Shown here: in pieces, positions 1-64,000 of the stretch
Layout of the letters: each line of letters opens with the position of its first letter
Position numbering within the stretch: the stretch's first letter is position 1
From: Mucilaginibacter gossypii
Lineage (GTDB): Bacteria > Bacteroidota > Bacteroidia > Sphingobacteriales > Sphingobacteriaceae
Reading direction: 5' to 3'
DNA: 64,000 nt
Assembly (NCBI RefSeq): GCF_900100945.1
Contig: NZ_FNCG01000003.1
Location: forward strand, 434,001 to 498,000
Notes under the pieces: generated by a model
Database searches by the model: none
Told to the model about the DNA's origin: nothing
What the model saw: the letters and a program-made list of their open reading frames with translations, nothing else
Program-made: the position numbers and the translations under genes

Positions 1-94
1 TTAAATTTGCAAGTATGGTTAACCATTATTTTGTCTTTATCCATAAGTCACGTAACGGGTTTTGTACCATAACCTTAACGCAAAAATAAATGAT

Positions 95-541
95 ATGGCA
101 AAAGAACTAAACGAAGAGAGAATAACACAATTGTTAAGCGAACAAATCGTTGGAAGGATCGGTTGTCATGCTGATGGCGTCACCTATATTGTACCCGTCA
201 CCTATGTTTATGATGGCGAATTTATCTATGCGCATTCAAAGGAAGGTATGAAGACGACGATCATGAATAAAAATCCAGATGTTTGCTTTCAGGTTGATGA
301 GATACTAAACCTTGCAACTTGGTGGAGTGTGGTTATTTGGGGGCGTTTTGAGGAGATTCACGGAGACGAAAGAGAAAAAGCTATAAAATTGCTAATAGAA
401 AAAATAATGACACTCCTCGAAGAACGTCGTAGTTTGCCTGCTCATGGAGCAATTGAGCATGCACAGGCTGCTGCTGTACGTGAAGCTATATGGTATAGAA
501 TTAGAATTATCAACAAGACCGGTCGTTATGAAATAAATTAA
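95..541 (+). CDS. pyridoxamine 5'-phosphate oxidase-like flavin-binding protein
   Basis: The 148-residue product has the split-barrel fold signature of the PNPOx-like / nitroimidazole-resistance group: an N-terminal helix, a short strand with RIGCHADG, the strand pair IVPVTYVYDGEFIYAHS, and then a conserved W-VVIWGRFEEI strand. Such proteins bind FMN or F420-like cofactors; the substrate is not predictable. The frame is open upstream to a TTG at 62, but the ATG at 95 fits the family N-terminus better. It stands alone, converging on the membrane hydrolase gene downstream. Members of this family often accompany universal stress proteins in low-oxygen regulons, which fits the neighbourhood. A TTATTTTG box near 28-35 could be its -7 element; any activator site would fall outside the window. 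Confidence 0.8.
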   Translation: MAKELNEERITQLLSEQIVGRIGCHADGVTYIVPVTYVYDGEFIYAHSKEGMKTTIMNKNPDVCFQVDEILNLATWWSVVIWGRFEEIHGDEREKAIKLLIEKIMTLLEERRSLPAHGAIEHAQAAAVREAIWYRIRIINKTGRYEIN

Positions 542-649
542 CAGGTATCCCACAATAAATTTAAACATTCAGTTGACAAATAATTTTTGTTTTCCCGACA
601 AAACACTACGCAGGTCTCCTAACAATAATGGTTATAGATTTTACATGAT

Positions 650-1660
650 TTAGTCTCCCTTAATGCGCCTGTATAGTGATTTGGCAGCCTGCCAGTTCCA
701 GCCGGCAAATCTGCCGCGCTGTACAACGAGTTTGTTCTGCTCAGGGTATTGGATAAAATAATGAAATGCAAAACCGGCATTAGGGTTCTGCCAGCCTGTA
801 ATTTGACCAAAACGTAAATCATTGAACACAGTTGTGTCCTTCCGTAATTCCACAGTATAAAATTGTTGTGAAAACTGCACGAGCCTGCCTATATCTTTTT
901 GATATTTAGTGCTATTAAGTAAATGCGTATTACGTGGGAAATAAGTTAACGCTAAATGTTGTTTTCGATCAAATACAGATCGGTATCCGGTATAATAACC
1001 GCTATCTGTCCCCGCGGTAATGTACCATAGCCAATTTTGAAGGGGGGCCGGAGTGGTAAAATACCTTGTGTACCGGATGTTTTGCTCTTTTAGCAGCGCC
1101 TTAACCGAGAGGTCCATCACCAATTTGTGTTTGTAACAGTATAACAAGTAAAAGCAACTTATACCCAAGCCTGCCGTATACCATATTTTTCTTCTCTTAT
1201 AATCCTGTTTTAAATAAAGCAATGCGAGGCATGCAACGAGTGGCCAAATAGTAAAAAAGGGATCAGCGACGTAAATTAGATTGAACGCTATACGGGCTTC
1301 GTTAAACGGTTCGAACCAGCCAACTCCGTAATTATTGAGTGCATCCAACCCATCGTGCAATAATAAAAGCGACACGAAGAAGACACACCATTGCCGCCGG
1401 GATATATTTGAGCTCGGTGTCAGACGGTTGGCGGCAATCGTCAGCAAGGGACAGATCATCGCACAAAACAAAAAAGAATGGGTGAAGCCGCGATGCGCCA
1501 ACAGAGCTCTTGGGGTGGAGAACCAGAACGTGGTCAGGAAATCAATGTCTGGCAAGCTATGGATTGTTGCTCCCCATAACATTGCACGTTTACCCAGCCG
1601 GCGGCCGGCAAACGCTTCGCCTACGCAGGCGCCGATCGTAAGATGTGTTAGTGTATCCAT
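650..1660 (-). CDS. YdjM-family membrane-bound metal-dependent hydrolase
   Basis: The 336-residue protein begins MDTLTHLTIGACVGEAF and carries the conserved acidic and histidine clusters of the YdjM/DUF457 family: LPDIDFL near residue 38, HRGFTHSFLF near 57 and HDGLDALNNYGV near 103. These are probably metal ligands at the membrane face. Four or more hydrophobic segments fill the N-terminal half. The C-terminal 130 residues are soluble and typical of the longer Bacteroidota members. No enzymatic reaction is established for the family. The gene is monocistronic. A half-matching FNR-like palindrome (TGAGCATAATCA, 1721-1732) lies 61 nt upstream, without a good -7 box. Confidence 0.8.
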   Translation of the reverse strand: MDTLTHLTIGACVGEAFAGRRLGKRAMLWGATIHSLPDIDFLTTFWFSTPRALLAHRGFTHSFLFCAMICPLLTIAANRLTPSSNISRRQWCVFFVSLLLLHDGLDALNNYGVGWFEPFNEARIAFNLIYVADPFFTIWPLVACLALLYLKQDYKRRKIWYTAGLGISCFYLLYCYKHKLVMDLSVKALLKEQNIRYTRYFTTPAPLQNWLWYITAGTDSGYYTGYRSVFDRKQHLALTYFPRNTHLLNSTKYQKDIGRLVQFSQQFYTVELRKDTTVFNDLRFGQITGWQNPNAGFAFHYFIQYPEQNKLVVQRGRFAGWNWQAAKSLYRRIKGD

Positions 1661-1939
1661 AGCAGGGTTAAAATAATAAAAAGTAATGCGTGATATGCTG
1701 CTTTAGAACATCAAATCGGGTGAGCATAATCATTTTAAAAAACATTTTAATAAAACGATGAACTTGAATGTACTTTGAATGGACCGCTGAACCATCTTAC
1801 AGATATCGAGATAGATGTGGATTAAGATGCTTTATCGGTGGCTTTATCGTTTGGATTTGCGGGCATGCAATGGGCTGACAAATAATGTTAGTAAAGTTAA
1901 TCATCAATTAACACCTAATGATGCCAGAAGCAACAGCTT

Positions 1940-2794
1940 TCAGACAGACTTGTTAAAAGCAGGCGGAAAAACCAGAACCGCCGATTGTTTGTCGGTGATT
2001 GCGGTTAAGGATTCACTCTGGCTAAAAAGTCTCGAAATTAAAGAATGGTGACCATGAGTCATTGCTAATACATTAGCGTGATGTGCCCGGCAATATTCAT
2101 GCAAGCCCTTATGTACGTTTTTGCCAGGTATTTGGGTACAACTGAGTCCGCGTTGGGCAAGAAACTTACTGAAGGTAACTTCCGGGACAATATCGGCAGC
2201 CACTTCATTGGACTGTACAACATGCACAACATCGAGATGAAAACCGAGCGTTTCAGATAAATCAATTAAAAAATCTATCGCCGGCAAATCAGCGGTATTA
2301 AAATCGGTTGCAAAAACGACGTATTGAGGTATATACTGTTCAGCGCCTGTCGGTAAAATCAGCACAGGTTTGACAGCCTTGCGAATAACCGCTGCTGTAT
2401 CGCTGCCCGTCAATAAGTGCTCCAGGGCGCTGTCGGACCTTCCGCCCATAATTACCATTTCAATTTCACGTTGGCCGGAAATTTCTTCTATTACATCGCT
2501 CAGGGTACCTTCGCCGTTTTTTAACTCAATATCCGGGTGGTAGTGCGGTACACTACCGGCAAGTTTTTTCAGATGATCGGCTTCGCGACTTAATCTCTCC
2601 CTGGCATCGGCAAACAGCATGCTCGTGGTTTCTGTTACATAAGGACCCGCAGTGTCACTGGGAATCAACGGAATGAACGGCAGGGTATGATACAAAACAA
2701 TGCCCCAGCCAAGCTTGGCCGAATACCTTAATGCTGCAGCCTCCGCATGTGCAGCGTTCGGTGAAAAATCCGTGAGAACCAGTAGCTTTTTCAT
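1940..2794 (-). CDS. universal stress protein, two tandem UspA domains
   Basis: The 284-residue protein contains two UspA modules (about residues 1-148 and 155-280). The first opens MKKLLVLTDFSPNAAHAEAAA, the usual beta1-loop-alpha1, and ends with the strand KPVLILP. The second starts YVVFATDFN and ends SAVLVFPP. The segment GGRSDSALEHLLTGSD resembles the nucleotide-binding loop of ATP-binding Usp proteins. Such tandem proteins are cytoplasmic stress or starvation factors, often induced by low oxygen. It is the first of three Usp genes in the first 9 kb. No clear operator was found upstream. Confidence 0.88.
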   Translation of the reverse strand: MKKLLVLTDFSPNAAHAEAAALRYSAKLGWGIVLYHTLPFIPLIPSDTAGPYVTETTSMLFADARERLSREADHLKKLAGSVPHYHPDIELKNGEGTLSDVIEEISGQREIEMVIMGGRSDSALEHLLTGSDTAAVIRKAVKPVLILPTGAEQYIPQYVVFATDFNTADLPAIDFLIDLSETLGFHLDVVHVVQSNEVAADIVPEVTFSKFLAQRGLSCTQIPGKNVHKGLHEYCRAHHANVLAMTHGHHSLISRLFSQSESLTAITDKQSAVLVFPPAFNKSV

Positions 2795-3094
2795 TTGAAT
2801 CTTAATTTAAGTGCTGTGATTGTACATGTGTTTTCGCATTTTTTATGCTTCGTCTGCAGTTTACCGCAGGCGGTTATTATTAAAGGTAACCTGCGCGGTC
2901 GCTCCTGGTTGACAGGTTTTTTAAGTCAATCAAATGTATTTACGCGCAGTTTGATTATAAATGATGATCAGCATTAAAAAAAATGATATTCAGCGTAACA
3001 CAATGATGATGTGAGCAAAGTTATCTATTTGGATGATGGGGGTCATTGTTACCGGTTTGTAACTATGTTTAATTTGGGCTTGAAAGAGACAAAT
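2795..3094. other. intergenic region, about 300 bp, divergent promoters expected
   Basis: This gap lies between the start of the Usp gene (minus strand) and the truncated stub at 3095. It is AT-rich towards its right end. I see a loose dyad TTGAC-N11-GTCAA around 2909-2929 and a small palindrome around 2961-2976, but no motif shared with the other operators of the island and no convincing open frame. It should hold the promoter of the Usp gene. Confidence 0.4.
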
Positions 3095-3253
3095 ATGGCT
3101 ACAACGCCCAACCCGGAAATTCGTGAGATAATCAATACAGTGCATTACCGCGCTTGGCTATCCATGAAAACCCGTATCAATTCAAAGAATGAATTCGCCA
3201 ATACAGTCAGAGTTGCTGCCGATAAAGCAAAAGCGGAATTGTGCAGCTGTTAA
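3095..3253 (+). pseudogene. N-terminal stub resembling a baeRF-type (release-factor-like) protein
   Basis: The 52-codon frame reads MATTPNPEIREIINTVHYR and continues with KNEFANTVRVAADKAKAEL before a stop. From memory, this matches the N-terminus of Bacteroidota proteins of the archaeo-eukaryotic release-factor-like (baeRF) group, in which NPEI-x2-IIN-x-VHYR is followed by a hydrophobic S-I-I-x-PFEP strand and a K-x-E helix. The hydrophobic strand appears to be deleted here and the other 300 or so residues are missing. The frame ends 17 nt before the HtrA-like gene. It is best read as a gene remnant left by a deletion, though a small real gene cannot be excluded. Confidence 0.4.
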
Positions 3254-3269
3254 TTTTATTAACTATAAA

Positions 3270-4373
3270 ATGAAGAGGCTTATTATCTACTTGTTAGTGA
3301 TGTTACCTGCAAGGGGAAGCGCCCAGGCTACAGTGACCGACTTAAGCCTGGCAGCCGCAAGAGCGTTGCCCGCGGTGGTAAGGGTTACCTCTTACCTTTC
3401 AGACAGCTTATTATCCAGGCGCCCGCAATTGCCCGCGCAGATTGGTCAAAGATTCGACAGATCTGCTTATGATACACCTGTTAGTGATGCTTCAGGCGTA
3501 CTTTTAAGTACTAACGGCTACATTATAACAAACGCCCATGTAATAGCGGCAGGAGATAGCGTGGTTGTTATATTACAAGATCGCAGGGCTTTCCACGTAA
3601 CAGTGCTCGGGATAGATGCTGCGGCGGATTTGGCATTACTAAAAATACAGGCTGATGGCTTACCATTTTTGGAAATAGGAAATTCCAACTTGGTTCGCAT
3701 CGGAGACCCTGTACTCGCTGTTGGAAATCCGCTGGAATTAAACTCAACGGTTACAGCCGGCATTTTGAGTGCCCGTTTCCGCGGAATTGACGATCTGGGC
3801 GCTGCGTCGGGTGTTAATTCATACCTGCAAACAGACGCTGCCAGTAATGAAGGCATGAGTGGTAGCGCACTTGTAGATGTGTCTGGGAAATTAATTGGTA
3901 TAAATGCTGCAATACTTTCTCCTACGGGTTCATTCTCTGGCTATTCATTTGCCATTCCCTCGGGGATTGTAAAAAAGGCATGGCTGGATTTGGTTGCCTT
4001 TGGCGAGGTTCACCATGCATCACTTGATATTGTTCTCCGCGATATGGATGCCAGACAGGCGGGCCGGTTAAAGACGAAGAATGTAAACGGCGTGCTGGTA
4101 AAAGGCGTGATAAAGGGAGGAGCGGGGGATCTGGCAGGTGTTCGGAAAGACGATATTCTGCTGATGCTCGATAAAATTACGCTTGAAAATACCGCCCAAT
4201 GCAGAGAAATGCTGGCGGAACGAACTCCGGGAGATCGCATTACCCTGGTTATTTGGCGAGATAACGGGCAAATATCGCTGCCTGTTAAGCTTTCGGCGGA
4301 TAATAACAGCCGGAATGTCGCAGGCAGCAAAGGCGATGCATGGCCTTTACTGCGCACTGTTCATAGAAAATAA
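3270..4373 (+). CDS. HtrA/DegP-like periplasmic serine protease with one PDZ domain
   Basis: The 367-residue protein has a signal peptide (MKRLIIYLLVMLPARGSAQ), a trypsin-like domain (about residues 40-235) and one PDZ domain (about 265-350). The catalytic triad is visible as H90 (TNAHVI), D120 (AADLALLKI) and S197. The serine lies in GMSGSAL rather than the usual GNSGGPL, so proline and the second glycine of the motif are changed. HtrA proteins degrade misfolded envelope proteins under stress. The ATG at 3270 is chosen over the longer frame from 3189 because it gives the signal peptide directly. The gene appears monocistronic inside the stress island. Confidence 0.85.
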   Translation: MKRLIIYLLVMLPARGSAQATVTDLSLAAARALPAVVRVTSYLSDSLLSRRPQLPAQIGQRFDRSAYDTPVSDASGVLLSTNGYIITNAHVIAAGDSVVVILQDRRAFHVTVLGIDAAADLALLKIQADGLPFLEIGNSNLVRIGDPVLAVGNPLELNSTVTAGILSARFRGIDDLGAASGVNSYLQTDAASNEGMSGSALVDVSGKLIGINAAILSPTGSFSGYSFAIPSGIVKKAWLDLVAFGEVHHASLDIVLRDMDARQAGRLKTKNVNGVLVKGVIKGGAGDLAGVRKDDILLMLDKITLENTAQCREMLAERTPGDRITLVIWRDNGQISLPVKLSADNNSRNVAGSKGDAWPLLRTVHRK

Positions 4374-4605
4374 ATCAAGCTTGAGTATGACTTGTTTGGA
4401 AAAAGCGGCCGAACTAATTTATGGAAGTGCGGTGTGTATGAGAGACGTTAAATTGACGAAGGTTATTTGCTTGATCTTTTGGTCCGAACAAATATGGTGA
4501 TACAACTTGCCCAATATTCTGAAGCAATCTTTAGTTGGCATAAGTATATTTTATTAAATATTAATTTTTGATTTGGAAGCCTGGCGGGGCGATAATTTAT
4601 TCTTT

Positions 4606-5025
4606 ATGAACAGTGAAAAAAAATCAATGTCTGGCGAATTTGGGAACAACAGCCCTGGCAACAATAGGGGGTGCCTGCATCGTGGTCGTGTTGTTGAACT
4701 CGTCATACGCCGGAATTCCGCGAGCATCAGCGATATTGCCAGGGCGCTGCAGGTAAGTCGCCGGACGCTTTACAATTGGTTTGAAGCAGAGGATCTGGAT
4801 TTTGAAATTGTTTGCAAAATAGGATACGTCTTAAATTATGATTTTACAAAAGAGTTTCCTCAAGAACTGCCTGAAAGGTTAGGGGCCGTCAACATACAAA
4901 CATTGGGCGGTTTAGATGAAGGTAGCGAAAAGCCGGATGATCCGATCTATTATTGGATGAGAAGATACATTAAGTTATTAGAGGCATTTAATGAAAAACT
5001 TATGTCAGGAAAAAAACTGATCTAA
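4606..5025 (+). CDS. small helix-turn-helix DNA-binding protein
   Basis: The 139-residue product has one recognisable helix-turn-helix at about residues 25-60, with VVELVIRRNSASISDIARAL, then QVSRRTLYNWFEAEDLDF. That arrangement resembles XRE-like or Fis-like activator-type domains. The C-terminal half (YYWMRRYIKLLEAFNEKL) is a predicted amphipathic helix, possibly for dimerisation. The ATG at 4606 is preferred over an upstream TTG at 4573. Target genes are unknown. It lies between the HtrA-like and BON genes, each with its own intergenic region of over 200 bp. Confidence 0.7.
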   Translation: MNSEKKSMSGEFGNNSPGNNRGCLHRGRVVELVIRRNSASISDIARALQVSRRTLYNWFEAEDLDFEIVCKIGYVLNYDFTKEFPQELPERLGAVNIQTLGGLDEGSEKPDDPIYYWMRRYIKLLEAFNEKLMSGKKLI

Positions 5026-5182
5026 TAGTTTAATAATAAATTTTGATTTGCCATGTATTTACAGGACAGATTGGCTATTCATTGTTTTTTAACCGGGGAA
5101 GGCTTTTAATTTCGCTACCTGAGGGGCATCAAATATTACGCCGCGGACACTTTGCAAAGCTGATCAAGGTCAGGTCGCCAGG

Positions 5183-5194
5183 TGATTCCGGTCA
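5183..5194 (+). promoter_or_regulatory. FNR-like operator upstream of the BON gene
   Basis: TGATTCCGGTCA fits the palindrome TGAY-N4-RTCA seen at four other places in this island. It ends 65 nt before the BON start codon. The nearest -7-like sequence, TATTTACT at 5220-5227, is imperfect and 25 nt downstream, so this site is weaker than those at 17006, 17786 and 18135. Confidence 0.4.
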
Positions 5195-5259
5195 TGTCAA
5201 CTCTCGTTACTTTACGGTTTATTTACTTCAGCAATTACAAGTTATTTATTCAAAAAAAC

Positions 5260-5940
5260 ATGAAAACAGATCTTGAAATTCAGAAAGATGTGATGGACGA
5301 GCTTAAATGGCATCCTATCCTTCATGATGCAGAAATCAAAGTAAGCGTAAAAAAAGGTGTAGTAACACTTTGCGGGCAAGTGGATACATATGGCAGGAAA
5401 TTAGCTGCTGAAAACGCTGCCAGAAAGGTAGCCGGCGTGAAAGCGCTGGCTGAGAATATCCAGATTGGAGTATCTCCTGCGTACAACACAAACGATGGGG
5501 TAATAGCCGAGGCCGTGCTGCATGCCCTTAAATGGCATACAGGGATTCCTGAAGATAGTATTAAAGTAAAAGTGGAAAATGGTATTGTGATGTTAGAAGG
5601 AGAGGTGGAATGGGACGTTCAGCGTAACAGTGCCAGCACCGCTATACAGCACCTCCACGGTGTAAAGGCCGTAAATAATTCTATTACCATACGCCCAAAG
5701 GTAAGCGCTGATGATTTGGCAAAGAAAATAAGTGAAGCTTTTCTTCGCAGGGCCGCAATAGATGCCGCCAGGATTACAGTTTCTGTAAGCGGGAACAAAG
5801 CGACACTTACCGGCAAAGTGCGCTCTTTTGCCGAAAAGGAAGAGGCGGAAGATATCGTGTGGGCTGCGCCCGGAGTTACCAGCCTGGACAGTAAGTTGAT
5901 TGTTGAAGAGCCTGAATTAATGTTGCAGTCACACATCTGA
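5260..5940 (+). CDS. BON-domain protein, three BON repeats (OsmY-like)
   Basis: The 226-residue protein is made of three consecutive BON modules (about residues 3-70, 78-145 and 150-218). Each shows the pattern of a helix followed by a V-x-V-x-G-V-V-x-L-x-G-x-V strand pair. BON domains bind phospholipid or peptidoglycan-associated surfaces and occur in osmotic-shock proteins such as OsmY. There is no clear signal peptide when the ATG at 5260 is used, whereas the longer frame from 5182 has a hydrophobic stretch (TLVTLRFIYFSNYKLF) that does not look like a cleavable signal. The cellular location is therefore uncertain. An FNR-like site lies just upstream. Confidence 0.82.
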   Translation: MKTDLEIQKDVMDELKWHPILHDAEIKVSVKKGVVTLCGQVDTYGRKLAAENAARKVAGVKALAENIQIGVSPAYNTNDGVIAEAVLHALKWHTGIPEDSIKVKVENGIVMLEGEVEWDVQRNSASTAIQHLHGVKAVNNSITIRPKVSADDLAKKISEAFLRRAAIDAARITVSVSGNKATLTGKVRSFAEKEEAEDIVWAAPGVTSLDSKLIVEEPELMLQSHI

Positions 5941-5985
5941 GAGGATATGCAAGTAATCATGTAGCCGCAACTTGTTGTTTAAACT

Positions 5986-7038
5986 ATGTGCCGCCCGGTT
6001 TGTTTACTGTTATGCCTGATGATTGTCAGTACGGTTGCTTCCGGCCAACGGAAACGGAACTACTGTAGCAGATACGGCCACGCAAACCCATTTTAAGCGC
6101 GCTGCGTTTCAATTGGCGCTGGGTTAGCTCATTCCCTGGTCTGTTGACCGGTATGTGCGAAATGTTGATTTCGCCTATATATCTTTCAGCACTGTGACTC
6201 ATAATCTGCAACCGTCGAGCTGGACCTGGGATAACGGCGCTTTCGGCACAAATCAGTTCGCGCATCCTTACCATGGCAGTCTTTATTTTAGTGCGTTCCG
6301 TGCAAATGGTTATACATTCTGGCAGTCGGTACCGCCAACGCTAATCGGCAGTTATATTTGGGAGGCCGCTGCCGAAAAACAATACCCTTCACCGAACGAT
6401 TTTATCAATACCTGTTTCGGCGGTATCGCCCTCGGTGAAATGACCTACCGTTTATCTAACCAGATTGTTAATAATCATACGCGCGGTTTTAAGCGGCAGT
6501 TTAGCGAAATATTAGCACTGATGGTGGCTAAACAAAGTTGAGCATAATCCTCAACTTCTTACCTTATCCGCAAATTATGACTATATTCAAAATGGGGCTG
6601 TTTTAATAGCGCGCAAAGTGTCAAATTGAATTGGATTTCAGCTTTTACACTTAATAAGCAGTTGCAAGTCACAGCGAGCGCAGGCGGCTGGTCGGTGATA
6701 CTGGCCGCCGTGCCCGATCCTTACCATTTTAAGGGCCGTAACTATGATTATGGGACCGGAGTAGGCTTTTACGGGCAATTTGGGGCTACCATGTTTAATC
6801 GTCTATTTTTTCGCTTCAATTACCGGGGCGGACTAATCGGTACCGTCAATGGCAATGCCTCGCATTACGTATTGCGAGCTGTAACGGGCGAAGTTGGTCT
6901 TCGCTTGTGTAATGGTGTATCGGCCTGTTTGGAACTGGCTAGTTTTATTTGCTTGGGTATTATCAAAAACACCCAAAGATCACCGCCCGCTATCCCTATC
7001 TCCGGTTTTCTTGCCGGTACAGCTTGAATTTTAACTAA
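5986..7038 (+). pseudogene. decayed DUF3943 outer-membrane-type protein
   Basis: Pieces of one gene can be read across three frames. ATG 5986 opens a good signal peptide (MCRPVCLLLCLMIVSTVASG). A frameshift near 6050 leads to THFKRAAFQLALG and an in-frame TAG at 6125-6127. The same frame then continues through PYHGSLYFSAFRANGY and NDFINTCFGGIALGEMTYRL, the DUF3943 hallmark, to stops at 6539 and beyond. It reopens at 6626 with QLQVTASAGG and NYRGG. A last shift near 6942 recovers a typical terminal beta strand, YPYLRFSCRYSLNFN, ending at 7036-7038. With a missense-free core but at least four lesions, the gene is dead. Intact members are predicted outer-membrane or periplasmic proteins of unknown role. 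Confidence 0.85.
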
Positions 7039-7046
7039 AACGGATA

Positions 7047-7058
7047 TGACGCAGATCA
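7047..7058 (+). promoter_or_regulatory. FNR-like operator upstream of two usp genes
   Basis: TGACGCAGATCA fits TGAY-N4-RTCA and is identical in all 12 bases to the site at 17006-17017. It ends 73 nt before the ATG at 7132. A box starting TATT at 7081 is at the spacing expected for a -7 element (22 nt) but does not match TAnnTTTG well. Confidence 0.5.
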
Positions 7059-7131
7059 CTGTGACTGCTGACTGTCATCATATTGCACTGCTCTTCAATA
7101 AATTACATTTGACATATCATATAGAAATAAT

Positions 7132-7968
7132 ATGAAAAAGATCAGTGCAGCATTTGACGGCCTGAAATTCTCGCAGGCAACCCTTGACTACGCTATTGAA
7201 CTGGCAAGCCGCGACCATATGGTAATTAACGGGGTTTTTTTAGAGGACTTTCTCTATCATAGCTTCGATATTTTTGACATGGTGGGAAGTCAGGGTGTTT
7301 CAGGAGATAAGCTGAACCGGTTGCTTAGAAAAGACCGGACAACCTGTGATAGGACTATCGCCCTATTTGAAAAGATATGCGCTGAAAAGCAGGTTAGTTA
7401 TGTAGTGCATAAAGACAAAAGTTTTGCGATCAACGAGCTGATCAAAGAAAGTATTTACAGCGACCTTACAGTTATCAACGTTGTCGAAACTTTAAATCAC
7501 TATCATCAGGAAAGGCCTGCACCCTTTATTAAAGAGTTCCTGGCCAGTGCTCAGAGCCCGGTATTGGTTGTTCCGCCGGTTTACCATTCAGTCAAACGGA
7601 TAATTATTTTGTACGACGGTCATCCGTCCTCTGTATTTGCGCTAAAAACATTCAATTCTTTATTTCCATGGGCAAAAAAATACCCCGCCGAGGTTGTTTG
7701 CGTAAGCCAACGCCCCTTGGCTTTACTACCCGATGGAAACCTGATTGGTGAATATGTACGATGTCATTACGATGACCTAGTAACAACGCAGTTGACAGGT
7801 GATCCGGAAGATGTATTGCTTGACTGGTTGAAAAAAGCCGATCCGGGAGCTGTTGTGGTTATGGGGGCTTACAGCCGGGGAGCTGTTTCTCGAATGTTCA
7901 ACAATAGTATGGCTAATAAACTAATGGAAGTTTTGGACCTGCCGTTATTTATAGCACATAGCAAATAA
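7132..7968 (+). CDS. universal stress protein, tandem UspA domains
   Basis: The 278-residue protein has an N-terminal Usp-like module (KKISAAFDGLKFSQATLDYA, residues 2-140, ending SPVLVVPP) and a C-terminal module (RIIILYDG to PLFIAHSK, 155-278). The latter keeps VVMGAYSRGAVSRMFNNS, which resembles the phosphate-binding loop of ATP-binding Usp proteins. The first module lacks that loop. It precedes a second Usp gene by 34 nt, so the two are probably co-transcribed from the promoter region that carries the FNR-like site at 7047. Confidence 0.85.
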   Translation: MKKISAAFDGLKFSQATLDYAIELASRDHMVINGVFLEDFLYHSFDIFDMVGSQGVSGDKLNRLLRKDRTTCDRTIALFEKICAEKQVSYVVHKDKSFAINELIKESIYSDLTVINVVETLNHYHQERPAPFIKEFLASAQSPVLVVPPVYHSVKRIIILYDGHPSSVFALKTFNSLFPWAKKYPAEVVCVSQRPLALLPDGNLIGEYVRCHYDDLVTTQLTGDPEDVLLDWLKKADPGAVVVMGAYSRGAVSRMFNNSMANKLMEVLDLPLFIAHSK

Positions 7969-8002
7969 AAACGGAGCTATTTACCTTATTAAATTGACAA
8001 TT

Positions 8003-8851
8003 ATGAAGACATTGATGATCGCGACTGATTTTTCAGCTAATTCCAGTCATGTTGCAAATTACGCTTACCGGCTTGCACAAGCCCTGGAGGCTAAGTTATT
8101 ACTTTGCCATACCTTAAATGTACCTGCAGAAGTACCACAAAGCGGAACTGTTGCCTGGCCGGAGGCAGTTTATGACGATATAGACCGCGATAGCAAGCTG
8201 CAACTTTCCAAAATGAAAGAGGATATGATTGTAACAGGAAACATTGACAGCTATAAACCAGAGATATTGTGTATTCAGGGCCCTGGTTTCGTTACTGATG
8301 TTGTAAATACGGAAGCTGATCGGTATAAGGCAGACCTGATTATCGTTGGTGCCCACAGTAACGACCATTTAGGGACCTGGATGGTTGGTAACCATAGCCG
8401 CAAAATGATAGAGTCGGCTGTACGCCCCTTATTACTGGTTCCGATAGGTGCGAAGTTTCAGCCAATCATGAGGATAGGGTTTGCCACCGACCTCAAACAT
8501 ATCAACAACGATTTGGACGCGTTGAAGAATGTGGTGTTGCTGGCAAGATCCTTAAGCGCAGAATTAATATTAGCGCATATCCATTGGGATGTTGATGATC
8601 AGGATTACAGATTGGTGATTGATGCTTTAAAAGACGGAATCATGACCAAATACGGTTATGAAAAAGTCAGTGTCAGAACAGTCAACAGTAAGCATGTCGC
8701 CAATGGTTTAAATTGGCTCATAGCTCACGCCCACATAAACCTGCTCGCAATGGCTCATCATCAACATGGTTTTTTTGACCAACTTTTCCATGGAAGTCGG
8801 ACCCAACAATCTGCAGGCCACATGCCAGTGCCTTTATTGGTGGTAAAGTAG
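8003..8851 (+). CDS. universal stress protein, tandem UspA domains
   Basis: The 282-residue protein has two UspA modules. The first (MKTLMIATDFSANSSHVANY to RPLLLVPI, residues 1-150) carries IIVGAHSND and VGNHSRKMIE, the usual loop and helix of nucleotide-binding Usp proteins. The second (MRIGFATDLKHINND to PLLVVK) ends the protein. I place the start at the ATG at 8003 rather than the upstream TTG at 7994, since MKTLMIATDFS matches the canonical first strand. It follows the preceding Usp gene closely and is likely its operon partner. Confidence 0.87.
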   Translation: MKTLMIATDFSANSSHVANYAYRLAQALEAKLLLCHTLNVPAEVPQSGTVAWPEAVYDDIDRDSKLQLSKMKEDMIVTGNIDSYKPEILCIQGPGFVTDVVNTEADRYKADLIIVGAHSNDHLGTWMVGNHSRKMIESAVRPLLLVPIGAKFQPIMRIGFATDLKHINNDLDALKNVVLLARSLSAELILAHIHWDVDDQDYRLVIDALKDGIMTKYGYEKVSVRTVNSKHVANGLNWLIAHAHINLLAMAHHQHGFFDQLFHGSRTQQSAGHMPVPLLVVK

Positions 8852-9218
8852 GCAGATAATTTGAAATTAAACTGAGAGGAAAAAAAGATTAATCAAGTAT
8901 AGAATAAGCGGGCAGCCTCCGCACCGATCAGGGACGAAATGGAATAGTGGTGCCTGGGCTGGCCGGCAGCGGCAGCATAATGCAACTATAGACGGTACCG
9001 CGCTAAAAATGGTAAATCGACACAGTTAAAAAACAGGTGCAGATTACGTTGCCACAACGAATTTTCTTTTTTCCTGCTTTGCATGTTCTCTGTTTATTGG
9101 AAATAGTTTATTGTTTAAATAAGTTGAAGATCACATAATATCATCACGGCGTCTTTACTTATCCAGGAAAAAGCATTAGAATATTTAATAAATCATTTGT
9201 TCAATTGATTATAATATT
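8852..9218. other. intergenic region, 367 bp, upstream of the REC-FNR regulator
   Basis: No coding frame or RNA gene is recognisable. The last 60 nt before the regulator start are AT-rich, with a partial -7-like ATCATTTG near 9194. I found no TGAY-N4-RTCA palindrome here, so autoregulation by the same site is not supported. Confidence 0.4.
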
Positions 9219-10265
9219 ATGAAGACAATCCTTGTCATTGAAGATAATAGCGATATTCGGGAGAGTACTGCTGAAATTCTCGCGATGAGCGGTTACAAAG
9301 TAATCACGGCCGAAAATGGAAAAAGCGGCGTTAAGACAGCCATCAGGCAGCGACCGGATCTGATACTCTGCGATATCATGATGCCTGAACTTGACGGATA
9401 TGGTGTACTGAACATTCTGAATAAAAGCCCTTACACGGCAACTATTCCTTTTATATTTTTAACAGCTAAAACCGGAAAGCCAGATCTGCGAAAAGGGATG
9501 GCTATGGGGGCTGACGATTATTTGACCAAACCGTTTGACGATAAAGAACTACTGCACGCAATCAACTGCCGTCTTCAGAAGCAGGAAAACCTCAAGACAT
9601 TTTATAGTCGCTCTCTGACAAGTTTACAACGCCTGGCTTCCGAACATGTTCTTGGTAGCGATGAGTTAAAAAGATTGATTGCCGAACGAAAAGTGAGGCA
9701 GCTTAAAAAGAAACATATTTTGTACTATGAAGGCGATAATCCAGAAGGCATTTATTTGGTATTGGAGGGTTTTGTCAAGACGTTTAAGCTTGTTGAAGAT
9801 GGTCGCGAATTAGTGACCGGGCTTTACAAAGCGGAAGAATATGTGGGGATTAACGAGCTATTCACAGACAAACATGTCGACACCGCTGAGGCGATAGATG
9901 ATTCGGTGGTGTGCCTCCTGCCCAAGGATATGATCATGGATCTGATTTCACAATATCCGGATATTAGTCAGCAATTTATGAGAATTTTATGTAATAATAT
10001 TCGTGAAAAAGAAGAGCAATTGCTGCAATTTGCATACTCTTCTGTGCGAAACCGAATGTTACAAGTGTTATTGCGCCTCCAGTCGCAATTTCCGGATCAT
10101 AATGATTTTAAAATATCGCGTGATGAATTAGCAGCTATGGCTGGTATGGCCACAGAAACCGTTAGCCGTACACTTAGCGATTTTAAAGAAGAAGGCTTAA
10201 TTGAAAGAAAGGGCAGCCATATACGGATATTGGATGCCATAAATTTTGCAAAAGCCAGACACTAA
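9219..10265 (+). CDS. response-regulator receiver fused to FNR/CRP-type transcription factor
   Basis: The 348-residue protein joins a receiver domain (residues 1-120, acceptor D52 in LILCDIMMPELDG, conserved K in LTKPFD) to a cNMP-binding-type sensor domain (about 145-260) and a CRP-family winged helix (about 265-340). The recognition helix reads ATETVSRTLSDF, with E313, S316 and R317. The E-x-x-S-R pattern is that of FNR, which contacts TTGAT half-sites. There is no N-terminal four-cysteine cluster, so an oxygen-sensing iron-sulphur centre of the FNR type is not expected; input may come through D52 instead. No histidine kinase lies in the window. It is the obvious candidate to bind the TGAY-N4-RTCA sites found around it, which is inference. 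Confidence 0.92.
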   Translation: MKTILVIEDNSDIRESTAEILAMSGYKVITAENGKSGVKTAIRQRPDLILCDIMMPELDGYGVLNILNKSPYTATIPFIFLTAKTGKPDLRKGMAMGADDYLTKPFDDKELLHAINCRLQKQENLKTFYSRSLTSLQRLASEHVLGSDELKRLIAERKVRQLKKKHILYYEGDNPEGIYLVLEGFVKTFKLVEDGRELVTGLYKAEEYVGINELFTDKHVDTAEAIDDSVVCLLPKDMIMDLISQYPDISQQFMRILCNNIREKEEQLLQFAYSSVRNRMLQVLLRLQSQFPDHNDFKISRDELAAMAGMATETVSRTLSDFKEEGLIERKGSHIRILDAINFAKARH

Positions 10266-10576
10266 GCTACTTTCGGATGTTTTTCTCACTCAGATAACGC
10301 AACATGCCGATGTCCCTTGTATCGCTGGTCCGGTACACCGAAGCAGTTGAAGGTGCACGTGCGCTCAATCTAATCACTATAATAACCAGTTAATGGCTGC
10401 GGTCCTTGAATCAAATAAATAAGCAGATCAGGATATAATGTAATTCTTTACACCAGAAAAGCCAAACTGCAAAAATCGATCTGCAATCTGCAGTGCTTAG
10501 CAATTTATCCCATTACGACAACGTGCCTGAGTGAAACAGAAAATGCCAAGAGGCATTTTCTGTTTCCGGACTTAAT
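10266..10576. other. intergenic region, 311 bp, between convergent genes
   Basis: This stretch separates the REC-FNR gene from the convergent lipoprotein gene. Apart from the strong hairpin at 10533-10566, nothing recognisable is present: no frame with a known product and no operator-like repeat. Confidence 0.4.
10533..10566. terminator. perfect 15-bp hairpin, likely terminator of the efflux operon
   Basis: GAAACAGAAAATGCC pairs perfectly with GGCATTTTCTGTTTC across a 4-nt loop. It stands 11 nt beyond the stop codon of the minus-strand lipoprotein gene. The stem carries A4/T4 tracts, but no long U tract follows on either strand, so termination efficiency is uncertain. Confidence 0.6.
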
Positions 10577-10960
10577 TTAACGAAGGGGGAGTAGTATTTG
10601 ATAGTTACTTTCGTCCCGGTATCGCTTTCTTACAGTAATATCAGTGTCCGCTCCCACTGCTTTATGGGCAGGATTCAAAAAACCAGATGCTGTAAAGTGA
10701 TATTGCCCGGGGGGTAATTGCCTAAAAGTTACACTTCCATCAATAGCGGAAAGCTGCATTCCTTGATATGTAATGTTGCCTGAGTTGTCTTTTTCAGGCA
10801 TCCCGGCATAGTAATAAACAGGAATATCTGGCACAGGTTGTTGGTTGTATTGTACCATAACATTAACATTCCCATTATATACAATAGCTTTTTCGCATGA
10901 TGATAATATAGTGATGGTGACTACTGAGATGACTAATTTCATCGTGATATTAGTTTTCAT
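10577..10960 (-). CDS. small lipoprotein with a carboxypeptidase-regulatory-like fold
   Basis: The 127-residue protein has a lipoprotein signal (VISVVTITILSSCEK, lipidated Cys near residue 22). A single domain follows that looks like a prealbumin-type or CarboxypepD regulatory beta-sandwich: VNVMVQYNQQPVPDIPVYYY, then GSVTFRQLPPGQYHFTASG. Its last residues are IILLPL-like hydrophobic. It is the last gene of the RND efflux operon, 34 nt after the adaptor gene. A role in efflux is suggested only by position. Confidence 0.65.
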   Translation of the reverse strand: MKTNITMKLVISVVTITILSSCEKAIVYNGNVNVMVQYNQQPVPDIPVYYYAGMPEKDNSGNITYQGMQLSAIDGSVTFRQLPPGQYHFTASGFLNPAHKAVGADTDITVRKRYRDESNYQILLPLR

Positions 10961-10994
10961 ATTTGACAGGCCTTAGTTTAAACTTTATTTAATT

Positions 10995-12134
10995 TTATTC
11001 CGCCTTATTCTTCATCATCATTAATAATGAATACGCGCCTTTGGTTACAAAAACAGCGTTCGCGGTCATATCCTTTGTTGGCAACAGTATTTCGGTAAAG
11101 CCGTTTTCACTTTCGCCTATGTTAACCTCGGCCATCTCAAACTGTCGGTTCCCGATAACTTTATAGATATACTGTTTACCTTCAAACTGAACAATGGCTT
11201 CGTTAGCTATGGCATATGCCTTAGTATTTTTTACTTGTACTTCTGCATTCATATAAGTACCCGGAACCAGTGTTTTATCGTAGGTTTCAAAATGGCAATG
11301 CACATCTGCGTTCCTGTCGGCAGAAAGATCCCGGCCAATCAGTAATATCTCGGCTTCGTGTTTTTTTGCGGGTTGGTTGTTGGTATAGGCCACCAGTTTT
11401 TGACCGATATATAATTTATCCAGATCCTTCTCATATACTTTCAGCGCCAGGTGTATATCTGTTGGGTTGACCAACTCGAACAGCACCTCCGTCGGGGACA
11501 CATATTTGCCGATATTGACATTTACTTTAGATACAAAGCCGGTTATAGGAGAGTATATATTGACGCTCCTGGATATTTTTGAGGCGCTGATAGTTCGTAC
11601 GTTGATACCAATGAGTTGTAATTTCTCAGCTAATGAACTAATTAACACTTGCTGGCTGCGGTATTCGGCCTCGGCCTGCTGAAAAACCTTGTCACTGCTC
11701 GCTTTGCTTTGGTTAAGGTCTTTTTGGCGGTTATATTCATTTTCCAGGTATCCTATCCGGGCCTTTGCTGTAAGATAATCCTGTTGTAACTGGATATATT
11801 GCTGGTCCTCTATCATCGCTATGGCTTCACCTTTATTCACATGCATGCCCGGCAACAACTTGGTTGATTTTAAATACCCACCAAGGGGGACACTAATGGA
11901 AACCATATTTTGCGGCGGAACATCGATTTTTCCATTGAGTTTTAACACAGATGATATTTCCCTTTGCTCAAGCTTGCCTGTAAGTATCGATGCATTTTTT
12001 AGCTGCGCATCCGTCAGGGTTACAATGTTAGTATTCTCTGCTTTACCTGTATTATCTGTTGCCGGTTTTTTTTCGCCGCAGGCAGATAGCAGAATAATGA
12101 TGACTGATAAATATATAATGGGTTTCATGATCAT
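10995..12134 (-). CDS. RND efflux periplasmic adaptor lipoprotein (CusB/CzcB type)
   Basis: The protein of about 379 residues has a lipoprotein signal (MKPIIYLSVIIILLSACGEKK) and the order of a membrane-fusion protein: barrel-sandwich hybrid halves flanking a coiled-coil hairpin (YLTAKARIGYLENEYNRQKDLNQ to SSLAEKLQ), then a beta-barrel domain and a membrane-proximal domain. It bridges the CzcA pump and the outer-membrane channel to expel metal cations. The ATG at 12134 or the one at 12128 is the start; a longer frame from 12209 would overlap the pump gene by 71 nt and lacks the signal at its N-terminus. The 4-nt gap to the pump gene shows tight operon coupling. Confidence 0.88.
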   Translation of the reverse strand: MIMKPIIYLSVIIILLSACGEKKPATDNTGKAENTNIVTLTDAQLKNASILTGKLEQREISSVLKLNGKIDVPPQNMVSISVPLGGYLKSTKLLPGMHVNKGEAIAMIEDQQYIQLQQDYLTAKARIGYLENEYNRQKDLNQSKASSDKVFQQAEAEYRSQQVLISSLAEKLQLIGINVRTISASKISRSVNIYSPITGFVSKVNVNIGKYVSPTEVLFELVNPTDIHLALKVYEKDLDKLYIGQKLVAYTNNQPAKKHEAEILLIGRDLSADRNADVHCHFETYDKTLVPGTYMNAEVQVKNTKAYAIANEAIVQFEGKQYIYKVIGNRQFEMAEVNIGESENGFTEILLPTKDMTANAVFVTKGAYSLLMMMKNKAE

Positions 12135-12138
12135 ATTT

Positions 12139-15100
12139 TTAGTTGTTTGAAAAATAGTTGAGTTGAATGATGGCCTCGTTAAGGTTGCGAACAGCATCCA
12201 GGTAATCATTTTTAATAGTAGTGGCCTGGTTAATCAGTTGTGTCCATTCCAGGTAGTTGATGTTTCCGGCGGCAATTTGCTGGTTGGCGGTAACGGTTAT
12301 TAAAGCGGCATTTTTTAACGGCTTGCTTTCAAAATACTGAACCGTTTGCAGGTATTTGTGGTATTGAAAAACGGCAGATTGGTAAGCTGTTGTCATGCTT
12401 TGAAGTTCCATAGCATAACTACTTTCGGCTATCTGTTTGTTTACTCTCGCGCTGTTGATCCGCGCCTTTTGCGCCCCGGCAAAAATAGGTATGCCGATAC
12501 CCAATTGCACTGAATTAAACCGGTTTGAGCCATTATAAAGCTTATTATCGGCACCAATACCCTTGATGCTGGTATTGTTATATCCTATGGCCAGATCAGG
12601 CAAAAGCTTGCTCTTTTCCATGCGGATAGCAGCGTCTGCAATTTGCTGCTGCTGAGCTATTAGTTTTATTACCGGGTGGTTTTTCAAGGTCAAGGTGTCT
12701 GAGGCCAATGTAACGGCTAATTTATAGTCGGATTTATCTGGTGTTAAGGGCTCTGTAGAATTAAGCAACAACTGGAATTGCAGTTGTATGATGGCCACAT
12801 CTTCCTTTAACTGGTTTAGCTGCATCTGCACTTGTCCCAATAATGTTTCAGCACTTGTTTTCTCCAGTATATTGGCTTCGCCTTTGGCCAGCCGCAACTC
12901 GGCTTTTTTATAAAAGCTCAAATACAGGCTATCGGCATGCTGTAGTAACATCCGCTTGTTTTCCAGATATACCAGGGTGTTAAAAACCTGGCTAACCTGC
13001 TTTTTTAACAGCACCTCATTTACCGCGATATTCAGTATGCTGTTTTTCCAGTCTTCTTGCAAAAGTTCTTTCTGCCTGCTATAGACAGTCGGAAAGTTGA
13101 AAGACTGGGAAATACCGAATTTGGTATCGTTGTAGCTGCTGTTGATTTGTCCAACCTCCCCAAACAGCGTAGCCTGCGAAATATTGGCTGATGTGCCGAT
13201 CAGTACCTGCTGATACTTCGACTTTAACTGTTCATGTTTAACTTGTAAGTTGTTTTTTAAAGCAGTATCTATAGCGGCTTTAAGGGTAATGGGTGTTTGC
13301 GCCGCCGAGGTTTGGCTTATTACAGTCAGCAAAGTGATGGAAAGTACAGTGCCCGTTTTCTTCGATAGCACTGTTTTAAAGCCTTTTTCAAACATGATAT
13401 ATAAAACGGGCAATACAAACAAGGTGAGGAAAGTGGCGATCAGCAAGCCACCTATTACTACCGTAGCTAACGGCCTTTGTACTTCGGCACCGGCACCGTT
13501 ACTGATAGCCATGGGAAAGAAACCCAGGGAAGCCACAAATGCTGTCATCAGTACCGGCCTTAGCCTTACCTTGGTGCCTGATAACACAATACGTTTCAAA
13601 TTGGTCATACCTTCTTTTTTTAACCGGTTAAATTCCGATATCAATACAATACCGTTGAGCACGGCCACGCCAAACAGAGCGATAAAGCCAACACCTGCGC
13701 TGATGCTGAAAGGCATACCGCGCAAAGCAAGGAACAGGATGCCCCCGATAGCTGACAATGGAATTGCGGAGTAAATCAATAATCCGTGCTTAATGGAGTT
13801 GAAAGCAAAATAGAGTAGTAAGAAAATAAGCAGTAACGAAACCGGCACGGCTATCATCAGGCGCTGTTTGGCAGCATTCAGGTTTTCAAAGGCACCACCA
13901 TAGGTTACATAATACCCCGCCGGGAATTTAAGTTGTTTATCTACCTTGGCCTGCAGCTCGTTTACGATTGTTTGTACGTCCCGGCCGCGCACATTAAAGC
14001 CAACTACGATACGGCGTTTGGCATCCTCGCGCTGTATTTGGTTGGGGCCGTCCTTGATTTGTACATCGGCCAGCTGATATAAAGGGATCTGTGTACCCCG
14101 CGGTGTCGGGATGAGTAAATTTTGAATATCCTTCAAGTCTTTTTTTTGCTCGCTGCTTATTCTGACCACTACTTCAAAGCGCTTTTCACCTTCAAACAGG
14201 GTTCCGGTGCTTTGTCCGGCGAGTGCGGTGTTAACCACCTTGTTAATATCGGCGATATTGAGGTTGTATTGTGCTATGGCATTGCGGTTATAATTAATGA
14301 TAATCTGCGGCATGCCGGCAACTGCTTCCACAAACAGGTTTTTAGCGCCGTCAACGGTATTGATTATTTTACCCAGCTTATTCGCATAAGCAGCGAGGGT
14401 ATCCAGGTCTTCGCCGAATATTTTACAAACCACGTCCTGACGTGCACCGGTCATCAGTTCGTTAAAACGCATCTGAACCGGGTACTGAAAGCCTGCGGTA
14501 ACACCCGGAACCGCTTGTAAGGCCTTACCCATTTTTTCAGACAATTCATTAAAGGTTTTAGCCGATGTCCACTCGTTCTTGGGTTTTAGTATCACCATCA
14601 TATCGCTTGCATCCATGGGCATAGGATCGGTCGGCACTTCGCCGCTGCCTATTTTGGTCACCACCTTTTCAACTTCGGGGAATTGGCTTTTTAAGATGTG
14701 GGCGGCCTTTTGGGTATTGGTAATAGTAGTATTCAGGCTACTGCCGGTTAGCACCCGCGTATCAACCGCAAAATCACCTTCTTCCAGTGCAGGTATAAAC
14801 TCACCGCCCAGTGTGGTTAAAATATAGGCTGAAAATATAAACAGACCGATAATAGTTAATAATGCAGCTTTGGGAAATGCAATTACCCCGCTTAATGTTT
14901 TTTGATATATTCTTTCAACCTTCGCCATTAACCTATCCGAAAAATTGGGCTTGTGCTTGATCTTCTTACTCAGGAAGACGGCGCTCATCATAGGGATGTA
15001 AGTGAGTGATAAAATAAAAGCGCCCAACAGCGCAAACGCTACGGTTTGCGCCATAGGTTTAAACATTTTACCCTCGATTCCCTGCAAGGTGAAGATCGGA

Positions 15101-16491
15101 AGATATACTACCAATATAATTATCTGGCCAAAAACAGCGCTATTCATCATTTTGCTGGCAGAACTGTTCACCTCCTGATCCATTTCTTTCTGCCCAATCT
15201 TGTCAGTTAATGTAAAATGTTTGCTATGGCTAAGGGTATGCATTACGGCTTCTACAATAATTACGGCCCCATCTACGATCAAACCGAAATCAAGCGCACC
15301 AAGGCTCATTAGGTTACCGCTTACACCAAAAAGGTTCATCATAATAATGGCAAACAGCATCGACAACGGGATCACAGAGGCAACGAGTAAACCTGCCCTG
15401 AAATTGCCAAGGAATAATACCAGTACAAATACCACAATGAGTGCCCCCTCAAGCAGGTTGCGCTCCACAGTACCGATGGCGTTGTTCACCATTTTGGTAC
15501 GGTCCAGGAAAGGTTCAATCTCAACGCCTTCTGGCATAGTTTTCTGGATTTGTGCTATACGTTCCTTTACGTTTTTAATCACCTCGCTGCTGTTGGCTCC
15601 TTTCAGCATCATGACAACCGCTCCCGCAACTTCGCCTTCGTCGTTATAGCACATCGCACCATAACGGGTAGCATAGCCTATTTTAACATCGGCCACGTCT
15701 TTAATAAAAAGCGGCGAGCCATCGGCAGTATTTTTAATTACCGTATTATTGATATCTTCCATATTGCCAATCAGTCCCTGGCTACGGATATACACCACCG
15801 TTGGGCCTTTTTCAATATAGGCGCCGCCGGTATTCTGGTTGTTACTTTCCAGGGCCTTAAAAACATCGGTTATGGTAATATTATGGGAAAGTAGTTTATT
15901 AGGATCAACTTCAATAGAATACTGTTTAAGCTTCCCGCCAAAACTGCTCACTTCGGCTACGCCTTTGACACCGAGTAACTGGCGGCGAACTATCCAGTCC
16001 TGTATAGTACGGAGTTCGGTTTCGTTATACCTATCGGCATAGCCCTTTTTAGGGCGCACTACGTATTGGTAAATTTCGCCCAGCCCGGTGCTTACCGGGC
16101 CAAGCTCGGGTGTGCCAATACCGGCAGGTATCTGGCTTTGCACTTTTTGCAAACGTTCGGCAACCTGCTGCCTCGCCCAGTAAACATCTGTAGCGTCGTC
16201 AAAAACAATGGTAACCAGCGACAGGCCAAACCTGGAAAAGCTTCGGATCTCTTTTAAGCCCGAAATATTGCTGTTCGCCTGCTCTATTGGATAGGTAACC
16301 AAACGTTCGATATCTGTAGCTCCGAATGATGGGGCGATGGTGATAACCTGTACCTGGTTGTTGGTAATATCGGGTACGGCGTCAATAGGCAGCCTTGTAA
16401 ACTGGTAGCTGCCATAACTAATAAGAGCGATAATAAAAAGCCCTATGATCAGCTTATTCCTTACGGAAAAAGCGATAATATGATTTAACAT
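12139..16491 (-). CDS. CusA/CzcA heavy-metal RND pump fused to a TolC-like outer-membrane factor
   Basis: The 1450-residue protein begins as a heavy-metal RND transporter. It has TM1 at residues 12-30, periplasmic porter domains, TM2-6 with GALDFGLIVDGAVIIVEA near 405, a second porter half, and TM7-12 ending near 1035. A second hydrophobic, signal-like stretch (VLSITLLTVISQTSAA, about 1045-1065) follows. After it comes a TolC/OEP-type helical region with ITLKAAIDTALKNNLQVKHEQ and long coiled coils to the C-terminus. CzcA-TolC fusions are known in Bacteroidota. The signal-like junction shows that two separate genes merged. The substrate is probably Cu, Co, Zn or Cd, which the sequence does not resolve. 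Confidence 0.9.
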   Translation of the reverse strand: MLNHIIAFSVRNKLIIGLFIIALISYGSYQFTRLPIDAVPDITNNQVQVITIAPSFGATDIERLVTYPIEQANSNISGLKEIRSFSRFGLSLVTIVFDDATDVYWARQQVAERLQKVQSQIPAGIGTPELGPVSTGLGEIYQYVVRPKKGYADRYNETELRTIQDWIVRRQLLGVKGVAEVSSFGGKLKQYSIEVDPNKLLSHNITITDVFKALESNNQNTGGAYIEKGPTVVYIRSQGLIGNMEDINNTVIKNTADGSPLFIKDVADVKIGYATRYGAMCYNDEGEVAGAVVMMLKGANSSEVIKNVKERIAQIQKTMPEGVEIEPFLDRTKMVNNAIGTVERNLLEGALIVVFVLVLFLGNFRAGLLVASVIPLSMLFAIIMMNLFGVSGNLMSLGALDFGLIVDGAVIIVEAVMHTLSHSKHFTLTDKIGQKEMDQEVNSSASKMMNSAVFGQIIILVVYLPIFTLQGIEGKMFKPMAQTVAFALLGAFILSLTYIPMMSAVFLSKKIKHKPNFSDRLMAKVERIYQKTLSGVIAFPKAALLTIIGLFIFSAYILTTLGGEFIPALEEGDFAVDTRVLTGSSLNTTITNTQKAAHILKSQFPEVEKVVTKIGSGEVPTDPMPMDASDMMVILKPKNEWTSAKTFNELSEKMGKALQAVPGVTAGFQYPVQMRFNELMTGARQDVVCKIFGEDLDTLAAYANKLGKIINTVDGAKNLFVEAVAGMPQIIINYNRNAIAQYNLNIADINKVVNTALAGQSTGTLFEGEKRFEVVVRISSEQKKDLKDIQNLLIPTPRGTQIPLYQLADVQIKDGPNQIQREDAKRRIVVGFNVRGRDVQTIVNELQAKVDKQLKFPAGYYVTYGGAFENLNAAKQRLMIAVPVSLLLIFLLLYFAFNSIKHGLLIYSAIPLSAIGGILFLALRGMPFSISAGVGFIALFGVAVLNGIVLISEFNRLKKEGMTNLKRIVLSGTKVRLRPVLMTAFVASLGFFPMAISNGAGAEVQRPLATVVIGGLLIATFLTLFVLPVLYIMFEKGFKTVLSKKTGTVLSITLLTVISQTSAAQTPITLKAAIDTALKNNLQVKHEQLKSKYQQVLIGTSANISQATLFGEVGQINSSYNDTKFGISQSFNFPTVYSRQKELLQEDWKNSILNIAVNEVLLKKQVSQVFNTLVYLENKRMLLQHADSLYLSFYKKAELRLAKGEANILEKTSAETLLGQVQMQLNQLKEDVAIIQLQFQLLLNSTEPLTPDKSDYKLAVTLASDTLTLKNHPVIKLIAQQQQIADAAIRMEKSKLLPDLAIGYNNTSIKGIGADNKLYNGSNRFNSVQLGIGIPIFAGAQKARINSARVNKQIAESSYAMELQSMTTAYQSAVFQYHKYLQTVQYFESKPLKNAALITVTANQQIAAGNINYLEWTQLINQATTIKNDYLDAVRNLNEAIIQLNYFSNN

Positions 16492-16584
16492 AAAATAAGA
16501 TCTTGAAAATTAGTAATTCAAAAAGCAGCGCATAGCAGGAATAGCCAGGCTAAGCGCTGCAAACAACATAAAAACGACCGCTAA

Positions 16585-16968
16585 TTAGGATTTTGGCGGC
16601 TGCCAGATGCTGGATAAATAAGTTGAGTGGTTAAACCACTGATCGAAGGCATGTAATTTCGTTTTCGTTGAGAATGCCAGGGGAGGGACGAGTGGCTGGA
16701 ATAATTGAGGAACCAGCACCGGTGATATCGTCGCTGTGCAATTATCTGCTGTTTTGAAAGGCAGCTTCATGTCTTCCCTATAGTCTTTATCCTTCGGGTT
16801 GCCATGCATGTAATGCATGTCCAGAAATTGCAGGAATGAAATGCTCTTGTTTTCCTTCCGGTGTTCGGCAAAGTGTTCAAAAACCACAGGCAATTTCAGC
16901 AACTGGTGGAGTTCAGTTGTTGAGAACAGGAAGGTTGTTAAAAGCAATATGGCCGTGAACTTTTTCAA
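16585..16968 (-). CDS. small periplasmic protein of metal-efflux operons, function unknown
   Basis: The product (127 residues from the TTG at 16968, 137 from a further TTG at 16998) starts with a signal peptide-like KKFTAILLLTTFLFSTTE. It continues with a His-rich centre (ELHQLLKLPVVFEHFAEH, then MHYMHGNPKDKDYREDMKLPF) and ends SIWQPPKS. I recognise the centre as recurring beside CzcA genes of Bacteroidota but know no function. The histidines could bind metal. It is the first gene of the efflux operon, 93 nt before the pump gene. A -7 box TACTTTTG (16976-16983) lies only 7 nt before the TTG at 16968, so the transcript would be almost leaderless; this favours that start. Confidence 0.65.
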   Translation of the reverse strand: MKKFTAILLLTTFLFSTTELHQLLKLPVVFEHFAEHRKENKSISFLQFLDMHYMHGNPKDKDYREDMKLPFKTADNCTATISPVLVPQLFQPLVPPLAFSTKTKLHAFDQWFNHSTYLSSIWQPPKS

Positions 16969-16975
16969 AACTATA

Positions 16976-17017
16976 CAAAAGTAACAATTAATAAACAATC
17001 GTTTTTGACGCAGATCA
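16976..17017 (-). promoter_or_regulatory. activator-type promoter of the efflux operon with FNR-like site
   Basis: On the minus strand TACTTTTG (16976-16983) matches the Bacteroidota -7 consensus TAnnTTTG exactly. The palindrome TGACGCAGATCA (17006-17017) lies 22 nt upstream, centring it near -40. There is no TTTG at the -33 position (17003-17006 reads AAAA on this strand), as expected for an activator-dependent class II promoter. Confidence 0.6.
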
Positions 17018-17312
17018 TATGATTATTAAGTTTTATTCATTTATTAATATGCGCGATCGGCTCAAAATGAGGTCCGGAGGTCATCGCAGCCGCATTTGGT
17101 CCTTTTTTCATATTCAGCCTTCGGTTCCAATACGATACCAGGCTGTATTTCTTCATATACTGAAGCCCGCTAAAAAAATAACTGTCATACCGGGCGATTT
17201 CTTTGTCACTCGTGGGAATTATATCTCATTTAGCGGTCATTGGGATTGCCTGCGAAGCATGCCTAATGATGACGTGTATTAATGATATATCCCTGTGTTG
17301 AAGGTGCATAAT
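17018..17312. other. intergenic region of about 300 bp
   Basis: This lies between the efflux-operon promoter and the 3' end of the broken DUF302 gene. An 87-codon plus-strand frame (17019-17282) exists, but it has no recognisable domain, no ribosome-binding site and an unusual composition, so I do not call it. Nothing else is seen. Confidence 0.4.
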
Positions 17313-17697
17313 TCATAGTTCCTTGATAACCTTTTTTAGTTTGTCTTTTACTTCAGTTGCGATCCTATGTAAATCTTTGTTTAGTATGAGCTTCATGGAT
17401 GCTGCCGGGTTTATGGCGGATACTTCCACTTTGCCAGGTTTTTTTTCCTGTACAATTATTACAGGGCAGCATGGTACCGATCTTATCTTCGGCTAATAAG
17501 GCATTGTAAGCAAATGACGGGTTACATGCACCCAATATTTTATAGTTGTAAAAACCTACACCCAGCTTTTTCTTTAATGTCGCCGTTATGTCAATCTCCG
17601 TTAATAGGCCAAACCCTTCTTTGTTTAAGGCGCTCGTAACCCGTTGAATTGCTTCTTCGAAACTTCCGGTTATTTTTTTGTTGAAATAGTATTTCAT
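17313..17697 (-). pseudogene. DUF302 protein gene interrupted by one frameshift
   Basis: From ATG 17697 the frame reads as a normal DUF302 domain: KKITGSFEEAIQRVTSAL, LKKKLGV, YKILGACNPSFAYNAL, then MLPCN. At 17453-17461 the frame shifts. In the next frame the expected continuation is intact: IVQEKKPGKVEVSAINPA, then ASMKLILNKDLHRIATEV and VKDKLKKVIKEL, with a stop at 17313-17315. The conserved motif would be CNVIVQ, so the simplest lesion is loss of two bases. Either this is a recent pseudogene or a sequencing error. DUF302 proteins are small, of unknown biochemistry, and common in stress and metal gene clusters. Confidence 0.85.
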
Positions 17698-17754
17698 TTT
17701 TTGTGGATTTATTACTACACTTTTTACGCTTTTAAATTTCCTGGTTTAATGACT

Positions 17755-17797
17755 CAAAATAAATGACTTAGCTCATTTATGAGATTGATGTAAATCA
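17755..17797 (-). promoter_or_regulatory. activator-type promoter of the DUF302 gene with FNR-like sites
   Basis: On the minus strand TGATTTACATCA (17786-17797; TGATGTAAATCA on plus) is the best match in the window to the FNR box, since the plus strand reads TTGATGTAAATCAT. It is followed after 23 nt by TTATTTTG (17755-17762), one base off TAnnTTTG. A second TGA-N6-TCA dyad (TGACTTAGCTCA, 17764-17775) sits between them and could place a second dimer over the promoter. Confidence 0.6.
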
Positions 17798-18134
17798 TCG
17801 GTGGCAAATCATTGGCTGCGGAGGTGAATCGAGTTTGAATAAAGCTGATTTCATTTTTTTTTATGCCTGATGTTCCTGCCTTTGCTGACGAATTTTAAAC
17901 CCTAAAGAAACCAAAACCCAAGACTGGGAAATGGGGGAATGACGAAAAGTGCTGACATGGAAGGGTATCATTGTGAAAGAATTGTTGTAAACGGAAATAT
18001 TAACAGCGGCTGTATGTTTTAAAGGATGTAGGAGTGAGGTCAGTTATTAAAGTCAATTGCGGGCAGGTTTCAAATTTGGCTGTTAATCCATCGTTTGAAT
18101 TTGAGTATTTTGTGCGTACTGTCATATAATACCC

Positions 18135-18177
18135 TGATCCGTGTCATTCCCGGTTAGCAGAGAAACACCAACATTTG
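18135..18177 (+). promoter_or_regulatory. activator-type promoter of the glucan phosphorylase-like gene
   Basis: TGATCCGTGTCA (18135-18146) fits TGAY-N4-RTCA. After 23 nt comes AACATTTG (18170-18177), one base off the TAnnTTTG -7 consensus. There is no TTTG in the -33 position. The leader to ATG 18282 would be about 100 nt. Confidence 0.55.
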
Positions 18178-18281
18178 AAAAACATTCATCAGAACTTGTG
18201 AAAAACAGAAATTAAAATAGTCTACAATACTAATATACTCGTCAGTTTTAAAATAGCTACGGATCTTTTTTTTTAAATCAT

Positions 18282-19946
18282 ATGAACTTCTCCTTTCAGC
18301 ATCCTTACCCAATAAACCCGGAATACAAAACGCCGGTCGCTTATCTTTGCATGGAATATGCCGTCCATCAGCCCCTTAAAACCTACTCAGGTGGTCTCGG
18401 CTATCTTGCAGGCTCTTTAATGAGGAGCGCCTATGAACTCAGGCAGAACGTTATAGGTATCGGAATCTTGTGGAAATATGGGTATTATAACCAGGGAAGA
18501 AAGGGCGATGAAACCATGGAGGTACTCTTCCAGGAAAAAATATATCACTTCCTCATTGATACCGGCATTAAATTTACTATCAAGGTATCCGGCCATGATG
18601 TTTGGGTTACAGCATTTTACCTGAAGCCTGAAATTTTTAAAACGGCTCCTATGTTTTTCCTGACAACAGATCTGCCGGAGAATGACTATCTGGCTAAAAC
18701 CATTTCACATAAGCTTTATGACAGTAATCCTGAAACGGGGACTGCTGCTGCGATATTGCTGGGCGAAGGTGGGGCACGCTTATTAGAAGCAATCAATTTC
18801 CAACCGGATATTTATCACCTGAACGAATCACATGCCTTACCCATCGCATTTTATTTATATAAAAAATATCAATCCGTTGAGGAAGTAAAAAGAAGACTGG
18901 TTTTCACTAACCATACACCCGAACCTGGCGGCAACCAACGGTCTGATTTGTTTCTGCTTAATAAAATGGGTTTTTGGGGGGATATTCCAATAGATGAGGT
19001 AAAGGAAATAGCGGGTTGTCAGGGCGACGTTATGGATCATACCTTAACTGCGTTTAGGTTCTCCGGCAAAGCCAATGCTGTGTCAAAAATGCATTTAAAC
19101 ACACTACAGGGAATATGGAATGGAAATAACGGCATTTGTGAACTTACTTCTATAACCAATGCCCAGAGCTATTCTTATTGGGCAGACAAGGAAATGTATG
19201 CGGCATTGGAAACTAATCAGATTCAAAAGCTGGTGGAAAAGAAAAAGGCAGGTAAGCGTGCACTTTTTGACGAGGTAGCGGACCAATGCGGCGTTCTACT
19301 CGATCCTGAAGTGCTCACCATTGTTTTTGCGAAGAGGTTTGCCGGGTACAAAAGGCCGGAATTGCTATTGCATGATATGGACTTTTTTCACCAACTGCTA
19401 ACTAACAATAAAATGCCGATCCAAATGATATGGGCAGGAAAGCCTTATCCAATGGATTATGATGCGATAGCCAGTTTTGATAAGATCGTAAACTTATGTA
19501 AGTATTACCCTAACTGCGCGATTTTAGTAGGGTATGAATTGCGTTTATCACGACTGCTTAAACAAGGGGCAGATGTCTGGCTCAACACGCCGCGGCTGAC
19601 CCACGAAGCTTCAGGTACGAGCGGGATGTCGGCTGCAATGAACGGATGTATTAATGTTTCGATTCCTGATGGCTGGTTTCCGGAATTTGTTGTGGATGGC
19701 GTGAACGGTTTTGTTATACCCAATACTGAAATTAGTGAACATAAATTTCAACAGGATGAAACCGATGCGCATAACTTGTACAATTTGCTGCAAAGAACAG
19801 TCATTCCCCTGTATTACGATCATCCGGATAAATGGATTGAAATAATTAGGCACAGCATGCAGGATATATTCCCTCACTTTGACAGTAACCGGATGGCAAA
19901 AGAGTATTATAAACAGCTTTATACTAACGGTACTAATATTTGTTAA
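18282..19946 (+). CDS. alpha-glucan phosphorylase-like GT35 family protein, PLP lysine replaced
   Basis: The 554-residue protein aligns by eye to the short alpha-glucan phosphorylases. It has an N-terminal KTPVAYLCMEYAVHQPLKTYSGGLGYLAG, then HLNESHALPIAF, FTNHTPEPGGNQ, and the C-terminal-half motif FAKRFAGYKRPELLL. It then reads HEASGTSGMSAAMNG and PDGWFPEF. In glycogen phosphorylases the residue after GTSGM or GTGNM is the lysine that binds pyridoxal phosphate; here it is S450. The enzyme may therefore not be a classical phosphorylase. No glycogen synthase or branching gene is nearby. Expression is probably tied to the FNR-like promoter upstream. Family membership is firm; activity is open. 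Confidence 0.8.
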   Translation: MNFSFQHPYPINPEYKTPVAYLCMEYAVHQPLKTYSGGLGYLAGSLMRSAYELRQNVIGIGILWKYGYYNQGRKGDETMEVLFQEKIYHFLIDTGIKFTIKVSGHDVWVTAFYLKPEIFKTAPMFFLTTDLPENDYLAKTISHKLYDSNPETGTAAAILLGEGGARLLEAINFQPDIYHLNESHALPIAFYLYKKYQSVEEVKRRLVFTNHTPEPGGNQRSDLFLLNKMGFWGDIPIDEVKEIAGCQGDVMDHTLTAFRFSGKANAVSKMHLNTLQGIWNGNNGICELTSITNAQSYSYWADKEMYAALETNQIQKLVEKKKAGKRALFDEVADQCGVLLDPEVLTIVFAKRFAGYKRPELLLHDMDFFHQLLTNNKMPIQMIWAGKPYPMDYDAIASFDKIVNLCKYYPNCAILVGYELRLSRLLKQGADVWLNTPRLTHEASGTSGMSAAMNGCINVSIPDGWFPEFVVDGVNGFVIPNTEISEHKFQQDETDAHNLYNLLQRTVIPLYYDHPDKWIEIIRHSMQDIFPHFDSNRMAKEYYKQLYTNGTNIC

Positions 19947-20170
19947 TGTGGGCCCATTCGCTGCTTCCCACAACCTTTTGAGCAATAGGATCACAAGCCC
20001 TGGGGGTTGATGCCACGTTTGGTCGTAAGGTCGACACGTTGTTGGTATTTATCCAGGCAGTAATCGAAACCGTGAATTGTTTGTTGTAACCGGCTATAGC
20101 GAGACCAATCCCTTCATAGTTTTTTCCATTGCGACCCGGATAAAAGATTGCGTAAGGTTGATAAATGCGC

Positions 20171-20530
20171 TCACCTCATCATGATTAATACAATGACCAG
20201 TATTGCAGGTACGGCCTGTATATAGAAGATCTTTTTGGTTACTGTAAGTGCCCCGTAAATACCAGCTACGGCAACACAACTCAGGAAAAACAGGGCCACA
20301 TAGTTATGCCATTGTGCGTCGCTGATAAAGAATGTCCAGATCAGACCCGCTGCTAAAAATCCGTTGTATAAACCTTGGTTAGCCGCTAAAACTTTGCTGT
20401 TTTCCAGTTCCTGCAATGATTTGTTGAATGCCTTGGGGCCGCGGGTTGTCCAGGCAAACATTTCCAACCATAATATATAACAATGGATAAAGGCTACCAG
20501 GCCGATGAGTACTTTGATAATAAGATCCAT
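20171..20530 (-). CDS. DUF1304 family integral membrane protein
   Basis: The 119-residue protein has four hydrophobic segments (about 4-22, 48-68, 73-92 and 98-118) and the family pattern LVAFIHCYILWLEMFAWTTR and ANQGLYNGFLAAGLIW. The acidic and aromatic residues of the first helix (H-x6-E-x3-W) are typical of DUF1304. The function of the family is unknown. It is a lone gene at the right edge of the stress island. Confidence 0.85.
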   Translation of the reverse strand: MDLIIKVLIGLVAFIHCYILWLEMFAWTTRGPKAFNKSLQELENSKVLAANQGLYNGFLAAGLIWTFFISDAQWHNYVALFFLSCVAVAGIYGALTVTKKIFYIQAVPAILVIVLIMMR

Positions 20531-20883
20531 AGATTTTGATGTCTTAAGTATAAATGTAGTAAATGTTATAGGATATATTGTACCGGGATTCTGTTACGCC
20601 ATTAAGCCTTAAACCTTACACTTATTCTGTAGGGGGCATTCAAGTACAAATGAATAACCGTGCAAATTACAATAATTAAGAAAGCGGCCATCAGATAAAG
20701 GTTAATCGGAGCATTCTTGCCATGCTAAGCTGATAATTCTCTGCCATCGGGGTTAAACCCGTTTATAAGATTTTATTTTGCCAGATAATTTCTATATTTG
20801 GATTTGACACATATACAATGAGCATTAAAACACCATGATGTTTGTGTAATTAACCTGATCAATATAGGAAATTAAAATAACGC
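20531..20883. other. 353-bp intergenic region before the ECF sigma gene
   Basis: It lies between divergent genes. TATATTTG at 20793-20800 fits the Bacteroidota -7 box, with only a weak -33 match upstream; it would give the sigma gene a leader of about 80 nt. Nothing else is recognised. Confidence 0.45.
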
Positions 20884-21462
20884 ATGGCCCCTCTTGACTT
20901 GTCAGACGACGATGCCAAACTTCTGAAACTTATTAGCGAAGGCAGCAAACCTGCCTTTGATGTATTATATACCAAATATTGGAAGCAGGTTTATAATGCA
21001 GCATACAAACGGGTTAACGATATAGAACGCGCTCAGGATATTGCTCAAGACGTATTTGTGCAGTTATGGGTGCGCACGTCAACGTCGCCGATTGAGAACC
21101 TTCCGGCTTATTTATTGGTTGCCGCTCGCAACGGCGTTTTTAAATATATGGAAAAGGAATCGCGCTATGCAGCCTTGCCTGATACAGTCCATGAAATTGA
21201 AAGCCATCTTGGTCGCGCCGATGCTAATGTGCTTCATGACGAATTTTTGAAAGCTTTTAATGAGCTTATAGATACTTTACCGCCCCAGCAGCGTATTATA
21301 TTCAACTTGCGCTTTAATGAAGGCCTCTCAAGCCAGCAAATCGCCGATCAACTGGAAATATCCCCCAAAACCGTTCGTAATCAAATGGGGAAGGCCCTTG
21401 CAACACTTCGTAAATCACTTTTCTTACTCCATGTATTGCTTTATTTTTATCAACAAGGTTGA
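20884..21462 (+). CDS. ECF RNA polymerase sigma factor, Bacteroidota FecI-like
   Basis: The 192-residue protein has sigma region 2 (FDVLYTKYWKQVYNAAYKR, then ERAQDIAQDVFVQLW, residues 23-65) and region 4 (LPPQQRIIFNLRFNEGLSSQ to SPKTVRNQMGKALATLRKSL, 130-180). It ends with the short hydrophobic tail common in the Bacteroidota family. It should direct polymerase to the promoter of the SusCD operon, held in check by the FecR-type protein encoded next. That cell-surface signalling logic is known for FecI/FecR-like systems; its use here is inferred from gene order. Confidence 0.93.
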   Translation: MAPLDLSDDDAKLLKLISEGSKPAFDVLYTKYWKQVYNAAYKRVNDIERAQDIAQDVFVQLWVRTSTSPIENLPAYLLVAARNGVFKYMEKESRYAALPDTVHEIESHLGRADANVLHDEFLKAFNELIDTLPPQQRIIFNLRFNEGLSSQQIADQLEISPKTVRNQMGKALATLRKSLFLLHVLLYFYQQG

Positions 21463-21639
21463 TAAAACGTTTTTTCTTTAATGAAGATGCGCTATTTTTA
21501 TCAATTATGATGATTGGTTGATGATATTTTATCATTTTGATTTTAAATGCGCATTATTTTTAAATAAAACATTAAAAATATTTTCAATTAACATGGGCTA
21601 TTTTCATTTTGCCGACTCATGTATATATAAAGGATGTAA

Positions 21640-22806
21640 ATGGACGAGGCGAACAAGCAATATTTTATACAAATACTAGCAAAATACAAACGTGGCGAGG
21701 CTACCCAAGAAGAAATTAAATTCCTGGAATCGTACTATAACCTGTTTGATTTGAACGATGACCTCATTACTGATGAAAATGAGGCCGACTACCTGTATCT
21801 TAAAGATGCTATTAAAGCAAAGGTTGATGAGAGGATAGCGCAATACGAAAAAAAGCCGGTTACCATGCCTTTAAGATCGGGTTGGACCAGATATGCCGTG
21901 GCCGCCTCAATTCTGTTGTTTATTTCGGTTGGTGCTTACTTTTTTATTCGTAACCGGTATAAGGCCGATAATTTGGCCGCAAACTCATACAAAGGCATAG
22001 TACCTGGTACCAACAAGGCTACGCTTACTTTGGCCAACGGCACAACCATATCGCTTGATGATGCTGCCAACGGACAAATAGCTAAACAAGCCGGGGTTAA
22101 AATCACCAAAACGGCCGATGGGCAGATCGTTTACCAGGCCGAAGCGACCGGACAGAATCAAGCCGTTCAAAATATGGTTACCACCCCTAACGGCGGGCAG
22201 TACAAGGTCATCCTGCCCGACGGCACTAACGTGTGGCTTAACGCGGCATCGTCAATAACTTATCCAACCGTGTTTAAGGGAGCGGAACGTGAGGTAACGC
22301 TCAATGGCGAAGGCTACTTTGAAGTAACAAAAAATAAAGCAATGCCATTCAGGGTAAAATCGGCATTGCAAACTATTGAGGTGCTCGGCACGCATTTTAA
22401 TATCAATGCTTACGGCGATGAAGCTTTGGTTAAAACCACCCTGTTGGAGGGTTCGGTAAAGGTAACATCGGCAACAAACTCAATACTTATTGTTCCCGGT
22501 GAGCAGGCTGTAATAAGCCGTACTGGTAACGGTACGATAAGTAAACAACAAGTGAACCTTGACAAAGAAGTAGCCTGGAAAAACGGCATATTCTCATTTG
22601 CAGATGAGGATATCCGCGAGGTTATGCGCCAGGTAAGCCGCTGGTATGATATTGATGTGGTTTATGATGGCGATATGCCAACAGAGAAATTTTTCGGTGA
22701 AATTTCAAGGAGCAGCAACCTCGCCGATGTTTTCAGGATACTGGAGCTTAATAACATGAAATTTGCGGTTGAGGGCAAAACAGTGAAGGTATCCTACAGT
22801 AAATGA
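21640..22806 (+). CDS. FecR-family anti-sigma factor
   Basis: The 388-residue protein has a cytoplasmic N-terminal part (residues 1-85), one membrane segment (AVAASILLFISVGAYFFI, about 90-107), a periplasmic FecR domain (TTPNGGQYKVILPDGTNVWL to EVLGTHFNINAYGDE, about 180-270) and a C-terminal DUF4974/STN-like module (ADEDIREVMRQVSRWYDIDV, 315-388). It would hold the upstream sigma factor and sense the STN domain of the SusC receptor encoded downstream. The gap of 177 nt to the sigma gene is AT-rich. Confidence 0.93.
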   Translation: MDEANKQYFIQILAKYKRGEATQEEIKFLESYYNLFDLNDDLITDENEADYLYLKDAIKAKVDERIAQYEKKPVTMPLRSGWTRYAVAASILLFISVGAYFFIRNRYKADNLAANSYKGIVPGTNKATLTLANGTTISLDDAANGQIAKQAGVKITKTADGQIVYQAEATGQNQAVQNMVTTPNGGQYKVILPDGTNVWLNAASSITYPTVFKGAEREVTLNGEGYFEVTKNKAMPFRVKSALQTIEVLGTHFNINAYGDEALVKTTLLEGSVKVTSATNSILIVPGEQAVISRTGNGTISKQQVNLDKEVAWKNGIFSFADEDIREVMRQVSRWYDIDVVYDGDMPTEKFFGEISRSSNLADVFRILELNNMKFAVEGKTVKVSYSK

Positions 22807-22928
22807 TATTTAACTTAAACTTTATACTTACAACTAAACAAACTAAATGCTAATCACTAAAACAAAACTTAATGGATAAACAACTACGATAAATCTCAGA
22901 TCAATCTCATATCAACAGACCAAAAATT

Positions 22929-22956
22929 AACCGGAAGCCTCTCACCGCTTCCGGTT
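22929..22956 (+). terminator. hairpin between the anti-sigma gene and susC
   Basis: AACCGGAAGC and GCTTCCGGTT form a perfect 10-bp stem with an 8-nt loop, followed by TAAAATAGG. It probably ends the sigma/anti-sigma transcript so that susC starts from its own, sigma-dependent promoter. The lack of a long U tract leaves partial read-through possible. Confidence 0.6.
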
Positions 22957-23028
22957 TAAAATAGGTCAGGCAGCACAAGATGTCGAAGCCCTGGGCTGCA
23001 TTTTATTAACCCAATCTTATTCAAAAAT

Positions 23029-26000
23029 ATGAAATTAACTTTTCTTTACAACGCCGTATGCGCAATACGGGGGGTAAAGTGCAAATTCTTATTAGTATTG
23101 AAACTCACCACTATACTGTTGCTTGTTGGCGTGTTGCACTTATCCGCAGCAAGTTATTCTCAAACGGTAACCATATCCGGTAAAAATAAGAGCCTTGAAT
23201 CGGTTTTTAAGGATATAAAACAACAAACAGGTTATTTGTTTTTTTACAGCGAAAAAGTGAATATAAAAGGCAAAACAGTGGATGCCGATTTTCATGACAC
23301 GCAGCTTGTTGACGTGCTCAGCGCCTGTCTTAAAAACTTCGATCTGAGTTTTACTATTGTATCTAAAACCATCGTAATCCAAAATAAAATACCTGAACCG
23401 AGGACGGAACCGGTTACTATCAACAAGGTTTCGGTGAGTGGCCGTGTGTTGGATTCGGTAAGTAAAACCACCTTACCGGGCGTAAATATTGCCGTTAAGG
23501 GGGGTAGGGGAGTAATAGGCCAAACCAATGATAAGGGGGAGTTTAATGTACAGGCAGATGCAGGGCAAACATTAATATTCTCATTTATGGGCTACAAATC
23601 GGCGGAAGTTAAGGTGGTAGCAGGCCAATCGATTGTAGTGAGGCTTTTGCCTGATATTAATAACATTAAAGACATTGTGGTAACCGGTTACCAGGTTATC
23701 AAAAAAGATAATTATACCGGTAATGCTATCACAGTAAGTGGTGCCGATCTGAAGCGTAATAATCCGCAAAACGTGATCAAAAGCATAGCCTCGTTTGATC
23801 CGTCGTTTAAAGTACTTGATAATAACTTTATCGGTTCGGATCCAAACAAGCTGCCAAAGATCAACGTAAGGGGCGCCACAGCTATCCCTTCCATCAATGA
23901 TAAAATACTTGACCGTAACAATCTTTCAAGCAATTATAACCTGCCGGCCTTTATCCTTGATGGCTTTGAAGTATCGCTTCAAAAAGTAGTTGACCTGGAT
24001 ATTAACCGGATCGAATCGGTTACCTTATTGAAAGATGGTGCAGCTACCGCGGTTTATGGTTCAAGGGCAGCCAACGGTGTAATGGTGATCACTACCAAAG
24101 CGCCTGTTGCAGGAAAGCTGCAGTTATCATACAATTATGAGCTTACTTTCAATGGCCCCGATCTGTCCGACTATCACGTGCTTAACGCAAAACAAAAGGT
24201 AGCTTACGAGCAGCTTGTTGGTTTATATGATACAAAGACATCTACCAGTGGTGATACCAAACAGGACGAGCTTGATGCCCAGTTGTTCACGCGGCTAAAA
24301 AATGTAGCTAGCGGTGTTAATACTTATTGGTTGTCGCAGCCTTTACGAAATGCCTATCAGCAAAAACATTCGGTATACGCGCAGGGCGGCGATCAGTCAT
24401 TCAGGTATGGTATCGATTTGCGTTACCAGACACAGCCTGGGGTTATGAAAGGCTCGGATAATACCCGGTACAGCGGCGGTGTAAATTTTACCTATAATCC
24501 AAGCTCAAAACTTATCATCAGGAATGATTTGACCATTACGCAGGTTAATCAGGCCAATTCTCCATATGGTGATTTTTCGACATATGTAAACGCCAACCCA
24601 TATTTCCCGATAAGGGACAGCACAGGCAGATTGGTGCAGGAGCTTGCCAACTGGCGTGTAAATACTTTTCGCGAGGGAAAAGATCAATACATTACCGAAA
24701 ATGTATTTAATCCCTTGTATGAAGCCAGCCTGAGCAGCTTTGATAAATTGGCATATACGGAGATCCTGGAGTCGTTTTCAGTCGATTATAAATTATCAAA
24801 AAGTTTGCGTTTGAGGGCATTAATGAGCGTAAATAAAACCGGCACAACATCTGATAAATACGTGTCACCGTTAAGCAGTGTTTTTTACAATTTTGCCGCC
24901 GATCAGGCGAATAACAAAGGAACCTACGATTATGGTACCAATGCCAGCCTTAACCTCGACGGTAACGTAACCATCGGCTATAACAAGCAACTGGGCGATC
25001 ATTATTTCAACCTTGTGTTAGGTGCCAATATTTTAGCGTCAAAGGCTGATGTTAAAACATTTTCGGCCCAGGGTTTTTCAAACGACAGGTTCACCAATAT
25101 AGGTTTTGCCCGCATTTATAAAGAAAACTCAGGCCCTTATGGCGATGTAACCAGGTCAAGAACGGCCGGCGCTTTCTTTTCGGGTAACTACGCGTTTCAA
25201 AACAAATATCTCTTAGATGCATCCGTAAGGGTTGATGGTTCATCGACTTTTGGCGCCGACAGGCGTTATGCTCCTTTCGGCTCGTTAGGTATCGGCTGGA
25301 ACATTCATAAGGAAAGCTTCTTTCGGGGTTCAAATGTAATAAGCCAGTTGCGCCTTAAAGGAAGTATTGCTACCCTTGGTTCTATCAGCTTCCCGGCATA
25401 CCAATCGCGTTCAATCTACCTGTATGATACACAACACTGGTATTCAACAGGTATTGGCGCTACTATATTAGGCTATGGTAACAGCAACCTGGAGTGGCAA
25501 AAAACCCGCACAACCGATGTAGGTATGGACATCGGTTTGTTTAAAGACAGGATCGTTATCTCGCCAAGATACTACTACAAACTTACCAAAGGGTTGATCA
25601 CCGATATCAACCTTGCGCCATCAACGGGCTTCAGCACTTATAAAGATAACCTTGGCGATATGTCAAACAAAGGTTATGAGCTTTACCTTGTAGCACAGGT
25701 TTTTCACGCATCGGACTGGAATATAAACCTGACGGGTAACCTTGCTCACAACGTTAACAAAATAGTAAGGATATCTGATGCCTTGAAGGCATTTAACAGC
25801 AATATAGATAACTTCCAAACCAACAAGGACAACAACGCTTTTTCAACGCCGCTAACCCGGTATGTTGAAGGCAAATCATTGAATACCATTTATGCAGTTA
25901 AGTCATTGGGTATTGATCCTGAAAACGGCAAAGAGATCCTGGTGAAAAAAGATGGAACCCTAACTTATATATGGGATGTTAAGGATGTGCAGGATGTAGG

Positions 26001-26460
26001 TAATACTACGCCAAAAGCCGAAGGATTTTTTGGCAGCACGGTATCATACAAAAGGTTTATGCTAAGCTTTAGCTTCCATTACCGTTTTGGCGGGCAGGCC
26101 TTTAACCAAACCCTTATTGACAGGGTTGAAAATGCCGACCCTCGCTTTAACGTAGATAGCCGCGTACTGGAGCAAAGGTGGAAACAACCTGGCGACCACA
26201 CGTTTTTCAAAAACATTACCGACCTCACCGATACCTATGTATCATCACGGTTTATACAAAAAGATAACCTGATCGAACTGCAGTCGCTTTACCTGTCATA
26301 TGATTTTAAGCCAAATGCCATTCGCCGTTTAGGACTTCAAAATCTGAGGCTGGCAGCCACAGCGAACGATATTTTCAGGGCTTCAACTATTCAGGCAGAA
26401 CGGGGTATCTATTATCCCTTCGCCCGCAGCTTAACATTTTCATTATTGGGTTCATTTTAA
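23029..26460 (+). CDS. SusC/RagA-family TonB-dependent receptor with STN domain
   Basis: The 1143-residue outer-membrane protein has, in order, a signal segment (about 25-45), an STN domain (about 48-118, VTISGKNKSLESVFKDIKQQ), a carboxypeptidase-regulatory-like domain (about 130-210), a plug (VTGYQVIKKDNYTG to TAVYGSRAANGVMVITT, 225-355) and a 22-strand barrel ending in an aromatic strand (LTFSLLGSF). The STN domain is what FecR-type anti-sigma factors sense. With SusD it forms an uptake pedestal complex powered by TonB. The substrate is not evident. It is 9 nt from susD. Confidence 0.95.
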   Translation: MKLTFLYNAVCAIRGVKCKFLLVLKLTTILLLVGVLHLSAASYSQTVTISGKNKSLESVFKDIKQQTGYLFFYSEKVNIKGKTVDADFHDTQLVDVLSACLKNFDLSFTIVSKTIVIQNKIPEPRTEPVTINKVSVSGRVLDSVSKTTLPGVNIAVKGGRGVIGQTNDKGEFNVQADAGQTLIFSFMGYKSAEVKVVAGQSIVVRLLPDINNIKDIVVTGYQVIKKDNYTGNAITVSGADLKRNNPQNVIKSIASFDPSFKVLDNNFIGSDPNKLPKINVRGATAIPSINDKILDRNNLSSNYNLPAFILDGFEVSLQKVVDLDINRIESVTLLKDGAATAVYGSRAANGVMVITTKAPVAGKLQLSYNYELTFNGPDLSDYHVLNAKQKVAYEQLVGLYDTKTSTSGDTKQDELDAQLFTRLKNVASGVNTYWLSQPLRNAYQQKHSVYAQGGDQSFRYGIDLRYQTQPGVMKGSDNTRYSGGVNFTYNPSSKLIIRNDLTITQVNQANSPYGDFSTYVNANPYFPIRDSTGRLVQELANWRVNTFREGKDQYITENVFNPLYEASLSSFDKLAYTEILESFSVDYKLSKSLRLRALMSVNKTGTTSDKYVSPLSSVFYNFAADQANNKGTYDYGTNASLNLDGNVTIGYNKQLGDHYFNLVLGANILASKADVKTFSAQGFSNDRFTNIGFARIYKENSGPYGDVTRSRTAGAFFSGNYAFQNKYLLDASVRVDGSSTFGADRRYAPFGSLGIGWNIHKESFFRGSNVISQLRLKGSIATLGSISFPAYQSRSIYLYDTQHWYSTGIGATILGYGNSNLEWQKTRTTDVGMDIGLFKDRIVISPRYYYKLTKGLITDINLAPSTGFSTYKDNLGDMSNKGYELYLVAQVFHASDWNINLTGNLAHNVNKIVRISDALKAFNSNIDNFQTNKDNNAFSTPLTRYVEGKSLNTIYAVKSLGIDPENGKEILVKKDGTLTYIWDVKDVQDVGNTTPKAEGFFGSTVSYKRFMLSFSFHYRFGGQAFNQTLIDRVENADPRFNVDSRVLEQRWKQPGDHTFFKNITDLTDTYVSSRFIQKDNLIELQSLYLSYDFKPNAIRRLGLQNLRLAATANDIFRASTIQAERGIYYPFARSLTFSLLGSF

Positions 26461-26469
26461 CACATAACC

Positions 26470-27963
26470 ATGAAAAGATATTTAATTTTTATAATCCCCT
26501 TGCTGATGTTTACATCATGTAAAAAGTTTTTGGATGTACAGCCGGAATCTGATGTAGATAAAGAGCAGTTGTTTAATACCGAAGATGGTTTTGAAGAGAC
26601 TTTAAATGGTGTTTATTCCAGGTGCACAAAGGCAGACCTGTATGCAGGAAACCTTACGTTCAGCAACCTGGATATCATGGCGCAGAACTATACGTTCTCC
26701 AATACCGATTTTCAGAAGATCGCTTCTTTTCAGTATAGCCAAAACATTTTAAAGGATAAAAATAGCCAGATCTGGTCGTCGGTATACAATGCCATTGGCA
26801 ACTGCAATGAGATACTGCAGGTAATAGATAAGCAAAAGGCTGTATTTTCGGGTAACAACTATGCCATCATTAAAGGCGAGGCACTTGCCCTGCGCGCGTA
26901 CCTGCATTTTGATCTTTTACGCATGTTTGGGGCTTCGTATAAATCTAACCCAAATGCTAAAGGGATACCTTATGTAACCACAGTAAGCATTAAAAGTACA
27001 CCGTTTTCATCAGTAGGTGAGGTAATTAACAACGCCATAGTTGATCTGCGTAATGCACGTGCACTTCTGAGTAGTACAGATCCAATTCTTTCACCCGCTT
27101 ACATTGTCGGATATCCTAATAAAACCTATCCCGACGGCTATGTTGGCCCTAAGCAAACGGAAACAATGGTTAGCAGCTTGTTTTTGCAAAACCGTAGGCA
27201 CAGGCTTAATTATTATGCAGTGTGCGGTGAACTTGCAAGGGTTTACCTGTATAAAAATGATTATCAAAATGCCCTCTCTAACGCTACCGACGTAATAAAT
27301 GCCAACAAATTTCCCTGGACACAAAAGGACGATGCCTTTAACAACAATGTTGAGCAAAAAGACAGGGTGTTTTACAACGAACTGGTGTTTGGTTGGTATG
27401 CGCCTCAGGCTAATGAAAATAATGCGCTGGTTACCCTGTTCAGCGCGGCTAACGTTGCTCAATATCAGCCAACACCGCTGCAGTTAGATAACATTTATGA
27501 AAAGAATACCGTGGGTGCCGAAGACTGGCGCTACAGGCAATGGTTTTTTACAGCCACAGATGTAACCCCAAACCGCAGCTACCTGGTTAAATATTTGGTG
27601 AACAGTTCGCCGTTAAAAAATCTGCACCCGCTGATGGCCCCGGGTTTTCGTTTAACAGAAGCATATTACATTGCTGCTGAGGCTATTTATGATAGCAATC
27701 CGACCAAGGCAATAGAGTACTTAAATACCGTCCGTACGCACCGCGGCATTATTGATCTGTTGCCCGCTACTTTAGGCAAAACAGCTTTTATCAATGAATT
27801 GGTTAAAGACGCCCGGAAAGAGTTTTACGGCGAGAGCCAGATCTTTTATATGTATAAGCGGTTAAATCTTGATATAGTGGCGGCCAGCGGCCAGATCTAT
27901 CCTGCATCAAACAGCATTTACGTGTTCCCGATCCCCGATGACGAGGCGGCTTACAATAATTGA
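26470..27963 (+). CDS. SusD/RagB-family nutrient-binding lipoprotein
   Basis: The 497-residue protein starts MKRYLIFIIPLLMFTSCKKFLD, a lipoprotein signal with lipidated Cys17. It shows SusD features: FLDVQPESDVDKEQLFNTED, GEALALRAYLHFDLLRMFG with TPR-like helices, and a C-terminal half with GFRLTEAYYIAAEAIYDSNP and RKEFYGESQIFYMYKRL. It forms the lid of the SusC barrel at the cell surface. It has no polysaccharide-specific partners such as glycoside hydrolases nearby, which argues against a glycan locus. Confidence 0.94.
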   Translation: MKRYLIFIIPLLMFTSCKKFLDVQPESDVDKEQLFNTEDGFEETLNGVYSRCTKADLYAGNLTFSNLDIMAQNYTFSNTDFQKIASFQYSQNILKDKNSQIWSSVYNAIGNCNEILQVIDKQKAVFSGNNYAIIKGEALALRAYLHFDLLRMFGASYKSNPNAKGIPYVTTVSIKSTPFSSVGEVINNAIVDLRNARALLSSTDPILSPAYIVGYPNKTYPDGYVGPKQTETMVSSLFLQNRRHRLNYYAVCGELARVYLYKNDYQNALSNATDVINANKFPWTQKDDAFNNNVEQKDRVFYNELVFGWYAPQANENNALVTLFSAANVAQYQPTPLQLDNIYEKNTVGAEDWRYRQWFFTATDVTPNRSYLVKYLVNSSPLKNLHPLMAPGFRLTEAYYIAAEAIYDSNPTKAIEYLNTVRTHRGIIDLLPATLGKTAFINELVKDARKEFYGESQIFYMYKRLNLDIVAASGQIYPASNSIYVFPIPDDEAAYNN

Positions 27964-27982
27964 TCCCATACCATTTATAACA

Positions 27983-28837
27983 ATGAAAAGAAAGATATTT
28001 TATGTTTTAGTGGTCGTAGCGGCTCTTTTTAGCTGCAAAAAAGACCAATTACTTACGTATGGCTCCAGGGATAACATTTATCTGAATTATAAGAATAAAG
28101 ACGGCAGCCAGGATACATCGATATTAACCTATTCCTTCGCCTATAATCCTACCCTGGCGCAGGATACCATTTGGGTGCCAATAATTATTTCGGGGCAAAG
28201 ATCAAAAACTGAAAGGAAGTTTGCGATAACCGTAGTTGACACGGCTACCACGGCCAAATCTGGTTTGCATTATGAAGCGCTTAAGCCATCGTACGCTATG
28301 CCTGCTGATTCGGGTACTGTAAAGGTACCGGTGATCATTAAAAACAGCGACCCCGAACTTGCAAATAAGTCTGTAATGCTTACCATTCTTGTTTCGGGTG
28401 GTCAGGATTTTAATTCGTCATTGCCTGTGGCATTAAGGACACGATCTATCCTCTATTCGTCGCGTTTGGAGCAGCCGGCATGGTGGATTTACTGGATGGG
28501 TAACCTGGGCCCTTATAGCAGGATAAAACACCAGTTGTTCCTGATCTCTTCGGGCACTACCGATCTGGTTGATATGTCAAAACCGAACGCTTATCTGCAG
28601 ATTCCGCGTACACTGTATTATATAGATAACGTGAGGACCTTTATTAATGATCCGTTTGCATGGGTAGCAAGATACCCGGAAAAAGGTTATGTGCTTACCA
28701 AAAGGGCCGATGGAAGCAACGATTATGATTTTTATAGTTCTTCTTCGCCCGGTAAGAAGTTTTACCTCAAGTATTATGCGCAGGCAGGTAAGTACTTTTT
28801 TGTTGATGAAAATGGTCAGCAGGTTATTATCAATTAA
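27983..28837 (+). CDS. DUF4843 lipoprotein
   Basis: The 284-residue lipoprotein (MKRKIFYVLVVVAALFSCKKD) has two beta-sandwich-like parts typical of the DUF4843 family: DNIYLNY to KFAITVVDTATTAKSGLHYE, and then YSSRLEQPAWWIYWMGNLGPYS. These proteins are regularly encoded right after SusD and are thought to be surface components of the same complex. I use the ATG at 27983; the longer frame from 27938 would overlap susD and lacks a signal. Confidence 0.85.
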   Translation: MKRKIFYVLVVVAALFSCKKDQLLTYGSRDNIYLNYKNKDGSQDTSILTYSFAYNPTLAQDTIWVPIIISGQRSKTERKFAITVVDTATTAKSGLHYEALKPSYAMPADSGTVKVPVIIKNSDPELANKSVMLTILVSGGQDFNSSLPVALRTRSILYSSRLEQPAWWIYWMGNLGPYSRIKHQLFLISSGTTDLVDMSKPNAYLQIPRTLYYIDNVRTFINDPFAWVARYPEKGYVLTKRADGSNDYDFYSSSSPGKKFYLKYYAQAGKYFFVDENGQQVIIN

Positions 28838-28848
28838 ACACTTAGGTC

Positions 28849-30285
28849 ATGAAATTTAAATCGATAGCTCTATTGGCGCTCATAATGGTATTTTATACTT
28901 CATGTAAAAAAGACCTGGGCAATTATGTATACTCGCCACCTTCCGAGCCGGTAGTTACCGGCATTAATAACGCCACATTTGCAGCCCTGCTGGGCGATAC
29001 GCTCACCATAAACCCCAAGGTTACTTTGGCCGGTGCGGATCCCTTAAAGGATCTTGATTTTGAATGGCACATCACCGTACAAGAAGAACTCCGGGAAGCA
29101 GTTTACAAAGGCTACCCTTTGAAAATGGTCTACAATTTAGGCCCCGGCGACCGCGCATGTAAGCTTACAATTACCGACAAACGGAACGGATTATTTTATA
29201 CGTTCCCTTTCAAAATTACAGGTACGACCCAGTTTTCGGCAGGTATTTTGGTGTTGAGTAACGATAATGGGGTTACCAAACTATCATTTGTAAAACCCGA
29301 TAAAACGGTGTTGGGCGATATTTATAAATCACTTAATAAAGGCGATTTGCCTATCAATCCGGTTCAATTGTACTATTCAAAACCACTCCCTTATCAACCC
29401 AATACCAAAGAGGAATATTGGGTGCTAAGCAACGATCCTAATAAAAGCGGGGTGGTGCTTGATGCCAGTACTTTATTAAAACGAACGGATTTTGCAGCGC
29501 AGTTCTTCTCGCCGCCGGCCGTCATCAATGCGGGTTATCTGGAACCATTTTTAGGCCCCGTACAAATGGGAACAGTGCCAACGGGGGTTATCAATGGTAA
29601 GCTATATGTAGGTGTATCCTCAACAGCTCCTTTTGCTGATGACTACGGCAAATTTGCCAACGAACAGGGCGGTGATTACACCATGTCTAAATATTTTACA
29701 CATGGAAGCTCGTTTTTTATCGGTTACAATCTTAAAGGAAAAGCCTTTATTACCTTCGGGGCCGATGGTACTTACTCTGGCACCAATTACCAGATTGATA
29801 CCGCAAGCACTGGCTTTGACCCTAAAAATGTAGGATACGATAATTTGTTGTTCATGAAACCTACAGAAGGTGGCCCTTCCTATGCTTTCTTTAAAACAGC
29901 GACAGGTACCATAACCGAACTAAGTTTTAGCTACCCTATGGGCGATGACCGGACATTTAAAGGGCTGGGCAAACGCACATTTAAAGGCAGCGCCTTAATT
30001 GATGATAATACCAAATGGGTGGTGAATAGCTTAAATGTGTTTTATTTTTCATCAAAAGGGAAAATTTACCGCTATAACCCAATTAATGAAGATATAAGAC
30101 AGCTCGACGCAGACTTTGGCGGTAAAAAGGTATCCATGATGAAGATCAGTTTGGATGACAACACCCTTACTGTTGGCGCAGACGGGGCAGTTTATACACT
30201 TGACGTAAGTGTTTCTAAAACCGGTAATATCACCAAAACAATAACCGGTATACCGGGCGAACCGGTTGACATTGTGAGCAGATAA
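28849..30285 (+). CDS. PKD-like family surface lipoprotein
   Basis: The 478-residue lipoprotein (MKFKSIALLALIMVFYTSCKKD) has an N-terminal PKD-like beta-sandwich (about residues 45-125, TINPKVTLAGADPLKDLDFEWH) followed by a region with repeated beta hairpins that may form a propeller. This is the standard fourth member of the SusC-SusD-DUF4843-PKD set in Bacteroidota. A role in substrate capture is inferred. It is 11 nt from the DUF4843 gene. Confidence 0.85.
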   Translation: MKFKSIALLALIMVFYTSCKKDLGNYVYSPPSEPVVTGINNATFAALLGDTLTINPKVTLAGADPLKDLDFEWHITVQEELREAVYKGYPLKMVYNLGPGDRACKLTITDKRNGLFYTFPFKITGTTQFSAGILVLSNDNGVTKLSFVKPDKTVLGDIYKSLNKGDLPINPVQLYYSKPLPYQPNTKEEYWVLSNDPNKSGVVLDASTLLKRTDFAAQFFSPPAVINAGYLEPFLGPVQMGTVPTGVINGKLYVGVSSTAPFADDYGKFANEQGGDYTMSKYFTHGSSFFIGYNLKGKAFITFGADGTYSGTNYQIDTASTGFDPKNVGYDNLLFMKPTEGGPSYAFFKTATGTITELSFSYPMGDDRTFKGLGKRTFKGSALIDDNTKWVVNSLNVFYFSSKGKIYRYNPINEDIRQLDADFGGKKVSMMKISLDDNTLTVGADGAVYTLDVSVSKTGNITKTITGIPGEPVDIVSR

Positions 30286-30433
30286 AAAACTAACTAATCA
30301 AAACCACATAAAAGATTAACCAACAGCATGAATGATTTTTGTGTTTTTGGCCGCAGTCATGACATTAACAAGAGCGTTTCATCCTTGAAAAGTATAACGT
30401 AACCTGTCGACTCGATGTATAACATATAAAGAA

Positions 30434-31558
30434 ATGAAAAAACTACTAAACTTAATTTTGAGCATGGCTGCGTTGAACGCCGCCGGCCAAACTAACCAGT
30501 TCGCTATTAATGGGCAGATTGGCAATCTCAACGGTCAGAAAGTTTATTTAAGCTTTATGACAGACGGCAAGGGGCATGAAGATTCGACCACATTAGTTAA
30601 CGGCGCTTTTCATTTCACAGGTAGGATGAACTCATACAGTTCTGTACGCCTTGCACTTGATCATAAAGGCGCCGGCCGGGAGATTGCCACCCATGGCGGC
30701 GATATTCTCTACTTTAATTTTTCTAATGAAACGCTTAATATAGTTTCTAAAGATTCCCTGGCAAACGCCCAGATGAGCGGATCCAAAACATATGATGAAT
30801 ATTCGGCTTATGTGAAAGCTGTAGGACCGATGCCATGGGACATCGATCATATTTCTAATGCTGAAATTGCGGCAGCGCCCGAGTTGGTGAATGATACCGC
30901 ATTTACCAATTCGGTTGCCCGCCATCACTATAAAATGATTGCCGATTTTCAGCGCAAAAATCTCGATTTTGCCAAAACGCACCCCGATTCGTTCTTTGCA
31001 CCGGTAGCGCTGTTCGGCACTGCATCTAATGAAAAAACGGTTACAGTAGCCGAACAGGTGTTCAAAACCTTCAGTCCGGCAATCCAGGCAACTGATAATG
31101 GTAAAACTATCAAAGAATTTATTGATGCACATTACCGTTTAAAAATAGGTGGCCCGGCGCCGGTTTTTACTCAGGTCAACCCTGCTGGCAAACGCTTATC
31201 GTTAGCCGATTATAAAGGTAAAATCGTTTTGGTCGATTTTTGGGCAAGTTGGTGTTCACCTTGTCGTCAGGAAATCCCAAATCTGTTAAGCCAGTATAAA
31301 ATGTACAAGGATAAAGGGTTCGAAATCCTTTCGGTATCGCTTGACAACAGCCGTGACAAATGGCTGAAAGCTCTGCAACAGGAGGGTATGACATGGCCGC
31401 AGGTTAGCGACTTGAATGGCAACAACAACAGCGTTGCCCGTCTTTATGGCGTTTCGGCTATACCTGCTACATTCCTGGTAGACCGCGACGGCAAACTTAT
31501 TAGCACAAATCTGCGCGGGGAAGACCTCAATAAGAAACTTGCCGAACTTTTTAATTAA
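30434..31558 (+). CDS. TlpA-like thioredoxin with N-terminal DUF4369 domain
   Basis: The 374-residue secreted protein (signal MKKLLNLILSMAALNAAGQ) has a DUF4369 beta-sandwich (about 25-115), a linker helical region, and a TlpA/AhpC-type thioredoxin domain (about 230-374). The redox motif is WCSPC with C274 and C277. It would reduce disulfides or act as a peroxidase-like protein in the periplasm. It is the first of three redox-related genes in a row; the 148-nt gap before it may hold an internal promoter. Confidence 0.88.
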   Translation: MKKLLNLILSMAALNAAGQTNQFAINGQIGNLNGQKVYLSFMTDGKGHEDSTTLVNGAFHFTGRMNSYSSVRLALDHKGAGREIATHGGDILYFNFSNETLNIVSKDSLANAQMSGSKTYDEYSAYVKAVGPMPWDIDHISNAEIAAAPELVNDTAFTNSVARHHYKMIADFQRKNLDFAKTHPDSFFAPVALFGTASNEKTVTVAEQVFKTFSPAIQATDNGKTIKEFIDAHYRLKIGGPAPVFTQVNPAGKRLSLADYKGKIVLVDFWASWCSPCRQEIPNLLSQYKMYKDKGFEILSVSLDNSRDKWLKALQQEGMTWPQVSDLNGNNNSVARLYGVSAIPATFLVDRDGKLISTNLRGEDLNKKLAELFN

Positions 31559-31564
31559 GCAGGT

Positions 31565-33445
31565 ATGAAAAAGATCATTTTGGCTTTTCTGCTTTGTGTT
31601 ATGTTTAGCGTAGCCTCTTGGGGTGATGTAATAAAACATAGAGTTGGCAAAATGGCACTCCATGTTTTATATGTAGGATATGATCCCGCAAAACCTAAGC
31701 CCGAACATATTACTTACTACAGCACAGCCGCGGGCGCGGTAGATGAGGCCTGGAAAACCCGTATGGCCGATTTTAAAACTTTTTTAGAAACGCGCTTTGA
31801 CAAAGTTGAAGTTGTGGATGTGAGGGATTACGATGCCTCGATGTCTGCCAATGTCGACGTAACAATTGCCGATGCGGGGCCGATAAAATTACCTGCCAAT
31901 TTTGACAGGCCTATTATTTTGATGCATCAGCTGGCTCCCGATGTGGGCATGCCGATAGGACTTAAGTTTGATTGGTATTGTCAGTGTTTGGAAGACGATG
32001 CGCTGAACATCAAAACCAGTCATGTCATATTTAATACACCTGTAAAAGTGAAGTTAACTTTAGTTAACAGGCCTACGCCGGGTTCTTTTTTTAACGGCTT
32101 TCAGGGAGCAACTACCCCGAAGGAACTGCCTATGTGGAAGGTGATCAAAGAGGATCCTGCAGCTAAGGATAAATACATTATCGGCATGGTGGCACATGGC
32201 GAGGGATTTAACGATTCGCCGGATGCCGAAGCTATAAGTGGCGGTGTTTGCTTAAAAAATGCTGAAGCAGTAGCGTTAGGCCGTCAGGGTAATTATTTTA
32301 TGTGGGGCTTTTCTGCTTCGCCAAATCATATGACCGATGAAGCTAAAGATGTATTTGTGAACACAGTTTGCTACATCAAAAAGTTTGATCACCAGGCGCC
32401 CATCATGAAAAAAGTACAAATTGAAAACCGTGAGTGGGTAAATGAAATGATTTACCGTAGCGATAAAGCGTTATATCAAAAAACGCTGATAGCCCGGAAA
32501 GAAGGTAACGCCCGCTTGCTAAAAATGCAGCAGGAACTTAAAGATCGTAAAGCCAAAGGCGAGGATATTGGTAAAGGTAACGAGGCGTTTTTAAAGATGC
32601 CCGTATCCGATGATGTACAAAGTTTTGATGAATATCTTAAAAGCTGGACCGGCAGCGGCATGTATGATGCTTTTGGTACTAACGTAGAGGCCTATCATAA
32701 GTACTATCGGGATAACCTCGAGTATTTTTATCCGGTTGATGCTTACTCGTTACAGGTGGATGAGGATGCAAAGAAGCTGGGGATCTCTAACCGCAAAATC
32801 GAGCTGCTTGAAAAATGTATCAATATGCTTGAGAAAGGAGAGGAGCCTGCCCTGGCCCAAAGGGTATTGGAAAGATATACCACCGAAAAATTCACATCTG
32901 CCAAAGAATGGCGTGAATGGCTAACCAAAAACAAGCCCAACTTTTATTATACAGAAGCCGGCGGGTTTAAGTTTATGGTGAATACCTACAAAACAGAAAC
33001 AGCGGCAATTGTGCCCGTATCAACCGGCAACATTAAAACTGCCAATGCTGCAACTATCCCAACCCGTACCGATCCGGTGACGGTGAGCGCAACATTGATT
33101 AATGAAGCAAACGGAAAAAAGCAGGTAGTTGTTAAGGCTGAGATTTTGCAAGGCTGGCATATTTACGCCTATGTACCTAAAGACAGCCCTTTTATTACTA
33201 CACAACCTATTATTGAGTTGCCCGAAGGTGTAACAAGCGGCGAGTGGCAAGCATCGGCCGGGGTACCATTTACCGGTGGCGAAGGCATGTTTGTTTGGGA
33301 GGGCATTGCAACATTTAAAACGGAAATAAGCGCAGCCTCATTAAAACCCGGCGTTGTAATTAAATGCGGGCTTTATTACCAGGTTTGTGATAACAACAAA
33401 TGTTTTCCGCCTAAAAGAAAAATAATTGAAATACAGGTTTTATAA
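31565..33445 (+). CDS. ThuA-like domain fused to DsbD N-terminal-like domain
   Basis: The 626-residue secreted protein has a signal (MKKIILAFLLCVMFSVASWG) and a ThuA-like, glutamine-amidotransferase-fold part (about 25-275, with HVLYVGYDP and YIIGMVAHGEGFNDSPDAE). A helical linker (about 285-470) leads to a C-terminal domain like the N-terminal domain of the disulfide reductase DsbD (about 505-626, GWHIYAYVPKDSPF). The end of that domain carries a Cys pair, QVCDNNKCFPP. It sits 6 nt after one TlpA gene and 9 nt before another. The combination suggests exchange of electrons with TlpA; the ThuA-like part has no clear substrate. Confidence 0.75.
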   Translation: MKKIILAFLLCVMFSVASWGDVIKHRVGKMALHVLYVGYDPAKPKPEHITYYSTAAGAVDEAWKTRMADFKTFLETRFDKVEVVDVRDYDASMSANVDVTIADAGPIKLPANFDRPIILMHQLAPDVGMPIGLKFDWYCQCLEDDALNIKTSHVIFNTPVKVKLTLVNRPTPGSFFNGFQGATTPKELPMWKVIKEDPAAKDKYIIGMVAHGEGFNDSPDAEAISGGVCLKNAEAVALGRQGNYFMWGFSASPNHMTDEAKDVFVNTVCYIKKFDHQAPIMKKVQIENREWVNEMIYRSDKALYQKTLIARKEGNARLLKMQQELKDRKAKGEDIGKGNEAFLKMPVSDDVQSFDEYLKSWTGSGMYDAFGTNVEAYHKYYRDNLEYFYPVDAYSLQVDEDAKKLGISNRKIELLEKCINMLEKGEEPALAQRVLERYTTEKFTSAKEWREWLTKNKPNFYYTEAGGFKFMVNTYKTETAAIVPVSTGNIKTANAATIPTRTDPVTVSATLINEANGKKQVVVKAEILQGWHIYAYVPKDSPFITTQPIIELPEGVTSGEWQASAGVPFTGGEGMFVWEGIATFKTEISAASLKPGVVIKCGLYYQVCDNNKCFPPKRKIIEIQVL

Positions 33446-33454
33446 TCAAGCCCA

Positions 33455-34012
33455 ATGAAAATAAACTTTAAAAGGTTGCTGTTGGTAACACCCGTAGCGC
33501 TTGCCCTAAGCACCGGATGGAAGGCGGATGGAAATGCTTCATCATTAAAAAAGCAGGATACTGTTACAGCAAGTCAAAATTTAATAGCTGGAAAACCTTT
33601 GCCGGCTTTTACGTTACAAACTGCCGATGGCAACTTCATCAAATCACCGTTGGTTAAGGGTAAAGTGGTGCTGCTTGATTTTTGGGCCTCGTGGTGTATG
33701 CCGTGCAGGGCGGCTATTCCGCACCTTAAGGAGTTATATAAACAATACCACGCTAAAGGATTCGAGATAGTTAGTATTTCAATTGATCAAAACAATAAAG
33801 CCTGGAAAAACGCCATGCTTAAAGAAGCAATGCCCTGGCAACAGGGAATAGATAAATATGAGGATGGCAAAGATACATCAGTGATGATGAATGCTTTGGG
33901 TATCCAGTCGGTACCCTTTGCAATTGTGCTTGATGCTGAGGGGAATGTGATTTTAATAAATCCCACTTCCTCTGATATCGATATACAGCTCAAAAAGATC
34001 TTTAACAATTAA
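33455..34012 (+). CDS. TlpA-family thioredoxin-like protein
   Basis: The 185-residue exported protein has an N-terminal hydrophobic segment (LLLVTPVALALSTGW) and one TlpA domain with WASWCMPCRAAIPHLKELY, active cysteines C81 and C84, followed by the cis-Pro loop SVPFAIVLD. It is the last gene before a strong terminator at 34092, so the SusCD operon probably ends here. Confidence 0.9.
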   Translation: MKINFKRLLLVTPVALALSTGWKADGNASSLKKQDTVTASQNLIAGKPLPAFTLQTADGNFIKSPLVKGKVVLLDFWASWCMPCRAAIPHLKELYKQYHAKGFEIVSISIDQNNKAWKNAMLKEAMPWQQGIDKYEDGKDTSVMMNALGIQSVPFAIVLDAEGNVILINPTSSDIDIQLKKIFNN

Positions 34013-34091
34013 GAAATTATAAGGATAGCACTGGCTATCATAAAGACAGTCCCGGTAGGACGTTTTCCATCAGTTTTAGTTTAATTTCCGG

Positions 34092-34119
34092 AGAGCCGGT
34101 TTTGATACCGGCTCTTTTT
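34092..34119 (+). terminator. Rho-independent terminator of the SusCD operon
   Basis: AGAGCCGGT and ACCGGCTCT form a 9-bp GC-rich stem with a 6-nt loop, followed directly by TTTT. It lies 80 nt after the TlpA stop codon. Confidence 0.85.
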
Positions 34120-34181
34120 ACATCGGCAGATACCCTAAACAGCAGCGTTTGGACAACGCTACGGTTCAATTATAATGTATA

Positions 34182-35915
34182 ATGACAAAACGGTTTTTAT
34201 TATTTTTTTTCCTGCAGTGCTTATGGAACCTGCAGGTTACTAACGCGCAAAATGTTGATAAGCGGATACAAAAGCCCGGAGCTACGCAACTACATGACAA
34301 TATAAAAACTGCGATAAAAAAAGGTTATGCTGCCAGTGTATTGATGTGGGAATATGACACTTTACAGTATAGCCGGATGAGTGCGCAGTTTAGTGGTGTT
34401 GTAGTCTCCAACGGAGGAGAGATCTTAAGCGCAGCACATGTGGTAATGCCCGGCAAAACCTATCAGGTAATATTTCCCGATGGGAAAATGTGCCTGGCCC
34501 GTGGTTTGGGCCGTATTACCATTGCACCAACATTTATGCTGCCGGATGCTGCCATGCTCAAAATAATCCAAAAAGGGGATTGGCCGTTTGTCGAAATGGG
34601 CTGGTATTCGGATGTCAAAATCAACCAGCCATGTATTAGCATTGCTTACCCGGAAAGCATGGAACAACGCAAACCTGATGTAAGGTTTGGACATATCACT
34701 AATTTAAATAACAAGTATGGTTTTATGGAATCAACTTGCGTGATGGAGCCGGGAGATTCGGGCGGCCCCCTGTTTGATCTGTCTGGCCGTTTGATCGGAA
34801 TCCATAGCGGCATCGAGCAGTCGGAGGATGTTAATTATGAAATCCCCGTAGATACCTATCGTAAATATTATACAGCACTAACCCGTTTAGAGAATTATAC
34901 TTCCCTGCCTTTGGATACAAATGTAGTTTCAAAAAATCAGCCGGCCAATAATTTTCCGGCAGCTGAAAATCCAGATAAGTATTTTAAAAGTGTGAACAAG
35001 CGTTTTAAAACAACTTGTGTAAATATTAAGAGTGTTATTGATGGTAAGGAACAGATTATAGCAGGGACCATTTTTTCTTTAGATGATGTCAATGTAAAAA
35101 CCGCTTTCAAAAATTCAGATATCATTTTGACTAAAAGTTCAATGATTGGCGAGGAACCTTTTATTACATTATCGGGCGGCAAGACTGTTAAGGCAAATAT
35201 TATCAGACGAGACAGAATTAATGACCTTGTGATATTATTGCCCGTTTCAAAGTTAGGGAAGGAAGGTATCAGGCTTGGAATGTTATTGGCAGATACACTT
35301 AGTAATAACGATTTGGGTAGTTTTTTGATTTCTCTTCGCGCTGATTCTCCGTATTGTAGTAGTGTTTTGGGAAGCGTTGGCGTAAGCTTGCCAAAAAAAA
35401 CCAGCTACGGCTATTTGGGAGCTGTTGCCCGGCAAAAGGGACAGACGTTATTATTTACTTTTATTCAGCCCAACAGCGCGGCTGAGGCTGCCGGACTAAT
35501 AACCGGCGATGAGCTTTTAGCAATTGATGACAAAACTGTAAATGACGAACTGGATATGTTTAAAGCCCTTCAAAAATTCCGCGCCGGAGATACTACTTTA
35601 ATAACAATCAATCATAAGGGAGAAAAGTTAATAAAAAAAGTCGCCCTAAAATATCCAACCCAAAAAATTACCAATCATCCGGCCGACCACTTCATAGGGG
35701 GGAAAAGCATTCGAAAAGATGGGTTTGGGAATGTATTTGTTCATGATGCAAGAATAAAACCGTGGGAGTGCGGAGGGGCCGTATTTGATATCACCGGAAA
35801 GTTTTTGGGCATTAATATAGCAAGATTGAGCAGAACAAGCACAATTACGATACCAGCCGTCGCAGTAAATCAATTTATAGTAACTGCCATTAACGACAGC
35901 AAAGAGGGTAATTAA
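34182..35915 (+). CDS. two-module S1C serine protease with PDZ, second module degenerate
   Basis: The 577-residue exported protein (signal KRFLLFFFLQCLWNLQVTNAQ) has an active-looking trypsin-like module with H86 (SAAHVV), D122 (LPDAAMLKI) and S193 (GDSGGPLFDLSG). A second protease-like module follows from about residue 285. In it the His position reads LTKSSMI, an Asp is kept in NDLVILLPV, and the last beta-barrel half with ECGGAVFDITGKFLGINIAR carries C530 where Ser is expected. A PDZ domain (about 400-500) is inserted in that second module. It follows the SusCD operon as a separate transcription unit and would act in the periplasm. Confidence 0.8.
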   Translation: MTKRFLLFFFLQCLWNLQVTNAQNVDKRIQKPGATQLHDNIKTAIKKGYAASVLMWEYDTLQYSRMSAQFSGVVVSNGGEILSAAHVVMPGKTYQVIFPDGKMCLARGLGRITIAPTFMLPDAAMLKIIQKGDWPFVEMGWYSDVKINQPCISIAYPESMEQRKPDVRFGHITNLNNKYGFMESTCVMEPGDSGGPLFDLSGRLIGIHSGIEQSEDVNYEIPVDTYRKYYTALTRLENYTSLPLDTNVVSKNQPANNFPAAENPDKYFKSVNKRFKTTCVNIKSVIDGKEQIIAGTIFSLDDVNVKTAFKNSDIILTKSSMIGEEPFITLSGGKTVKANIIRRDRINDLVILLPVSKLGKEGIRLGMLLADTLSNNDLGSFLISLRADSPYCSSVLGSVGVSLPKKTSYGYLGAVARQKGQTLLFTFIQPNSAAEAAGLITGDELLAIDDKTVNDELDMFKALQKFRAGDTTLITINHKGEKLIKKVALKYPTQKITNHPADHFIGGKSIRKDGFGNVFVHDARIKPWECGGAVFDITGKFLGINIARLSRTSTITIPAVAVNQFIVTAINDSKEGN

Positions 35916-36055
35916 TTATCCGTACAAGAGTCCATTCGCATTGCTGCAGGTTCTTTCGGCCTACTTTAGATCTTGCTAACTCATTCAGAACCGTTGCTTT
36001 CGGATAACCAAATCTAGTTCGGAAGATGAACCGTACAGAGCAGGAAATTGAAAGC

Positions 36056-38512
36056 CTATTTAGCATTTTCGATCAGCTTCATTGCTTCTGTAATATCCTT
36101 TGAAGCCGTTATGTCATTTGTCTTATCCCGTGCTTCTTTAACCGCTTTTAAATATTTGATAATATATGGAGCTGCACCGTCTTTTTTGTAGGTTATTCCC
36201 ATATACTTGAGCTCGGCAATTCCTTGTCGAACATATTCCGGATTCTTCAAACTTTCTATCATTCTGGAGAATTTTTCGGTCAGATGAATTTGTTCCTGCA
36301 AGGTTCCGTTAACATAGCGCTGATAAACATAAGGCCATTTGGCATCTCCTCCACTTGCTGCATACACCCTGACAATAGCTTGCGTCAAGTCGCCTATATT
36401 ATCATCCTCAAATCTGGCCGCAAATTTCAGAGCGGCAACGGGATCGACCTCATTGATTCCAATAAGCCCCGCCGCGTCAACCTGGTAGGAAGGACTCGAT
36501 AGGGCTTTTTTGAAAATCTCCATATACTTAAGGTTTTTTAAGCTGCCGAGTATTCTTAATGCATAAGTTTTCACTAAAGTGTTGTCATCATTTTTTGCCA
36601 GTTCCATTACTCGCGGCAGAGTGATGTCTTTTAGGTCTTTATCCAGAGTCATAAAGTCTTTTTTATCGCTGGCCAACGTTTCCAGGGCTTTGAGGCGTAA
36701 ACCAGAGAATTTGTCGTTTAATGCGGCAAAGATTACTTTTTGAGCGCCTTTATCCCCTTGATTATTTCCAGAGACTTCAAGGGCTTCGTACCGGTCAAGA
36801 TATAAAGGGGCGTTGAAGTACTGGAAAACAAATTGCTCCAAAGTTTTGTGATCAGTTTTTTGAGCCACCAGTACTTTATCCGCGTCAACATTGACCAGGT
36901 TTGGTTTGGCAATCAATTTAAGGGAAAGGGTATCAGCCTTTGCATTCAGCCAAATTTTATGGCGTTCTGTTTTGCCGTTAATGTAAATATCAATCGCTAT
37001 TGGCAGTTTAAAAACTTGCCCATCTTGTTTCTGAGCGATGTAAACATATTCTGTTTTAGCGGATTCATCCCAGTGGTAGCTGATGTCCAAAACCGGGTGC
37101 CCGGCATTATAGTACCATTGGTTGAAAAACCAGTTCAGGTCAAGTCCGCAGGCCTGTTCCATGGCCAGCCGTAACTGCTGTGCTTCGGCACTTTTAAAAG
37201 AGTTTGATGTCAGGTAAATATTCAGTCCCCTATAAAAAGCCTCATTGCCAAGGTAATTACGAAGCATGTTGAGGATACGTCCACCTTTTTGATAGGTTAC
37301 CCCATTAAAGGCATCATGTATAGCCTGGTAATGAAAGTTGACCAGCGGTATTTTAGCGTTGTCAGGATTGCTAAGATAGCCCTGTAATCCGTTTTGTAAA
37401 TGTTCGTCAGCGGCATCTTTCCCATATTTATGTTCCAGCCACAGAATCTCTCCGAGGTCGGCAAATGATTCATTTAAAGTTATATTGCTCCAGCTTTCGC
37501 AAGTCACATAGTCACCAAACCATTGATGGAATAATTCATGCTCCACACCCGAACTGTAATATTGATCCAATAATTCGCGCCGGGTGCTTTGACTGCCGAA
37601 AACATTGGCGGTTGTGTTTTCCATGGCACCGCTGACGTAATCGCGCACCACAATGGCGGCATATTTATTCCAGGGGTAGTCAACGCCGGTAATTTTTGAG
37701 AAGAAACTTATGGCCTCCGGCACATCTCCAAACATATCCCTTGCATAAGAAGCATATTGCGGTTCAATATAATAGTTCACTTCTTTACCGTGCCAATGAT
37801 CATGGTAAATTTTAAAATCACCTACTGCCATCATAAACAAATAAGGGGAATTGGGCAATTCCATTTTCCAGGTGTCGGTACGTGTACCGTCGTTGTTTTT
37901 CTTTTGCGAGGCGAGCCTGCCGTTGGATAGCGTGACATATTTAGCCTGTACGGTCATGCTGATCTCGGAAGTAGTCTTTTGATTAGGCTTATCGATTGTG
38001 GGAAACCAGCCGGAGGAGCTTTCTGGTTCCCCTTCGGTCCAGATCTCAATCGGCTTATTCTTTTCGGTACCATCCGGGTTAATAAAATATAATCCTTTCT
38101 CATTGTTGCGAAGCCCTTTGCGTTCATTAGGTTTAGCGGTGTAATTAATAAAAACGGTATAGGTCTCAGAACTATTATAAGTCCTGTTGAGCCTGATCGC
38201 CAAGCTAAGGCTATCGTAAGTAAACTTCAGCGGGCTTATCTTGCCACCTGCCAGGATCCCTATGGTGTGGATAGCCATCCCTTTCGCATCGAGCCTCAAC
38301 GAATCCGTTGGATAAAAATGAGGCTTTATAGTAACCCATTCTTTACCATATAAATAGCGCTTTTTATAGTCAAAGCGTACATCTAGTTTGGTATGGACCA
38401 AATCATTTACCCTCGCCGGGCTTTGACGATAATTGTTGTCCTGGGCTAATGAGCAACGTACCATTGTCAGCAAAAAAACTCCGGATAATAAAAGGATATA
38501 GTATATTTTCAT
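36056..38512 (-). CDS. M1-family zinc aminopeptidase
   Basis: The 818-residue exported protein has a signal peptide (MKIYYILLLSGVFLLTMVRC) and the M1 order: N-terminal beta domain, catalytic domain with GAMEN (exopeptidase motif, about residue 297) and the zinc site H325-E326-x2-H329 followed by E348 after 18 residues, then a C-terminal HEAT-like helical region (about 560-818). It would trim N-terminal residues from peptides in the periplasm or at the surface. It is convergent with the protease gene. The promoter holds a perfect inverted repeat at 38545-38579. Confidence 0.93.
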   Translation of the reverse strand: MKIYYILLLSGVFLLTMVRCSLAQDNNYRQSPARVNDLVHTKLDVRFDYKKRYLYGKEWVTIKPHFYPTDSLRLDAKGMAIHTIGILAGGKISPLKFTYDSLSLAIRLNRTYNSSETYTVFINYTAKPNERKGLRNNEKGLYFINPDGTEKNKPIEIWTEGEPESSSGWFPTIDKPNQKTTSEISMTVQAKYVTLSNGRLASQKKNNDGTRTDTWKMELPNSPYLFMMAVGDFKIYHDHWHGKEVNYYIEPQYASYARDMFGDVPEAISFFSKITGVDYPWNKYAAIVVRDYVSGAMENTTANVFGSQSTRRELLDQYYSSGVEHELFHQWFGDYVTCESWSNITLNESFADLGEILWLEHKYGKDAADEHLQNGLQGYLSNPDNAKIPLVNFHYQAIHDAFNGVTYQKGGRILNMLRNYLGNEAFYRGLNIYLTSNSFKSAEAQQLRLAMEQACGLDLNWFFNQWYYNAGHPVLDISYHWDESAKTEYVYIAQKQDGQVFKLPIAIDIYINGKTERHKIWLNAKADTLSLKLIAKPNLVNVDADKVLVAQKTDHKTLEQFVFQYFNAPLYLDRYEALEVSGNNQGDKGAQKVIFAALNDKFSGLRLKALETLASDKKDFMTLDKDLKDITLPRVMELAKNDDNTLVKTYALRILGSLKNLKYMEIFKKALSSPSYQVDAAGLIGINEVDPVAALKFAARFEDDNIGDLTQAIVRVYAASGGDAKWPYVYQRYVNGTLQEQIHLTEKFSRMIESLKNPEYVRQGIAELKYMGITYKKDGAAPYIIKYLKAVKEARDKTNDITASKDITEAMKLIENAK

Positions 38513-38544
38513 GTCCTACTGAATAATTAGGGTCAATATACAAT

Positions 38545-38579
38545 ATTTATAGTACTATTTATAACATAGTACTATAAAT
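38545..38579 (-). promoter_or_regulatory. perfect 14-bp inverted repeat in the M1 peptidase promoter
   Basis: ATTTATAGTACTAT and ATAGTACTATAAAT are exact reverse complements separated by TTATAAC. Each arm also contains the self-complementary core TAGTACTA. The repeat lies 33-67 nt upstream of the peptidase start, where a repressor would overlap the promoter. The cores resemble GntR/YtrA-type operators, but no such regulator is encoded in the window. Confidence 0.65.
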
Positions 38580-38657
38580 TTAAATTATCGGTTTTTGTCA
38601 TCCCTCACCTTATCGCTCTTCTTTTGGGTCATGAGGAAAAGTTGTGGGATTAAAAGG

Positions 38658-39630
38658 TTAAGCATAGATTTTAGCTAATCTGAATAAGAAGAAAGTAGTA
38701 TCCCTAACACCTCTTGAAGTAGCTCTGAAAGCTTTTATTTTCGCATTAAAAGATTCGGCAGAGGCATTTGTGCTCCTGTTATCAAAGAAATTCAGGATAG
38801 ATTCATAATGTTGATGAACAGATCTTGCGACGGTCTTAAATGCATCAATTGCGGCATCCTCCACATGATTATACCATAGCGCTAATCTTTTAAAGGCGAT
38901 TTGCTTGCTTTTGCAGATGGTGAATATATTACCCAATCCTATAGCCAGTTTATAAGCTTTGAGCAGTTCCGGGTATCGTGGAAAAAGCAGATCGGCTCTT
39001 TCTTTTTGTGCGGCAGTCCACCTGGACTCATGCTTAAACAACAGGTAGCGGCTTCTGGCAAGCAATTGTTTTAGTGTATCGCCATTGCTGAATAGCTCAG
39101 GCTGATAAGATTGCTTGTTTTGCCTGGCTTGTTCAATTGCCCTGCTTTCTGCATCCAGCGCTTCCCACCGATATTTTATACGAGCTTCCTGTAGTGCATC
39201 ATATGCTAATTTTTGCACATGGAACCTGTCGATCACACGGCTCGCATTGCTAAAACACCTGCGGATAGCTTTGATCATGTTTGCCGCCATATCCATCGTC
39301 ACTTCTTTTACTTTATTCCTTTTACGCAGCGGTATGCGTTCGATAACTTTTATGATCTGCTCCGTTTGTGTGCCCCTTAGCATAGCTACAATTGCCTTCT
39401 TGCCACCTTTAGCTTCCTTATTGGTGATAATGGTATAGAGTTCACCATTGCTCAATGTTGTTTAGTCTATGCTTAGCGATGACCCTATATTTTGTTCAAA
39501 CAGCATCCATTCATCTGCATGTTCTTTTTGATCCCAGCTATGAAAATCGCTCAGAAAGTCTTTGTATTGCTGCTGTAGCTGTTTGCCATCAACTGTATAA
39601 AGCCGCCCTAACAAATGACAGCTGATCGGG
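38658..39630 (-). pseudogene. ISAon1-type transposase catalytic ORF with premature stop
   Basis: The frame downstream of the N-terminal ORF reads LLGRLYTVDGKQLQQQYKDF and ends EQNIGSSLSID before a TAA at 39462-39464. It continues as TTLSNGELYTIITNKEAKGG and on to the ISL3/ISAon1 core (EVTMDMAANMIKAIRRCFSN, RVIDRFHVQKLAYDALQEAR) and a C-terminal NFFDNRSTNASAESFNAKIK with the last acidic residue. The expected motif is SIDETTLS, so GAA has become TAA directly after the first catalytic Asp. The intact tail (266 codons from 39455) could not work alone. Confidence 0.8.
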
Positions 39631-39633
39631 TTA

Positions 39634-39990
39634 TTATCCAAATATACCTTTTAAAAAAGTGCCGAATTCCGTTGTCATTCGCGCTCCTTTTCTAACTAAG
39701 TTCCAGTCCCTTGTGATGATCTCACCACTTGCTTTAACTTCCCATCTGCGCCTTTTAATGCAAAGAGCTACTTTGTGGCCCCGGATAGGAAAATCCTGGA
39801 TAGCTGTCTCCGGTAAGAATCCTTTCGACTCAAGTTGTTGCTTGTCATAACCTGCTGGCGGAAGATTCTTTTCCTCAAGGTAAATGTCCAATTGGCCGTT
39901 CTCAGAGGAAAGGACATCAGTAAGTTCAAAGTATTCCAAAAGCCCTTCGGGCAAGATAAGACGGACAAGGGTTTCGTATGCAGCTGACAA
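39634..39990 (-). CDS. ISAon1-type transposase N-terminal region protein
   Basis: The 118-residue frame (YETLVRLILPEGLLEYFELT, then RDWNLVRKGARMTTEFGTFL and a stop) is the separate N-terminal ORF found in this IS group. Joining it to the catalytic frame would need a +1 or -2 shift at the TTTTTTAAAAGG run near 39645-39656; the -1 frame closes quickly. Whether this is a programmed shift or a lesion cannot be told from one copy. Confidence 0.7.
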   Translation of the reverse strand: MSAAYETLVRLILPEGLLEYFELTDVLSSENGQLDIYLEEKNLPPAGYDKQQLESKGFLPETAIQDFPIRGHKVALCIKRRRWEVKASGEIITRDWNLVRKGARMTTEFGTFLKGIFG

Positions 39991-40102
39991 GTGTGGACGT
40001 TTTTATTTCTGCCTGCAAAGCAACCATTTTTTTTATTCCCCCACAATTTTTCTGCTTGATCCTGAATCGATGGTAATTTTGAGCATTTGATATAAAAACA
40101 AA

Positions 40103-40132
40103 AAGCCTGCAAATCATTTGATTTGCAGGCTT
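40103..40132 (-). terminator. terminator of the tRNA-Ser gene
   Basis: AAGCCTGCAAATCA and TGATTTGCAGGCTT form a perfect 14-bp stem with a 2-nt loop. On the minus strand the hairpin is followed by TTTGTTTTTATAT, a good U tract. It starts 26 nt beyond the tRNA 3' end. Confidence 0.9.
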
Positions 40133-40157
40133 CTAAATACTTTGATATTAAAATCAG

Positions 40158-40244
40158 CGGAGAGTTAGGGATTCGAACCCCAGGAACCTTTCACAGTTCA
40201 ACAGTTTTCAAGACTGCCGCAATCGACCACTCTGCCAACTCTCC
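40158..40244 (-). tRNA. tRNA-Ser(UGA)
   Basis: The 87-nt sequence folds as a class II tRNA. The acceptor GGAGAGT pairs with ACTCTCC, with discriminator G at 40158. The anticodon loop CTTGAAA gives anticodon UGA, there is a long variable arm, and the T arm reads GGGGTTCGAATCCC. CCA is not encoded. Confidence 0.96.
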
Positions 40245-40249
40245 GGGGA

Positions 40250-40280
40250 CAAAAGTACAAATCCGGGGCGAATTGCCAAA
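40250..40280 (-). promoter_or_regulatory. consensus Bacteroidota promoter of tRNA-Ser
   Basis: On the minus strand TTTG (40277-40280), 19 nt of spacer, and TACTTTTG (40250-40257) match the TTTG-N19-TAnnTTTG consensus exactly. Transcription would begin within a few bases of the mature tRNA 5' end at 40244. It serves as an internal reference for the other -7 boxes named here. Confidence 0.8.
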
Positions 40281-40342
40281 TTTCAATTTCACTTTTTTTG
40301 ATTTAATTAAATAATCTATATAATCTATTGATTAATAATAAG

Positions 40343-41323
40343 TTAATTTTTTGACTGGTCGGTCTTTTTTGCCCGAAAAGTGTTAAATCTGGGTTTTACA
40401 ATACGGATTGTACGCTTGGAAAGCTCTACGGACGCATTTAATTCGAACCCGATTATCAAAATTAATGAGTTTATATACATCCAGATCATCACAACGATGA
40501 GCGTACCAATGGATCCGTAAACTTTATTGTACGACGAGAAATTGTTGATATAATAGGAAAAGCCCAGTGAAGTTAAAACTGCCAGTGCCGTAGCCAGTAT
40601 GGAGCCAGGGTTAATAAAATTCCATTTCTTTTTATGTGCAGGAGCGTAGCGGTATAAACAGCCTATGGTCACAAAAATAATTACTACAATAATTATCCAC
40701 CTGAAAAGCATCACCGGGTAAACCCAGAAGTGATTTTCGGAGGCCACATGCGACTGGATGAACCGGATAATGGATTGCCCCAGGATGAGTATGGAAATGG
40801 CTAGTAATAACGCGAAGCTTATAGCTACGGTGATTCCTGTTGCTACCAGGCGCCTTTTGAGCCAGCTCCGCTTATCCTCAATTAATGAGGATTTATTAAA
40901 GGCCTTCATAAGATTAATAACCCCGTTAGTTGCAAAATACAAGGTTGTTAGGAAACCGAATGAAAGGAGCTTGCCGTTTTGATTGCTTACAATATCAAAA
41001 AGGGTTTCTCTGAACGCCATATAGGCATTTGTAGGCATTACAGAGGCCAGCACCATCATCAGGTTGCCTTTAAAATGTTTTATGGGCACGTAGGGGATAA
41101 GCGTGAACAAAAAAATAGTAGCCGGAAAAACGGCGAGCATAAAACTATAGGCTAGTGCATAGGCCCGGTTAATAAGCGAGTTATTGGTGATTTCCTTTAC
41201 AAAAAAATCAATAACGGTGTATAGTGGCAACGGCCTGAAACCCGGAATGATGACAGACTTCGTCCACTCGATGATGTACCTGTAAAACGTAAACCGGATT
41301 AAAAAGCGGTGCAGCCATTTCAT
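40343..41323 (-). CDS. YihY/BrkB-family inner-membrane protein
   Basis: The 326-residue protein has about six membrane helices and the family pattern NRAYALAYSFMLAVFPATIFL near residue 52 and YGSIGTLIVVMIWMYINSLI near 272. The family was once called ribonuclease BN; its role is unknown, with transport suggested. It is the last gene of a five-gene minus-strand operon that starts with the PASTA protein gene. Confidence 0.88.
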   Translation of the reverse strand: MKWLHRFLIRFTFYRYIIEWTKSVIIPGFRPLPLYTVIDFFVKEITNNSLINRAYALAYSFMLAVFPATIFLFTLIPYVPIKHFKGNLMMVLASVMPTNAYMAFRETLFDIVSNQNGKLLSFGFLTTLYFATNGVINLMKAFNKSSLIEDKRSWLKRRLVATGITVAISFALLLAISILILGQSIIRFIQSHVASENHFWVYPVMLFRWIIIVVIIFVTIGCLYRYAPAHKKKWNFINPGSILATALAVLTSLGFSYYINNFSSYNKVYGSIGTLIVVMIWMYINSLILIIGFELNASVELSKRTIRIVKPRFNTFRAKKTDQSKN

Positions 41324-41334
41324 TTATACCAAAT

Positions 41335-41742
41335 TTACTTAAAAAAGGTCATTAATCTATCGGTAAAATCCTGTGGTGGCAGGCATGGGCGATTGGTTTT
41401 CATGTTAATGAATACGAGCAGCGTTTCGCCGGTATTAATAAGTTCGCCTTTGGGGTTTGTAAGTTCGTACCTGAAATGGATGCGGATGCCTGGCAGCTTA
41501 TCCATGATCACCCTGATGCTGATCTCCTCGTCATATAAAGCAGGCTTTAGGTATTTGCATTGAAGCTCGAGCACAGGCATCATAATGCCCGATTCTTCCA
41601 TGCCTTTATAAGTAAGGCCAAGACTGCGAAGCATCTCCACACGGCCTACTTCATAAAATTCGGCATAGTTACCGTAATACATATAGCCCATCTGGTCGGT
41701 TTCGCCATAGCGCACCCGTATTTTAGTAGTGTGCTCAAACAT
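41335..41742 (-). CDS. acyl-CoA thioesterase, 4-hydroxybenzoyl-CoA thioesterase type
   Basis: The 135-residue hot-dog-fold protein has the motif RYGETDQMGYMYYGNYAEFYEVGR, with the catalytic Asp in TDQMG, typical of the YbgC/FcbC-like thioesterases. These hydrolyse short-chain or aromatic acyl-CoA or acyl-ACP. Its ATG overlaps the mltG stop codon by one base (TAATG), showing translational coupling. Confidence 0.88.
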   Translation of the reverse strand: MFEHTTKIRVRYGETDQMGYMYYGNYAEFYEVGRVEMLRSLGLTYKGMEESGIMMPVLELQCKYLKPALYDEEISIRVIMDKLPGIRIHFRYELTNPKGELINTGETLLVFINMKTNRPCLPPQDFTDRLMTFFK

Positions 41743-42794
41743 TACCTTCGGATGTTACGCTCGTTAAGGGCTTGCTGAAATTTATGCGCGTTCACCAGGT
41801 GGTCGGCCACGTTAGTTGCAAATGCATGATAGCCTGAAAAATCGGCTTTAGCACACATGTAAATGTAATCGCTCTTTTGATAGTTTAACACTGCTTTCAC
41901 CGCGTTAACCGATGGCATCATGATAGGACCTGGGGGCAAACCTGTATGCAGGTAAGTATTATATGGCGAGTTATATGAAAGGTAGCGGGTAAGCACGCGT
42001 TTTATAGTAAAGTCGTTCAGTGCAAAGATCACGGTAGGGTCGGCCTCCAGTTTCATTCCTTTTTTAAGACGATTAAGGTATAAACCTGCTACGGCGGGCA
42101 TTTCATCATCATGCAGCGCTTCAGCATCAACTATTGATGCCAGGACAGATACTTCTTGTGGGGTTAAGTTTATTGCAGCAGCCAGTTGTTTACGTTCAGG
42201 TGTCCAAAAAGCCTGATAGTGGTCGTACATTCGTTTGAAGAACTTTTCCGGGCTCGTATTCCAGTACATCTGGTATGAGTCGGGCATGATCACGGTATAA
42301 ACGTTATCGGTAGTAAAACCATATTTACTTACAAAACTCGCCGAATCAAGCAGCCGGATAATCGCCATTGAATCCGGTTCAATCTTTTTCGAGATAAATC
42401 CCGCAAACTGTTCTTTAAGCCGCAATCCGTGAAATTCAACTCTAACAGGCTCTTGTGTACCTGAGGCCAGCATATTGATGAGCTTGCGGTTCCCCATACC
42501 TTCATGCAGGCGATATTTACCTGGTTTTACACGGGTAATATAATTCATATTACGGGCGGCCCAGCCAAATGAAGCAGTATCTTTCACTGTGCCCTCATCT
42601 TGTATGGTTTTAAAAACATCGCCAAAAGTAGCGCCGGTGTGAATGTATAAGTACTCCTGTTTATCCGTAACGTTGGGGCCAAAGTATTTGAGGTAATAAT
42701 TGAAACCTGTAAAGCCTAAAAGCACAACGATAATGATTACCAGCGCTATAATAATTTTTTTCAGCATGCCTGATCCTTGTTTTTCCGCGGTCAT
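41742..42794 (-). CDS. mltG: endolytic transglycosylase MltG
   Basis: The 350-residue protein has one N-terminal membrane segment (LKKIIIALVIIIVVLLGFTG), a LysM-like part and the YceG catalytic domain with ASIVDAEALHDDEMPAVAGLYLNRLKKGM. The catalytic Glu of the usual ASIVEKE motif is represented here by the E of VDAE. It cuts nascent peptidoglycan strands inside the chain. Both upstream (rhodanese) and downstream genes are closely spaced, so it is in the envelope operon. Confidence 0.92.
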   Translation of the reverse strand: MTAEKQGSGMLKKIIIALVIIIVVLLGFTGFNYYLKYFGPNVTDKQEYLYIHTGATFGDVFKTIQDEGTVKDTASFGWAARNMNYITRVKPGKYRLHEGMGNRKLINMLASGTQEPVRVEFHGLRLKEQFAGFISKKIEPDSMAIIRLLDSASFVSKYGFTTDNVYTVIMPDSYQMYWNTSPEKFFKRMYDHYQAFWTPERKQLAAAINLTPQEVSVLASIVDAEALHDDEMPAVAGLYLNRLKKGMKLEADPTVIFALNDFTIKRVLTRYLSYNSPYNTYLHTGLPPGPIMMPSVNAVKAVLNYQKSDYIYMCAKADFSGYHAFATNVADHLVNAHKFQQALNERNIRR

Positions 42795-42822
42795 GATATT
42801 GAATAGATGGTGTTTGTTGTAT

Positions 42823-43131
42823 TTATTTTAATTTTTGAACGGCAACTAATCCGCCGCTTAAATTACGCACGTTGTTATAGCCATGCCGCTCCAATATGTT
42901 TTGTGCAGTTTCGCTCCTTAAACCAACTTTGCACATAACGATTATCTCATCTGTTTTGTTGTAGGGTAAACTGTTAAGCGTATTCTCCAAATTTGAAAGT
43001 GGTATATTATCACCACCTATATTATAAGTATGGAATTCAATAACCTCGCGCACGTCGAGCAGGTTAAGGCTTTCACCCTTGCTTAAGCGCTCAAGCAGTT
43101 CGGAAGCTTTAATTTGCCGGTGGAGCTGCAT
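42823..43131 (-). CDS. rhodanese-like domain protein
   Basis: The 102-residue single-domain protein carries the rhodanese pattern LLDVREVIEFHTYNI and the active-site loop IVMCKVGLRSE, with the catalytic Cys in MCKVGLRS. It probably transfers sulphane sulphur in the cytoplasm. Its start overlaps the end of the PASTA gene by 23 bp, which indicates coupled translation. Confidence 0.9.
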   Translation of the reverse strand: MQLHRQIKASELLERLSKGESLNLLDVREVIEFHTYNIGGDNIPLSNLENTLNSLPYNKTDEIIVMCKVGLRSETAQNILERHGYNNVRNLSGGLVAVQKLK

Positions 43132-43903
43132 CGGTTTTGGTGCCTTGTGAAACAGTAAGATTTATACGCGTGCCAATACTTGTTTTGCTTAACGAATCGG
43201 TCTTCATCGGGTACTGCGAAACAACAACCACATTGGTGGAATCGGTAATAGTCCCCTGGTAAGTAATGATCCCAACGGTTAAGCCGGCGCCTTTTATAGC
43301 AAATCGGGCGGCATCAAGGTCAAGGTTTACAAGTTCCGGTATTTCCACTTCGCTTGCACCCTCACCATCGCCCAAAACCAAATCTATTCTTGAGCCTTTG
43401 GGGATCTTGGTACCTGGTTTTATCACTTGTCCGCCAAAACGTACCTCCAGGATCCGGTCGCGGGCAATATCCGAACGGTACGTTGTATCGCCCAGTTTTA
43501 AGCCATAATTTGATATGGTAGCTATAGCTTCGCGATAATTGCTTTGTTCAAGATCGGGCAAAGCTACATTTGGTGCCTGCAGGGTTACCATGGTAAGGTA
43601 AATTACCCGGCTTTCTTTAACGTTGGTCCCGGGATCCGGGTCTTGTTCAACGATAGTACCAGGGGCCACGTCCTGTACATACACAGAATCTATTTTATAG
43701 CCAAATCCCTGCTCTTTTAAAATATCCATAGCTTTATCAATGGAAAGACCTTTAAGCTTTGGTACGGGTATGCCCGAACCATGACGGGTATAATAACCAA
43801 GGCTAAAAAAAGCTATTAAAACAACGGCTATCACGGTTACAATAGCCATTAATAAGTTATTCCGGAATGATTTTGATTTTAAGTAAGCCCCAAATTTGCT
43901 CAT
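43109..43903 (-). CDS. PASTA-domain membrane protein
   Basis: The 264-residue protein has an N-terminal membrane segment (NLLMAIVTVIAVVLIAFFSL) and three PASTA domains (about residues 45-110, 112-180 and 185-255). There is no kinase or transpeptidase domain. PASTA modules bind peptidoglycan or muropeptides. Its place at the head of an operon with mltG, divergent from ddl, supports a cell-wall role. Confidence 0.9.
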   Translation of the reverse strand: MSKFGAYLKSKSFRNNLLMAIVTVIAVVLIAFFSLGYYTRHGSGIPVPKLKGLSIDKAMDILKEQGFGYKIDSVYVQDVAPGTIVEQDPDPGTNVKESRVIYLTMVTLQAPNVALPDLEQSNYREAIATISNYGLKLGDTTYRSDIARDRILEVRFGGQVIKPGTKIPKGSRIDLVLGDGEGASEVEIPELVNLDLDAARFAIKGAGLTVGIITYQGTITDSTNVVVVSQYPMKTDSLSKTSIGTRINLTVSQGTKTDAAPPAN

Positions 43904-43977
43904 CAGTATATGTAAGGGTATCCTTTTTAATTAAGTATCAAACATAGGAATTATTTTGGATATGGGTGTTAGGATGT

Positions 43978-44150
43978 CGGATTTCGGATGTTCGATTTCG
44001 GAATTAATTATTATAGAATTTCAGGAGTTTTAGACTCAAAATTTAAACTTTAGTATTATTTGCAATGATATTTATTCTAATTTCGACTTCGAAATCAGGT
44101 CGCTTTCGTTGCTCCTGGAAATAAATTCGAAATCGAACATCCGAAATCCG
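43978..44150. repeat. inverted repeat pair in the pasta-ddl intergenic region
   Basis: CGGATTTCGGATGTTCGATT (43978 on, running to 44005) is repeated in inverted form at 44124-44150, with one base of difference in about 27. A looser copy of the same GGATTTCGATTTCGG theme lies at 45151-45180, just after ddl. The TTCGGATTTCGA units look like a dispersed extragenic repeat of this genome. The pair can form a large stem-loop across the divergent promoters. Confidence 0.75.
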
Positions 44151-44157
44151 AAATAAA

Positions 44158-45147
44158 ATGAGTCTTAAAAATATTGCCCTTTTGGCCGGAGGCTTTACCG
44201 GCGAATATGAAGTATCCCTTAACAGTGCAAAAAATATTGCGGCTAACCTGGCATCAAACAGCAACTATAAGGTTTATACTATATTAATTACCCGCGACAG
44301 ATGGTTTTTTGAAGCAGATGATGCAACAGTTGATGTTGACAAGAATGATTTTACCATCACCCTTAATCAGGAAAAAATAAAGTTCGACTTTGCCTTCATC
44401 ACCATTCATGGCAGCCCCGGCGAGGATGGAAAGCTGCAGGGCTATTTTGATATGCTTGGCATCCCTTATAATACCTGCGATGCCACAACATCGGCCATTA
44501 CCATGAACAAGGCTTATACCAAAGCTATCGTGAACGGGATCCATGGCTTGCATACCGCACATTCCATGCGTTTATTTGAGCGCGATGTGCATGACGTTGC
44601 CACCATAGCAGCTAATTTGAAATTTCCGTTGTTTGTTAAACCTAATAATGGTGGCAGCAGCGTGGGTATGAGCAAGGTTCAAAACATAGCCGGCCTGCCA
44701 GAAGCATTGAACAGGGCATTTCAGGAAGATGCTCAGGTGTTAGTAGAAGAATTTATTAAAGGCCGCGAGTTCAGTATTGGTATAGCACGCCTGCACGGTA
44801 AAATAAAGGTATTACCTGCTACAGAAATTATAACCTCAAAAGATTTTTTTGATTACGAGGCGAAATATACTTCTGGTGTAACACAAGAAATAACTCCGGC
44901 CGACCTTTCGGCTGAAAAGGTTAAAGAAATTGCTGGCATAGTTACCGAGGTGTATACCCGCCTCAACTGCCGCGGCATGGCCAGGATCGACTTTATTTTG
45001 CTTGAAGGCAGTAATGATTTTTATTTTATTGAGATCAACACCACACCAGGCCAGTCTGCCGCCAGTTTGATTCCGCAACAGGTGAGGGCTGCAGGTATGG
45101 ATGTTGGCGAATTTTATAGCGCGCTTATTGAGGGAGCCACGTTATAA
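44158..45147 (+). CDS. ddl: D-alanine--D-alanine ligase
   Basis: The 329-residue ATP-grasp enzyme begins with LLAGGFTGEYEVSLNSAKNI, where family members usually have GG-x-S-x-E. It contains ITIHGSPGEDGKLQGYFDML, FVKPNNGGSSVGMSKV and the C-terminal IEINTTPGQSAASLIPQQ with metal-binding Glu and Asn. It makes D-Ala-D-Ala for peptidoglycan precursors. It is alone on the plus strand, with a terminator behind it. Confidence 0.95.
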   Translation: MSLKNIALLAGGFTGEYEVSLNSAKNIAANLASNSNYKVYTILITRDRWFFEADDATVDVDKNDFTITLNQEKIKFDFAFITIHGSPGEDGKLQGYFDMLGIPYNTCDATTSAITMNKAYTKAIVNGIHGLHTAHSMRLFERDVHDVATIAANLKFPLFVKPNNGGSSVGMSKVQNIAGLPEALNRAFQEDAQVLVEEFIKGREFSIGIARLHGKIKVLPATEIITSKDFFDYEAKYTSGVTQEITPADLSAEKVKEIAGIVTEVYTRLNCRGMARIDFILLEGSNDFYFIEINTTPGQSAASLIPQQVRAAGMDVGEFYSALIEGATL

Positions 45148-45197
45148 TTTCGGAATTGAGGATTTCGATTTCGGATTTTATTTTGAATTCATATTTT

Positions 45198-45226
45198 AAG
45201 AGGCGCCTTTGATGCGTCTCTTTTAG
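45198..45226 (+). terminator. terminator of ddl
   Basis: AAGAGGCGC pairs with GCGTCTCTT (one G-U pair) around a 7-nt loop, followed by TT after the stem. It lies 51 nt after the ddl stop codon. Confidence 0.75.
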
Positions 45227-45261
45227 TGTAACAACAAATTCATTTTGTTATCAAAGCAACG

Positions 45262-45897
45262 ATGCTGCAATTTCAAAACTTTATAAAATCATACGGTAAT
45301 TACCCTGCTTTAAAAATTGAGAGCCTGCAATTGGAGGGCGGCATTTACTGGATAAAAGGAGTAAACGGATCTGGCAAAAGCACCCTGCTAAAATCCATTG
45401 CCGGCATCCTGGCGTTTAATGGCGACATATTGCTTGGTGATAATATCAGCATAAAAAAACAACCGGTGGCTTACCGTAAGCTGGTTAATTTTGCTGAAGC
45501 CGAGCCGGTGTTTCCAGATTTTTTAACAGGTACTGAAATGGTCAGGCTGTTTGCTGATGCTAAAGACGCCCCGGCAGGACAGGAAGATAGGTACATTAAA
45601 AGTATGGGAATACAAAGTTTTGTCGACCGCCCGGTTGGCACTTACAGCAGCGGTATGATGAAAAAGCTTTCCCTGCTACTTGCCTTTTTGGGCAAGCCCA
45701 AATTGATCCTGCTCGATGAACCTTTGATCACTATTGATACGGCCTCGTTAGCAACATTAAATAGTTGGATAAGGGAAAGGTACGAGCAGGAGGGAACCGG
45801 CTTTTTACTGTCATCGCACCAGATACTTGAGAATGGCTCATTACCCGTATCAGGTGAACTTCTCGTCGAAGATCAAACGTTAAAGTTTATCAGTTGA
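45262..45897 (+). CDS. ABC transporter ATP-binding protein
   Basis: The 211-residue ATPase has Walker A GVNGSGKSTLL, signature YSSGMMKKLSLLLAF, Walker B LILLDEP and switch LLSSHQ. It is short and CcmA-like in type. Its stop codon overlaps the start of the membrane protein gene by ATGA, so the two form an exporter or membrane-remodelling pair. The substrate is unknown. Confidence 0.92.
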   Translation: MLQFQNFIKSYGNYPALKIESLQLEGGIYWIKGVNGSGKSTLLKSIAGILAFNGDILLGDNISIKKQPVAYRKLVNFAEAEPVFPDFLTGTEMVRLFADAKDAPAGQEDRYIKSMGIQSFVDRPVGTYSSGMMKKLSLLLAFLGKPKLILLDEPLITIDTASLATLNSWIRERYEQEGTGFLLSSHQILENGSLPVSGELLVEDQTLKFIS

Positions 45898-47006
45898 TGA
45901 AATCGCTAACCAATGTATTGTTAAAGATTTTTGCAAACGGTTTTTTCCGGGTGCATGCCGGGATTTTGCTATTTATATTTTTGGCAATGGTTGGCGTAGT
46001 GCCTCCCCAATATTTAATAGGCTATCACAAAGCACTGATGCTGGCTATGGACAGCAGTTCGGTTGTAATGATCCTGGTGTTTATAAGCTGGTTTATTTAT
46101 GCCGTTAAAAGCTGGCATTACGTATCCGGGCAAATCTTTGCCCCCAGTCAACATTTTTTATTTTATAGCAGCAATGCCCTGAGCAAAGGGAAACAAATAA
46201 TAAGCTGGTTTTGGGTACAGGCCGCTGTATTATCGCCGGTAATATTGTACGCAGTTATCGCTGTGGGGGTGGGTTTTTCCAATCATTATTATTTATTTCC
46301 GGTTTGCATTTTACTGTATTTAACCGCCTTAACTTATTTAAGTGCAGTTATTTATACAAAGCAAATTAACGGACTTGTTGATGGCAATGATCAATCTATA
46401 TTATTAAAACTAAGCAGCAAATGGCGTAAACCTTATTTCAGCCTTTACGTTTACCACCTGTTAGATAAGCGCAAGGTTCCATACCTCATTACCAAGGCGC
46501 TTTCCTGGCTTATCATCACTGGGGTGTTTTACGTGTTTGCTGATGTAAAAACTGATGTCCGTGTTGCCGGTATAGCAATCCTTGCTGTTATAACGGCACA
46601 TATTGTATTGATATTTGAGGAAAGGAAATTTGAAGAGAACGGCCTTTGCTTTTCCCGCAATTTGCCTTATAGCAGGCCACAGCTATTTCTAAATTTTATA
46701 GGCGTCTATTTCATTCTACTCATCCCCGAAAGTATCTGGCTGTTCAGCAGATTTAACTTGCTAATGGCTATTGAACTGCTGTTTGTTGGCTTAAGCACCG
46801 CGATGCTGTTTCATTGCCTGCTTTACTGGTTTGGCCTTAATATGGATAAGTACTTGCAATGGATCCTGGGGTTATTTATTGTATTGTTCTGGATCATTAT
46901 GTTCAAGCTACTTTGGGTGCTGGTTCCTTTAAACTTTGGTATTGCTTACTGGCTGTTTTACAGTAACTATTACAAGTTTGAGGGCGTGGCAAGCGATAAG
47001 TTGTAA
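45894..47006 (+). CDS. membrane protein, probable ABC permease partner
   Basis: The 370-residue protein has about eight to ten membrane helices and no recognisable family motif. The ATGA overlap with the ATPase gene is the main evidence that it is the permease. It ends 4 nt before the convergent prmC stop codon. Confidence 0.7.
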   Translation: MMKSLTNVLLKIFANGFFRVHAGILLFIFLAMVGVVPPQYLIGYHKALMLAMDSSSVVMILVFISWFIYAVKSWHYVSGQIFAPSQHFLFYSSNALSKGKQIISWFWVQAAVLSPVILYAVIAVGVGFSNHYYLFPVCILLYLTALTYLSAVIYTKQINGLVDGNDQSILLKLSSKWRKPYFSLYVYHLLDKRKVPYLITKALSWLIITGVFYVFADVKTDVRVAGIAILAVITAHIVLIFEERKFEENGLCFSRNLPYSRPQLFLNFIGVYFILLIPESIWLFSRFNLLMAIELLFVGLSTAMLFHCLLYWFGLNMDKYLQWILGLFIVLFWIIMFKLLWVLVPLNFGIAYWLFYSNYYKFEGVASDKL

Positions 47007-47010
47007 CCTT

Positions 47011-47874
47011 TTAAAGCTGCGCTTTCACCATCCTGTCCCTGCCGCTCATATCTTTTCTTAACTCAATGTTTTTAAATCCTTTACCAGTTAATAGCTCAAC
47101 AGTTTCATTGCCTAAATTTTCATTGATCTCGAAGAAAAGCAAGCCGCCGGCAATCAAATTACTGAGTGAAAAATCGGCTATGGCCCGGTAAAATATCAGC
47201 GGATCATGTTCTGGTACAAACAAAGCAGTATGTGGCTCAAAATCTGTAACATTACTATGCATCTGCTTTTTATCATCAAGCGTAACATAAGGAGGGTTGC
47301 TTACAATGATATTATATTGAGCCTCTTCTTTATTATGCTCAATATTTAAAATATCAGCCAGAATAAAATTAACCTCAACTTCATTTAATAAAGCATTTTC
47401 TTTGGCGGTTTCCAAAGCTCCTTCGGATATATCTATCGCAGAAACATCCGCATTTGCCAAATTCTTTTTCAGGCTGATGGCGATACACCCGCTACCGGTA
47501 CCGATATCCAGCACAGAAAACCTTTCACCTTTTGCCTTTAACCTTTCGCCTTCTAAAATCCATTCCACCAGTTCCTCAGTTTCCGGGCGCGGGATCAGCA
47601 CATATGGGTTTACTTTAAATGGCAAGCCAAAAAACTCGGTGATACCAAAAATGTATTGAATGGGTCTGCCTGTTTTTAGTTCGGCAAGGATGTTTTTCGC
47701 CTGTTCCGACTGTTCAGCAGTTAACGCTCTTTCGGGGAATGCCTTAACAGATGCCCTTGATAAACCGGTAACTTCGGCAATAACAAACAGCGTAATAGCT
47801 TCGGTTTCATTAGTATCATAAATGCCATTTATCTGCTGCCTGTAATCTTCAAAAACATCCTTAATCGTAATCAT
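47011..47874 (-). CDS. prmC: release factor N5-glutamine methyltransferase
   Basis: The 287-residue protein begins MITIKDVFEDYRQQINGIYD, the usual N-terminal helical domain, followed by PVLIPRPETEELVEW and an SAM-binding domain with VLDIGTGSGCIAISLKK and the active NPPY motif (IIVSNPPYV). It methylates the Gln of the GGQ motif in release factors 1 and 2. A longer frame from 48114 would run through the ribD region and is not used. Confidence 0.94.
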   Translation of the reverse strand: MITIKDVFEDYRQQINGIYDTNETEAITLFVIAEVTGLSRASVKAFPERALTAEQSEQAKNILAELKTGRPIQYIFGITEFFGLPFKVNPYVLIPRPETEELVEWILEGERLKAKGERFSVLDIGTGSGCIAISLKKNLANADVSAIDISEGALETAKENALLNEVEVNFILADILNIEHNKEEAQYNIIVSNPPYVTLDDKKQMHSNVTDFEPHTALFVPEHDPLIFYRAIADFSLSNLIAGGLLFFEINENLGNETVELLTGKGFKNIELRKDMSGRDRMVKAQL

Positions 47875-47907
47875 GCAACAAAGTAACATAAAAGCTACTT
47901 TTGCAGC

Positions 47908-48963
47908 ATGCTTGAACATGAAAAATATATGCGCCGTTGTTTGGAGCTTGCTCAATTGGGTGCAGGATACGTTAGTCCGAACCCTATGGTTGGCGCGGTA
48001 GTAGTTCATGATGGCAAAATAATAGGAGAGGGCTATCATCAGAAATACGGCCAGGCCCATGCCGAAGTTAACGCTATTGAACAGGTTACGCAAAGGTTTG
48101 ATAACTATGCCCAACTGCTGAAAAACTCGATTATATATGTTTCATTAGAGCCTTGTGCGCACTATGGTAAAACGCCGCCCTGCGCCGATCTGATCATCAA
48201 ACATCAAATCCCTGAAGTGATTGTTGGTTGCCGCGACCCATTTGCTCAGGTCGACGGAAAAGGTATTGAAAAATTGCAGGCTGCCGGCATTCAAGTAGTA
48301 ACCGGCGTATTAGAACAGGAATGTCAATGGCTTAATCGTCGCTTTTTTACCAAGGTACAAAAGCACAGGCCATATATTATATTAAAATGGGCACAAACAC
48401 AGGATGGCTTTTTTGCTCCGGCTGATGGCAGCCAGTTCTGGATCACCGGCCCCGAATCACGCAAGCTAGTGCACAAGTGGCGTAGTGAAGAAGATGCTAT
48501 ACTGGTAGGCAAAAACACGGTACTAAGTGATAACCCGCAATTAAATACCCGTTACTGGGATGGCCCATCACCCAAACGTGTGGTGATAGATCGAAGGCTG
48601 GAACTAAATAAAGGGTTGAATGTATTTGATCAGTCGGCCGAAACGTTAATATTTAACGAGCTTAAGTTTGATGTTGACGGCAAAAACAGGTATATAGCAC
48701 TGGAAGATTTTGAACGCTTTGTGCCTCAATATATTTTATACCAGTTATACCTGCAGGATATCCAATCGGTTATTATTGAAGGCGGCGCGCGTACACTTGA
48801 TGCTTTTATTGAGGCTGGCATTTGGGATGAGGCACGGATATTTACCGGTGATAAAGTTTTGAACAAGGGCTTAAAAGCACCGCAAATAACAGGTATACTT
48901 GCCGATGAATATCCTGTAGGCGCCGATCGCCTCCAATTGTTATACAATAAGCCGGTTATATAA
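47908..48963 (+). CDS. ribD: bifunctional riboflavin biosynthesis deaminase/reductase
   Basis: The 351-residue protein has an N-terminal cytidine-deaminase-like domain with zinc ligands in HAEVNAI and PCAHYGKTPPCADLI (residues 50-90), and a C-terminal reductase domain (about 145-350, ILKWAQTQDGFFAP and VIIEGGARTLDAFI). It carries out steps 2 and 3 of riboflavin synthesis. No FMN riboswitch fits in the 33-nt gap to the divergent prmC. Confidence 0.95.
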   Translation: MLEHEKYMRRCLELAQLGAGYVSPNPMVGAVVVHDGKIIGEGYHQKYGQAHAEVNAIEQVTQRFDNYAQLLKNSIIYVSLEPCAHYGKTPPCADLIIKHQIPEVIVGCRDPFAQVDGKGIEKLQAAGIQVVTGVLEQECQWLNRRFFTKVQKHRPYIILKWAQTQDGFFAPADGSQFWITGPESRKLVHKWRSEEDAILVGKNTVLSDNPQLNTRYWDGPSPKRVVIDRRLELNKGLNVFDQSAETLIFNELKFDVDGKNRYIALEDFERFVPQYILYQLYLQDIQSVIIEGGARTLDAFIEAGIWDEARIFTGDKVLNKGLKAPQITGILADEYPVGADRLQLLYNKPVI

Positions 48964-49842
48964 ATGCTGTTCGTTTTTTTAAGTATTTGCTGTAGTGTTA
49001 TCGTTTCCATTTTGCTGAAACTGGCAAAACGCTACCATGTGGACGTTTACCAGGCCATTACCTGGAATTACTCTATGGCTGTTCTGCTCACCTGGTTCTT
49101 TTTTAAACCACAGCTGAGCATTATCCAAAACGGGCCTGTTTATAATTACGTGGCCCTGGGCATCCTGTTTCCCGCTATATTTGTAATCATGGCAAACTCG
49201 GTGCGCAAGGCCGGTATTGTTCGTACAGACGTAGCGCAACGCTTATCCCTGTTTATCCCCATACTGGCAGCATTTGTTTTATTTGGCGAAGCCACCGGCA
49301 CAATTAAAGCAATTGGCATTATACTGGCCTTCATTGCTATCATTTGCTCTATACCCTGGCAAAAATCTGCCGGTAATAAAGTTGAAAAGGGATCATGGAT
49401 TTACCTGTTAATTGTTTTCCTCGGTTTTGGCGTAATTGATGTATTGCTAAAACAGCTTACCAAGGTAAATAATGTGCCTTTTACCACAGCCATTTTTGTC
49501 ATCTTTATTATTGCGTTTATATTAACCCTTGCTGGTTTGATTTACCAGGTATCCGCAAAAAAAATGAAATTTTCATTGCCGCATATCCTCATAGGCTGGG
49601 TATTAGGGATAGCCAACTTTGGCAATATCCTGTTTTACTTAAAGGCGCACCAGGCGCTGGCGAACAGCCCTTCGGCAGTGTTTTCGTCGGTAAATATTGG
49701 CGTTATTGTGGTTGGTACGCTGGTTGGCATCTTTGTATTTAAAGAGAAACTGAGCCTGCTTAATAAAATCGGCATAGCTATAGCGGTGCTTGCTATTATC
49801 ATTATTTATTTCCCGCAAACATTGGGCTTCCTGCACCTGTAA
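48964..49842 (+). CDS. EamA/DMT-family membrane transporter
   Basis: The 292-residue protein has ten predicted helices in two repeats, the second starting near residue 145 (GSWIYLLIVFLGFGVIDVLL). The internal-repeat helix AVFSSVNIGVIVVGTLVGIFVFKEKLS is typical of EamA proteins. Its ATG follows the ribD stop codon directly. The transported metabolite is unknown; a link to flavins is only positional. Confidence 0.85.
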   Translation: MLFVFLSICCSVIVSILLKLAKRYHVDVYQAITWNYSMAVLLTWFFFKPQLSIIQNGPVYNYVALGILFPAIFVIMANSVRKAGIVRTDVAQRLSLFIPILAAFVLFGEATGTIKAIGIILAFIAIICSIPWQKSAGNKVEKGSWIYLLIVFLGFGVIDVLLKQLTKVNNVPFTTAIFVIFIIAFILTLAGLIYQVSAKKMKFSLPHILIGWVLGIANFGNILFYLKAHQALANSPSAVFSSVNIGVIVVGTLVGIFVFKEKLSLLNKIGIAIAVLAIIIIYFPQTLGFLHL

Positions 49843-49851
49843 TATTTTTGA

Positions 49852-50466
49852 ATGCTTTTTGACGATACTTATAAAACCATAGAAAACCCTGCCGAAGGTG
49901 TTTTTCGCGACCGCGGCAGCAAGTTCCTGGCCTATGCTTATCCCATCGGTTCTGAAAATGATATCAAGGCAATAGTTGCCCGACTAAAATCAGAACATCC
50001 CAAAGCCAATCACCATTGCTGGGCTATGCGCTTAACCATCGACCGTTCGGTGTTCAGGGTTAACGATGACGGTGAGCCTTCAGGTACTGCGGGTCGACCA
50101 ATCCTGAATACACTGCTGTCAAAAGACCTTACCAATCTCCTGGTTGTGGTAGTCCGATATTTCGGCGGCACCTTATTAGGGGTTCCGGGTTTGATTAATG
50201 CTTATAAAGCAGCCACAGAGGATGCATTAAACCACTCGGTTATCATTTCAAAAACGGTAAATGACGTATACACTATCTCATTTGATTATTTGCAAATGAA
50301 TGATGTGATGCGGATCATTAAGGAAGAGGGCCTTGGTGTACTTAATCAGCAATTTGACAATGATTGCAGTATCCAGCTTTCTATCCGAAAAACGCAGGTT
50401 GAGCAGGCGCTTTTTAAATTAAGCAAGGTGAACGGTTCGCAGGTTAAATACAACCACAGTATCTAA
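49852..50466 (+). CDS. YigZ/IMPACT family protein
   Basis: The 204-residue protein has an N-terminal IMPACT domain (FRDRGSKFLAYAYPIGSEND, GEPSGTAGRPILNTLLSKDL, YFGGTLLGVPGLINAY) and a C-terminal DUF1949-type ferredoxin-like domain. It is widespread; the function is unclear. It follows the EamA gene by 9 nt. Confidence 0.92.
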   Translation: MLFDDTYKTIENPAEGVFRDRGSKFLAYAYPIGSENDIKAIVARLKSEHPKANHHCWAMRLTIDRSVFRVNDDGEPSGTAGRPILNTLLSKDLTNLLVVVVRYFGGTLLGVPGLINAYKAATEDALNHSVIISKTVNDVYTISFDYLQMNDVMRIIKEEGLGVLNQQFDNDCSIQLSIRKTQVEQALFKLSKVNGSQVKYNHSI

Positions 50467-50554
50467 CTATTCCATTACAACAGCCACTTTAGGCACTCTT
50501 TTTGTGTCCATTTAATTCCTTAATTGTGGTCTAATTGTTTTAATTTAGTCGGGT

Positions 50555-51907
50555 ATGCAATCTTTTGAATTAGATAAAACCGACCTGCTCCGCATTAAAA
50601 CAGCGCTCGAAGCCGATGATGCTGAGTTAGAGAATGTTCTGAAGGAATATCACGCCTCGGAGATTGCTATACTATTTGAAAAACTTCAGCAGGAAGAAAA
50701 AGAAAGGATCATCAATATCCTCCCGGCCGACGTCGCTTCGGAAGTTTTATCCGAAATGGACGAAGAGCATGGCCCTGCCGAATTGCTTGTAAACCTCGAT
50801 CCTGAAAAACGTACCGAGATAGTTGAAGAGCTTGATTATGATGATGCTACCGACATCATTTCCCAGTTGGATGAAGAACACCAGGAAGAGATCTTAGAAG
50901 ACCTCGATCATGAAGATGCCAGCAGCATCCGGGCATTGATGACCTATGCCGAAGATACTGCCGGTGGTTTGATGAACTCCGAGATTATCAAGGTAAACAT
51001 CAACTTGGATAAAAAGGATGCGCTTGATGAGATCATCCGACAATCGGAAGAGATGGAAGAGTTTTATACCATCTGCGTAGTTGATAATGACGATATACTG
51101 AAAGGGATTCTCTCCATTAAAACAGTTATCAAGGCCCGCGCCGATGCCCGCATCAGCGATTTGGTAACTACCGATTTTGTTTATGTAAAAGCCGAGCTTG
51201 ACCAGGAAGAGGTAGCCCGCCTCATCAAGCAATATAACCTTACTAGTATCCCGGTTGTTGATGATCACATGAAACTGCTCGGACGCGTTACGGTGGATGA
51301 TATTATAGACGTAATGGAAGAGGAAAACACCGAGGACATCCTGAAGATCTCCGGTGTATCTGAAGATGAAGAATTGAGCGGTAACTGGCTGGAGGCAGTA
51401 AAAAGCCGTTTGCCATGGCTGGTGATCAACCTGGGCACAGCATTCCTTGCTGCATCCATTATCCGAACATTTGATTCGACAGTTGCCAAGCTTTCCATTA
51501 TCTCGGCTTATATGACCATTATAGCAGGTATGGGTGGCAATGCCGCCACACAGGCATTGGCGGTAACTGTAAGGCGTATTTCGTTAAGCGATCTTTCCGA
51601 CAAACAAGCCTATAACACCGTATTAAAAGAGTTTTTAGTAGGCCTGATCAACGGCGCCGCCAATGGGCTCATCGTGTTTATAGTAGCGTTCTTTTACGAT
51701 GCCAATCCGCTGCTTGGCCTGGTATTGTTCTTAGCCATGACAGGCAACCTGATCATAGCAGGCTTAACAGGCGCTTCCATCCCGTTGATATTGAAAAGGG
51801 TAGGGATTGACCCCGCAGTAGCATCATCCATCATCATCACTACTTTTACCGATTGTATTGGGTTTTTATTACCGCTTTGGTTGGCTACCAAGCTTTTGTT
51901 GAAGTAA
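50555..51907 (+). CDS. mgtE: magnesium transporter MgtE
   Basis: The 450-residue protein has the acidic N domain (residues 1-130), two CBS domains (about 135-255), the plug helix and five membrane helices at the C-terminus with GNAATQALAVTVRRI and SSIIITTFTDCIGFLLPLWLA. It is a gated Mg2+ channel. No Mg riboswitch is seen in the 88-nt upstream gap. Confidence 0.94.
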   Translation: MQSFELDKTDLLRIKTALEADDAELENVLKEYHASEIAILFEKLQQEEKERIINILPADVASEVLSEMDEEHGPAELLVNLDPEKRTEIVEELDYDDATDIISQLDEEHQEEILEDLDHEDASSIRALMTYAEDTAGGLMNSEIIKVNINLDKKDALDEIIRQSEEMEEFYTICVVDNDDILKGILSIKTVIKARADARISDLVTTDFVYVKAELDQEEVARLIKQYNLTSIPVVDDHMKLLGRVTVDDIIDVMEEENTEDILKISGVSEDEELSGNWLEAVKSRLPWLVINLGTAFLAASIIRTFDSTVAKLSIISAYMTIIAGMGGNAATQALAVTVRRISLSDLSDKQAYNTVLKEFLVGLINGAANGLIVFIVAFFYDANPLLGLVLFLAMTGNLIIAGLTGASIPLILKRVGIDPAVASSIIITTFTDCIGFLLPLWLATKLLLK

Positions 51908-52125
51908 TATATCCCGCCGGTTATGCCTGTCCCCACAGCAACTCATAAGGAGATAGCGTAGTTTCGAACCCCGGAAGCACTAAGCTGCCAAATATTTAAA
52001 ACCTTGTTATATAGCCAGTTTCTTTTTGAGGGCTGTCAAAATGTTATATTTATAAATAATCTTTGAATATTTGCGTGTTTACAATAACTCAATAACATTG
52101 TTGGGACGAATTTAATCTGAAACTG

Positions 52126-53133
52126 ATGACAGAAGTTAGACATAACTGGACTAAAGAAGAAATAGCCGAAATATACCATACACCATTGCTTGATCTTGTA
52201 TACAAGGCCGCTACAATCCACCGCGAGAATAAAGATTATGCAGAAGTGCAAATCAGTTCTTTGATCTCGATAAAAACAGGCGGATGTTCTGAAGATTGTG
52301 CTTACTGCCCGCAGGCTGCCCGTTATAATACGGGTGTAAATGTACATGCCATAATGCCGAAAGATGAAGTAATTGCTGCTGCCGAAAAGGCAAAAGCCGG
52401 AGGTGCATCACGTTTGTGTATGGGGGCGGCCTGGCGCGAGGTTCGTGATAACCGCGATTTTGATAAGGTAATTGATATGGTTAAAGCGGTGAACAGCCTT
52501 GATATGGAAGTGTGCTGTACCCTTGGCATGCTTACCGAAAGCCAGGCGCAACGTTTGGCCGATGCCGGTTTATATGCCTACAATCATAACCTTGATACAT
52601 CCGAAGAAGATTACAAACGGATCATCACCACCCGTACCTATGATGAGCGTCTTAAAACGCTTGAACATGTGCGCAAAGCGAAGATCACCGTATGCAGCGG
52701 CGGCATCATTGGCTTGGGTGAAACGGTAGAGGACAGGGTATCCATGCTCAAAACATTGTCGAACCTGCCCAAACACCCCGAATCAGTGCCTATTAATGCT
52801 TTAGTGCCGGTAGCAGGAACTCCGTTAGCCGATCAGCCCCGTGTTTCTGTTTGGGATATGGTTAGGATGGTGGCCACAACAAGGATCATTATGCCTAAAA
52901 CCGTAGTGCGTTTATCTGCCGGTCGTACGGAGATGAGTACGGTTGAACAGGCTTTCTGTTTTATGGCAGGAGCTAATTCAATTTTTGCCGGCGAAAAGCT
53001 GCTTACCACGCCAAACCCATCATTTGATACCGATATGGCTATGTTTGAATTGCTTGGTTTATCGCCGCGTAAAGCTTTCAAAAATGGCCGGCCTAATGAA
53101 GTTAATAAAGAAGAAGTTGAAGTTGCGGGCTAA
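52126..53133 (+). CDS. bioB: biotin synthase
   Basis: The 335-residue radical-SAM enzyme has the cluster motif CSEDCAYCPQAA, and conserved YNHNLDTSEEDY, CSGGIIGLGE and VRLSAGRTEM. It inserts sulphur into dethiobiotin. No other biotin genes lie in the window. The 218-nt upstream region has only weak -7 candidates (AATATTTG near 52066). Confidence 0.96.
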   Translation: MTEVRHNWTKEEIAEIYHTPLLDLVYKAATIHRENKDYAEVQISSLISIKTGGCSEDCAYCPQAARYNTGVNVHAIMPKDEVIAAAEKAKAGGASRLCMGAAWREVRDNRDFDKVIDMVKAVNSLDMEVCCTLGMLTESQAQRLADAGLYAYNHNLDTSEEDYKRIITTRTYDERLKTLEHVRKAKITVCSGGIIGLGETVEDRVSMLKTLSNLPKHPESVPINALVPVAGTPLADQPRVSVWDMVRMVATTRIIMPKTVVRLSAGRTEMSTVEQAFCFMAGANSIFAGEKLLTTPNPSFDTDMAMFELLGLSPRKAFKNGRPNEVNKEEVEVAG

Positions 53134-53146
53134 TAGCGCTTTCAGA

Positions 53147-53191
53147 TAAAACAAAAGGAGCCGTAGCAAAATGCATGGCTCCTTTTGTTTT
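53147..53191. terminator. bidirectional terminator between bioB and yajQ
   Basis: AAAACAAAAGGAGCC pairs perfectly with GGCTCCTTTTGTTTT across a 14-nt loop, so both strands end in U tracts. A second dyad (ATTAATATCAGAGA at 53207-53220 against 53230-53243, one mismatch) overlaps the end of yajQ. Confidence 0.9.
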
Positions 53192-53225
53192 AATAGGATC
53201 TTTTACATTAATATCAGAGATTCTA

Positions 53226-53717
53226 TTAGTCTCTCATATTAATATATTGCAATGGCTGGCCAAAATCCTCCGCGCGGCAAAGGCTGATAACAGATTGCAG
53301 GTCGTCAATCTTCTTTCCTTGCACCCGCACCTGATCGTCCATGATAGAGGCTTGCACTTTAAGGCCGCTATCTTTAATTTTCTTTACTATTTTTTTAGCA
53401 GCTTCCTTATCTATGCCTTCCCTGATCTTGATTTCCTTGCGAATCATGTTGCCCGATGCATATTGCTCTTTGCCAAAATCCAGCGCTTTGGGATCAAGAT
53501 GTTGTTTAACCATCCGGCTTATGATGCTGTCTTGTATGGCTTTAAGGCGCATATCGTTTTCAGTAACTATGGTAACCTGGTTTGTTTTTTTATCAAGGTC
53601 AATAGTGCTTTTTGAATCGTTAAAGTCGTAACGGTTCAGGATCTCTTTTTTGGCGGTATTTATCGCGTTATCAAGCGTTTGCCCGTCTATTTTACTAACT
53701 ATATCAAATGTAGGCAT
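53226..53717 (-). CDS. yajQ: YajQ-family nucleotide-binding protein
   Basis: The 163-residue protein has the family start MPTFDIVSKIDGQTLDNAIN and the pattern KKEILNRYDF and QASIMDDQVRVQGKKIDDLQ. YajQ proteins form two ferredoxin-like domains; some bind cyclic di-GMP. The function in this organism is unknown. Confidence 0.94.
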   Translation of the reverse strand: MPTFDIVSKIDGQTLDNAINTAKKEILNRYDFNDSKSTIDLDKKTNQVTIVTENDMRLKAIQDSIISRMVKQHLDPKALDFGKEQYASGNMIRKEIKIREGIDKEAAKKIVKKIKDSGLKVQASIMDDQVRVQGKKIDDLQSVISLCRAEDFGQPLQYINMRD

Positions 53718-53910
53718 AAGTAGTGTGTTGGTTATAAATGTTTTGCAAAACTAATGTATTGTAAACATACAGCGCAATATTGCAACAAATTGTTTAATTT
53801 CTGCAATAAATAATGATGAATGAAAACAGGTTAATTCCTCATGAGTTAATATTAAGTTAACAAATAAATAAGCAGATTTGTAACATCTGGCTGTAAAGCG
53901 AGAAATTTTT

Positions 53911-55956
53911 ATGGATAAACAGGTTCCCTTAATTAACAGAGAAATAAGCTGGCTATATTTTAACGATAGGGTTTTGCAGGAAGCGGCCGACCCGACCGTT
54001 CCCCTGATAGACCGGATTAGGTTCTTAGCTATATTTTCATCTAACCTCGACGAATTTTACAGGGTGAGGGTTGCCACACTAAGCCGTTTAGCTGCACTTA
54101 ATGAAAAATCGAAAGAGATACTTGGTTATAATCCTAAAAAGATACTTAACCAGATCAAGAATATTGTAGTAAGGCAGGAACGCAAATTCAACAACCTGTA
54201 CGAAAACATCATTGTTAAACAGCTGGCCGAAGAAAAGATCTTCATCCTGAATGATAAACAGCTTAACGTAACCCGAGGTACTTTCGTTAAAAATTATTTC
54301 AGGGAGAAGCTGTTGGCTACATTGGTGCCTATTATGCTTAATGACACCTTACCGCTGCCTGAGCTTAGGGACAGGGCCGTTTACTTTTTTGTAAAGCTTA
54401 CCACCAATAAAAAAACAAGGTTTGCCCTTATTGAGTTTCCGGATAACCTTTCGCGTTTTGTTAAACTGCCCGATACCAATAACCTGAAATTCATTATTTT
54501 GCTTGATGATATTATCAGGTACAGTTTGGAGGATATCTTTTTCATTTTTGAACATGATAGCATAGAGGCTTACTCCATCCAGCTTACCCGCGACGCGGAG
54601 CTTGACCTGGATAAAGAGGTGAGCGAAAAATTTGTAGATTCATTGGCCAAGAGCCTTCAAAAGCGCAAAAAAGGTAAACCGATGCGTTTGTTGTATGACT
54701 CAGAGATGCCTATGGATATGCTGAAATACCTGGTAGGCAAAATGGGCCTGCATGGCGAAAGTCTTATCCCGGGTAACAGGTACCATAATTTCAAAAATTT
54801 TATTTCGTTCCCCAACGTTGGTGGGCCGGAGCTTGAGTATAGCAAATATATAGCACTCCCTGTGGCCGACCTTTCATTCGGTAAAAGCCTTATAGGGCTC
54901 ATCGCCAAAAAGGATTACCTGGTAAGTACACCTTATCAATCGTATGATTACGTGATCCATTTTTTGCGCGAGGCCGCAATAGACCCTAAGGTAAAAGAGA
55001 TTAGCATTGCAGTATATCGTTTGGCCGAAAACTCAAGAGTGGTCCATGCTTTAATAAATGCCGCTAAAAACGGCAAAAAGGTAAACTGCCTTGTAGAGTT
55101 AAGGGCCCGCTTTGATGAGCAAAACAATATTCACTGGAGTAACAGGCTTGAAGAGGAGGGTGTAACAGTATTGTACGGTGTACCCGGTTATAAGGTGCAC
55201 TCGAAAATATGTTTGGTTAGCCGTACCGAAAAAGGTAAGCTGGCTTATTATGCCTGCCTTTCAACCGGTAATTTTAATGAAAAAACAGCGCAGATCTATG
55301 CCGATCACACCTTGTTTACAGCTAATAAAAAAATCACCGATGACCTGGTAAATGTTTTTAAAGCAATTAATAAGGGATTATTGCCTAAGGGGCTCAAAAG
55401 CCTCATCGTGTCGCCAATTGACTCGCGGCCTGCCATTTACAGGCTAATAGATAACGAGATCAAAAACGCCAAAGCCGGCAAACAGGCATATATGATCCTG
55501 AAGATGAACAGCCTTGCTGATGAAGATCTCATTAGCAAGTTATACCAGGCCAGTAATGCAGGCGTAAAGATCAAAATGATCATCAGGGGGATGTGCTGCT
55601 TAATTGCCGGTGTGAAGGGTTATAGCGAAAATATAGAGGTGATTAGTATTGTAGATAAATATCTTGAACACGCCCGGGTGCATATTTATTGCAATGGCGG
55701 CAAGGAGCTCATCTACCTTACATCGGCCGATTTCATGACCCGAAATATTGACAACCGTGTTGAAGTTGGCTTCCCGATATATGATGAAAAACTACAACAG
55801 GAGATAAGGGATATTATTGATATCCAGCTTGAAGATAATACCAAAGCACGTGAAATCAACAGCCAGAACACCAACAAATACCACAAAACAAACTCGCCCG
55901 AAAGCCACCGGGCGCAAATTGAAATATATAATTATTTAAAAAATAAAACGAAATAA
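53911..55956 (+). CDS. ppk1: polyphosphate kinase 1
   Basis: The 681-residue enzyme starts NREISWLYFNDRVLQEA and has the middle and C-terminal domains with the catalytic His in YKVHSKICLV and a second conserved His in HARVHIYCNG, plus FARFDEQNNI-like ELRARFDEQNNIHW. It reversibly makes polyphosphate from ATP. The exopolyphosphatase gene follows by 2 nt, so synthesis and breakdown are co-expressed. Confidence 0.96.
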   Translation: MDKQVPLINREISWLYFNDRVLQEAADPTVPLIDRIRFLAIFSSNLDEFYRVRVATLSRLAALNEKSKEILGYNPKKILNQIKNIVVRQERKFNNLYENIIVKQLAEEKIFILNDKQLNVTRGTFVKNYFREKLLATLVPIMLNDTLPLPELRDRAVYFFVKLTTNKKTRFALIEFPDNLSRFVKLPDTNNLKFIILLDDIIRYSLEDIFFIFEHDSIEAYSIQLTRDAELDLDKEVSEKFVDSLAKSLQKRKKGKPMRLLYDSEMPMDMLKYLVGKMGLHGESLIPGNRYHNFKNFISFPNVGGPELEYSKYIALPVADLSFGKSLIGLIAKKDYLVSTPYQSYDYVIHFLREAAIDPKVKEISIAVYRLAENSRVVHALINAAKNGKKVNCLVELRARFDEQNNIHWSNRLEEEGVTVLYGVPGYKVHSKICLVSRTEKGKLAYYACLSTGNFNEKTAQIYADHTLFTANKKITDDLVNVFKAINKGLLPKGLKSLIVSPIDSRPAIYRLIDNEIKNAKAGKQAYMILKMNSLADEDLISKLYQASNAGVKIKMIIRGMCCLIAGVKGYSENIEVISIVDKYLEHARVHIYCNGGKELIYLTSADFMTRNIDNRVEVGFPIYDEKLQQEIRDIIDIQLEDNTKAREINSQNTNKYHKTNSPESHRAQIEIYNYLKNKTK

Positions 55957-55958
55957 CA

Positions 55959-56837
55959 TTGAGATACGCCGCTATTGATATAGGTTCAAACGCCGTGAGG
56001 CTGTTAATTGCCGACATAATTCAAAACACCGGATCGGTGTCGTTCAAAAAAAACACCTTGATCCGTGTTCCGTTGCGTTTGGGAGACGATGCTTTTATCC
56101 AGCAGCATATATCTGAGAAAAAAACGACAGAGCTGGTAAAATCAATGGTTGCTTTTCGTAACCTGATGGATGTATATAAGGTTACCGATTATTTAGCCTG
56201 TGCAACATCGGCCATGCGCGAAGCCAAAAACGGAGAAGATGTTGTAAAGCTGATTAAGGATGAAGCTAACATCGATATTGAAATTGTACATGGATCTAAA
56301 GAAGCCAGTATCATTTATGCCAGTCATGCCGAGCAAAACATCGATAAAAGCAAAAACTACCTTTATATTGACGTAGGCGGCGGCAGTACAGAGCTTTCGC
56401 TGTTTTCGGCAGGGGAGCTGATCGTTTCGCGTTCGTTTAATATTGGCACCATCCGCATTCTTGATAACCAGGACACCGAAGAAACCTGGAACGAAATGAA
56501 GGATTTTGTGCGCGACAATACCCGTAACTTTAAGCAATTATCAGGCATAGGTACCGGCGGCAACATTAATAAACTGTTCAGGCTATCCGAAGAAAAAGAA
56601 GATATGCCGCTAACTTTTGCTAAACTAAGATCACTATATACCTACCTGAGCTCTTTTTCATTAAAAGACAGGATCAACGTACTTGGCCTAAACCAGGATA
56701 GGGCCGATGTAATTATTCCTGCCTGTGAAATTTACCTTACGGTAATGAAAAATGCCAACATTAAAAACATATATGTGCCCAGGGTAGGTATGGTTGACGG
56801 AATTATCCAAACTTTAATAGAAAAAAATATTCAATAA
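55959..56837 (+). CDS. ppx: Ppx/GppA-family exopolyphosphatase
   Basis: The 292-residue ASKHA-fold protein has AAIDIGSNAVRLLIADI and the phosphate loop YIDVGGGSTELSLF, followed by GIGTGGNINKLF. It lacks the C-terminal HD-like domain of the long E. coli form. The start is a TTG at 55959, 2 nt after the ppk1 stop codon. No ATG fits the conserved N-terminus. Confidence 0.92.
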   Translation: MRYAAIDIGSNAVRLLIADIIQNTGSVSFKKNTLIRVPLRLGDDAFIQQHISEKKTTELVKSMVAFRNLMDVYKVTDYLACATSAMREAKNGEDVVKLIKDEANIDIEIVHGSKEASIIYASHAEQNIDKSKNYLYIDVGGGSTELSLFSAGELIVSRSFNIGTIRILDNQDTEETWNEMKDFVRDNTRNFKQLSGIGTGGNINKLFRLSEEKEDMPLTFAKLRSLYTYLSSFSLKDRINVLGLNQDRADVIIPACEIYLTVMKNANIKNIYVPRVGMVDGIIQTLIEKNIQ

Positions 56838-56864
56838 ACAGGTTAAAATTATTTTAACAAATTG

Positions 56865-56966
56865 TTTAATAATTTAAAAAGTGTTATTATATTTGTAGTG
56901 CCCTCTCAAGGGCATGTTTTTCATAGGTAGATGTAGGGTCGGGTACAAGTTATTCGACCCTTTTTT
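56865..56966 (+). ncRNA. promoter-hairpin-terminator unit without an ORF, possible small RNA
   Basis: TTTA (56865-56868), 19 nt of spacer and TATATTTG (56888-56895) fit the Bacteroidota promoter with one -33 mismatch. The predicted transcript of about 65 nt contains a short hairpin GCCCTCTCAAGGGC near 56900 and ends with GGGTCG (56936-56941) pairing with CGACCC (56955-56960), followed by TTTTTT. It has no ORF. It may be a small RNA, or merely the terminator of ppx with a promoter for ubiX. Confidence 0.4.
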
Positions 56967-57010
56967 GTGCCCCTAACTTTTTGTGTGTTTGGGTTGTTGA
57001 AGGAGTAATT

Positions 57011-57574
57011 ATGAAGAAAAAGATAGTTGTTGCTATTACGGGCGCCAGTGGCTCAATATATGCCAGTCTGCTGCTAAAAAAACTAACTCAATTGCAGGAT
57101 CAAATTGCCGAAGTGGGCGTTGTTATGTCAGATAATGCCAAAGATGTTTGGAAGTTTGAACTCGGCAACGAAGAATACAGCCGGTTCCCTTTTAAATTTT
57201 ACGCCAAAAATGACTTCATGGCACCCTTTGCTTCGGGTTCGGCAAAGTTTGATACCATGATAATTGTTCCATGCTCAATGGGGACGCTTGGAAGGATAGC
57301 AGGAGGGATCTCTGACGATTTGATCACCCGTGCGGCCGACGTGATCCTTAAAGAGCGCCGTAAGCTGGTATTGGTAGCCCGTGACACGCCGCTCAATCTG
57401 ATCCATATCCGTAACATGGCAACTGTTACGGAAGCAGGTGGGATCATATGTCCGGCGATTCCATCATATTACAGCAAGCCCCAAACTATAGAAGAGCTGG
57501 CTATGACAGTAGTAAACCGGGTTATTGATTTAATAGGGCTGGAAAGTAAAAGCTATGAGTGGAAGGGGATCTGA
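57011..57574 (+). CDS. ubiX: UbiX-family flavin prenyltransferase
   Basis: The 187-residue protein has IVVAITGASGSIYASLLLKK, the flavin-binding VPCSMGTLGRIAGGISDDLITRA and LVLVARDTPLNLIHIRNM. It attaches a dimethylallyl group to FMN to make the prenyl-FMN cofactor of UbiD-type decarboxylases. The ATG at 57011 has AAGGAG 6 nt upstream; a longer frame from 56981 is rejected for that reason. Confidence 0.93.
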   Translation: MKKKIVVAITGASGSIYASLLLKKLTQLQDQIAEVGVVMSDNAKDVWKFELGNEEYSRFPFKFYAKNDFMAPFASGSAKFDTMIIVPCSMGTLGRIAGGISDDLITRAADVILKERRKLVLVARDTPLNLIHIRNMATVTEAGGIICPAIPSYYSKPQTIEELAMTVVNRVIDLIGLESKSYEWKGI

Positions 57575-57942
57575 ATTCCACATCGTTTCTGTTAAGCAAT
57601 TGCGGTTACGTGCCGTTTTAATTACCCGGAATATATCCGAACTTTAACGGGTAGCCCGTCTAATGGAAAACTACAAAGGTATTTCTATTATCACTGTAAA
57701 TTCTTATGCGGTTAGTTAAGTTTGTTAGGGTATCCTTACCAAAGGGGGCAGCCCCTATTACGGGGTATAAAGCCGCATTAGAAAGTAAGGCGATTTTTTT
57801 TATTAGGTCATTCATCCGTGATAATACCATAAACGACGAAACAAAATCACGCTACTACCACAAAAGTAACTTGTTTTTTTCGTTTATCTTACAGGAAAAC
57901 ATTTTTATGATCCCATGATTTGTATGGGGCAATATTGTAAAT
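57575..57942. other. 368-bp intergenic region
   Basis: Apart from a small hairpin (ACGGG-TAG-CCCGT, 57647-57659) nothing is recognised. A 70-codon frame at 57706-57918 shows no domain and is not called. Confidence 0.4.
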
Positions 57943-60900
57943 TTGGGACACTCCTTACACTTATCAAATAATTTGAATCCGGATATATTCCATGTTAACT
58001 TATCCCATGTGGCTGCCATGGCAACCCTGTTTTCGGGTTTTACGCTTGCATTGCTTTTAGCTTTCGCAAAAAGACAAGGCCAAAGAGCTAATCTGTTTTT
58101 AAGTGTCGCTTTAACTGTAATTGTACTGAAGACTGGCGGGCTTTCGCCGTTTTTTTTACCGGCGCTGGGACCGTTGTTGTATCTTTATGTACGGCAACTA
58201 ACATCTCCCAACCTGAAATTTAACCGAAATGATCTCCTTCATTTTTGCCCCATGTTGGTTACATATTGGATACCGGGATGGCTGGTGCTAATATCTGTTG
58301 TTATTTATTTATACATGTCGCACCGGTTGATCCAGCAATTTTATAAACGCTTGCAGCCAACACTAATGGATAGATCGCGGCTTACCTTCCGCCCATTGGA
58401 AAAAACCATTTACTTGCTCGGGTTGCTTTGCGTGTTATGGCTGTTTAACGACGCTTTGAGTTTTATCGTTGCTTTTGTACTCATTGGTGTGGCGGCCGAA
58501 GTGATGCTAAAATTAGATGATGGCACAGAAATGGCCATGCCGCTAACCGATAGATATATCGCAAGGGAAAAAAGCCGCAGACTAAAGGAAGCTGTAGCCT
58601 CAAACCGTTTTTACGAGGATGCCGAATTAACGTTAACCACCCTGGCCATAAAGTTGAATATCCATCCGCACGATTTATCACGGATCATTAATGTGGGAAT
58701 GGGCAAGAACTTCAACGACTTTATTAATGAGTTCAGGGTTCGTGAAACTGCCCGGAAGATGAGGGACCCCGCACACGCCCATCTCACGTTACTGGGAATA
58801 GCCTACGAGTCGGGGTTTAACTCCCAGAGAACCTTCAACCGCGTTTTCAAAGAGATGACCGGCAAAACCCCGGCGGAATATAAAAATAGCCTAAAAAAAG
58901 AGTTGCCAAATGATAAGTTGGCCATTCTCTCACACTTACAGCCGGTAATATTGCGTTCAGGAAGCCCACCCAATTGGGCTTCTGTAATATTAAACCGCAA
59001 TTATATGTTTAAAAACTATTTAAAAATAGCGCTTCGCACGCTGGCCAAGCAAAAGACATTATCGTTCATTAACATATTTGGCTTGTCTGTTGGAATAGCC
59101 TGTTTCAACCTATTCATGCTTTATGCTATCAATGAATTTAGTTTTGATGGGTTTCACAAAAATGCTGCTAACACTTACCTTGTTTTAGACAAAAATGGGA
59201 AAGAAAACGTAAAGGCACTTGCAGGAGTCATTTATACTCCTATGCCCCTGGGGCCTGCCATGAAACAGGAACTGCCGGGAGTAGAGAATTATGTCCGTTA
59301 TATTCAGCCTTATGAAACATTTATAAAAATAAAAAATGACGCGAGACGGGAGAATATTGCTTATGCCGATTCCTCGTTCTTCAATGTGTTTTCGTTTAAA
59401 TTTAAATACGGGAATGCCAAATCGGCTATCAGTGGTTTGCACAGCATGGTTTTAACCGAAGAAACCGCTAATAGGTTATTTGGTAAAACAAATGCCATTG
59501 GTCAATCATTCCAGGTAAAGATTGGCGATGTGTTTGAAACTTTTACAGTTACGGCTATAGCAGCAAATCCGCCATCTAATTCTTCCTTCCAATACAGCAT
59601 GCTTGCCAACTTTGATTGTTTTGGTAACACAAAATCAGGGAAAATGGGCGCACATGACTGGTGGATGAATATATTTGTCACCGTGGTTCAGCTAAAGCCC
59701 GGAAGCAAACTGGCGAATAACAACAAGTTGCTGGCAAATTTCTGGCACAGGCATTTTCCAGATGCAGGATCAGGCGGGTATAACCTGGTGCCAATCAGGG
59801 ATGTGCATACAAGCCCGGCGTTGATGGGTATTAAGGTCCCGCCTGTCGATCCAAAATCGATTTGGATATTACTAAGTATCGCTGCCGGTGTATTATTAAT
59901 CGCCTGTATTAATTTTACAACGCTTTCCATAGGCCGTTCAGCAAACCGCGCAAAAGAGGTAGGCGTCCGCAAAGTTATTGGCGGCACCAAAAAGGCTTTA
60001 GTAGTTCAGTTTTTAACAGAATCATTTTTGCTTGCTGTCTTTTCGACGCTGATAGGCCTCGCACTTGTATACCTGCTTTTGCCATACTTCAACCAATTGT
60101 CAGGCAGGGAGCTGAGTTTCTCTTTTAAGCAATTTCCACAGTTGACCGGCCTTATTGCCGGCTTAATACTGATTGTTCCCCTGCTCTCAGGATGCTACCC
60201 GGCGTTAATATTGTCAGGCTTTAATACGGTGGACGCGTTGAAGGCTAAAATTAAGTTAGGCGGCGCGAATTTTTTCACAAAAGCATTAGTCACTTTTCAG
60301 TTTGTACTTTCCGCAGTGCTGATTGTTTCTGCTATAATCATCATGCAGCAGTTACACTACATGGAATCAAGAAATCCTGGTTTTAGTAAAGAGAATGTAC
60401 TTGTTGTGCAAACATTCGGCGTTCCGGATACTAAACATCTATTCCAGCTTTTTAAACAGGAAGTTTCCGGCCATCCCGGTGTTTCGGTTTTAGCCAGCGC
60501 CGACAACGGCCTAGGTGAACATGAGGGGACCGGTTTTACAGATTTTAGTTACCAGGGTAAGTCTATTAATACAAAGCAATTTCACGTCGACGCCAACTAC
60601 ATACCTACATTGGGAATGCAACTGGTTGCAGGAAGAAATTTTAACCCGGCAATTACTTCGGATACTGTGAACGCAGTGATCATTAATGAATCTATGATGA
60701 GGGAATTAGGATGGAAGCCTGAAAACAGTACTGGTCGCCAATTGGAAGGCTATGGGAAGCTTGGCTTTAAAAACCCTACGGTGATAGGCGTGGTTCGTGA
60801 TTTTAATTATGAGCCTCTTACAGATCGTGTAGCACCGGTCTTGTTTCATCAGTTCGCCAGAAACTCTGGAGGTCTTAATTTGTTTTATGTTCGCCTGCAG

Positions 60901-61410
60901 CCGGGTAATCCGTCGAAGGCTTTGGCAGCAGTACAATCGGCTTGGAAAAAGATTGTACCCGATTACCCTTTAGAATATAATTTTCTTGACGAAGATATAA
61001 ACCGGTTCTTTAAAGCAGAAACCAGGTTGGGAAATATTATTAGCTGGATTGGTGGAATCGCTATCTTCCTGGGATGCCTGGGCCTGCTGGGGCTTTCAGC
61101 GCTTGCAGTTGCCAATCGCACCAAAGAGATCGGCATCCGCAAAGTGCTGGGGGCATCCGTTTCAGTTATCATCGGCCTTATTTCAAAAGATTTTTTAAGG
61201 CTTGTTGTATTAGCTTTATTCATTTCAACTCCAATTACGTGGTGCTTAATGAACAAATGGTTGCAGGCCTATGCATACAGGATAACTATTGAATGGTGGT
61301 TTTTTGGCATAGGTTGCATGGCAATCATTGTTGTGGCATTGCTTACCGTGTGTTTTCAGGCGATTAAAGCGGCCATAAGTAAACCGGTGAAGAGTTTGAG
61401 TACAGAGTGA
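57943..61410 (+). CDS. AraC-type HTH regulator fused to FtsX/MacB-type permease
   Basis: The 1155-residue frame has hydrophobic segments in the first 190 residues, a double-HTH AraC domain (about 215-320, LTTLAIKLNIHPHDLSRIIN and GIAYESGFNSQRTFNRVF) and a linker. From M355 it is a full MacB-type permease: FKNYLKIALRTLAKQKTLSF, periplasmic domain, FtsX helices, second half with ANRTKEIGIRKVLGASVSVI. The start is a TTG at 57943 or the ATG at 58018. M355 is where a stand-alone permease of 801 residues would begin. The linker DNA contains a hairpin (58961-58982), as if two genes with an intergenic terminator had merged. No ABC ATPase is adjacent. Confidence 0.82.
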   Translation: MGHSLHLSNNLNPDIFHVNLSHVAAMATLFSGFTLALLLAFAKRQGQRANLFLSVALTVIVLKTGGLSPFFLPALGPLLYLYVRQLTSPNLKFNRNDLLHFCPMLVTYWIPGWLVLISVVIYLYMSHRLIQQFYKRLQPTLMDRSRLTFRPLEKTIYLLGLLCVLWLFNDALSFIVAFVLIGVAAEVMLKLDDGTEMAMPLTDRYIAREKSRRLKEAVASNRFYEDAELTLTTLAIKLNIHPHDLSRIINVGMGKNFNDFINEFRVRETARKMRDPAHAHLTLLGIAYESGFNSQRTFNRVFKEMTGKTPAEYKNSLKKELPNDKLAILSHLQPVILRSGSPPNWASVILNRNYMFKNYLKIALRTLAKQKTLSFINIFGLSVGIACFNLFMLYAINEFSFDGFHKNAANTYLVLDKNGKENVKALAGVIYTPMPLGPAMKQELPGVENYVRYIQPYETFIKIKNDARRENIAYADSSFFNVFSFKFKYGNAKSAISGLHSMVLTEETANRLFGKTNAIGQSFQVKIGDVFETFTVTAIAANPPSNSSFQYSMLANFDCFGNTKSGKMGAHDWWMNIFVTVVQLKPGSKLANNNKLLANFWHRHFPDAGSGGYNLVPIRDVHTSPALMGIKVPPVDPKSIWILLSIAAGVLLIACINFTTLSIGRSANRAKEVGVRKVIGGTKKALVVQFLTESFLLAVFSTLIGLALVYLLLPYFNQLSGRELSFSFKQFPQLTGLIAGLILIVPLLSGCYPALILSGFNTVDALKAKIKLGGANFFTKALVTFQFVLSAVLIVSAIIIMQQLHYMESRNPGFSKENVLVVQTFGVPDTKHLFQLFKQEVSGHPGVSVLASADNGLGEHEGTGFTDFSYQGKSINTKQFHVDANYIPTLGMQLVAGRNFNPAITSDTVNAVIINESMMRELGWKPENSTGRQLEGYGKLGFKNPTVIGVVRDFNYEPLTDRVAPVLFHQFARNSGGLNLFYVRLQPGNPSKALAAVQSAWKKIVPDYPLEYNFLDEDINRFFKAETRLGNIISWIGGIAIFLGCLGLLGLSALAVANRTKEIGIRKVLGASVSVIIGLISKDFLRLVVLALFISTPITWCLMNKWLQAYAYRITIEWWFFGIGCMAIIVVALLTVCFQAIKAAISKPVKSLSTE
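58961..58982 (+). other. hairpin inside the linker of the AraC-FtsX gene
   Basis: GAAGCCC and GGGCTTC pair perfectly around an 8-nt loop and encode the GSPPNWAS part of the linker, 23 nt before the ATG of M355. No U tract follows. It could be a relic terminator, or an element affecting internal initiation. Confidence 0.5.
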
Positions 61411-61514
61411 GGATTCAAGTATTATTTGCCAAAGGGCTGGTGTATGCATGGTATTAGGGCTGTCGTAACAGGTATTGTAAAGTTATTAGCCAGGTAAGGT
61501 AGTGGTGTTTAATC

Positions 61515-61545
61515 ATAAAAAAGTTGCCAATAAAATTGACAACTT
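61515..61545 (-). terminator. terminator of the TonB-dependent receptor gene
   Basis: AAGTTGCCAAT (61521-61531) pairs with ATTGACAACTT (61535-61545) with one mismatch. On the minus strand it is followed by TTTTTTATG. It lies 19 nt beyond the receptor stop codon. Confidence 0.75.
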
Positions 61546-61563
61546 ACCGAGGGGGCGTTTCTT

Positions 61564-63735
61564 TTATTTATTGTTAAGCAGCTTTATTATAACTCCGGCA
61601 TTAATAACTCTACCGTCCAACGGCGCATAAATATTTTTGAACACGGGATTAGAAATCGAGCCAGCATAAATCGTTCCCCATTTATTTTGTCGTTGATCAG
61701 TAAGATTCTCGGCATTAATGAAAATTACAAAATGCTTCCACATCTTTTGCACAAGCAGTCCGAAAGTCCAATAATCACGCCCTGTTGTGCCACCATCCAA
61801 TAATTGTGAACCTGTATAAAATCCCTCAACGCCTGCCCGGAAACTGTTTTCCACTTCGTAGGTCAGGTCTGCGTTTAACTGGTGTTTGGGTGTTAATGCC
61901 TGAGCACTGCTTAACCCGTTAAAATGGCGTTGTACATTTGTATAGGTATAACCGAGGTAAATCCCTAACTCATCCATCAACAGCTTAACATTGGTTTCGG
62001 CCCCTTTGCTGATCAGGTAACCCGGAGCGTTTATAAAGGCATTGTTTTGTAATATCAAAGGGTCATTCACTTTGGTGAGGAAGAATAGGTGATTAACCTG
62101 CAAAAAAGCATCGCCTACTGCGCCCTTATAATTTACATCTGCGTTAGCACCGGCCGAACGTTCGGCTTTGGTTGCGCCAATATTTAATGGCTGCAAATAC
62201 CGGTAGCCCTGTTCTTCGGCATCGTCATTAAAAATATCTGGCATCTTATAGCCCAGACCGCCGCCGACACGGCTACTCCAATGTTTACCGAGCGTGAACA
62301 GCGTGTTAACGCGTGGTAAAAGGAATAACCCGTTTGAGCTTGCAGATGACGGCGAGTTTTCGTCAAGCCGAATGCCACTTTCTACAGCTAACCATTTTGT
62401 GGGCTTGAAGGTGTTTTGAGCAAAAATTCCGTAAGTGTTGTGGCTATAGCTCAGATCTACACTTCTGTCTCGTTGCGGCAAATGATCTGTCCAAACATCC
62501 GCACCGGCTACCCAGCTTGCAATTTTGCCATTACGGACATAGTTAGCTTCGGTATAAGATGATAATTGATCGCCCTTAAATAGAAACTGCGGCTCAGCGA
62601 TTGTCCTATAAAAATAGCCAACCGTACTTTTAAAGTTCAGTTGGTTGTTAGAGTCAAGCTTATGCGTGTAGGAAAACTGCGTGGAAAGACGGTCGCTTAG
62701 GTTACGCTCGAAATATTGGTGCTGATTATCCGCATGGCCGTTGATGACCTGCATATCGCCACCTAAACGATCTTCGTGCATGAAGTTAACACCAAACCAA
62801 AGTTGATCGCGGTTGCCTGGCTTTAAGAATACTTTTGGCGCAAGCGTGAAGCGATTGGTTTTAGGCACCGCGGAGAGCCCTGTATTACCCGGATCGTAAG
62901 CACCATTATAGTTATAAGAACTAAAAATTGTTGTTCCAATGAGTGTCCATTGCTGGCTGTAAAAACCGCTGGCATCGGTGCCTTTGGCTGAATTCTGGTT
63001 AAGCAATAAGGTCAATTCGGGTTTAGCCGCTGGCGTTTTGGTGATCAGGTTAACTAAACCGCCAATAGCCCCACCACCGTAAAGTGTTGATGCCGAACCT
63101 TTAATAATCTCGGCCTGCTTCAGGTTAAGCGGCGAAACCTGCACCAAGCTTAACCCACCCGAAAAGCCATCGTACATTGGCAATCCATCCTGCAATAGCT
63201 GCGTATAACGACTATCCAGCCCCTGGATGCGAAAACTTGCTGTGCCGCTTACCGCCGAAGTCGCTTGTACGTGTACACCCGTGATCTCCCCCAACAGCAT
63301 TTTGATATCGCCGGGGCGCATGGTGCTTTTTTCGTCCAGTTCTTCAGCAGGCAATGCTTCGATACGGGTGGGCACATCACTGCGGTTCTGATTGGTGCGG
63401 TTGGTTTGCACCACCACCTCCGCCAATTCACCTGCCATCGGCTCCAGGTAAACTTCTATAACGGGCTCAATATTTTTGAGTGGTAACACGAAAGTTTTTT
63501 CCTGCGGCAGATAACCCACCATACTGAATTTGATCTCGTATTTTCCGGTGGGCAGGTTGAACTGAATGTGCCCGCTGCTGTCCGCAGCAGCGCCTCTTTT
63601 TAATTCGTTGATATAAGCCGTAACACCGGCTATGGACTGTTTGGTCTGGTCATCTTTGACCAGAATAGATAAAGTATGCTGTGCACGTGTGGCCACTGAA
63701 GTCAGCAGCACGGCGCATAAAAGTAAATAGCGCAT
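61564..63735 (-). CDS. TonB-dependent outer-membrane receptor
   Basis: The 723-residue protein has a signal (MRYLLLCAVLLTSVATRAQ), a carboxypeptidase-regulatory-like domain (about 22-105), a plug (about 120-235, with GDIKMLLGEITGVHVQAT and STLYGGGAIGGLVNLITKTP) and a 22-strand barrel. It has no STN domain and no SusD partner, so it is a siderophore, cobalamin or metal type receptor rather than SusC. The small protein gene upstream, 49 nt away, resembles partners of metal-transport genes, which hints at a metal substrate. Confidence 0.93.
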   Translation of the reverse strand: MRYLLLCAVLLTSVATRAQHTLSILVKDDQTKQSIAGVTAYINELKRGAAADSSGHIQFNLPTGKYEIKFSMVGYLPQEKTFVLPLKNIEPVIEVYLEPMAGELAEVVVQTNRTNQNRSDVPTRIEALPAEELDEKSTMRPGDIKMLLGEITGVHVQATSAVSGTASFRIQGLDSRYTQLLQDGLPMYDGFSGGLSLVQVSPLNLKQAEIIKGSASTLYGGGAIGGLVNLITKTPAAKPELTLLLNQNSAKGTDASGFYSQQWTLIGTTIFSSYNYNGAYDPGNTGLSAVPKTNRFTLAPKVFLKPGNRDQLWFGVNFMHEDRLGGDMQVINGHADNQHQYFERNLSDRLSTQFSYTHKLDSNNQLNFKSTVGYFYRTIAEPQFLFKGDQLSSYTEANYVRNGKIASWVAGADVWTDHLPQRDRSVDLSYSHNTYGIFAQNTFKPTKWLAVESGIRLDENSPSSASSNGLFLLPRVNTLFTLGKHWSSRVGGGLGYKMPDIFNDDAEEQGYRYLQPLNIGATKAERSAGANADVNYKGAVGDAFLQVNHLFFLTKVNDPLILQNNAFINAPGYLISKGAETNVKLLMDELGIYLGYTYTNVQRHFNGLSSAQALTPKHQLNADLTYEVENSFRAGVEGFYTGSQLLDGGTTGRDYWTFGLLVQKMWKHFVIFINAENLTDQRQNKWGTIYAGSISNPVFKNIYAPLDGRVINAGVIIKLLNNK

Positions 63736-63784
63736 GAAATAGCTTAAAACGTAAGAATTGATGATTAAGAAAATGAGGGTTTTC

Positions 63785-64000
63785 TTACGCTAAAGGCGGA
63801 CGAAATAAAGAAGGGTGGTAATAGCTCAAAGCACCGGAGCTATGATGTAACGAAGCTGTGGTAACGGAGTCTAATGATACAGGTTCAGCCAAAAACGGGC
63901 TAACCGGTTGAATAATGGCCGCAAAGGATGGCGTGCCCTGGAATTGCAGCGCACCGGGTTTTGATGGCTGGTCATGCTGGTTATGGTTTAACAGATCTTT
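63785..64000 (-). CDS. C-terminal part of a small protein upstream of the TonB receptor (cut by window end)
   Basis: Seventy-one codons run open from the window edge to a TAA at 63785-63787: KDLLNHNQHDQPSKPGALQF, and then SLDSVTTASLHHSSGALSYY to the end HPSLFRPPLA. The length, His content and closing R-P-P resemble the HYC_CC_PP-type small periplasmic proteins that Bacteroidota encode beside metal transporters and receptors. The N-terminal Cys motifs, if any, lie outside the window. The closing SLFRPP also recalls SIWQPP at the end of the small protein of the efflux operon at 16585. Confidence 0.55.
   Translation of the reverse strand, partial: KDLLNHNQHDQPSKPGALQFQGTPSFAAIIQPVSPFLAEPVSLDSVTTASLHHSSGALSYYHPSLFRPPLA

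Follow-up and report, generated by a model that had tools for sequence, protein, structure and literature searches.

A single open frame of 1155 amino acids (57943-61410, + strand) in the Mucilaginibacter gossypii genome joins an AraC-type regulator to a permease of the MacB/FtsX kind. It lies in a 64,000-nucleotide stretch of DNA, referred to here as the window, and raises the question of whether its two halves are made as one chain, as two proteins, or as both. The reading favored here, with a probability of roughly 0.6, is a tethered one-component regulator carrying an orphan-type permease: an old fusion whose spacer-derived joint would still be functional and would hold a translation start at M355.

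Domain Architecture and Start Codon

The N-terminal half contains an HTH_18 domain (PF12833) at residues 234-315 that scores 53.3 bits against a Pfam cut-off of 33.6 and places it in the AraC/XylS family. A second AraC-family model (PF00165) reaches 32.6 bits in the window protein against a cut-off of 26.6. The window HTH also matches AraC domains in the PDB by sequence, and the model of a relative, L060, matches them weakly by fold (best E 3.0e-3). Downstream of the HTH, Pfam identifies two MacB_PCD and two FtsX stretches. The original prediction of an AraC regulator and a MacB/FtsX permease in one frame is borne out by the open frame and by the Pfam domains on both sides, and the gene very probably encodes a membrane-bound AraC regulator joined to a membrane permease and made as one chain (Table 1).

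In the AlphaFold model of L060's AraC half, seven long helices are followed by the HTH and then by a low-confidence linker (mean pLDDT 68). A full-length structure model (pLDDT 45) was set aside, and a fold search with the seven-helix model returned no match with E at or below 0.001. Several loop segments that the seven-helix domain has in the other class are missing from the window's AraC class (A4).

Table 1. Features of the fusion gene and its surroundings in window coordinates.
Feature	Position	Strand	Basis
AraC-permease fusion gene, likely true extent	57973..61410	+	TTG start, 1145 aa; Pfam domains
Promoter-like -7 element TAAATTTG	57938..57945	+	Aligns with TAnnTTTGGAAC-like block upstream of relatives
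Membrane sensor-like domain, loop-trimmed 7-helix class	57973..58560	+	L060 AlphaFold model; alignment A4
AraC-type HTH_18 DNA-binding domain, residues 234-315	58642..58887	+	Pfam PF12833
Joint/linker, residues 319-354, conserved as DNA	58897..59004	+	Same-codon ratio
Joint stem-loop	58950..59001	+	Outer and inner arms
Ancestry switch zone, residues 350 to 363	58990..59031	+	Changepoints versus three relatives
M355, candidate internal permease start	59005..59007	+	Invariant Met, start-like context
Duplicated FtsX/MacB_PCD permease half, ADOP-like	59005..61410	+	Pfam; TIGR03434

The permease half resembles the acidobacterial duplicated orphan permeases (ADOP, TIGR03434). It matches positions 5-803 of the 803 in that model at E 1.7e-88, shares the duplicated layout, and likewise has many paralogues per genome. 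ADOP genes are called orphans when no ATPase gene lies alongside. A Pfam scan of the nine ORFs neighboring the window gene found no ABC ATPase, which makes it an orphan in this sense; the adjoining genes encode a polyphosphate kinase, a Ppx/GppA protein, a flavoprotein, and a TonB receptor. Unlike ADOP, the window chain carries an AraC half, and its score of 297.6 bits falls below the curated cut-off of 622.

At the aligned start position, 100 of 109 fusions, the window gene among them, have TTG, while five have GTG and only two have ATG. The upstream TTG at 57943 sits within a promoter-like TANNTTTG element (57938-57945), so called by its likeness to the Bacteroidota -7 consensus. Because TTG prevails at the aligned position and 57943 falls inside this promoter-like block, the real start of the gene is probably the TTG at 57973 (residue 11) and not that at 57943.

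Distribution and Age of the Fusion

The window's own genome holds six fusions, and the five besides the window gene are full-length and show 35-40% identity. It also encodes about 31 further permeases, for about 37 duplicated permeases in all. In a search of 61 genomes of the genus, with 11 candidates scored per genome, many had one or more fusions among the matches listed; at least four (G024, G030, G037, and G053; best E 7e-9 to 1e-7) had none among those matches. The collection compared here comprises 127 fusion frames from genus loci and two named records. Five of these are second copies (overlapping or identical records), leaving 122 distinct fusions, nearly all from one genus. Sets of 103 and 89 fusions were obtained by thinning by joint identity (88%) and full length, and A1 comprises 83 of the 103. 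Because the joints are homologous, counts over them do not represent independent events.

In a family sample of 151 genomes from 25 genera, the joint was recovered at E 1e-60 or better in 15 genomes and five genera; a merger present in five genera is old. Among 296 genomes sampled across the phylum, the joint-spanning single-frame matches among the best rows listed came from the window's own genus, and the remaining rows listed were mainly separate AraC-type or permease frames. A genome from a different family in this sample also contained a fusion of the window's class that is broken (L154:752-2707), a possible case of horizontal transfer.

An artefact of sequencing or assembly is scarcely credible as an explanation, as is a merger that is recent and private. 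Nothing beyond a first impression speaks for either, and both are refuted by full-length fusions across many genomes of the genus and in those five genera. A stop codon in the linker of homologues was also sought, and none of the frames examined is split there. Among the collected fusions this absence arises by construction, because a fusion was defined as one open frame with both domains. The independent check is provided by 45 frames with the HTH only: three directly precede a permease frame, and all three are broken within the HTH and none in the linker. At the level of sequence, comparison with relatives establishes the fusion.

Reassortment of the Two Halves

The two halves almost certainly reassort at the joint, and repeatedly, to judge from identities, trees, and changepoints. 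Between the window gene and L032, the AraC halves are 77-91% identical and the linkers 83%, and the permease segments are 15-48% identical. Against L060, whose AraC half belongs to another class, identity is 29-59% as far as the linker and then 82-91% in the permease. In 20-row trees, the window's AraC half groups with L032 and L070 (SH-aLRT 99) and its permease with L060 and L031 (SH-aLRT 100). The changepoints lie at residue 363 against L032, 350 against L060, and 349 against L031. By this comparison of sequences, the window gene is a mosaic, one such chimera of AraC and permease halves.

Across 89 fusions (3916 pairs), identity in the AraC half does not correlate with identity in the permease; the Spearman coefficient is 0.026, which permuted labels reached in 81 of 300 cases. 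The nearest relative by AraC half is also the nearest by permease in just 13 of 89 fusions, and in 64 of 89 the permeases of a fusion and of its nearest AraC relative share less than 45% identity. Some linkage is left among close relatives, because 99 of the 192 permease pairs that are at least 60% identical also have AraC halves at least 60% identical, compared with 24% overall.

Pairs with alike AraC halves (at least 68%) and unlike permeases (below 45%) place the switch at the joint: of 157 such pairs, 104 change between residues 360 and 370 and 151 between residues 320 and 400. Such reassortment was not part of the original prediction. Fifteen such pairs lie inside one genome, against 6.7 expected. 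Changepoints of permease-sharing pairs were uninformative, being dominated by the conserved HTH or by within-permease variation (58 of 93 beyond residue 400). Fused and stand-alone permeases are interspersed, and a FastTree permease tree of 89 fused and 30 stand-alone sequences requires 24 changes between the fused and unfused states. The best match is a fused permease for 17 of 48 stand-alone frames (34 distinct) and a stand-alone permease for 14 of 127 fused ones.

The Joint as Nucleic Acid

The joint looks constrained as DNA or RNA, beyond the protein level. The same-codon ratio measures codon sharing where relatives share the amino acid, relative to the expectation from codon usage. It is 1.75-2.25 over codons 321-351, compared with about 1.0-1.6 for most of the gene (mostly 1.15-1.5 in the AraC half and 1.0-1.2 in the permease). 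The peak of 2.25 falls at residues 321-335, where amino-acid conservation is just 0.47, and a second rise, to 1.92, occurs at the 5′ end of the gene. Third-position differences exceed the mean of the other two positions by a factor of 1.23 in the linker, compared with 2.06 in the sensor, 2.94 in the HTH, and 3.38 in the first permease codons. Comparison of the junction among relatives, the check proposed with the original prediction, yielded 122 distinct fusions and showed a linker conserved as DNA and only weakly as amino acids.

The linker is 33 amino acids long in 93 of the 122 distinct fusions, and the stand-alone relatives L063-L066 terminate 2 to 7 residues past the HTH model. The proposal that two genes merged over a former spacer fits, because linker substitutions are closer to non-coding ones and L063-L066 end just past the HTH. 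The merger is neither recent nor private, as its spread in the family indicates. On these sequences, the best reading is an old fusion in which the former intergenic spacer survives as an in-frame joint.

The linker does contain the perfect hairpin originally described as 7 bp, with a length of 8 perfect pairs (GAAGCCCA, 58961-58968, and TGGGCTTC, 58975-58982) and an additional pair of outer arms (ATTGCG, 58950-58955, and CGCAAT, 58996-59001). Taken alone, this perfect hairpin is only mildly unusual: of 1220 control windows 105 nt long, 18 have a perfect arm of at least 8 bp, as do 9 of the 122 distinct joints. It was rejected as an intrinsic terminator, since no T-run follows it by eye.

Folding of the whole joint relative to dinucleotide shuffles is stronger evidence. 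The mean z is -2.29, with 57 of 103 joints under -2, compared with means of -0.65 to 0.05 at eleven control offsets within these genes. Since most joints show excess folding, the hairpin is no relic peculiar to this gene. Relative to synonymous recodings of the same peptides, the mean z of the joints is -1.46, with 90 of 103 below 0, compared with -0.69 to 0.10 at six control offsets.

RNAalifold with default settings gave no consensus structure for 83 joints, so that one RNA fold common to all joints was rejected and the claim is limited to a class-wise stem-loop. A named 21-pair structure was derived from the consensus of the 83 joints and is formed in 75.6% of cells, compared with 32-43% when slid. 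Its double-sided cells number 67 against 46.1 in shuffles (0 of 500 reach it), and its covariation score also exceeds all 500 shuffles, which ignore relatedness. The number of pairs changed on both sides is not raised (10 versus 10.5 in shuffles). In class 1 joints, the window's type and ten in A1, stems are kept in another register.

Searches with a covariance model built on the joint yielded 59 matches, spread over 10 genomes with none in G026, and all 59 fall in fusion genes when coordinates are compared by eye. The news from this search is the lack of other strong matches, because many matches belong to the model's own training set, it recovers 4 of 6 own-genome fusions and misses 2, and it scored 150 of about 2200-3100 first-look candidates per genome.

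These results bear on a simpler account, in which the gene is a plain fusion made as one chain, M355 is an ordinary Met, and the DNA conservation of the joint is a by-product of recombination or gene conversion that often crosses it, with no role in RNA or initiation. The strong reassortment at the joint agrees with this account, as does the missing RNAalifold consensus, and crossovers close to the first codons of the permease, which are conserved, would preserve Met355 as well as the likeness of the joints. Folding beyond synonymous recodings argues against it, as do the double-sided cells and covariation score, subject to the neglect of relatedness in the shuffles. Taken with the start context described below, it is distinctly less probable than not, and a joint that retains a function is preferred.

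M355 as a Candidate Internal Start

Position 355 is Met in 122 of 122 distinct fusions, and the two other Met-majority columns in the permease half reach 62 of 89 and 29 of 89. The protein from M355 begins MFKNYLKIALR. The prediction that the permease starts there as stand-alone permeases do agrees with 48 aligned stand-alone frames (34 distinct). With a start matrix built on the contexts of 33 stand-alone permeases, scores are 6.59 for joints, 5.73 for those starts, and -6.22 for internal ATGs. A matrix from 107 independent starts gives 3.32 for joints, 3.06 for stand-alone permeases, and -3.38 for internal ATGs. The M355 context lies at percentile 99.6-99.9 of internal ATGs, and 83% of joints exceed their 95th percentile. 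Against AT-matched internal ATGs, 28% of joints exceed the 95th percentile, compared with 43% of real starts.

Among the results of a Flavobacterium study, A at -3, -6, -12, and -13 and A as the first base of the start codon are favorable, and T at -3 is unfavorable (PMC6847099). The bases before M355 are A at -6 in 92% of joints, at -12 in 97%, and at -13 in 88%, and T at -3 in 72%. Internal initiation at M355 is therefore plausible yet unproven, with favorable A at three positions but mostly T at -3, and the chance that M355 is used as a translation start appears about even. The T at -3 favors the plain fusion, and Met355 could also be conserved because swaps cross over there; the start-like context counts against the plain fusion, since it holds with an independent set of starts.

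The same context is relevant to an account with two products, in which translation seldom runs through the AraC part and M355 serves as the main start of a mainly separate permease under a shared promoter. It would suit the prevailing TTG of the upstream start, given the favorable effect of A-first starts in the Flavobacterium study (PMC6847099), and M355 is an ATG in a start-like setting. No stop separates the halves, however, such that ribosomes translating the AraC half enter the permease in frame, and linker length is mostly kept. This account is improbable. The original alternative of either one chain or a separate permease from M355 need not be exclusive, and both products may be made, because no stop precedes M355 and its context is start-like.

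The Upstream Region and a Candidate Operator

A strict palindrome, CCGnAC-N5-10-GTnCGnT, occurs in 47 of 109 regions upstream of fusions, compared with 18 of 2560 random windows. A second palindrome pattern is present in 41 of 109 and lies 113-116 nt ahead of the aligned start. The regions upstream of 66 of 109 fusions also match a TTTGGA block, versus 112 of 2560 random windows. For a related palindrome pattern, 22 loci were fetched from ten genomes: 16 lie before fusions, three before AraC-less permeases (L133, L134, L140), and three elsewhere (L139, L146, L147). The upstream palindrome is a candidate AraC operator. A form with a GTTACA-like tail had no match in the window's own genome, and a shorter pattern had one. 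The window's own palindrome, in the upstream region 57820-57945, is degraded, so that this copy may have lost its own control.

Proposed Mechanism and Relation to Known Systems

The product is envisaged as one long chain with seven membrane helices, a cytosolic AraC-type domain, a short linker, and a permease of which two large domains would lie in the periplasm. Tethering of the regulator makes sense topologically, because both halves are membrane proteins and the HTH would have to be cytosolic. A signal at the helices or the periplasmic permease domains would alter DNA binding in this membrane-tethered one-component regulator, probably at the palindrome found before many family members; that the helices or permease sense a signal for the HTH is a tentative proposal, somewhat less likely than its converse. 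The joint, once an intergenic spacer, would have retained a stem-loop and the start at M355, and part of the permease is probably also made alone because the joint kept both features. Because copies have the joint and the first permease codons in common, recombination at this site has repeatedly placed one kind of AraC module before different permeases.

A more speculative and rather unlikely extension is that the AraC module, promoter, stem-loop joint, and start context together form an exchangeable expression site for swapping permeases. If so, each swap would give a new sensor-permease chain plus free permease within a shared operator network, and the cell could rewire which permease reports to the regulon.

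BceAB-BceS flux sensing uses a permease with a large extracellular domain as the sensor and signals to a separate kinase. The window family is similar in that a permease is the proposed sensor for gene control; it differs in that the DNA-binding domain would be covalently attached. The stand-alone 7TM-AraC regulators of Bacteroidota (L063-L066) have a similar sensor and HTH architecture and are 27-29% identical to L060's AraC half, but have neither joint nor permease.

To our knowledge, no role has been assigned to duplicated permeases of this type, which occur in dozens of copies in such genomes. Two Dyadobacter genomes are described in a published report as having 28 and 33 annotated orphan permeases (PMC11573002). 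The transmembrane transcription regulators (TTRs), one-component proteins enriched in Bacteroidota, combine a DNA-binding domain and membrane helices in one chain (PMC10269533). The window family has this layout, with helices taken from the L060 model, and differs in that a whole permease follows the DNA-binding domain in the window gene. The main text of the TTR paper contains "AraC", "permease", and "FtsX" 0 times and "transporter" once, in a reference title. Literature searches aimed at such fusions or permeases showed no recognized description of them.

A family whose permeases are covalently linked to DNA-binding domains, and whose halves are exchanged independently of each other, suggests that some of these permeases are signal receivers and not only pumps. 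An in-frame joint that evolves like RNA or DNA offers a concrete example of a one-time spacer that may remain active within a gene's coding region.

Related Permeases outside the Window

The same genome contains 18 permeases of this superfamily arrayed in tandem (G000:C27:128116-174670), none with an AraC half in its frame; in eight of the 18 rows, the matched stretch is interrupted by in-frame stops. Short repeats resembling AATGAnnTAATGACC occur in the intergenic spacers of this array (L007-L030, before stand-alone starts), and several of its permeases (L015, L019, L021, L027) are preceded by a palindrome resembling CCTCCCCTTTGGGGAGG.

By eye, the extra N-termini of L133 and L022 resemble that of an anti-sigma factor, a reading that was set aside, with no Pfam hit and a BLASTP E of 2.0 against a FecR. 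These N-termini represent a second, unrelated module of about 115 amino acids fused in frame to such permeases (L022:1177-1520, L133:1653-2000, and L140), and those of L022 and L133 are 63% identical.
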